Below are positions 1-38,589 of a DNA stretch of 38,589 bases, one piece after another. The notes below the pieces were generated by a model. The model saw nothing but the letters and a program-made list of their open reading frames with translations. It ran no database searches and was not told where the DNA came from. Both the position numbers and the translations under genes were made by a program. This stretch comes from Planctomycetota bacterium. GTDB taxonomy: Bacteria; Planctomycetota; UBA11346. The DNA is taken from assembly GCA_025055595.1 (NCBI GenBank), contig JANWWU010000062.1:1-38589 (forward strand), given 5' to 3'. Within the stretch, counting starts at the first letter, position 1. Every line of letters starts with the position of its first letter.

Positions 1-741
1 GCCGCGCGTCAGATCCGCATCTCGCACTTGCCGATGCCCATGCCGGCGGAGCAGACGCTGAACGCGCTCGCGGTGTTCATGGCGGAGCGCTACGGCGCGA
101 TCGCCGGCACCCTGGCGAAGATGAAGCGGGCGATCAACCAGAACGGCGGGCACTTCAACGACTGCCTGGCGCAGCAGCCGCCGCGTGTGATCAGCGATTG
201 CTGCCAGTGGTGCACGCGCCTGCATGAACTCGGCTTCCTCGAAGAGTACCACTACAAGCCAGCGCCGCAGTGCCAGATCGTCGGGCGCGTGTCGAGCCTG
301 CCCCTGGTGCAGGGCTTCCTCAGCGGCCACTGGCTGGAGCGTGCGGTGCTCGAGCTGCTGCGCGCGCGGGCCCCAGCGGGTGTGGGCTTTGAGTCCCTGC
401 TCAACCCCCAGATCGTGCTGCCCAACGGCAATGATTTTGAACTGGATGTGTTGGCCGCGATCGGCGAGCAGGTGTGGTGGGTGGAGGCGAAGACCGGCGA
501 CTATCAGCCGCACTTGGCGAAGTACGCCGCCGTGCAGCGCCTGCTGCAGGTCGCGCAGCCCTATGCGGTGCTGGTGCTGCCCGATCTGCCGAGCGAGCGC
601 TGCCGCACATTGACGCAGCTCTATTCGCTGACCGTGTGCAACATCGCGGATTTCGTGCAGCATGTGGCAGAACGGACCGGCGTCGGGAAGGAGACCGAAG
701 CCGCACTGCCCGTAGCGGAGCCCCCAGCACCGCCTGCCTAG
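1..741 (+). CDS. Card1/Can2-like (DUF1887-type) PD-(D/E)XK nuclease, C-terminal part; truncated by the left window edge
   Basis: Frame is open from base 1 to the TAG at 739-741. 'FLSGHWLERAVLELL...NDFELDVLAAIGEQVWWVEAKTG' has the ELDVL...EAK catalytic pattern of the DUF1887/Card1 nuclease domain, preceded by a winged-helix-like segment. The TTG at 28 in the track is probably not the true start. Confidence 0.6.
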   Translation, partial: AARQIRISHLPMPMPAEQTLNALAVFMAERYGAIAGTLAKMKRAINQNGGHFNDCLAQQPPRVISDCCQWCTRLHELGFLEEYHYKPAPQCQIVGRVSSLPLVQGFLSGHWLERAVLELLRARAPAGVGFESLLNPQIVLPNGNDFELDVLAAIGEQVWWVEAKTGDYQPHLAKYAAVQRLLQVAQPYAVLVLPDLPSERCRTLTQLYSLTVCNIADFVQHVAERTGVGKETEAALPVAEPPAPPA

Positions 742-1751
742 GGCTGCACAGCGGCGGCGATGGCGGCGGGGTCGACAGCGGGGCCTTCCCAGCGGCTGCG
801 CGGGCGGCCATCGCGGTCGGTCAGGACCACGGCGGGAGCGCGGCCGAGGCGCTGCGCCGCGAGCCAGCGCTGATCCTCGGCGAGCACGGCGTCGATCAGC
901 GGCTGTTCGGCGGCGAGGCGGGCTTCGATCGCTGCGGGGTCGAGCACCTCGGCGACGCGGGCGCGCAGCGCGGCCCAGCCCCGCTCCTCCGGGCTGCCGA
1001 GGATGACCGCCAGCAGCAGCGCGAACTCGCGGGCATCGGCGCTGGCCAGGGCATGGCGGGCCAGCTCGGCTGCGCTGGGGACGCGGGCGCGCAAGAGGAA
1101 GCGGGTGCGCAGCTGAACGCGGCCATCGGCGATCGCGGGGGCGAGCGCCTGCCGCAGGGGGTGGTGGAGCGCGGCGCAGCGCGCGCAGTGGGGGTCGACG
1201 ATGATGTCGATGATCTGCGGGGCATCTGGGCGGCCGAGCGTGCGGCGGGCGGCGATCGCTGCCATCGCGGCGGCAGGTGGGGGAGCTGTGTCGGCTGCTG
1301 AGGTGGGCAGGGGGGCCAGTTCGTCGCGGCGCAGTGTCGGATGGAAGGCGAAGTGCAGGCCGAGGAAGCCGATGGCGACGAGCAGGGCGAGGGGCGCCCA
1401 GTGGCGGACGGAGGCCGCGCCCGCCAGCGCGGCGCAGGCGAGGATCCCGACATGCACGGTCAGGCAGTAGGGGCACAGCAGCGCCAGCTGCCAGGAGGCC
1501 CACAGGAACCACAAGGCGCCGCCGGCGCTGAGCGCAGCCAAGGCGGCGCTCGAGAGGGGGCGGCGCAGGGCCGTCAGCAGGGCGAGGCCGAGCAGGGCAG
1601 CGACCGCGTACCACTGGACCTCGACGCCGAAGAGGCGCTGGTAGTGGCCGCCGCCCTGACAGGCGGGGCAGGGCCACCAGCGCTCCCACAGCGGGCGGCT
1701 GGCCGCCACCAGGGCCGTCAGCACGGCGAGGATCGCCAGCGGCCAGCGCAT
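738..1751 (-). CDS. Vitamin K epoxide reductase (VKOR) family protein fused to a C-terminal thioredoxin/DsbA-like domain
   Basis: Starts MRWPLAILAV; several TM segments; VKOR-type 'LLCPYCLTVH' CxxC plus 'CPACQGGGHYQRLFGVEVQWYAV'; C-terminal 'IIDIIVDPHCARCAALHHPL' CxxC thioredoxin-like domain. Confidence 0.8.
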   Translation of the reverse strand: MRWPLAILAVLTALVAASRPLWERWWPCPACQGGGHYQRLFGVEVQWYAVAALLGLALLTALRRPLSSAALAALSAGGALWFLWASWQLALLCPYCLTVHVGILACAALAGAASVRHWAPLALLVAIGFLGLHFAFHPTLRRDELAPLPTSAADTAPPPAAAMAAIAARRTLGRPDAPQIIDIIVDPHCARCAALHHPLRQALAPAIADGRVQLRTRFLLRARVPSAAELARHALASADAREFALLLAVILGSPEERGWAALRARVAEVLDPAAIEARLAAEQPLIDAVLAEDQRWLAAQRLGRAPAVVLTDRDGRPRSRWEGPAVDPAAIAAAVQP

Positions 1752-1758
1752 GCGGCGC

Positions 1759-2235
1759 CTAGCTGGCGGCCAGGACGCGGGCCTCGGCGGGGGCCAGCAG
1801 CAGGCGCAGGCGCATGTCGCCCGGCTTCGGCGTGCCTTCGAGCAGGGCGATGGCGCCCTTCTTGAGCGGGATGGCGGCCTCGACGCCCAGCAGCAGGCCG
1901 AGGACCTGGCCGAGGTCCGGCTCGTGGCCGACGAGCACGAGGTCGCCCTGCCCGCGCAGGTGCGGCAGCCAGTCCTCGGGGTCGGTCTCCTCACCGGCCA
2001 GCCAGTCTTGGACGAGCAGGGGCAGCTGCCACTGCTCGGCGAGCAGCTCCGCGGTGCGCAGGGCGCGCGCCCAGGGGCTGGTCCAGATCTGCTGGGCGCT
2101 GATCAGGGGGGCGAGCAACCGGGCGATGCTGCGTACTTCTGCCTGGCCCTCGCGGGTCAGGGGACGATCGGCATCGTCGCCGTCCCAGTCCTCGCGGTCG
2201 ACGGCGCGGCCGTGGCGGACGAGAGCGAGGTGCAT
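1759..2235 (-). CDS. sixA: Phosphohistidine phosphatase SixA-like (histidine phosphatase superfamily)
   Basis: MHLALVRHGRAV (RHG motif), 'PLTREGQAEV', 'TSPWARALRTAELL', 'LVLVGHEPDLGQVLGLLLG'. Confidence 0.88.
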   Translation of the reverse strand: MHLALVRHGRAVDREDWDGDDADRPLTREGQAEVRSIARLLAPLISAQQIWTSPWARALRTAELLAEQWQLPLLVQDWLAGEETDPEDWLPHLRGQGDLVLVGHEPDLGQVLGLLLGVEAAIPLKKGAIALLEGTPKPGDMRLRLLLAPAEARVLAAS

Positions 2236-2240
2236 GCCGG

Positions 2241-2269
2241 ATTGTGGCGCGTCGCGCGGGGGCGGGCAA
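2241..2269 (-). promoter_or_regulatory. Candidate leaderless promoter of sixA
   Basis: Minus strand TTGCCC-N17-CACAAT, then 5 nt (ccggc) to the ATG at 2235. Confidence 0.45.
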
Positions 2270-2319
2270 GGCCTTGCACGCGCCCTCGCCGTCGCAGCAT
2301 CCGCGCCACTGGAGCGTTC

Positions 2320-3576
2320 ATGAACAGCCCCGCTTCTCGTCCGCGCGTCGTCCTCGCCTACAGCGGCGGCCTCGATACCTCGGTGATCGTACGCTGGCTC
2401 ACCGAGCGCGGCTATGCCGTCATCTGCTTCTGCGCCGATGTCGGCCAGCGCGAGGATTTCTCGACCCTCGAGCGCAAGGCTCTGGCCAGCGGCGCGGTGA
2501 AATGCGTGATCCGCGATGTCCGCGAGGAGTTCGTCCGCGACTTCGTGTTCCCGGCGATCGCCTGGAACGCGCGCTACGAAGGCCGCTACCTGCTCGGCAC
2601 CAGCCTGGCGCGGCCGGTGATCGCCAAGCACATGGTCGAGATCGCGCGCCAGGAAGGGGCGGAGTACATCGCGCACGGCGCCACCGGCAAGGGCAATGAC
2701 CAGGTGCGCTTCGAGCTGACGGCCTATGCGCTCTATCCGGGCGTGAAGATCATCGCGCCGTGGCGCGATCCGGCGTTCCGCGCCGAGATCCCGGGCCGCG
2801 CCGAGGCGATCGCCTACGCCCAGAAGTGGGGCATCCCGGTCAAGGCGACGGTCGACAAGCCGTGGTCGTCCGACGACAACTTGATGCACATCAGCTTCGA
2901 GGCCGGGATGCTCGAGGATCCGGCGCAGCGGCCGCTCGACGAGATGTGGGAGCGCACGCTGCCGCTCGACCAGGTGACGGCGCCGCGCGAGGCGCTGAGC
3001 ATCGATTTCGAGCAAGGCCGGGCGGTGGCGGTCAATGGCCGGCGCCTGTCGCCGGCGGCGCTGCTGGCCGAGCTCAACGAGATCGGCTGCCGCCACGGCG
3101 TCGGCCGCATCGACATCGTCGAGAGCCGCTTCGTCGGGATGAAGAGCCGCGGCGTCTACGAGACGCCGGGCGGCACCATCCTGCTGGCGGCGCATCAGGA
3201 CCTCGAGGCGCTGACCGTCTCGCGCGACCTGCTGCACACCAAGAGCATGCTCGCCGTGCGCTTCAGCCAGATGGTCTACTTCGGCCTCTGGTACACCGAG
3301 GAGATGGAGGCGCTGATGGCCTTCCTCGAGGTCAGCCAGCGCCATGTCACCGGCCGCGTGCGCCTCGAGCTGCTCAAGGGCAACGTCATCATCACCGGCC
3401 GCGAGAGCGAGCACTCGCTCTACGACGCCGCCGTCGCCTCGATGGAGGCCGACGGCGGGGCCTACGACCAGAGCGATGCGACCGGCTTCATCAAGCTGCA
3501 GGCCCTGCCGCTGCGGGTCGCCGCGCAGCGCGCGGCGCGCCTGGCGGCCAAGCGCGCGCGTGAGGCCGGCGCCTGA
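2320..3576 (+). CDS. argG: Argininosuccinate synthase
   Basis: MNSPASRPRVVLAYSGGLDTSVIVRWL (PP-loop), 'AHGATGKGNDQVRFEL', 'VSRDLLHTKS'. Start chosen at ATG 2320, with ggag upstream, instead of the extended ORF start at 1750. Confidence 0.97.
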   Translation: MNSPASRPRVVLAYSGGLDTSVIVRWLTERGYAVICFCADVGQREDFSTLERKALASGAVKCVIRDVREEFVRDFVFPAIAWNARYEGRYLLGTSLARPVIAKHMVEIARQEGAEYIAHGATGKGNDQVRFELTAYALYPGVKIIAPWRDPAFRAEIPGRAEAIAYAQKWGIPVKATVDKPWSSDDNLMHISFEAGMLEDPAQRPLDEMWERTLPLDQVTAPREALSIDFEQGRAVAVNGRRLSPAALLAELNEIGCRHGVGRIDIVESRFVGMKSRGVYETPGGTILLAAHQDLEALTVSRDLLHTKSMLAVRFSQMVYFGLWYTEEMEALMAFLEVSQRHVTGRVRLELLKGNVIITGRESEHSLYDAAVASMEADGGAYDQSDATGFIKLQALPLRVAAQRAARLAAKRAREAGA

Positions 3577-3645
3577 GGCGCGGCGCCGCGGTCGGCGGGG
3601 GTCGGAGGCGGCCGGCGCGGCGCGCGATCGCGCGGGGCGGAGGCG

Positions 3646-5466
3646 GTGATGCCGTGGCCTGACCTGCTGTGGATCATGTGGCTGGAGCTGATCACCGGGG
3701 TCAGCCCCGCGGGCTGGCTGGTGGCGCTGGCGGTCAGCATCGCCGCCGGCGTCGCGCTCGGCCATCTCCGGGTCTTCGGGGTCTCGCTCGGGGTGGCGAC
3801 GGTGATCTTCACCGCCATCGCCTACGCCTGGGCGCTGTGGAGCCCGGAGAGCATCGGCTGGCAGGCCCTGCTCGAGGCCAAGACGCGGCAGGCGCTGGCG
3901 GCCGCCGGCAGCGGCGCCGAGCCGGCGGCGCTGCGCGCGGCGATCGAGCACGAGCTGCACGCCAAGCTGCACAGCCGCCGCGAGGTGCTCGAGTTCGTCC
4001 GCGAGTTCGGCCTGGTGCTCTTCGTCTACTGCATCGGCATGACCGTCGGTCCCGGCTTCCTCGCCTCGCTGCGCGATCGCGGCCTGCGCTGGAACCTGCT
4101 CGCGGTCGCGGTCGTCCTCGGCGGCCTCGGGGTGACGAGCGCGCTCGTCGTCGTCGCCGGCCTGCATCCGGCGGCCGCGGTCGGCGTGATGAGCGGGGCG
4201 ATCACCAACACCCCGGGCTGGGCGGCGGCCCAGGCCACGCTGCGCGAGCTGCAGGCCCCGGCCGAGCAGCTGGCGCTGACCGTCTCCGGCTACGCCGTCG
4301 CCTACCCCTGCGGCATCGCTGGGATCATCGGCTCGCTGATCGCGGTCCGCGTGCTGTTTCGCATCCGCGTGCGCGAGGAGGCCGCGGCCTTCAGCGCCGG
4401 CGCGGGCGGCGCGGCCGAGCACATCGATGTCCGCGTCAGCAATCCCGGCATCGTCGGCCGCAGCCTCGGCGAGCTGGAGGCGCTGGTCGGCAGCGAGGCG
4501 GTGATCTCGCGCGTGCAGCGCGGCGACGAGCAGCTCGTACCGCAGCCGGGCTTCGTCCTCGCCGCCGGCGATCGCCTGCATGCGGTCGGCTCGCCGGCGG
4601 CGCTGCAGCGGCTGGTCGCTGTCGCCGGGGAGCGCCTGGCGGAAGACCTGCGCGCGGCGCCGGCGCGCCATCGCCTGGAGGCCCGCGAGGTGCTGGTGAC
4701 CAACCGCGATCTCGTCGGCGAGCGCCTCGGCAGCCTCGACTTCCCGGCCCTCGGCGCGACGGTGACGCGGGTGCGCCGTCACGGCCGCGAGCTGCTCGCC
4801 AGCGACGAGCTCGACCTGCACTTCGGCGACCGCCTGGTCGTCGTCGGCGACGAGGCCGGGATCAAGCGCGTCGAGCAGCGCGTCGGCAACGCCCCGGCGC
4901 TCCTCGATCAGCCGCAGCTGATCGGGCTGTTCGTCGGCATCGCCGTCGGCATCGTCCTCGGCCAGGTGCCGATCCCGGTGCCGGGCCTGGCGCAGCCGAT
5001 CAAGCTCGGCATGGCCGGGGGCCCGATCATCGCCGCCCTGGCCTTCAGCTCCCTCGGCCACCTCGGCAAGCACATCATCTTCCACGTCGGCAGGGGCGCC
5101 AACCTGCTGATGCGCGAGTTCGGCATCGCGCTGTTCCTCGCCGCCGTCGGGCTGCTCTCCGCCCAGGCCTTCGTCGAACACGCGCTGAGCGCCGAGGGCG
5201 CGGCGTGGATGCTGGCGGCGCTGGCGATCGCGATGCTGCCGCTGCTGGCCGTCGCCATCGTCGCCCGCCTGTGGTGGAAGGAGAACTACACGGCGCTGAT
5301 GGGGCTGATGGCCGGCTCCTGCACCGATCCGCCGGCCCTCGCCTACGCCAACAACGCCGCCGGCAGCGAGCAGCCCGGCCTGGCCTACGCCACCGTCTAC
5401 CCGCTGACGATGATCCTGCGCATCGTCGGCGCCCAGCTCTTCGTCCTGCTGTGGCTGGCGCCCTGA
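3646..5466 (+). CDS. AspT/YidE/YbjL-type putative transporter (aspartate:alanine exchanger family) with two central TrkA-C/RCK_C-like domains
   Basis: Two duplicated TM modules ('GLVLFVYCIGMTVGPGFLASLRDRGL...GVMSGAITNTPGWAAAQ' and 'EFGIALFLAAVGLLSAQAF...GLMAGSCTDPPALAYANN') flanking soluble repeats containing 'VGRSLGELEALVGSEAVISRVQRGDEQLVPQPGFVLAAGDRLHAVG'. Confidence 0.87.
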   Translation: MMPWPDLLWIMWLELITGVSPAGWLVALAVSIAAGVALGHLRVFGVSLGVATVIFTAIAYAWALWSPESIGWQALLEAKTRQALAAAGSGAEPAALRAAIEHELHAKLHSRREVLEFVREFGLVLFVYCIGMTVGPGFLASLRDRGLRWNLLAVAVVLGGLGVTSALVVVAGLHPAAAVGVMSGAITNTPGWAAAQATLRELQAPAEQLALTVSGYAVAYPCGIAGIIGSLIAVRVLFRIRVREEAAAFSAGAGGAAEHIDVRVSNPGIVGRSLGELEALVGSEAVISRVQRGDEQLVPQPGFVLAAGDRLHAVGSPAALQRLVAVAGERLAEDLRAAPARHRLEAREVLVTNRDLVGERLGSLDFPALGATVTRVRRHGRELLASDELDLHFGDRLVVVGDEAGIKRVEQRVGNAPALLDQPQLIGLFVGIAVGIVLGQVPIPVPGLAQPIKLGMAGGPIIAALAFSSLGHLGKHIIFHVGRGANLLMREFGIALFLAAVGLLSAQAFVEHALSAEGAAWMLAALAIAMLPLLAVAIVARLWWKENYTALMGLMAGSCTDPPALAYANNAAGSEQPGLAYATVYPLTMILRIVGAQLFVLLWLAP

Positions 5467-5472
5467 GGCGGC

Positions 5473-7020
5473 TCAGCCGCGCGGCGGTCGGAGCTGGAGC
5501 CAGCGGCAGTCGACCTGACGGTCGGCGAGGCCGCCGATGCCGACGAGGACGAGGGCGCGGGGATCGGCGGCGTAGGGCTGGTGGTAGCCGCGCTCGCGGA
5601 TCTGCTGCAGGGCGTCCTCGGCGCTGCCGAGCTTCATCTCGATGATGTAGACCGCGCGCGGGGTCTCGACGACGGCATCGGCGCGGCCGCGCCAGCTGCC
5701 GGGCTCGGCGAGGACCCGCGCGCCGATCGCCTGCAGGGCGGCGAGGAAGACGCTGTGGTAGTAGGCCTCGCGCGGCACCTGCAGGCTGGCCGGCAGGGCG
5801 GCGAACAGCGCGGCGAGGGCGCGGCGGAACTCGTCCTCGTCGCCGGCGATCAGGGCGAGGTGCAGGCGCTGGGCCACCGTCGAGCCGCCTTCGAGAAGGC
5901 CGGGCGCCAGGCGATCGAGCAGCATGCCGTGCCAGGCCTCGCGGACCTCGGCGTTGGGAAAGCCGAGGCGATAGAGCTGCTCGCGCTGCTCCTGCACCGT
6001 CAGGTAGCCGGTGTTCCACAGCAGCGGCACCAGCTTGAGCTCGTCGATGTCGAGGTGCAGCGCGAGATCGCTGGCCCATACCCCGGCGCTGAGGTCCTCG
6101 ACGGCGCCGAGCCGCTGCGCGAGCTCGACCAGCCAGCGCGGGGTGCCGGTGCTCCACCACCAGGAGCCGAAGCCGCCCTCGGCCAGGCAGGAAAGCACCG
6201 ACCAGGGGTTGTAGACGCGCTGCGCGCCGCCCCAGCGATAGCCGTCGTAGCGCGCGCGCAGCCGCTCGAGCGCCTGCTCGAGGCTCAGCCGATGCTGGCG
6301 CGCCAGCTGCTCCAGCCAGGGCGCGAAGGCGCGCTGCAGCTCGTCCTCGGTGTAGCCGAGGAGGGTGGCGGTGGCGGGATGCAGGGTGAGGTCGCGCACC
6401 TGGTTGAGGGCGGAGAAGACGCTGCTGCGCACCAGCCGCCCGACGCCGGTCAAAAACAGCAGCTCGAGCTCGCCGTCGCAGGCCTTCAGCGCGCCGTAGA
6501 AGCCGGCGAGGACATCGCGCAGCGCCCGCGCCAGCGCCGGCTGCTCGAGGTGGTCGTGCACCGGCTTGTCGTACTCGTCGATCAGCACCACCACCCGCCG
6601 CCCGCTGCGCCGCTGCAGCGCGCGGATCAGCTCGAGCAGGCTCTCCCCGGGCAGGCAGGAGCCGGCGAGGTCGAGCGCCGCGGCGCGCGCCGCCGCTTGC
6701 ACCTGGCGCACCAGGGCCTGGCGCAGCTCCTCGGCGCTCGTGCAGTCGAGGGCCAGCGTGAGGTGCAGGACGGGATGGCGGCGCTGCCAGTCCCAGCGGG
6801 GCTCGATCGCGAGGCCGGCGAAGAGCTCGCGGCGGCCCTCGTAGAGCGCGCGCAGGGTGGAGCACAGCAGCGACTTGCCGAAGCGCCGGGGCCGCGCCAG
6901 GAAGAGGTAGCCGCCGCAGGCCAGCATCTCGGCGATCTGCGCCGTCTTGTCGACATAGAGCGCGCCGAGGCCGCGCAGCTTGGCGAAGTCCGAGATGCCG
7001 AGCGGCAGCGGGGCGGACAC
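5473..7020 (-). CDS. AAA-ATPase-like domain protein with C-terminal PD-(D/E)XK nuclease domain
   Basis: 'ISDFAKLRGLGALYVDKTAQIAEML...YLFLARPRRFGKSLLCSTLRALYEGRRELFAGL' is the AAA-ATPase_like signature; 'VLIDEYDKPVHDHL' Walker B; C-terminal 'RADAVVETPRAVYIIEMKLG' fits PDDEXK_9. Confidence 0.9.
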   Translation of the reverse strand: MSAPLPLGISDFAKLRGLGALYVDKTAQIAEMLACGGYLFLARPRRFGKSLLCSTLRALYEGRRELFAGLAIEPRWDWQRRHPVLHLTLALDCTSAEELRQALVRQVQAAARAAALDLAGSCLPGESLLELIRALQRRSGRRVVVLIDEYDKPVHDHLEQPALARALRDVLAGFYGALKACDGELELLFLTGVGRLVRSSVFSALNQVRDLTLHPATATLLGYTEDELQRAFAPWLEQLARQHRLSLEQALERLRARYDGYRWGGAQRVYNPWSVLSCLAEGGFGSWWWSTGTPRWLVELAQRLGAVEDLSAGVWASDLALHLDIDELKLVPLLWNTGYLTVQEQREQLYRLGFPNAEVREAWHGMLLDRLAPGLLEGGSTVAQRLHLALIAGDEDEFRRALAALFAALPASLQVPREAYYHSVFLAALQAIGARVLAEPGSWRGRADAVVETPRAVYIIEMKLGSAEDALQQIRERGYHQPYAADPRALVLVGIGGLADRQVDCRWLQLRPPRG

Positions 7021-7026
7021 GCGGCG

Positions 7027-7032
7027 ATCCTA
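7027..7032 (-). promoter_or_regulatory. Candidate -10 element of a leaderless promoter for the AAA-ATPase-like gene
   Basis: Minus strand TAGGAT, 6 nt (cgccgc), then GTG at 7020. Confidence 0.4.
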
Positions 7033-7103
7033 GCCGCGGCGCGCGGCGCGGAACGCGCTGGTGACCGCTTGGATTCCCGCAGGCCTCGTCCTCGCGGCGC
7101 AGC

Positions 7104-7126
7104 GGGCCGCGGAGCGACAGCGGCCC
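7104..7126. repeat. Intergenic inverted repeat (hairpin)
   Basis: GGGCCGC-ggagcgaca-GCGGCCC, perfect 7-bp stem. Confidence 0.55.
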
Positions 7127-7174
7127 TCGCCGAGCGGGGAGGCGCTAGGGAACGGCGCCGGCGGCCCGGCCGCT

Positions 7175-7195
7175 CGCCGTCGGCCCGCGACGGCG
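7175..7195. repeat. Intergenic inverted repeat (hairpin)
   Basis: CGCCGTC-ggcccgc-GACGGCG, perfect 7-bp stem, downstream of the carboxynorspermidine dehydrogenase stop. Confidence 0.55.
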
Positions 7196-7260
7196 GGATG
7201 CCGCGTTTCGCGCACGCCGTCGTGGCCCAGCGCACTGCGGGCGGGGCCGCGGCGCGCCAG

Positions 7261-8466
<1,206 letters not shown>

Positions 8467-8488
8467 GGTGCCTCCGGGGTGGAACGGT

Positions 8489-10408
8489 TCACGGCTCGAA
8501 GTAGGTGTAGCCCTGGATGCCGGCGGCGTAGCTCTCGACGATCTCGCGCCGCTCGGTCGGGGTCAGGCGCCCCTCGCGGACCGCGCGCTCGGCGCGGTCG
8601 CGGAACATCGCGATCAGGTCCTTGGGGTCGTACTCGACATAGCCGAGGACATCGGCGACGCTGTCGCCCTTGACCTCGCTGGTGAAATCGATGCGCCCGT
8701 CGGCATCGAGCTTGACCGAGACGATGTTGGTGTCGCCGAAGAGATTGTGCAGGTCGCCCAGCGTCTCCTGATAGGCGCCGACCAGGAAGACGCCGCACAG
8801 GTAGTCCTCGCCGGGGCGCAGCTCGTGCAGCGGCAGCGTGCGCTTGACGTCGTGGGGGTCGATGAAGTGGTCGATCTTGCCATCGCAGTCGCAGGTGATG
8901 TCGCTGAACGAGCCTTGGCGGGTCGGGCGCTCGTGCAGGCGGTGGATCGGCATGATCGGGAACAGCTGGCCGATCGCCCAGGAGTCGGGCAGCGACTGGA
9001 ACACCGAGAAGTTGCCGAAGTAGATGTCGCCGAGCGTCTCCTGCAGCTCGACGAGGTCGGGCGGCGGGTGCTTCAGCTCCCGGCACTCGCGGAGGATCCG
9101 CGCCACCACCCGCCAGAACAGGGTCTCGCCGTGGGCGCGCTGGCGCAGCGTCACGCCGTTGTGCAGGAAGGCGGTGCGGATCTGGTCGCGGTGGTAGATC
9201 GCGTCGTTGAAGCACTCCTGCAGGTTCTTCGGCGAGATCTGGCGGTGGATGTCCCACAGCTCGCGCAGCGAGGGATGGGCCTCGGGCCCGGGCTCGGCGA
9301 CCTCCTCCTCCTCCGGCTCGAAGCGGTCGACATCGAGGATGTTGAACACCAGCACCGAGGAGTAGCTGACGAGGAAGCGGCCGGACTCGGAGATGATGTC
9401 GGGATGCGGCAAGCGGTGCTTGTCGCAGGCGTTCATGATCGTCTCGACGATGTCGGCGCAGTACTCCTTGAGGTCGTAGTTGCGGCTGCCGGGGAAGTTG
9501 GAGCGCGAGCCGTCGTAGTCGACGGCGAGGCCGCCGCCGACATCGAAGATGCCCATCGCCGCGCCCTCGCGCGCCAGGTCGCAGTAGACGCGCGCCGCCT
9601 CCTGGGCCGCGGCGCGCACCGCGCCGATGTTCGGGATCTGGCTGCCGAGGTGGTAGTGCACCATCTGCAGGCAGTCGAGCATGTCCTTGGCGCGCAGCGC
9701 GTCGACGACGCGGATCGTCTCGGCCATCGTCAGGCCGAAGGTCGAGCGGTCGCCGCTGCTCTCCGTCCACTTGCCGGGCACGCGCGACGACAGCTTGAGG
9801 CGGACGCCGAGGCGCGGGCGCACGCCGAGGCGGGCGGCGCGCTCGAGGACGAGGTCGAGCTCGCTCGGCATCTCGAGGACGATCAGGGTCTGCGCGCCCA
9901 TCTTGAGGCTGGACAGCGCGAGGTCGATGAACTCGGCGTCCTTGTAGCCGTTGCAGACGATGTAGGCCTCGGGGTCCTGCATGTAGGCGAGCGCGATCAG
10001 CAGCTCGGCCTTGCTGCCGGCCTCCAGGCCGTGGTGGTAGCGGCGCCCGAACTGCGCGATCTCCTCGACGACCTGCTGCTGCTGGTTGACCTTGATCGGA
10101 TAGACGCCGCGGTAGCGGCCGCGGTAGCCGGCCTGCTGGATCGCCTCGGCGAAGCTGTCGTTGATCCGCTGGATCGTGCGGTCGAGGATGTCGCGGAAGC
10201 GCAAGAGCACCGGCAGGCCCATCCCGCGCTCCTTGATCCCGGCGACCACCTCCATCAGCGAGACATCGACGGTGTCGCCGTTGTGCGGCAGCTTGACGAC
10301 GACCTCGCCCTTGTCGTTGATGTCGAAGAAGCCAGCGCTCCAGGCGCGGATGTGGTAGAGCTCGGCGGCCTGCTGGACGGTCCAGCGTTCGAGCGCCTCG
10401 GCCTTCAT
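8489..10408 (-). CDS. speA: Biosynthetic arginine decarboxylase
   Basis: 'YPIKVNQQQQVVEEIAQFGRRYHHGLEAGSKAELLIAL', 'HYHLGSQIPNI', 'GIFDVGGGLAVDYDGSRSNF', 'LCGVFLVGAYQETLGDLHNLFGDTN'. Confidence 0.96.
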   Translation of the reverse strand: MKAEALERWTVQQAAELYHIRAWSAGFFDINDKGEVVVKLPHNGDTVDVSLMEVVAGIKERGMGLPVLLRFRDILDRTIQRINDSFAEAIQQAGYRGRYRGVYPIKVNQQQQVVEEIAQFGRRYHHGLEAGSKAELLIALAYMQDPEAYIVCNGYKDAEFIDLALSSLKMGAQTLIVLEMPSELDLVLERAARLGVRPRLGVRLKLSSRVPGKWTESSGDRSTFGLTMAETIRVVDALRAKDMLDCLQMVHYHLGSQIPNIGAVRAAAQEAARVYCDLAREGAAMGIFDVGGGLAVDYDGSRSNFPGSRNYDLKEYCADIVETIMNACDKHRLPHPDIISESGRFLVSYSSVLVFNILDVDRFEPEEEEVAEPGPEAHPSLRELWDIHRQISPKNLQECFNDAIYHRDQIRTAFLHNGVTLRQRAHGETLFWRVVARILRECRELKHPPPDLVELQETLGDIYFGNFSVFQSLPDSWAIGQLFPIMPIHRLHERPTRQGSFSDITCDCDGKIDHFIDPHDVKRTLPLHELRPGEDYLCGVFLVGAYQETLGDLHNLFGDTNIVSVKLDADGRIDFTSEVKGDSVADVLGYVEYDPKDLIAMFRDRAERAVREGRLTPTERREIVESYAAGIQGYTYFEP

Positions 10409-10494
10409 ACGATCTTCTCCTGCGATGAGAGGGCGCCGTGGTTCGCCTGCGACTGCGCGCTGTGCGGCGACGCGCCAGCTATAGCGTGTGGCGC

Positions 10495-11544
10495 ATGGAC
10501 GGAATCCCGGAGCGCCGCTGGCCTGCGGAGTGGGAGCCGGTCGGCGCCGTGCTGCTCGCCTGGCCGCATGCCGCCAGCGACTGGGCGCCCTACCTCGACG
10601 CGGTGCGCGCCTGCTACCGCGGCCTGGCGGCGGCGGTCGCGCGCCATGCGCCGCTGCTCGTCCTCGCCGACGATGCGGCGGCGGTGCGCCGCGAGCTGCT
10701 GGCCGCCGGCGTCGCTGCGCGCCGTGCCGTGGTGCGCGACGATGTGCCCTACGACGACACCTGGATCCGCGACTACGGGCCGCTCGCGGTGTGGGAGGAC
10801 GGGCGGCTGCGGCTGCGCGACTTCGCCTTCAACGGCTGGGGCCTGAAGTTCCGCGCCGCCGCCGACAACCAGGCGACGCGGCGCCTGCACGCCGCCGGCG
10901 CCTTCGGCGCGACGCCGCTCGATACCGTCGGCTTGGTGCTCGAAGGCGGCGCGGTGGAGGGCGACGGCGCGGGCACGGTGCTGACCACCGCCGCCTGCCT
11001 GCTCTCGCCCAACCGCAACCCGCATCTGACGCGCGCCGAGATCGAGGGCGAGCTCGCGCGCTGGCTCGGAGCGCGCCGCGTCCTCTGGCTGACGCGCGGC
11101 CGTCTGCTCGGCGACGACACCGACGCCCACATCGACACGCTGGCCCGCTTCTGCCCCGATGGCGCGACGATCCTCTACCAGCGCTGCGACGATCCCGGCG
11201 ATCCGCACTTTCCGGAGCTCGCCGCGATGGAGGCGGAGCTGGCGCAGCTGTCGCGCGCCGACGGCCGGCCCTATCGCCTGGCGCCCCTGCCCTGGCCGGC
11301 GCCGCGCTACTGCCCGCGCGACGGCCACCGGCTGCCCGCCTCCTACGCCAACCTGCTGTTCGTCAACGGCGCCGTCCTCGTGCCAAGCTACGGCGACGAT
11401 GTCCGCGATCAGGCGGCGCTCGCCGCGGTCGCCAGCGCCTGCCCGGGCTGGCGGGTCGAACCGGTCGACTGCAGCGCGCTCTTGTGGCAGCACGGCGCCC
11501 TGCACTGCGCCACCCTGCAGCTGCCGGCGGGAGCCGTGCCATGA
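10495..11544 (+). CDS. aguA: Agmatine deiminase
   Basis: MDGIPERRWPAEWEPVGAVLLAWPH; 'YDDTWIRDYGPLAVW'; 'LVLEGGAVEGDGAGTVLTT'; 'DTDAHIDTLARFC'; C-terminal catalytic-Cys region 'QHGALHCATLQLP'. Confidence 0.93.
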   Translation: MDGIPERRWPAEWEPVGAVLLAWPHAASDWAPYLDAVRACYRGLAAAVARHAPLLVLADDAAAVRRELLAAGVAARRAVVRDDVPYDDTWIRDYGPLAVWEDGRLRLRDFAFNGWGLKFRAAADNQATRRLHAAGAFGATPLDTVGLVLEGGAVEGDGAGTVLTTAACLLSPNRNPHLTRAEIEGELARWLGARRVLWLTRGRLLGDDTDAHIDTLARFCPDGATILYQRCDDPGDPHFPELAAMEAELAQLSRADGRPYRLAPLPWPAPRYCPRDGHRLPASYANLLFVNGAVLVPSYGDDVRDQAALAAVASACPGWRVEPVDCSALLWQHGALHCATLQLPAGAVP

Positions 11545-12431
11545 GCGTCCTGACGGTCGCCCTGGTGCAGCAGGCGTGGTGCGGCGACGCCGCGCGGATG
11601 CGCGAGCGGCTTTCGGCCGCGATCGCCGAGGCCGCGGCGCGCGGCGCCGAGCTCGTCTGCCTGCCCGAGCTGCACGACGGCCCCTACTTCTGCCAGGGCC
11701 TCGGCGTCGAGCGCTGCGACCTCGCGGCGCCGATCCCGGGACCCGCCACCGCTTTCTACGGCGCGCTCGCCCGCGAGCACCGCGTGGTGATCGTCGCTTC
11801 GCTGTTCGAGCGCCGCGCCCCCGGCCTGTACCACAACACCGCGGCGGTCCTCGAGCGCGACGGCAGCCTCGCCGGCATCTACCGCAAGATGCACATCCCG
11901 CACGATCCCGGCTTCGAGGAGAAGTTCTACTTCGCGCCCGGCGACCTCGGCTTCGTGCCGATCGACTGCTCGCTCGGCCGCCTCGGCGTGCTGGTGTGTT
12001 GGGACCAGTGGTTCCCCGAGGCGGCGCGGCTGATGGCGCTGGCTGGCGCCGAGCTGCTGATCTACCCGACGGCGATCGGCGCCAACCCCGAGGACGACCC
12101 GGCCGAGCAGGAGCGCCAGCGCCAGGCCTGGATCACCGTGCAGCGCGGACATGCGATCGCCAACAACCTGCCGCTGCTGGCGATCAACCGCTGCGGCTTC
12201 GAGCCGCATCCCCAGGGCCAGGGGCCGGGCATCCGCTTCTGGGGCGCAAGCTTCGCCTGCGGTCCGCAGGGCGAGATCCTCGCCGAGGCCGGCGAGCAGC
12301 CGACGCTGCTCGTCGCCCGCCTCGACCGCCAGCGCTGCGAGGCGGTGCGCCGCTGGTGGCCCTTCCTGCGCGACCGCCGCATCGACGCCTACGGCGACCT
12401 GCTGCGCCGCTGGCGCGATCCGCCGCGTTGA
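11541..12431 (+). CDS. aguB: N-carbamoylputrescine amidase (nitrilase superfamily)
   Basis: 'ELVCLPELHDGPYFCQ', 'YRKMHIPHDPGFEEKFYFAPGD', 'GVLVCWDQWFPEAARLMAL'. ATGA overlap with the aguA stop. Confidence 0.94.
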   Translation: MSVLTVALVQQAWCGDAARMRERLSAAIAEAAARGAELVCLPELHDGPYFCQGLGVERCDLAAPIPGPATAFYGALAREHRVVIVASLFERRAPGLYHNTAAVLERDGSLAGIYRKMHIPHDPGFEEKFYFAPGDLGFVPIDCSLGRLGVLVCWDQWFPEAARLMALAGAELLIYPTAIGANPEDDPAEQERQRQAWITVQRGHAIANNLPLLAINRCGFEPHPQGQGPGIRFWGASFACGPQGEILAEAGEQPTLLVARLDRQRCEAVRRWWPFLRDRRIDAYGDLLRRWRDPPR

Positions 12432-12454
12432 GGGGCGGCGGCCCGCGGCAGGAT
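12428..12454 (+). promoter_or_regulatory. Candidate leaderless promoter of the MFS gene
   Basis: TTGAGG-N15-CAGGAT, then 6 nt to the ATG at 12461. Confidence 0.4.
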
Positions 12455-12460
12455 GCCGTC

Positions 12461-13732
12461 ATGCAGCGAGCGGCAGCACCGGGATCCGCGCCGTCGAGCG
12501 GCGACGCTGGCGGCTGGCGGCAGCTGGCGAGCCTGACCGTCCTTGTCTCCGCCCTCGGCTACTTCGTCGACATCTACGACATCGTGCTGTTCAATGTCGT
12601 CCGCGTGCCGAGCTGCCGCGAGCTCGGCATCGATGACGCGCGCGCGCTGACCCTGCTCGACTGGCAGATGGCCGGGATGCTGCTCGGCGGCTTCGCCTGG
12701 GGCCTGCTCGGCGACCGCATCGGGCGCAAGGCCGTGCTCTTCGGCTCGATTCTCACCTATTCGCTGGCCAATCTCGCCAATGCCGCGGTCGGCCTGCCCG
12801 GCGTGCCCGGCGACCCGTACACCCAGTACGCGCTGCTGCGCGTGGTCGCCGGCTTCGGGCTGGCCGGCGAGCTCGGCGCGGCGATCACCCTGGTGTCGGA
12901 GACCACCCACCCGCGCTGGCGCGGCTATGCGACGGCGCTGGTCGCGGCGATCGGCATCGCCGGCGCGGCGGCCGCGGTCGCCGTCGCCAAGCTGACCGAC
13001 TGGCGCACGGCCTATGTCGTCGGCGGCCTGCTCGGACTCGCCCTGCTCGCCCTGCGCCTGCGCGTCCTCGAGTCGGCGCTGTTCGCCGACGTCGTCGCCA
13101 GCGGGGTGGCGCGCGGCTCGCTGCGGCTGCTGTTCAGCGAGCGGCGGCGCGTCGCGCGCCTGCTGTGGTGCACGGTGATCGGCCTGCCGCTGTGGTACAT
13201 GGTCGGGATGGTCGCCTTCCGCGCCGACAAGCTCGGCGAGGCGATGGGCGCCGCCGAACGCGCCGATCCGGCCTTCGCCACCCTCGCCTGCTACCTCGGG
13301 CTGATCGTCGGCGACCTCGCGGCCGGCTGCCTCAGCCAGTGGCTGCGCTCGCGCCGCCGCGCGGTCGTCCTCTTCCTCGCCGCGGCGGCGGCGATCTGCG
13401 TCGTCATCCTGACGCGGACCGCGCCCTCGCCGGCGCTGCTCTACGGCGGGGCGGCGGCGCTCGGCGTCGCCTGCGGCTACTGGGCGGTGTTCGTCACCAT
13501 CGCCGCCGAGCAGTTCGGCACCAACCTGCGCTCGACCGTCACCGGCATCGTCCCCAACCTGGTGCGCGGGGCGGTGCCGCTGTGGAGCTGGCTGATCGCC
13601 AGCGCCGCGCCGGCGGTCGGCCTGGTGCCCGCGACCCTCGGCATCGGCCTGGCGGTGCTCGCGCTGGCCCTGCTCGCCGTCCTGCTGCTGCGCGAAACAT
13701 ACGCCGTGCCATTGGACTACATCGAGCGCTAG
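12461..13732 (+). CDS. MFS transporter (sugar-porter-like)
   Basis: Multiple TM helices; 'LGGFAWGLLGDRIGRKAVLFGSI' (GDRxGRK), 'AGFGLAGELGAAITLVSE', 'AEQFGTNLRSTVTGI'. Confidence 0.87.
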   Translation: MQRAAAPGSAPSSGDAGGWRQLASLTVLVSALGYFVDIYDIVLFNVVRVPSCRELGIDDARALTLLDWQMAGMLLGGFAWGLLGDRIGRKAVLFGSILTYSLANLANAAVGLPGVPGDPYTQYALLRVVAGFGLAGELGAAITLVSETTHPRWRGYATALVAAIGIAGAAAAVAVAKLTDWRTAYVVGGLLGLALLALRLRVLESALFADVVASGVARGSLRLLFSERRRVARLLWCTVIGLPLWYMVGMVAFRADKLGEAMGAAERADPAFATLACYLGLIVGDLAAGCLSQWLRSRRRAVVLFLAAAAAICVVILTRTAPSPALLYGGAAALGVACGYWAVFVTIAAEQFGTNLRSTVTGIVPNLVRGAVPLWSWLIASAAPAVGLVPATLGIGLAVLALALLAVLLLRETYAVPLDYIER

Positions 13733-13788
13733 CGAGCGGTTGCCCGGAACCGGCATCGGTTACAGTTCAGGGCCCCACTGGAGGCTGC

Positions 13789-14946
13789 ATGCTGGTCCAC
13801 GCCCCCGCCGAGCTGTGCCGCGCCACCGCCGAGGCCCTGGCCGCCGCGCCGCCCGCGCCGCCGATCCTCGTCGGCTTCGACGCGTTCCTCGATGACATCG
13901 TCGATGTCGTCGCGCGCCGCCAGGGTCCCGGCCGCTACGAGCGGGTGCCGACGATCGCCGACTTCGGCCAGAAGATCCTCGCCGCCGCCGGCCACAGCGC
14001 GGGCATCGGCGCGGTCAAGCGCCTGACCAAGCTCGGCGGCAACGGCCCGATCATGGCCGGGGCCCTGCTCGCCCAGGGCGCGCCGCTGACCCTGATCGGG
14101 CCGCTCGGGCAGCCGCTGCACCCCGTGTTCCAGCCCCTCGCCGAGCGCGCGCGCGTCATCTCGCTCGGCGAGCCGGCGGTGACGACCGCGCTCGAGTTCG
14201 CCGATGGCAAGATCATGCTGAACTTCAGCGATCCGCTCGATGCGGTCGACGAGCAGCGGGTGCTCGCGGCCTGCGGCGGCGAGGCGGGGTTCGCCGCGCT
14301 GTGCCGGGAGGCGCGGGCGATCGCCACCGTCAACTGGTCGCAGCTGCCGGCGATGGACGGCATCTGGCGCTGCCTGGCCGGCATCCTGCGCCGGCTGGGG
14401 CATCGGCCGCTGCTCTTCGTCGACCTCGCCGATCCCCATCGCCGGCCGGTCGAGGAGCTGCGCGCTGGCCTGGCGCTGCTCGGCGAGCTCGCGTCCTGCG
14501 CCGAGGTCGTGCTGAGCACGAACGGCAACGAGTGCCGGCAGCTGTGCCGCGCCTACGACGTCGCCTACCCGGAGCGCGCGCCGGCCTGGGAGGCGGCGCG
14601 CCAGGCCTGCGCGCAGCTGCGCGACCGCCTCGGCGTGGCGCGCGTCGCCTGCCACCTCGTCGACTGCAGCGCCGAGGCCGGCCCCGACGGCAGCCTGGGC
14701 CAGCCCGGCTTCTTCGAGCCGCAGCCGCTGCTGACGACCGGCGCCGGCGACCACTACAACGCCGGCTACCTGCTCGGGCTGCTTGCCGGCCTGCCGCCGG
14801 CGCAGCGCCTGACGCTCGGCGCCGCGACCAGCGCCTGCTACGTCGCGAGCGGGCGCTCGCCAGCGCGCGCCGAGCTCGTCTCCTGGCTGCGACAGGCCGC
14901 CGACCGCAGTCAAGCCGGGCCGCCCGCTGCCGGGGCCGCAGGCTGA
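13789..14946 (+). CDS. PfkB/ribokinase family carbohydrate kinase
   Basis: 'KLGGNGPIMAGALLAQGAPLTLIGPLG' and 'LLTTGAGDHYNAGYLLGLL' (PfkB GAGD motif); SD ggagg upstream of ATG 13789. Confidence 0.82.
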   Translation: MLVHAPAELCRATAEALAAAPPAPPILVGFDAFLDDIVDVVARRQGPGRYERVPTIADFGQKILAAAGHSAGIGAVKRLTKLGGNGPIMAGALLAQGAPLTLIGPLGQPLHPVFQPLAERARVISLGEPAVTTALEFADGKIMLNFSDPLDAVDEQRVLAACGGEAGFAALCREARAIATVNWSQLPAMDGIWRCLAGILRRLGHRPLLFVDLADPHRRPVEELRAGLALLGELASCAEVVLSTNGNECRQLCRAYDVAYPERAPAWEAARQACAQLRDRLGVARVACHLVDCSAEAGPDGSLGQPGFFEPQPLLTTGAGDHYNAGYLLGLLAGLPPAQRLTLGAATSACYVASGRSPARAELVSWLRQAADRSQAGPPAAGAAG

Positions 14947-14990
14947 TACGCGCGCGCCGCCCTTGCCAGCCCTTGCCCATCCACCACCCT

Positions 14991-14996
14991 CAGGAT
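14991..14996 (+). promoter_or_regulatory. Candidate -10 element of a leaderless dnaA promoter
   Basis: CAGGAT followed by 6 nt (tccccc) and the GTG start at 15003; no SD in between. Confidence 0.35.
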
Positions 14997-15002
14997 TCCC
15001 CC

Positions 15003-16385
15003 GTGAGCACCGGTTCCGTCAGCCTCTCGGCGATCACTGCGCTGTGGCCCGAGGTCATCGCCGCGATCCGCGAGCGTACCGCGAATGAGCCGGGCGTGCG
15101 CCTCTGGCTCGAGACGCCGCGCGTGCGGCCGCTCGAGCTCGCCGACGGCGTGCTGGTCATCGAATGCCCGACCGCGCTGTGGGCCCAGCACCTGCGCGCG
15201 AAGTTCGCGGCAGCGCTGTGCGCGGTCTACGGCGAGCGCCTCGGGCTGCCGATCAGCGATGTGCAGTGCCGGGTGACGCGCGCGGCGCTGCGCGACCACG
15301 AGCGGGCGAAACAGCAGGCGGCGCAGCGCGCGCAGCCGCCGGCCGAGCCGCGCCCGCCGGTGCGCGCCCGTCTGCGGCTGCTTGCCGACTTCGTCGTCGG
15401 TCCGAGCAACCGCCTGGCCTTCGATGCCGTGCAGCGCCTGCTCGAGGCGCCCGAGGCCCCGATCAACCCGCTGTTCATCCACGGCCCCTCCGGCGTCGGC
15501 AAGACCCACCTCGAGCAGGGCCTGGCCCAGGCCTTCCGCGAGCGCTATCCCGCAAGCAAGGTCCTCTACCTGCGCTGCGAGCAGTTCACCAACGACTACA
15601 TCGAGGCCTGCGCCGGCGGCGCCGAGGCGCTCAACGCCTTCCGCGTCCGCGTCCGCCACCCCGACCTGCTGCTGATCGACGACATCCACTTCCTGTCCAA
15701 GGGGCAGAAGGAGCGGACCAAGGACGAGCTGTTCGCGACCTTCGAGCACCTGGCGGCGCACGGCAAGAAGGTCGTCATCACCTCCGATGCCGGGCCGGCG
15801 GACATCCGCTACCTCGAGGAGCGCTTCGTGCAGCGCTTCAGCGGCGGCCTGGTCGTGCCGCTCGAGCGGCCCGATCCGCTGGTGCGCTGCGAGGTGCTGC
15901 GGCGGCGCGCCCGCGAGCAGGGCCTCGAGCTGCCCGACGAGGTCGTCGACTATGTCGCGCAGCACATCACCGACAGCGTGCGCCTGCTCGAAGGCGCGGT
16001 CAACCGCCTGGCGCAGTTCGCGCACAGCTTCGGCCGCGGCGTCGACCTCGCGGCGGCGCGCCACTGCCTGAGCGACCTGCTCGGCCGCGAGCGCGGCGAG
16101 GATGCGGTGGCGATGGTCAAGCGCGAGGTCGCCGCCTACTTTCGCCTCCAGCCCTCCGACCTCGAGGGCCGCTCGCGCGCCGGGGCGCGCGCCGAGGCGC
16201 GCGCGGTCGCGATGTTCGTCCTGCGCCACATCACCGGCCAGGCCTACGGCGCGATCGGCCAGATCTTCGGCATCCGCAACCACACCAGCGTCCTGCACGC
16301 CTGCGACCGCGTCCGCGAGCGCCGCCTGCAGGACAGCGCGCTCGACGAGTTCATCGAGGACCTGATCGCGCGCGCCAAGCGCTGA
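15003..16385 (+). CDS. dnaA: Chromosomal replication initiator protein DnaA
   Basis: 'LADFVVGPSNRLAFDAV', 'PLFIHGPSGVGKTHLEQGL' (Walker A), 'LLLIDDIHFLSKGQKERTKDELFATF' (Walker B), C-terminal 'AYGAIGQIFGIRNHTSVLHACDRV' DnaA signature region. GTG start. Confidence 0.93.
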   Translation: MSTGSVSLSAITALWPEVIAAIRERTANEPGVRLWLETPRVRPLELADGVLVIECPTALWAQHLRAKFAAALCAVYGERLGLPISDVQCRVTRAALRDHERAKQQAAQRAQPPAEPRPPVRARLRLLADFVVGPSNRLAFDAVQRLLEAPEAPINPLFIHGPSGVGKTHLEQGLAQAFRERYPASKVLYLRCEQFTNDYIEACAGGAEALNAFRVRVRHPDLLLIDDIHFLSKGQKERTKDELFATFEHLAAHGKKVVITSDAGPADIRYLEERFVQRFSGGLVVPLERPDPLVRCEVLRRRAREQGLELPDEVVDYVAQHITDSVRLLEGAVNRLAQFAHSFGRGVDLAAARHCLSDLLGRERGEDAVAMVKREVAAYFRLQPSDLEGRSRAGARAEARAVAMFVLRHITGQAYGAIGQIFGIRNHTSVLHACDRVRERRLQDSALDEFIEDLIARAKR

Positions 16386-18203
<1,818 letters not shown>

Positions 18204-18262
18204 GCCTGGGCGCGCAGGGTGCCGATGGCCGCCAGCAGGCAACGGCGGCGGCGCGCGAGCGC

Positions 18263-18290
18263 TTGGGTGCGGCGGCGCGCCGCCGATACT
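18263..18290 (+). promoter_or_regulatory. Candidate leaderless promoter of the first STPK gene
   Basis: TTGGGT-N16-GATACT, then 7 nt to the ATG at 18298. Confidence 0.42.
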
Positions 18291-18297
18291 CTCGCGC

Positions 18298-20100
<1,803 letters not shown>

Positions 20101-20144
20101 GCGCAGCGCCGGCGGGCCGCTGCACGGTCGCGGAACGGCTGCGC

Positions 20145-20172
20145 TTGTGCAAGCAGGAAAACCGCTTATGCT
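20145..20172 (+). promoter_or_regulatory. Candidate sigma70-like promoter of the IHF/exported/EIIA operon (with leader)
   Basis: TTGTGC-N16-TATGCT, followed by a 23-nt interval containing ggag before the ATG at 20196. Confidence 0.5.
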
Positions 20173-20195
20173 GGGGCAACCCGACCGGAGCAGGT

Positions 20196-20552
20196 ATGCC
20201 ACAGACGATCTCCAAGCGCCATCTCGCCGACCGTCTCGCCAGCAAGTTGCATCTCTCGCAGGCCGTCGCGGCCAACGCCGTGCAGCTGGTCTTCGATGAG
20301 ATCGTCGCCGAGCTCAAGGCGGGCAATCGCCTGGAGTTCCGCGATTTCGGCGTCTTCGAGCTGGTCAGCCGCAAGCCGCGCACCGCGCTCAATCCGAAGA
20401 CGATGCAGAAGGTGCAGGTGCCGTCGCGCACCGTCGTCAAGTTCCGCCCCGGCCGCCTGCTCAAAGGCCTGGTCAAGGATGTGCCGCTGGCGCCGGAGAG
20501 CGACGGCGCGCTGCCGGCCGCCGAGGGCGCGACCCCGCCATCGGGCGCGTGA
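20196..20552 (+). CDS. HU/IHF family DNA-binding protein
   Basis: 'MPQTISKRHLADRLASKLHLSQAVAANAVQLVFDEIVAELKAGNRLEFRDFGVFELVSRKPRTALNPKT...VVKFRPGRLLK'. Confidence 0.95.
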   Translation: MPQTISKRHLADRLASKLHLSQAVAANAVQLVFDEIVAELKAGNRLEFRDFGVFELVSRKPRTALNPKTMQKVQVPSRTVVKFRPGRLLKGLVKDVPLAPESDGALPAAEGATPPSGA

Positions 20553-21358
20553 GCCGGTCCGCGGCGTTGTGGGCCTGCTGCTGCGCGGCGCTCCTCATCG
20601 GCGGCGAATGGCCGCCGATCACCGTGACCGCCGCGCGCAGCTCCTTCAGCTTGCAGCCCGACCGGGTCAACGAGAGCGAGGATCTGCACCTGCGCTACGA
20701 GGCGATCACCCTCGCCTGCGCGCGGCTGCAGTATGTCGTCAGCGCGCTGCCGGGCGCGACGCGCGTGGCCCTGGCCCAGGCCGCCCTGGTCGGTGGTCCG
20801 GAGGGCCGGGTCCTCTGCGACAGCGCGGCGACGCGCCTGCCGGAGATCCCCTTCCGCGGCGTCCTGCGGCCGCGCCAGGTGCTGGTCGAGCGGCTGCCGG
20901 ACAGCACGCCAGCCCAGCTGCGCCTGCGCGTGCTCGCCGAGGACCTCGGCGACATCGCCGGCGAGGTGGTGACGGAGCGCGGCGCTCGACCCCATGTCGC
21001 GTGGGCGGAGCGCGCGGTGCTCGAGCTCGTCGCCGCCGCCGCCGACAGCCGCCTCGGCTTCGGCCCCCCGCGCCTGGTCGCCCTGCACCTCTACGGCCGC
21101 CCGGGGACCGGCGAACATCCGGCGCGGCCGGCGGTCGTCCTGCGCCTGCGCGCCGCCCCGCCGCCCGAGGCGGCGACGGCCGAGCGCCTGCGCGACAGCC
21201 CGCTGGTCGGCATGCGCGCCAGCGGCTTGACGATGAGCCTGCATTTCGACGAGCAGGGGCGCTTGGCGAGCTACGAGAGCGACACCGGCGACTACGCGGT
21301 GAGCGACGGTGAGGACTTCGTACCGCGCTTCGGCAGCAGCCTGCCGCGACCGCGGTGA
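20549..21358 (+). CDS. Hypothetical exported protein
   Basis: GTG start overlapping the IHF stop (GTGA); hydrophobic N-terminus 'SRSAALWACCCAALLIGGEW'; no domain recognised; open frame ends in a GTGA overlap with the next gene. Confidence 0.72.
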   Translation: MSRSAALWACCCAALLIGGEWPPITVTAARSSFSLQPDRVNESEDLHLRYEAITLACARLQYVVSALPGATRVALAQAALVGGPEGRVLCDSAATRLPEIPFRGVLRPRQVLVERLPDSTPAQLRLRVLAEDLGDIAGEVVTERGARPHVAWAERAVLELVAAAADSRLGFGPPRLVALHLYGRPGTGEHPARPAVVLRLRAAPPPEAATAERLRDSPLVGMRASGLTMSLHFDEQGRLASYESDTGDYAVSDGEDFVPRFGSSLPRPR

Positions 21359-21876
21359 ACATCCTGCGCTTTCTGCGCCCGGCCTGCATCGACCTGGCGC
21401 TCGCCTTCGCGCCGACCCCGCCGCCCGAGGGCGGCGAGAGCGCCGAGGCGCGCGGCGCGCGGCTGCGCCGCGACAAGGAGCGGCTGCTTGGCGAGCTCGC
21501 GGCGCTCCTCGCGCGCTCCGGCGAGATCATCAATGTGCCGCGCTTCGCCAAGGACCTCCTGCACCGCGAGCGCAAGGCGACGACGGCGATCGCCCCCGGC
21601 GTCGCCATCCCGCATGTCCGCAGCTATCAGGCGCGCAGCTTCGTCATCGGCCTGGCGCGGCTGCCGCCGCCCGGCATCGACTTCGCCAGCCTCGACGGCG
21701 AGCCGACGCGGCTCTTCGTCCTGCTGACCAGCCCGCCGTGGGACGATCGCACCTACCTGCAGGTGTACCGCGAGTTCGTGCAGCTGGTCCAGGACGAGGA
21801 GGCGATGCGCGCGCTGCTCGCCGCCGAAAGCGCGCAGGAGGTGTTCAACGCCCTGCGCGCCGCTGCCTTCCGCTGA
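21355..21876 (+). CDS. PTS EIIA-2 (PtsN/fructose-type) domain protein
   Basis: 'DLLHRERKATTAIAPGVAIPHVRSYQARSFVIGLARL...FVLLTSPPWDDRTYLQVYREFVQLV' contains the EIIA active-site His context 'AIPHVR'. Confidence 0.85.
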   Translation: MNILRFLRPACIDLALAFAPTPPPEGGESAEARGARLRRDKERLLGELAALLARSGEIINVPRFAKDLLHRERKATTAIAPGVAIPHVRSYQARSFVIGLARLPPPGIDFASLDGEPTRLFVLLTSPPWDDRTYLQVYREFVQLVQDEEAMRALLAAESAQEVFNALRAAAFR

Positions 21877-22261
21877 AGCGGGCGAGGCGGCGCAAGCGGG
21901 CGCGCGCCGCCGGCGGCCAGGGCGCGGGCCGGCCGCGCGCGCGCTCGACCCAGACGAGCAGGACGGCGGCGCGCAGCGCCCGCCCGAGCCGCACGCTGAG
22001 CTCGGCGCTGCGCTCGCTCAGCGCATCGAGCTCGACGCGGACCGCGACGCGCGCGCCGCCGCGCAGCGGGCGCCGGTACTCGCAGGCCAGCCGCGCGATC
22101 ACCGGGCAGGCCGGGGCGGCGGCGAGCCGCGCCGGATCGAGGCCGACGCGCGCCAGGGCGAGCTCGAGGCAGCGCAGCGCGAGCTCGGCGAGATGCCCGG
22201 CATGCGCCAGGCCCGCGGCATCGGTGTCGGCGAGCGCGATGCGGCAGGGCGGCAGGCGCAT
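21845..22261 (-). CDS. Hotdog-fold thioesterase (YbgC/4-hydroxybenzoyl-CoA thioesterase-like)
   Basis: 'MRLPPCRIALADTDAAGLAHAGHLAELALRCLELAL...PVIARLACEYRRPLRGGARVAVRVELDALSERSAEL' fits the DTDAxGxxxxxxY family pattern, although partly degenerate. Confidence 0.7.
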   Translation of the reverse strand: MRLPPCRIALADTDAAGLAHAGHLAELALRCLELALARVGLDPARLAAAPACPVIARLACEYRRPLRGGARVAVRVELDALSERSAELSVRLGRALRAAVLLVWVERARGRPAPWPPAARARLRRLARFSGRQRRAGR

Positions 22262-22267
22262 GCGCTG

Positions 22268-22298
22268 ATCGTGGCGCGCCGCCGCCGCCTGCCACGAT
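22268..22298. promoter_or_regulatory. Back-to-back divergent -10-like elements (thioesterase / YqiA-like esterase)
   Basis: ATCGTG at 22268-22273 (CACGAT on the minus strand, 6 nt before the thioesterase ATG) and CACGAT at 22293-22298 (7 nt before ATG 22306). Confidence 0.4.
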
Positions 22299-22305
22299 GC
22301 GGCCC

Positions 22306-22965
22306 ATGCCCGTCCATGTCCGCTACCTGCACGGCTTCGCCTCCGGACCGAACAGCGGCAAGGGGCAGCAGCTCGGCCAGGCCCTCGCCGGCAGCGTCGC
22401 GTCCTACGCCGTCGTCGATCTCGAGGGCGGCGACTTCACCCATCTGACGCTCGAGGCGATGCGCGCGCGGGCGATCGCCGCCTGCCCTAGCGGGGCCCCG
22501 CTGCTGCTGATCGGCTCCTCGCTCGGCGGCTGGCTCGCCGCCGAGCTCGCGGCGCGCCGCGCGCTGCCCAACCTCGCCGGCCTCCTGCTGATCGCCCCGG
22601 CCTTCGGCTTTACCGCGCGCTGGCAGGAGCGGCTCGGCGCCGACGGCCTCGCCGCCTGGCGGCGCGAGGGCTACCGGCTGTTCTTCCACCACGGCGCGCA
22701 GCGCGAGCTGCCGCTTGCCGTCGCCTTCCTCGACAGCTGCGCCGCCGCCGACCCCTGCCCCGGCCCCCCCGGCCGGCCCTGCGTCATCGTCCACGGGCGG
22801 GAGGACGAGACCGTGCCGCCGCGCGTCGCGCTCGACTACGCCCTCGCCCACCCCGAGGTCGAGCTGCACCTCGTCCGCGGCGACCACCGCCTCGGGCAGC
22901 CGCAGCACATCGCCCTGCTCGCGCACCTCGCGCGCGCGCTGATCGAGCAGGCCGAGCAGCGATGA
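22306..22965 (+). CDS. YqiA/UPF0227-like alpha/beta-hydrolase (esterase)
   Basis: 'VRYLHGFASGPNSGKGQQLG', 'LLLIGSSLGGWLAAELA' (GxSxG), 'CVIVHGREDETVPP', 'GDHRLGQP'. Start at 22306 preferred over 22297 because the upstream ATG overlaps a -10-like element. Confidence 0.85.
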   Translation: MPVHVRYLHGFASGPNSGKGQQLGQALAGSVASYAVVDLEGGDFTHLTLEAMRARAIAACPSGAPLLLIGSSLGGWLAAELAARRALPNLAGLLLIAPAFGFTARWQERLGADGLAAWRREGYRLFFHHGAQRELPLAVAFLDSCAAADPCPGPPGRPCVIVHGREDETVPPRVALDYALAHPEVELHLVRGDHRLGQPQHIALLAHLARALIEQAEQR

Positions 22966-23651
22966 GCGACGCGGTCCCCGAGCTCAGCCCGGCGCAGGCC
23001 GCCCTGCTCGCGCTGCTCGTCGAGCGCGAGGCCCTGTGCTTCGGCGACTTCGTGCTGAAGAGCGGCCGGCGCAGCCCCTACTTCATCAACCTCGGCCGCC
23101 TCTGCCAGGGCGGGGATCTCGCGGTGCTCGGCCGGGCCTACGCCGAGACCCTGCGGGCCGCCTATGGCGACGGCATCGACGCGATCTTCGGTCCGGCCTA
23201 CAAGGGCATTCCGCTGGCGCTCGCCGCCGCCGCCGCCTACCAGGAGCTGGTCGGCCGCCCCGTCGGCTGGGCCTTCGACCGCAAGGAGGCCAAGGCGCAC
23301 GGCGATGGCGGCTGGCTCGTCGGCCAGCCGCTGTCCGCCGGCCAGCGCGTGGCGATCGTCGACGATGTGCTGACCGCCGGCACCGCGCTGCGCGAGGCGC
23401 TGGCCAAGCTGCGGCCGCTGGCGGTACGCGTCGTCGGCGCCGTCGTCGCGATCGACCGCGAGGAGCCCGGCAGCGCCGGCCGGCCGGCGCGCGAGGAGCT
23501 GATGGCGCAGGAGGGCTTGCCGGTCGCGGCGATCGTCGGCATCCGCGCCGCCTGCGCCTGGCTCGCTGCCCGTCCGCGCGGCGGACGCTGCGCGCTCGCG
23601 GCCGAGGACGCGGCGCGCATCCTCGCCCACCTCGCTGCCCAGCAGGCATGA
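22962..23651 (+). CDS. pyrE: Orotate phosphoribosyltransferase
   Basis: 'FGDFVLKSGRRSPYFINLGRL', 'IFGPAYKGIPLA', 'DRKEAKAHGDGG', 'VAIVDDVLTAGTALREAL' (PRPP-binding motif). Confidence 0.96.
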   Translation: MSDAVPELSPAQAALLALLVEREALCFGDFVLKSGRRSPYFINLGRLCQGGDLAVLGRAYAETLRAAYGDGIDAIFGPAYKGIPLALAAAAAYQELVGRPVGWAFDRKEAKAHGDGGWLVGQPLSAGQRVAIVDDVLTAGTALREALAKLRPLAVRVVGAVVAIDREEPGSAGRPAREELMAQEGLPVAAIVGIRAACAWLAARPRGGRCALAAEDAARILAHLAAQQA

Positions 23652-24880
23652 GCGGGGCCTTCCTCGCGCTGGTCCTCGTCGCCGCCGCCTGCGGGGCCTG
23701 CGCCGGCTCCTTCCTCGGCGTCGTCGTCCAGCGCCTGCCGCGCGCGCGCTCGCTGCTCGCCCCGCCGAGCCACTGCGACAGCTGCGGCACCGCGCTGGCG
23801 TGGTACGACAACCTGCCGATCCTCGGCTGGCTGCTGCTGCGCGGGCGCTGCCGCTACTGCCGCTTTCCGATCCCGGCCAGCTGCCTGTGGCTGGAGCTGG
23901 CGGTCGCGGCGCTGAGCGCCGGCGTCGTCGCCGCCGTCCTGCTGCTGCCGGAGCTGCGCGCCGGCTGGCTGCTCGTCGCCCTGCTCGGCAGCGGGCACCC
24001 CGTGCTGGCCGCCTGGCTGCCGCTGCTGGTCGCCGGCAGCGTGCTGCTGCTGCTCGCCTGGCTCCTGGTCGCCGTGGTGATCATCGACTACCGCCACCTG
24101 ATCATCCCCGACGAGCTCAGCAAGGGCCTGCAGGCCCTGGCCGTGCCGCTGGCGATGCTCGCCGGCAGCAACCTGATCTGGGCCGAGCGCCTGGACGGCG
24201 CCCTGGCCGTGCCCTGGGACCCCGTGCACTGGCTGCGCGCCGCCGATGTCCTGCGCGGCCTGCAGCTGGCGCCGACTGCGGCCATCGCCCCGCTGCTGCT
24301 CGCCGTCGCCCTCGGTCTGGCGGCGCTCGCCGCTTCCCTGCCGCTGGCCCGCTATGTCTACGGCCACTGCGTGCAGGAGCGCTGGGACGAGCGCGATCAC
24401 CGCGCGCTGGTGCGCGGGGCCTGGTGGTTCGGCGGCTGCCTGGCGGCCTGGACGCTGCTCGGCTGCGCGGCCCTGCTGTGGCTGCCCTTCCCGCCGGCGC
24501 GCGGGCTGTGGGACGCCCAGGCGCTCTTCGCCCAGGCCCTGCTGCAGGCCGTGCTCGGCGCGCTGACCGGCTGGTGGCTGCCCTGGCTGGTCGCGGTGCT
24601 CGGCAGCGCCGCCTTCCGCCGCAACGCGATGGGCTACGGCGATGTCAAGCTGTTCGCAGCGCTCGGCGCCTTCCTCGGCCCGCTCGGCACCCTCGTCGCC
24701 TTCCTCGCCGCGATCCTCGTCGGCACCCTCGTCGGCATCCCGGCGCGCCTGCTCGGCGCCGGGCGCGAGCTGCCCTTCGGCCCGGCGCTCGCCTACGGCA
24801 CGGCGCTGGCGATCGCCGCCGGCCCCTGGCTGTGGCCCTGGCTGTGGGCGCGCTGCGTCGCGCCTTGGGTCCTGCCCTAG
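23648..24880 (+). CDS. Prepilin peptidase (A24 family), unusually long
   Basis: 'AGSFLGVVVQRLPR', zinc-binding 'CDSCGTALAWYDNLPILGWLLLRGRCRYC', 'VVIIDYRHLIIPDELS', 'NAMGYGDVKLFAALGAFLG'. Confidence 0.93.
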   Translation: MSGAFLALVLVAAACGACAGSFLGVVVQRLPRARSLLAPPSHCDSCGTALAWYDNLPILGWLLLRGRCRYCRFPIPASCLWLELAVAALSAGVVAAVLLLPELRAGWLLVALLGSGHPVLAAWLPLLVAGSVLLLLAWLLVAVVIIDYRHLIIPDELSKGLQALAVPLAMLAGSNLIWAERLDGALAVPWDPVHWLRAADVLRGLQLAPTAAIAPLLLAVALGLAALAASLPLARYVYGHCVQERWDERDHRALVRGAWWFGGCLAAWTLLGCAALLWLPFPPARGLWDAQALFAQALLQAVLGALTGWWLPWLVAVLGSAAFRRNAMGYGDVKLFAALGAFLGPLGTLVAFLAAILVGTLVGIPARLLGAGRELPFGPALAYGTALAIAAGPWLWPWLWARCVAPWVLP

Positions 24881-26136
24881 CGGGCGGCCCACAGGAAGAC
24901 GAAGACCGCCGCCAGCACGAAGCCGCACAGCGCGAGGATCATCCAGATCCACACCGCGACCCGCAGCCCGTGCAGCTGCCGCTCGAGCGAGGCGATGCGC
25001 TCGCGCTCGGCCTGGATCACGGTCAGGATCCCGCTCTTGCTGGTCGGCAGCTCGCCGCGCTTGCCGGCGAGCTCGAGCTTGAGCAGCTCGAGGTCCTTGA
25101 TGATGTCCTCGGCGGACTGGTAGCGGTCGGCGACCGACTTGGCGAGCATGCGTTCGACGATCTCGACCAGCCGCTCGGGCAGATCGCGGCGCAGGCCGTG
25201 CAGCCGCGGCGGCGGGGTGTCGATGTGCGCGCGCATCACCGCCGAGCAGGTCCCGGAGTACATCGTCCGCGCGGTCAGCATGTGGAACAGGCTGGCGCCG
25301 AGCGAGTAGATGTCGCTGCGCACATCGAGGTCGCGCTCGCCGCGCGCCTGCTCGGGGCTGATGTAGTCCGGGGTGCCGATCGTCGTCCCCTCCTTCATCA
25401 GCGTGCGGTCGAGCAGCGACTGCTGGATGAAGCCGAAGTCGCCGAGCTTCACCGTGCCGTCGCGCATCACCATGATGTTCGCCGGCTTGATGTCGCGGTG
25501 CACGATGCCGTGCTGCGAGAGGTAGGCGAGGGCATCGCAGACCTGGCGCGCGATGTCGATGACGCGGTCGACCGGCAGCGGGCCGTCGTGGTTGATCATG
25601 TCCTCGACGGTGACGCCGTCGACGTACTCCATCGAGAAGTAGTAGAGCCCCTGGTACTTGCCGACATCGAAGACCTGGATGATGTTGGGGTGCGAGAGCT
25701 TGCCGGCGGCCCGCGCCTCGAGCAGGAAGCGCTTGCGGAACTCCTCGTCGTCGGCCCACTTCTGGTGCAGGATCTTGAGCGCGACGGTGCGGTGCATCGA
25801 CAGCTGCTCGGCGAGGTAGACCTCGCCCATGCCGCCCTCGCCGATGCGCCGGATCAGGCGGTAGCCGCCGATCTGCTTCTTGTGGTGGACGCCGCTCGCC
25901 GAACCCGTGCGTTCGTCGCGCAGGATGCGCTTGAGCGCCTTGTCCAACCGCTCCGCGGTCGTCGCATCGAGCATGCCGCTCTCGACCAGCACCTCGCGCA
26001 GCGGGCGCCCGCTCTCCTTGGCGCGGTCCATCGCCGCGTCGAACTGCTCGGGCGTGATCAGCCGGCCCTCGATGGCGAGCTGCCCGTAGCGGAAGTTCTC
26101 GTCCGGGTGGGTGACCTGCTGGCTGGTTGTCGCCAT
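24877..26136 (-). CDS. Serine/threonine protein kinase with C-terminal TM anchor
   Basis: 'GYRLIRRIGEGGMGEVYLAEQ', 'IVHRDIKPANIMVMRDGTVKLGDFGFIQQ', 'ISPEQARGERDLDVRSDIYSLGASLFHML'; C-terminal TM 'VAVWIWMILALCGFVLAAVFVFLW'. Confidence 0.95.
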   Translation of the reverse strand: MATTSQQVTHPDENFRYGQLAIEGRLITPEQFDAAMDRAKESGRPLREVLVESGMLDATTAERLDKALKRILRDERTGSASGVHHKKQIGGYRLIRRIGEGGMGEVYLAEQLSMHRTVALKILHQKWADDEEFRKRFLLEARAAGKLSHPNIIQVFDVGKYQGLYYFSMEYVDGVTVEDMINHDGPLPVDRVIDIARQVCDALAYLSQHGIVHRDIKPANIMVMRDGTVKLGDFGFIQQSLLDRTLMKEGTTIGTPDYISPEQARGERDLDVRSDIYSLGASLFHMLTARTMYSGTCSAVMRAHIDTPPPRLHGLRRDLPERLVEIVERMLAKSVADRYQSAEDIIKDLELLKLELAGKRGELPTSKSGILTVIQAERERIASLERQLHGLRVAVWIWMILALCGFVLAAVFVFLWAAR

Positions 26137-26262
26137 GCGATGTTCCCACTATCCGCCTCGCACGGCCCTGACCAGCCGCGCCGTTCCCCGCCGGCCGCCG
26201 GCATGCCACACGCCCGCGCCCTGCTCTGCTTGCTTCCCGTGCGGCCGCGGCAGGCTGCTGAA

Positions 26263-26634
26263 ATGCATGAGCGCTACCTTCCGACGCACGAATGGGCGCG
26301 GGCCGAGGGCGAGGAGGTGGTGATCGGCCTCTCCGACTTCGCGGCGCGCGAGGTCGGCGACGTCGTCCATGTCGGCCTGCCCAAGGTCGGCGCCGAGCTG
26401 CGCCGCGGCGTCGCCTGCGCCGAGATCGAGTCGGTGAAGTCGGTGCACGACTTCTACAGCCCGCTCGATGGCACGGTGACCGCGGTCAACGACCAGCTCG
26501 CGCAGCGCCCCGAACTCGTCAACCAGGAGCCGCTCGGCGCCGGCTGGTTCGTCCGCGTCCGGCCGGCCTGCGCGAGCTGGGCCGAGGGCCTGCTGACCGC
26601 CGAGCAGTATCGCGCCCAGCTCGGGCTTCCCTGA
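26263..26634 (+). CDS. gcvH: Glycine cleavage system H protein
   Basis: 'YLPTHEWARAEGEEVVIGLSDFAAREVGDVVHVGLPKVG...CAEIESVKSVHDFYSPLDGTVTAVN', with lipoylation Lys in ESVKSV. Confidence 0.95.
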   Translation: MHERYLPTHEWARAEGEEVVIGLSDFAAREVGDVVHVGLPKVGAELRRGVACAEIESVKSVHDFYSPLDGTVTAVNDQLAQRPELVNQEPLGAGWFVRVRPACASWAEGLLTAEQYRAQLGLP

Positions 26635-26636
26635 GC

Positions 26637-27140
26637 ATGGTCGGCCTGCGCATCGGTCTCGGCTTCGACATCCACCGCCTGGAGCCGGCGAGCGAGCCGG
26701 ACGCCGGCATCGCGCTGGCCGGCCTGCGCCTGCCCTGCCCGTGGCGGGTGATCGCGCACAGCGATGGCGATGTCGTCCTGCATGCGCTGTGCGATGCCCT
26801 GCTCGGGGCGGCGGCCGCCGGCGATCTCGGCGAGCACTTCCCGGACAGCGATCCCGCGCACCGCGGGCGCCCCTCGGCGTGGTTTCTCGAGCGGGTGCGG
26901 GCGCTGCCGGCGCTCGCCCCGTGGCGGATCGCGAATGTCGACATCAATGTCATCGCCGAGGTCCCGCGGCTGGCGCCGCACAAGCCGGCGCTGCGCGCGC
27001 GGCTCGCCGAGCTCTTGGCGCTGCCGCTCGCCGCGGTCTCGCTCAAGGCGCGGACCCACGAGGGCCTCGATGCGATCGGCGAGCGCCGCGCGATCGCCGC
27101 CCAGGCCGCGGTGCTGCTAATGGCGAGGGAGGCGGCGTGA
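26637..27140 (+). CDS. ispF: 2-C-methyl-D-erythritol 2,4-cyclodiphosphate synthase
   Basis: 'RIGLGFDIHRL', 'VIAHSDGDVVLHALCDALLGAAAAGDLGEHFPDSDP', 'VSLKARTHEGLDAIG'. Confidence 0.96.
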   Translation: MVGLRIGLGFDIHRLEPASEPDAGIALAGLRLPCPWRVIAHSDGDVVLHALCDALLGAAAAGDLGEHFPDSDPAHRGRPSAWFLERVRALPALAPWRIANVDINVIAEVPRLAPHKPALRARLAELLALPLAAVSLKARTHEGLDAIGERRAIAAQAAVLLMAREAA

Positions 27141-28198
27141 GCGCGGCCGCGCTCGCCGTGCTCGGCGAAGCCCCGCGCGGCGGCGCCCTTGCCTTCCCCT
27201 TCCTGCACCCGGCATGGCTCGGCGTCGGCATCGTCGGCGCGCTGCTGGCGCACCAGCTGTGGCCGCGGCCCTGGTGGGCGGCGCCGCTAGCCGGCCTGGC
27301 ATTGGCCGCCGCTGCCGCCCTGGCCGGCCTCGTGCCCTGGTTCGGCCAGCTGCAGCTGACCGGCTACGCCGTGCTGATGCTGGCCGGCTTCTTCGCCGCC
27401 TGGCGCTGGGCGGCGGCGCGCGCCGCGCGCCTCGGGCTGCCTGCCGACAGCGTGCGCGAGCAGGTCGTGATCGCGGCGATCGCCGGCATCCTCGGCGCCC
27501 GCGCCTGGTACGTGATCGAGTACCGCCGCGAGTTCCCCTCGCCGCTGTCCGACTTCGGCGGCTGGCTGTCCTTGGCCGCCGACCTCGATCGCGGCGGCGC
27601 CGTGTGGTTCGGCGGCCTGCTCGCCGCGACGCTGGCGCTCGCGGTGCACGCCCGGCGCCGCCGCCTGCCGCCGCTGGCGGTCGCCGATGCGCTGGCGCCG
27701 CCGGTGCTGCTCGGCCTGGCGATCGGCCGCATCGGCTGCTTCATCAACGGCTGCTGCTACGGGGCGGCCTGCGCCTGCCAGCTGCCGTGGCTGGTGCTGC
27801 GCCACGGAACGCCGGTCCACCCGACGCAGCTCTACGAGACGCTGGCCTGCGGCAGCCTGGCGCTCGTGCTTGGGCGCCAGCCGCTGCGCGTCGCCGGCAG
27901 CGGGCGCATCGCCGGCTGGGCGCTGATCGGCTACGCCGCCTGGCGCTTCGTCAATGAGACGATGCGCGGCGACTATGCCGACAAGCTCGGCGCCGGCTTC
28001 TCGCTCTCGCCGCTGCATCTGACCAGCGCGCAGTGGTTCGCGTTGCCGCTGGCGGCGCTCGGCGCCTGGCTGCTGTGGCGGGCACGCCGCCACGCCGCCT
28101 CCCCCTGCGCCTGCGGCGCGCACGGCGCGGCGCCGCCCGCTGCGGAGCCTGCTGCCGGCCAGGGCGCCGCCGGCGCGGAGGCGGGGCCGCCGCGATGA
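27137..28198 (+). CDS. lgt: Prolipoprotein diacylglyceryl transferase
   Basis: 'RIGCFINGCCYGAAC', 'VHPTQLYETLACGSLALVLG', 'GADKLGAGFSLSPLHLTSAQWFALPL'-like C-terminal region; multi-TM. GTG start overlaps the ispF stop. Confidence 0.88.
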   Translation: MSAAALAVLGEAPRGGALAFPFLHPAWLGVGIVGALLAHQLWPRPWWAAPLAGLALAAAAALAGLVPWFGQLQLTGYAVLMLAGFFAAWRWAAARAARLGLPADSVREQVVIAAIAGILGARAWYVIEYRREFPSPLSDFGGWLSLAADLDRGGAVWFGGLLAATLALAVHARRRRLPPLAVADALAPPVLLGLAIGRIGCFINGCCYGAACACQLPWLVLRHGTPVHPTQLYETLACGSLALVLGRQPLRVAGSGRIAGWALIGYAAWRFVNETMRGDYADKLGAGFSLSPLHLTSAQWFALPLAALGAWLLWRARRHAASPCACGAHGAAPPAAEPAAGQGAAGAEAGPPR

Positions 28199-30030
28199 GC
28201 GACCTCGGCGCCACGGAAGCGGCGGCGAGCGCCGCCGAGCCCCCGCCCGACGCGGTGGGCCGCCTGGTCGGGCGCATCGTCGCCGGCTACCGCATCGAGG
28301 CCGTCATCGGCGTCGGCGCGATGGGCACGGTGTACCGCGCGACCCAGCTATCGATGCGCCGCCCCGTCGCCCTCAAGGTCCTCGCCGAGCGCTATGCGCG
28401 GGACCCGCGCTTCGCCGCGCGTTTCCGCCGCGAGGCTCAGGCCGCCGGCCGCCTGCATCATCCGAACCTGGTGCTGGTGCACGATTCGGGGGAGGCCGAC
28501 GGCCTGCTGTACCTCAGCATGGAGCTGATCGCTGGCCGCGCGCTGTCGGCGCTGCTTGCCGAGCGCGGCCGCCTGTCGCTGAGCGAGGTGGCGAGCATCG
28601 CGCGCCAGGCCCTGGAGGGCCTGGCCTACGCCCATGAGCAGGGGGTCATCCACCGCGACATCAAGCCCGGCAACCTGCTGCTGGCCGCCGATGGCCGCCT
28701 CAAGATCACCGACCTCGGCCTGTCGCGGCTGGTCGACGACGACCCCGATCCCTTCCTGACGCGGCCGGGATCCTTCCTCGGCACCCCGCACTATGTCGCG
28801 CCCGAGCAGGCGCGCGACGCGCGCTGCGCCGATGCGCGCAGCGACCTCTATGCGCTCGGCGCCACGCTCTACCACCTGGCGTGCGGGCGTCCGCCGTTCT
28901 CCGGCGAGACCGCGATGGCGGTGCTGCTGGCGGCGCAGACCCAGCCGCTGAGCTGGCCGGAAGATGGGCCGCCGGCGCCGTGGCGCTCCTGGCTGTCGCG
29001 CCTGCTCGCGCGCGATCCCGCACAGCGCCCGGCGGACGCGCGCGCCGCGCTCGCCGAGCTCGAGCGCGTCATGACCGGGACCGTTCGCGCCGCGCCGCCC
29101 GCGCCGCGGCGTTGGCTGGCGGCCCTGGTCGCGGCGGCGGTGCTCGGCGGGGCGGCGCTGATCGTCGTCGCCGTGCTGCGCGCGCGCGAGCAGGCCCTGC
29201 GCCGCGAGGGGCTGGCGCAGGTCATCGCCGCGCGCCGCCTGTTCGAAGAGCACCGCTATCCGGCTGCGCTCGACGAGCTGCGGCGGATCGCCGAGCGCTT
29301 CCCCGATCCCGAAGTGCGCGCGGCCTGCGAGGCCGCGACCGCCCACGGCACCGCCGCCTGGGATGCCTGGGCCCTGCCGCGGGTGCAGGACCTCGAGCGC
29401 GCGGTGCAGGCCCAGCTCGCCGCCGGCCGCTACGCCGAGGCCCGCGATGCCCTGCGCGCGGTGCCCGAGACCTGGCACAGCCCCGCCGCCGAGCCGCGTC
29501 TCGATGCCCTGCAGGAGGCCTGGGAGACCGCGGTGACGCGCGAGGCCGAGCGCCGCCCCGAATCTCCCGCCCCGGAGCTCCTGCGCGAGTGGCGGGCCCG
29601 CGCCTTCGCGGTGTGGCGCCGCCTCGCTGCCGATCCCCCCTCGGCCCTGCAGGCGACCGGCGAGGGCCTGCGCTTCCTCGCCAGCGGCCAGGCCCCCCTG
29701 CCGACGCTGCCGCTCCGTCCGCGGCAGTCCGCCATCCGCCTGCGCTGGCAGGGCGGAGGCAGCGGCTTCTGGCGCCTCGCGAGCGCGCAGCAGACCGCGT
29801 TCGAGCTGACGGCCGCGGGCGCCCGCCTCGGCGAGCAGCGCCTGCAGCCCGACGCCGACGGCAGCGTCCTGCTCCACCTCGCGCCGCACCGCGATGGCCT
29901 GCGCCTCGGCGGGCGCGGCGCCGGCGGTCCGCTGACCGTGTACCTCAGCGGCCCGGCGCAGCTGTCCTGGCAGCTGGTCGATGCCCAGGTGCTGCTGCTG
30001 CCCGGGCCGGCGCCGCGCGGCGAGCGCTAG
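28195..30030 (+). CDS. Transmembrane serine/threonine protein kinase
   Basis: 'YRIEAVIGVGAMGTVYRATQ', 'VIHRDIKPGNLLLAADGRLKITDLGLSRLV', 'YVAPEQARDARCADARSDLYALGATLYHLACG'; TM 'WLAALVAAAVLGGAALIVVAVL'. Confidence 0.94.
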   Translation: MSDLGATEAAASAAEPPPDAVGRLVGRIVAGYRIEAVIGVGAMGTVYRATQLSMRRPVALKVLAERYARDPRFAARFRREAQAAGRLHHPNLVLVHDSGEADGLLYLSMELIAGRALSALLAERGRLSLSEVASIARQALEGLAYAHEQGVIHRDIKPGNLLLAADGRLKITDLGLSRLVDDDPDPFLTRPGSFLGTPHYVAPEQARDARCADARSDLYALGATLYHLACGRPPFSGETAMAVLLAAQTQPLSWPEDGPPAPWRSWLSRLLARDPAQRPADARAALAELERVMTGTVRAAPPAPRRWLAALVAAAVLGGAALIVVAVLRAREQALRREGLAQVIAARRLFEEHRYPAALDELRRIAERFPDPEVRAACEAATAHGTAAWDAWALPRVQDLERAVQAQLAAGRYAEARDALRAVPETWHSPAAEPRLDALQEAWETAVTREAERRPESPAPELLREWRARAFAVWRRLAADPPSALQATGEGLRFLASGQAPLPTLPLRPRQSAIRLRWQGGGSGFWRLASAQQTAFELTAAGARLGEQRLQPDADGSVLLHLAPHRDGLRLGGRGAGGPLTVYLSGPAQLSWQLVDAQVLLLPGPAPRGER

Positions 30031-30033
30031 ATC

Positions 30034-31365
30034 TCAGCGCAGCCCGCGGTCGTAGAGGTACTGGTTGACGATGTTCTCGAACAGCTCCTCGCGGCCGCTG
30101 CGGCGCTTCGGCTCGCCTTCCTTGATCGCGTACAGCTCCGCCTCCTCGAGCGTCACCTGGCCCTTCAGGACCTTGCTGCCGAAGTCCTTCTTCCAGCCGG
30201 CATAGCGCTCGGCCAGCCACTTCGCGCGCAGGCCGTCCTTGCGCATGCGGTCGGCGATGATCAGCGCGCGCGCGAAGGTGTCCATCGCCCCGATGTGCGC
30301 GTAGAAGAGGTCCTCGAGGTCGAAGGAGCCGCGGCGCACCTTGGCGTCGAAGTTCAGGCCGCCGTACTTCAGGCCGCCCTGGTCGAGGATGATGTGCATC
30401 GCCCACACCGCGTCCTCGAGCACCGTCGGGAACTGGTCGGTGTCCCAGCCGAGCAGCGGGTTGCCGCGGTTGATGTCGAGGCTGCCGAGGCGCCCGGCCT
30501 GGCTCGCGACCATCAGCTCGTGGGCGAAGCTGTGGCCGGCGAGCGTCGCATGGTTGTTCTCGATGTTGAGGTCGACGAAGTCGATGTTGTAGCGGCTGAG
30601 GAAGCCGAGGACGGTCGCCGCGTCGTAGTCGTACTGATGGGTGCTCGGCTCCTTGGGCTTCGGCTCGATGAAGAAGCGCCCCTTGAAGCCGATCTTCTGC
30701 GCGTACTCGTGGGCCATGAACAGGAAGCGCGCGAACTGGTCGGCCTCCTGCTTCATGTCGGTGTTGTAGAGCATGCTGTAGCCCTCGCGGCCGCCCCAGA
30801 AGACGTAGCCGGTGCCGCCGAGCTCGACGGTCGCATCGAGCGCGCGCCGCACCTGGGCGCAGGCGTGCGCGAAGACCAGCGGATCGGGGCTGGTCGCGGC
30901 GCCGTGCGCGTAGCGCGGATGGCTGAAGAGGTTGGCGGTGCCCCACAGCAGGCGCACGCCCGTCTCCTTCTGCAGCTTCTTGGCGTGCTGCACCAGCGCT
31001 TCGAGGTTGGCGTTGCTCTCGCTGACCGTCGCGCCCTCGGGCGCGATGTCGCGGTCGTGGAAGCACCAGAACGGGACGCCGAGCTTGCGGAAGAACTCGA
31101 AGGCCGCATCCATCGTGTCGCGCGCGCGCTGCAGCGGATCGCTGGCGGCGTTCCACGGCCGCTCATGGGCCGGGCCGCCGAAGGGATCGGCGCCCGTGCC
31201 CTTGAAGGTGTGCCAGTAGCAGACCGCGAAGCGCAGGTGCTGCTCCATCGTTTTGCCGGCGATCTTGCGCTTGGCGTCGTACCACTTGAAGGCCATCGGG
31301 TTGTCGGAGTCGGGGCCCTCGTAGGGCACGGGCTTGGTCAGGAATGGGAAGAAGCGGTCGCTCAT
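30034..31365 (-). CDS. xylA: Xylose isomerase
   Basis: 'WNAASDPLQRARDTMDAAFEFFRKLGVPFWCFHDRDIAPEG', 'YVFWGGREGYSMLYNTDM', 'GFKGRFFIEPKPKEPSTHQYDYDAATVLGFL'. Confidence 0.98.
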   Translation of the reverse strand: MSDRFFPFLTKPVPYEGPDSDNPMAFKWYDAKRKIAGKTMEQHLRFAVCYWHTFKGTGADPFGGPAHERPWNAASDPLQRARDTMDAAFEFFRKLGVPFWCFHDRDIAPEGATVSESNANLEALVQHAKKLQKETGVRLLWGTANLFSHPRYAHGAATSPDPLVFAHACAQVRRALDATVELGGTGYVFWGGREGYSMLYNTDMKQEADQFARFLFMAHEYAQKIGFKGRFFIEPKPKEPSTHQYDYDAATVLGFLSRYNIDFVDLNIENNHATLAGHSFAHELMVASQAGRLGSLDINRGNPLLGWDTDQFPTVLEDAVWAMHIILDQGGLKYGGLNFDAKVRRGSFDLEDLFYAHIGAMDTFARALIIADRMRKDGLRAKWLAERYAGWKKDFGSKVLKGQVTLEEAELYAIKEGEPKRRSGREELFENIVNQYLYDRGLR

Positions 31366-31410
31366 GGCATACCTCGGCTGATAAGCCAAGCAATCTATGC
31401 CGCGGGAGCG

Positions 31411-31427
31411 GCTCGCCAGCGGCGAGC
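31411..31427. repeat. Hairpin in the divergent xylA/hisC intergenic region
   Basis: GCTCGCC-agc-GGCGAGC, perfect 7-bp stem with a 3-nt loop. Confidence 0.55.
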
Positions 31428-31472
31428 GGCCCGCCGGCATCGCCGTGTGGCAATCAGCAGGCGGCGCCGGCC

Positions 31473-31499
31473 TTGGCGCCCTGCGCTCGCCGTTAGGGT
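31473..31499 (+). promoter_or_regulatory. Candidate leaderless promoter of hisC-dxr-nadK
   Basis: TTGGCG-N15-TAGGGT, then 6 nt to the GTG at 31506. Confidence 0.42.
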
Positions 31500-31505
31500 G
31501 AGCGC

Positions 31506-32570
31506 GTGTCCGAACCTCCGCGCCCCGCACCGCGCCAGGTGCGCCCGGCGATCCGCGCGATGCGCGGCTATACGCCCGGCGAGCAGGCGATCGACTGCGT
31601 CAAGCTCAACACCAACGAGAGCGCCTGGCCGCCGAGCCCGCGCGTGCACGAGGTGCTGCGTGCGGTCGCCGACGATCACCTGCGGCTCTATCCCGACCCG
31701 CGCGCCGAGCGCCTGCGCGCCGCCGCCGCCGAGGTCTTCGGCGTTCCGGCAGAGGCGATCCTCGCCGGCAACGGCAGCGACGACTGCCTGACCATCCTCT
31801 TTCGCACGCTGCTCGACCCCGGCGACCGCGTCGCCTGCCCCTGGCCGACCTACGGCCTGTACGATGAGCTGGCGGCGATCCAGGGCGTCGCCATCGAGCA
31901 TGTCGACTGGGCGCGCGACTGGCGGCTGCCGAGCGTCCTGCCGCGCCTCGGCGCCAAGCTGCTGATCCTCGCCAACCCCAACAACCCCTCGGGCACGGTG
32001 GTGCCGGTCGCGGAGCTGCGGCGGCTCGCCGACGCCCACGACGGGATCCTGGCGGTCGACGAGGCCTATGTCGACTTCTGCCCCGGGGCCTCGCTGCTGC
32101 CCTGCCTGGCCGCGCACCCCAACCTGGTCGTCCTGCGCTCGTTCTCGAAGAGCTACGCGCTGGCCGGCGCCCGCCTCGGCCTGATGTTCGCGGCGCCGGC
32201 CTTGATCGAGCAGTGCATGAAGGTCAAGGACAGCTACAATGTCAACCGCCTGACGCAGGAGCTCGGTCTGGCCGCGCTCGCCGACCGCGAGCACCACCGC
32301 CAGCTGGTCGAGCGCACGCTCGCCGAGCGCGCGCGCCTGGAGCGCGAGCTCGCCGCCTTCGGCTGGCAGTGGCCGGAAAGCGGCGCCAACTTCCTGTTCT
32401 GCCGCGTCGGCGAGCATGCCGGCGAGCTCTATCGCGCGCTCAAGGCCCGCGGCATCCTCGTGCGCTGGTGGGATCGCCCGCAGCTGCGCGAGCACCTGCG
32501 GATCAGCGTCGGCACCCCGGCGCAGAGCGATCGCCTGCTCGCCGCCCTGCGCGCCCTGCTCGCGCCATGA
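31506..32570 (+). CDS. hisC: Histidinol-phosphate aminotransferase
   Basis: 'KLNTNESAWPPSP', 'LAGNGSDDCLTILFRTLL', 'NPNNPSGTVVP', 'VDEAYVDFC', 'VLRSFSKSYALAGARLGLMFA'. GTG start. Confidence 0.92.
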   Translation: MSEPPRPAPRQVRPAIRAMRGYTPGEQAIDCVKLNTNESAWPPSPRVHEVLRAVADDHLRLYPDPRAERLRAAAAEVFGVPAEAILAGNGSDDCLTILFRTLLDPGDRVACPWPTYGLYDELAAIQGVAIEHVDWARDWRLPSVLPRLGAKLLILANPNNPSGTVVPVAELRRLADAHDGILAVDEAYVDFCPGASLLPCLAAHPNLVVLRSFSKSYALAGARLGLMFAAPALIEQCMKVKDSYNVNRLTQELGLAALADREHHRQLVERTLAERARLERELAAFGWQWPESGANFLFCRVGEHAGELYRALKARGILVRWWDRPQLREHLRISVGTPAQSDRLLAALRALLAP

Positions 32571-33709
32571 GCGAGGTCGTCCCCGTTCCCGCGTTGTGCA
32601 TCCTCGGCGCCACCGGCTCGATCGGCGCCTCGACGCTCGATGTCGCGCAGCGCCTCGGGCTCCCGGTGTACGCCGTCACCGCCCATCGCCGGGTCGCGGA
32701 GCTGGCGGCCTGCGCGGTGCGCGCCGGGGCGCGGCTGGCGGTGATCGGCGATCCCGCGCTCTGGCCCGAGCTGCGGCGCGCCCTGGCCGGCAGCGGGGTC
32801 GCCGCCGCCGCCGGGCCGCAGGCGCTCTGCGAGGCCGCGACCGCCCCCGAGGTCGGCGCGGTGGTCGCCGCGATCGTCGGCGCCGCCGGCCTGGCGCCGA
32901 CGATCGCCGCCGCGCGCGCCGGCAAGCGCCTGTGCATCGCCAACAAGGAGCCGCTGGTGATGGCCGGGCCGCTGGTGCTCGCCGCGGCGCGCGCCGGCGG
33001 GGCGCAGATCGTGCCGGTCGACTCCGAACACTCGGCGATCTTCCAGTGCCTGGAAGGGCATCGCGTCGAGGAGGTCGCCGAGCTGATCCTGACCGCGAGC
33101 GGCGGCCCCTTCCGCACGGTCCGCGACCTGTCGGCGGTCACCGTCGAGCAGGCGCTCGTCCACCCGACCTGGAGCATGGGGCCGAAGATCACGATCGATT
33201 CGGCGACGCTGATGAACAAGTCGCTCGAGGTCATCGAGGCCCAGGTCCTGTTCGGCGTGCCGGCCGAGCGGGTGCGCGTGCTGATCCATCCGCAGAGCAT
33301 CGTCCACAGCATGGTCGCCTTCCGCGACGGCTCGGTGCTGGCGCAGCTCGGGCTGCCCGACATGCGCACGCCGATCCAGTACGCGCTGACCTGGCCGCGG
33401 CATCGCCCCGGCCCGGTGCCGGCCCCGGACTTCGCCCGCCTCGGGGCCCTGACCTTCGAAGAGCCCGACCGCCGCCGCTTCCCCTCGCTCGACCTCGCCT
33501 ACGAGGCGGCGCGCCGCGGCGGCCTGGCGCCGGCGGTGCTCAATGCCGCCAACGAGGTCGCGGTCGCCGCCTTCCTCGCCGGCCGCGTGCGCTTCCTCGA
33601 CATCTTCGCGATCGTCGAGCGCGCGCTGCGCGAGCTCGACGATGTCGCCGAGCCGAGCCTCGAGGACATTCTCGCCGCCGACGCCGCGACCCGGGCGCGC
33701 TATGCCTAG
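32567..33709 (+). CDS. dxr: 1-deoxy-D-xylulose 5-phosphate reductoisomerase
   Basis: 'ILGATGSIGASTLDVAQRL', 'IANKEPLVMAGPLV', 'VPVDSEHSAIFQCLEG', 'LTASGGPFR', 'HPTWSMGPKITIDSATLMNKSLEVIEA'. ATGA overlap with hisC. Confidence 0.98.
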   Translation: MSEVVPVPALCILGATGSIGASTLDVAQRLGLPVYAVTAHRRVAELAACAVRAGARLAVIGDPALWPELRRALAGSGVAAAAGPQALCEAATAPEVGAVVAAIVGAAGLAPTIAAARAGKRLCIANKEPLVMAGPLVLAAARAGGAQIVPVDSEHSAIFQCLEGHRVEEVAELILTASGGPFRTVRDLSAVTVEQALVHPTWSMGPKITIDSATLMNKSLEVIEAQVLFGVPAERVRVLIHPQSIVHSMVAFRDGSVLAQLGLPDMRTPIQYALTWPRHRPGPVPAPDFARLGALTFEEPDRRRFPSLDLAYEAARRGGLAPAVLNAANEVAVAAFLAGRVRFLDIFAIVERALRELDDVAEPSLEDILAADAATRARYA

Positions 33710-34550
33710 CCTCCTCTTCGTCCCCAAGGTGCCGCTCTACGAGCGGCTGAGCCCGGAGGCGATCGCCCGCCTCGATGCGACGGGAGCGATGCAGCGCGCG
33801 CAGCTCGTCGCCTCCGCCGAGCGGCAGCGGCGCGCGATCGATGCCGTCCGCGCCGCGCTGCTCGCCAGCGGCTGCGCGGTGCGCGAGCGGCGCATCGACG
33901 AGCTGCAGCCCGCCGACGCCGCGGGCATCGATCTCGTCGTCACCGCCGGCGGCGACGGCACGGTGTTCAGCGCGCACGCCCTGCTCGGCGATGTCCCCTT
34001 CCTCACCATCAACTCCGATCCCGAGGGCTCCTTCGGCCACTACACGCGCCTGACGGCGGACGGCGTCGGCGACCTGCTCGCCGCCTGGCTCGCCGGCCGC
34101 GCGCGCTGCGAGGAGCTGCCGCGCCTCGAGTGCCGGATCGGCGCGCGCAGCGTCCGCTTCCTCAACGACGCGCTGTTCACCAACCGCAACCCGGCGGCGA
34201 TGAGCCGCTATCGCCTCGACGACGGCGAGCGCTGCGAGCGCCAGCGCAGCTCCGGGGTGTGGGTGGCGACCGCCGCCGGCTCGACCGGCGGCATCCACTC
34301 GGCCGGCCTCGAGCCGCTCGCCGAGCGCGTGCCGGCCCTGCTCTTCAAGGTCCGCGAGCCCTTCCACGCCTTCGGCCGCCTGCAGGTGCTCGAAGGCCGC
34401 CAGGTGCCGCCGCGCGGCCTCGTCCTCACCGCCGTCGTGCCGGGGATGGCGGTCTACATCGATGGCCCGAACATCACGCTGCCGCTGGAGCCCGGCGAGT
34501 CCGCGGAGTTTCGCGCCGCCGCCACCCCGCTGCGCCTGCTCGTCCCCTGA
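33702..34550 (+). CDS. nadK: NAD kinase
   Basis: 'LVVTAGGDGTVFSAHALLG', 'INSDPEGSFGHYTRLT', 'FLNDALFTNRNPAAMSRY', 'VATAAGSTGGIHSAGL'. Confidence 0.88.
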   Translation: MPSLLFVPKVPLYERLSPEAIARLDATGAMQRAQLVASAERQRRAIDAVRAALLASGCAVRERRIDELQPADAAGIDLVVTAGGDGTVFSAHALLGDVPFLTINSDPEGSFGHYTRLTADGVGDLLAAWLAGRARCEELPRLECRIGARSVRFLNDALFTNRNPAAMSRYRLDDGERCERQRSSGVWVATAAGSTGGIHSAGLEPLAERVPALLFKVREPFHAFGRLQVLEGRQVPPRGLVLTAVVPGMAVYIDGPNITLPLEPGESAEFRAAATPLRLLVP

Positions 34551-34552
34551 CG

Positions 34553-34580
34553 TTGGACTGCCTGCGCGCACCGTCAGCAT
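34553..34580 (+). promoter_or_regulatory. Candidate leaderless promoter of the GH3 gene
   Basis: TTGGAC-N16-CAGCAT, then 6 nt to the ATG at 34587. Confidence 0.42.
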
Positions 34581-34586
34581 CGCCGC

Positions 34587-36122
34587 ATGCTCGCCGGCTT
34601 CCTCGCCCGCCTCGCCCTGCCCTGGCTGCGCGGCTACGACCGCCCGACGCCGACGCCGGCGGCGATGCGCGCGGCGCAGGACCGCATCCGCGCCCGCCTG
34701 GTCGCCGAGCTCGCGCCGCTGCCGGTCGGCCGGGCGCGCGGCCTCGATCGCCTGCCGCTCGACGAGCGGCTGCCCGAGGCCTTCCGCCGCGAGGTCCCGC
34801 TCGCCACCTACGCCGACTACCTGCCGCTGCTCGAGCGCGCGGCGCGCGGCGAGGCCGATGTCCTCTTTCCCGGCAAGCCGGTGGCGCTGGCGATCACCAG
34901 CGGCACGACGAGCGCCGGCCAGGCCGGCGAGCGCTTCATCCCGCAGTCGCCGGCCCTGCTCGAGCATCACCGCGCCGGCGCCGCCGTCGCCTTCACCCGC
35001 CTCGTCGATTGGGTCGGCGCCGACCGCCTGCTGACCGGCCGCCTGCTGCTGATGGGCGGCTCCACCGATCTCAAGCGCAACGCCTTCGGCGTGCCCTACG
35101 GCGATCTCTCCGGCATCGTCGTCTCGCTGATCCCCCGCCTGCTGTGGTCGCTCTACGAGCCGGGCCGCGAGATCGCGCTGATGAGCGACTGGGAAGCCAA
35201 GCTGGCGGCGATGAGCCGGCGCGTCGCCCGCGCCGACCTGCGCCTGGCCAGCGGCATCGGCTCCTGGATGCTCGCGCTCTTCGCCGCGGTGTGCCGCGAG
35301 CGCGGCGTCGAACGGGTCCGCGATGCCTGGCCGCGGCTGGCCGCCGTCGTCCACGGCGGGCACGCGATGGAGCCGCTGATCCCGCAGTTCCAGCACCACC
35401 TGCCGAGCGACGTCTGGATGCAGGAGGTGTATCCGGCGAGCGAGGCCTTCATCGCCGTCGGCTGCAAGCCCTGGCGGCTCGGCGATGGTCGGCCCGCTGC
35501 CCTCGAGCTGCTCTGCGACCACGGCGTCCTGCTCGAGTTCTGCCCCGACAGCGATCCCCGCCCCGAGGCCTGCGTCGGGCCCGAGGCCCTGGAGCCCGGC
35601 GGCGTCTACCGCGTGATCCTGACCACGCCCGGCGGCCTGATCCGCTGGCAGATCGGCGACCTCGTGCGCGCCGAGGCTCCCGGCCTGGTGCGCTTCGCCG
35701 GCCGCATCAAGACGCGGCTCAGCCTCTTCGGCGAGCATGTCGAGGGCGATCTGCTGGCGCAGGCCCTCGCCGTCGCCTGCGCCGCGACCGGCGCGCGCAT
35801 CCGCCACAGCCATGTCGCGCCGGTGCTGCCGAGCGCCAGCGAGGGCCGCGGCGCCCACGAGTGGCTCGTACAGCCCGAGCCCGACGCCCCGCCCTTCGAT
35901 GTCGCGGCCTTCGCCGAGGCCATCGATCGGCACCTGCGCGCGCACAGCGCCGACTACGACGCCCACCGCGTCGCCCAGCTCGCCGCCCCGCGGATCACCG
36001 TCCTGCCCGATGGCGCGATCGAGCGCTGGCTGGCGAGCAAAGGCAAGCTCGGCGGCCAGCACAAGGTGCCGCAGGCCTGGGAAGACCGCACGATCGCCGA
36101 GCAGATCCTCGCTGCCCGTTGA
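34587..36122 (+). CDS. GH3-family (auxin-responsive GH3-like) acyl-adenylating/amido synthetase homologue
   Basis: 'VALAITSGTTSAGQAGERFIPQS' (GH3 motif I), 'MQEVYPASEAFIAV' (motif II), 'LIRWQIGDLVRAE' (YRxGD-like motif III), 'LSLFGEHVEGD'. Confidence 0.9.
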   Translation: MLAGFLARLALPWLRGYDRPTPTPAAMRAAQDRIRARLVAELAPLPVGRARGLDRLPLDERLPEAFRREVPLATYADYLPLLERAARGEADVLFPGKPVALAITSGTTSAGQAGERFIPQSPALLEHHRAGAAVAFTRLVDWVGADRLLTGRLLLMGGSTDLKRNAFGVPYGDLSGIVVSLIPRLLWSLYEPGREIALMSDWEAKLAAMSRRVARADLRLASGIGSWMLALFAAVCRERGVERVRDAWPRLAAVVHGGHAMEPLIPQFQHHLPSDVWMQEVYPASEAFIAVGCKPWRLGDGRPAALELLCDHGVLLEFCPDSDPRPEACVGPEALEPGGVYRVILTTPGGLIRWQIGDLVRAEAPGLVRFAGRIKTRLSLFGEHVEGDLLAQALAVACAATGARIRHSHVAPVLPSASEGRGAHEWLVQPEPDAPPFDVAAFAEAIDRHLRAHSADYDAHRVAQLAAPRITVLPDGAIERWLASKGKLGGQHKVPQAWEDRTIAEQILAAR

Positions 36123-36141
36123 CGGGCGTCCGGCCGCAAGC

Positions 36142-36168
36142 TTGGCCCCGCGCCCCGTCGCGCAGCAT
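36142..36168 (+). promoter_or_regulatory. Candidate leaderless promoter of zwf
   Basis: TTGGCC-N15-CAGCAT, then 6 nt to the ATG at 36175. Confidence 0.42.
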
Positions 36169-36174
36169 GCGCGC

Positions 36175-37596
36175 ATGCCCAGCCCGCAGCCCGCGCAAGT
36201 CGTCATCCTCGGCGCCTCCGGCGATCTCACGGCGCGCAAGCTGATCCCGGCCCTCGCCGCCGCCTTTCGGCAGGGGCACCTGCACCCCGCCACCCAGGTG
36301 ATCGGCGTCGCCCGCCGGCCCTGGGACGACGACGGCTTCCGCGAGCATCTGCGATGCGCGGTGCCGTCGCTCGGCGACGAGTTCCTGGCCCGCACCCGCT
36401 ATGTGCTGACCCACCTCGAAAGCGCCGAGGAGTACCGCGCGCTCGCCGCCCGCCTCGACGCTTTGGCCGACGCCGCGCCCGCCCACCGCGTCTATTACCT
36501 GGCGATCAAGCCCGAGCTGTTCCTGCCGACGCTGCGCGGCCTGCACGGCGCCGGCCTGCTGCAGCAAGCGGTGGACGGACCGCGCCGCTGCGTCGTCATC
36601 GAGAAGCCCTTCGGCAGCGACCTGGCGAGCGCCCTCGCGCTCAACCATGCCTTGCGCGAGCTGCTCGATGAGTCGCAGATCTTCCGCATCGATCACTACC
36701 TCGGCAAGGAGACCGTGCAGAATCTGCTCGTGCTGCGCTTCCGCAACGCGCTCTTCGAGCCGCTGTGGAACCAGAAATACATCGAGCTCGTGCAGATCAC
36801 GGTCGCCGAGACCATCGGCGTCGAGGGCCGCGGCGCCTTCTACGACGGCACCGGCGCGGTCCGCGACATCCTGCAGAACCACCTGCTGCAGATCCTCGCC
36901 CTGATCGCGATGGAGCCGCCGGCCTCGCTCGCCGCCGACGACATCCGCGACGAGAAGGTGAAAGTGCTACGCGCGCTGCGCGGCTTCGCCGCCCTCGACC
37001 CCCGCCGCCACATCGTGCGCGGCCAATATGCCGGTTATCGCCGCGAGGCGGGCGTCGACCCGCAGAGCGAGACCGAGTCCTTCATCGCCGTGCGCACCTA
37101 TATCGACACCTGGCGCTGGGGCGGCGTGCCCTTCCTGCTGCGCACCGGCAAGGCCTTGGCCAAGCGCTTCACCAGCGTGCGCCTGCAGCTGCGGATGCCG
37201 CCGCATGCGCTGTTCGGCGCTCCCGAGGAATGCCATCTGCGGCCCAACGCGCTGACCCTGCGCATCCAGCCCAACGACGGCGTCGAGCTCGACTTCGATG
37301 TCAAGGAGCCGGGCCCCGGGCTGGTGATCAAGCCCGCCAAGCTCGATTTCGACTACGCCGCGCGCTTCGGCCGTGCCTTGCCCGACGCCTACGAGCGCCT
37401 GCTCGTCGATGTCCTCCACGGCGACCAGTCGCTGTTCATCCGCAGCGACGAGATCGAGCACAGCTGGCGATGGATTGACAGCCTGCGCAACGCTATGCGC
37501 GACACGCCCTTGTATCTCTACGAGCGCGGCTCCTGGGGCCCCTTTGCCAGCGATGACTTGTTCGGCCCTTGCGAAGGCCGCTGGTGGTGCGGCTGA
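36175..37596 (+). CDS. zwf: Glucose-6-phosphate 1-dehydrogenase
   Basis: 'VVILGASGDLTARKLIPAL', 'VVIEKPFGSDLASALALN', 'IFRIDHYLGKETVQNLLVLRFRNALFEPLWN', 'VPFLLRTGKALAKR'. Confidence 0.98.
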   Translation: MPSPQPAQVVILGASGDLTARKLIPALAAAFRQGHLHPATQVIGVARRPWDDDGFREHLRCAVPSLGDEFLARTRYVLTHLESAEEYRALAARLDALADAAPAHRVYYLAIKPELFLPTLRGLHGAGLLQQAVDGPRRCVVIEKPFGSDLASALALNHALRELLDESQIFRIDHYLGKETVQNLLVLRFRNALFEPLWNQKYIELVQITVAETIGVEGRGAFYDGTGAVRDILQNHLLQILALIAMEPPASLAADDIRDEKVKVLRALRGFAALDPRRHIVRGQYAGYRREAGVDPQSETESFIAVRTYIDTWRWGGVPFLLRTGKALAKRFTSVRLQLRMPPHALFGAPEECHLRPNALTLRIQPNDGVELDFDVKEPGPGLVIKPAKLDFDYAARFGRALPDAYERLLVDVLHGDQSLFIRSDEIEHSWRWIDSLRNAMRDTPLYLYERGSWGPFASDDLFGPCEGRWWCG

Positions 37597-37717
37597 AGCG
37601 CGCGGCGCGTATGCAACGCGGCGCGGCTGTATGACTCTCGGCCGTGCGTCGAGCATGCTACGCGCTGGCGTCTTCGGCGCAGGGCCCCAACCTCCGCTGA
37701 AACGAGAGGGGTATGCC

Positions 37718-38589
37718 ATGCTCGCTCGCCCATCTGTCGCTCTGCGTCTCGCTGGTGTCGCCATCGCTGCCAACATCTGCCTGCACGCGCTCGATGTGCC
37801 GATCGACGATCCGGTGCAGTATGCCTTTAACCCGGATCTCGGCTACGACACTGTGCGGCCCAAGCAGTGGATTCCCGACGAGACCGACTTCTTCCACAAG
37901 TACACGGTGATCAAGCCCGGCGGCACCTCGCCGATGATCAAGAATCCCGTCACGCAGGCGATGTACCCGATCACCAACACCGACAGCACGGCGCTGATGG
38001 TCGACTGCCGCGAGAAGGGCTGGATGGGCAGCATCAGCTACATGCTCGAGTACCCGCAGCCGGTCAACCGCATCCAGATCACCTTCGATGGCAAGTGGGA
38101 TGTTTACGACGCGAACTGGGTGGGCTGGGACGGCGTCCACAACGACATGTACCTCTACAAGGACGGCGTGATCGTTGGCGAGCAGTACGGCTACAACATC
38201 ACGACCGCGCAGTGGGGCGGGCCGAACTACGGGACCAAGGACGCGAGCAACAACGTCGTGTGGCAGAGCTTCAACAAGGAGTTCACTGGGCTGTCGAACT
38301 TGGGCGCCAAGATCGTGCGGCTGCGCATGCTGTACTTCGTGACGGCCTCTGGCCGCGGGTGGCTGAAGAACCTCAAGGTTGAAGCCTGGAATGCGCAGAA
38401 TCAGAAGATGACGCCGCTGTCGCACGGCTCGCTGGCGCCGCCGACCGACACGACGGGGTGGTGGCAGTTTGCGGGCAGCTTGCTGACGGATGATCCGAGC
38501 CGCTTCCAGGCCGTCGATGGCTCGCTGCTGTTGTCGGCGCCGGCCAACAAGCGGGTGATCGTGCAGAACGGACGGCTCGTGTTCCAGGA
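37718..38589 (+). CDS. Putative exported protein, partial (runs off the right edge); function unknown
   Basis: ATG 37718 with gagagg about 10 nt upstream; frame open to the window end with no stop, about 290 codons. Begins MLARPSVALRLAGVAIAANICLHALDVPIDDPVQYAFNPDLGYDTVRPKQWIPDETDFFHKYTVIKPGG and continues with a W/Y/N-rich beta-type sequence ('WDVYDANWVGWDGVHNDMYLYKDG'). Missing from the supplied ORF track. Confidence 0.8.
   Translation, partial: MLARPSVALRLAGVAIAANICLHALDVPIDDPVQYAFNPDLGYDTVRPKQWIPDETDFFHKYTVIKPGGTSPMIKNPVTQAMYPITNTDSTALMVDCREKGWMGSISYMLEYPQPVNRIQITFDGKWDVYDANWVGWDGVHNDMYLYKDGVIVGEQYGYNITTAQWGGPNYGTKDASNNVVWQSFNKEFTGLSNLGAKIVRLRMLYFVTASGRGWLKNLKVEAWNAQNQKMTPLSHGSLAPPTDTTGWWQFAGSLLTDDPSRFQAVDGSLLLSAPANKRVIVQNGRLVFQ

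Follow-up and report, generated by a model that had tools for sequence, protein, structure and literature searches.

The open frame at the contig end

The window, i. e. the whole stretch of 38,589 nucleotides that was analysed, comes from a Planctomycetota bacterium and ends at position 38589, where the contig ends as well. On the plus strand an open reading frame begins with ATG 37718 and runs through 290 codons to 38587, reaching the last base of the window. This agrees with an earlier sequence-only reading of the same stretch, which had described a frame open from this ATG to the last base. Because the contig stops at 38589, the missing stop codon reflects the edge of the assembly and is no property of the gene. 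The upstream neighbour, outside the feature, is zwf (36175 to 37596, plus strand), which encodes glucose-6-phosphate dehydrogenase (TIGR00871, 536 bits, above the curated cut-off).

One of 2000 base shuffles left a composition-matched stretch open. Because of this and of a third-position GC of 0.89, the frame from ATG 37718 is very probably coding; its product is called P0001 here. The same frame is also open further upstream, with a GTG start at 37373 that overlaps zwf. We favour the start at 37718, since it is preceded by the Shine-Dalgarno-like stretch GAGAGGGG (37704 to 37711, plus strand, six bases before the ATG), which may serve as a ribosome-binding site, and since the N-terminus that follows is signal-like. 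The 3' part of the gene was sought on the other contigs of the genome by DNA overlap with the last 200 bases, in the assembly with the paralogue described below as the query, and in the same genome with a 28-row profile; none of these searches found it. Rfam gave no match in the region of the window end.

Several other genes of the window were also inspected. At 34587 to 36119 (plus strand) lies a gene related to the lyso-ornithine lipid synthetase OlsH (GH3-like); its score of 282 bits is below the cut-off of 620. The minus strand carries at 7264 to 10408 an arginine decarboxylase gene (speA) and after it a carboxynorspermidine-synthase-like gene, a pair that points to another route to polyamines, and at 24880 to 26136 a Ser/Thr protein kinase gene with an MshE-like stretch before the kinase domain that stays below the cut-off of the MshE model.

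The sequence-only reading had further ascribed to the frame more A/T-ending codons than zwf has, and had considered horizontal acquisition or special expression selection. Neither idea is borne out by the codon usage. GC3 of the frame is 0.893 versus 0.918 in zwf, and 0.94 to 0.98 in speA, lepA, hisC, the kinase gene and the carboxynorspermidine-synthase-like gene. GC3s is 0.885 versus 0.915 in zwf and about 0.90 (sd 0.05) for the window, a mean that is rough because its frames were picked automatically. By our own estimate, the third-position difference between P0001 and zwf is inside the sampling error for 290 codons. Thus GC3 is ordinary for the genome, and horizontal acquisition was rejected on this measure. 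Total GC is 62% in P0001 versus 69% in zwf, and the gap arises mainly at codon position 1 (0.56 versus 0.72), where the lower value goes with more Asn, Thr and Lys. The apparent shift in composition is therefore mainly an amino-acid effect. The description of the protein as rich in aromatic residues and Asn did hold: Asn makes up 6.2% of P0001 and 1.7% of zwf, and Phe, Trp and Tyr together 11.7% and 9.1%.

The N-terminus and the beta-sandwich module

Residues 1 to about 24 (37718 to 37789, plus strand) form a putative signal-peptide-like N-terminus. It is hydrophobic (MLARPSVALRLAGVAIAANICLHALD), with a 12-residue hydropathy of up to 2.2, and a possible cut would follow LHA. In the alignment, a relative from the same genus (G002:C174) has a similar leader ahead of LDLPLDP. 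The signal-like start that had been noticed from the sequence is thus also found here.

An AlphaFold2 model of P0001, built from a 20-row alignment, predicts a beta-sandwich of the jelly-roll type at residues 82 to 224 (37961 to 38389, plus strand), with strands at 82-87, 90-97, 103-111, 118-129, 140-148, 151-160, 183-189, 199-208 and 212-224. The mean pLDDT is moderate (65), higher over most of the sandwich and poor at the ends. In a Foldseek search against the PDB, the best matches of the model included a hyaluronan-binding module, CBM16, CBM61, CBM28, CBM4 and CBM22; those to CBM4, 16, 22, 28 and 61 had E-values of 1e-5 to 2e-4. The matches also comprised jelly-roll proteins of other kinds, among them phage tailspikes and ephrin receptors. 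Together with the Pfam assignment of relatives (see below), the model points to a CBM4/9-like domain, and the beta-type character expected from the sequence is consistent with it.

Like CBM4/9 (PF02018), the predicted domain is a beta-sandwich of similar size placed N-terminally in what would be a glycoside hydrolase. Unlike typical members it does not reach the PF02018 cut-off, whereas two relatives with the same linker do, and in the alignment P0001 carries extra insertions, e. g. at about residues 31-47 and 74-91.

Direct searches with P0001 gave no assignment. There was no match in Pfam or NCBIfam, nothing was accepted from a sequence search of the PDB, where weak acetyltransferase matches (E about 0.1) were taken as chance, and megablast against plasmids found no match, nor did an initial scan of GTDB contigs for which P0001 was the only query. 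A match in another genome (G020, E 4e-4) was not taken as homology; its 427-residue frame reads like an outer-membrane porin. No close orthologue was found in the 22 other genomes analysed from the class, whose 23 genomes all belong to a single family. The earlier statement that the protein cannot be assigned to a family is therefore right for direct Pfam and NCBIfam searches. It does not stand where kinship is considered, which leads to modular glycoside hydrolases.

Relatives, the linker and the catalytic barrel

A search of the same genome found an 812-residue paralogue on another contig, C81 (E 2.8e-8). Pairwise, it aligned with residues 210-283 of P0001 at 38% identity over 74 residues (E 2e-9), and the N-terminal domains were aligned as well. 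The same-genus relative mentioned above, which is also cut by a contig end, aligned with residues 92-267 (E 2e-12). A conserved linker spans residues 243-290 (38444 to 38587, plus strand; TDTTGWWQF...DDPS...VDGSLLLSAPANKRVIVQNGRLVFQ), supported by the pairwise alignment with the paralogue and by a profile of six proteins. In the relatives the linker follows the pattern DxSxLLDAPAGKhGfxxvkxgxxxF, with PAGKhG where P0001 reads PANKR, and leads directly into the first strand of a GH5-like barrel (DGTPxRFWG).

The six proteins come from GTDB contigs (L088, L137, L147, L120, L157 and L156) and consist of one or two N-terminal domains, the linker and then the barrel. L137 and L156 match both CBM_4_9 (PF02018) and Cellulase (GH5) in Pfam above the cut-offs, and L088 just misses that of PF02018. 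A profile was made of the last module and the linker of these six, without P0001, the paralogue or the same-genus relative. It matched the last 117 residues of P0001 (174-290) with 28.2 bits, whereas the best of 50,000 shuffles reached 13.6; as the six had been found with a profile that included P0001 (A1), this test is independent in sequences, not in selection. Addition of the paralogue and the same-genus relative raised the score to 47.5 bits versus 12.4 for shuffles. The region matched is the end of the CBM4/9-like module plus the linker, and the match extends to the last residue of P0001, exactly where the first strand of the barrel comes next in the relatives. Thus P0001 shares module-plus-linker homology with modular enzymes of the GH5-like, clan GH-A type. 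Taken alone, the linker scored a non-significant 0.6 bits against a broad profile of the family from which the paralogue was left out, and the N-terminal domain alone scored a weak 5.3 bits against 21 more distant modules. Hence it is through the two close relatives and the six proteins that P0001 is connected to the wider family of modules.

The start of the paralogue gene itself lies on contig C85. The high ends of C81 and C85 share an exact overlap of 141 bases inside the gene, and the two contigs probably join. This start encodes a segment that looks transmembrane (IVGIVVAVIAIAVLIVAYLYA) and a stretch rich in Pro and Ala, with no classic cleaved signal peptide. The remaining part of the paralogue forms a GH5-like barrel. 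Modelling gave a confident structure for the paralogue (pLDDT 83), the nearest solved structures are GH5 mannanases, and the best profile match is the GH5 mannanase 8gf3 (E 2e-13). N381-E382 and E529 are nearly invariant in 28 sequences; in the model the first pair comes directly after strand 374-378 and E529 falls within strand 525-532, which would place them as expected at the acid/base and nucleophile positions of clan GH-A, whose (beta/alpha)8 barrels carry the catalytic Glu residues after strands 4 and 7. The barrel of the relatives thus resembles GH5 and clan GH-A (PF00150 Cellulase) in its type and its two expected glutamates. It differs in that the paralogue stays below the Pfam GH5 cut-off (15.3 versus 23.5 bits), so that its exact CAZy family can be given only tentatively, and for P0001 the barrel is outside the window.

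In a sample of 392 genomes from the phylum, 62 have the catalytic family of the paralogue, and most of these matches that cover the front of the barrel start around paralogue residue 175-200, i. e. at the linker. In GTDB contigs 503 loci encode a relative; among the best 80 of these, the records are titled Lentisphaerae, Armatimonadetes, Acidobacteria, Bacteroidales, Clostridia and others.

The surroundings of the two close relatives were inspected as well. Immediately downstream of the paralogue gene (L006:76-2877, on C81) are genes for a small, exported-looking protein of 171 residues, which reads like another such module and has no Pfam match, and for a GH94 glycoside phosphorylase. The three genes suggest a small cluster for beta-glycan utilisation, and the GH94 neighbour fits the use of beta-linked oligosaccharides; it adjoins the paralogue, whereas the P0001 gene adjoins zwf. 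Upstream of the same-genus relative (L007:2303-5738) are genes for a regulator of the AraC type and for a carbohydrate esterase of the SASA type, whose C-terminal part has repeated stretches that resemble the module.

Interpretation and alternatives

We consider it highly likely that P0001 makes up the N-terminal portion of a multidomain enzyme, a secreted GH5-like glycoside hydrolase of clan GH-A, and that 37718 to 38587 is the 5' part of its gene. Within the window lie only the signal-like N-terminus, the module and the linker; the barrel would follow beyond the contig end, as it does in the relatives. The signal peptide would export the enzyme, and the CBM4/9-like beta-sandwich would bind a polysaccharide chain and thereby keep the enzyme on its substrate. 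The conserved linker would join this module to a (beta/alpha)8 barrel, which may act on the glycan as a retaining hydrolase with the customary pair of glutamates. The nearest folds hint at a substrate of the beta-mannan or beta-glucan type. A described system with similar components is the GH148 enzyme EngU, a metagenomic clan GH-A beta-glucanase with a CBM4, too divergent for direct assignment, whose catalytic domain carries the CBM4 as an insertion (PMC5725463). Here, in contrast, the module is N-terminal to the catalytic domain; the two were compared by description.

The module could also be read in other ways. A 342-residue protein from the same genus (L083) consists of two such modules with no recognised catalytic domain, so P0001 might likewise stand alone, as an exported protein of carbohydrate-binding or lectin-like type that ends soon past the contig edge. 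Yet the frame of L083 stops with its second module, whereas P0001 runs on into the linker that precedes the barrel in the relatives, which makes this improbable. The same linker argues against a fusion of the module to another catalytic type such as GH10, a beta-helix lyase or an esterase. A profile search did find such modules ahead of GH10 (L081) and after a beta-helix (L084), but the linker match of P0001 is common to the GH5-like group, and we regard a different catalytic partner as very improbable.

Besides a carbohydrate-binding protein, the sequence-only reading had offered a surface-layer protein or an adhesin, perhaps obtained by horizontal transfer. The signal-like N-terminus, the beta-rich sequence with its aromatic residues and Asn, the lack of a close orthologue in the 22 other genomes from the class and a lower-ranking Foldseek match to a Kgp adhesin domain would all suit the latter two. 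However, P0001 matched no such family in Pfam or NCBIfam, its homology points to glycoside hydrolases and its GC3 is ordinary, so that a surface-layer protein or adhesin is scarcely credible. The proposal of a carbohydrate-binding protein fares better, as the visible part appears to be a signal-like N-terminus followed by a CBM4/9-like sandwich. It is conceivable, though unlikely, that this module, with those of the paralogue and the same-genus relative, constitutes a separate, divergent family of carbohydrate-binding modules that has an unusual specificity and sits on an enzyme from a lineage with few descriptions of its carbohydrate-active enzymes.

With a modular glycoside hydrolase as the preferred reading, the value of the result lies in annotation only: an exported protein at the edge of a contig that had seemed unassignable would be the front of a polysaccharide-degrading enzyme from a widespread family.
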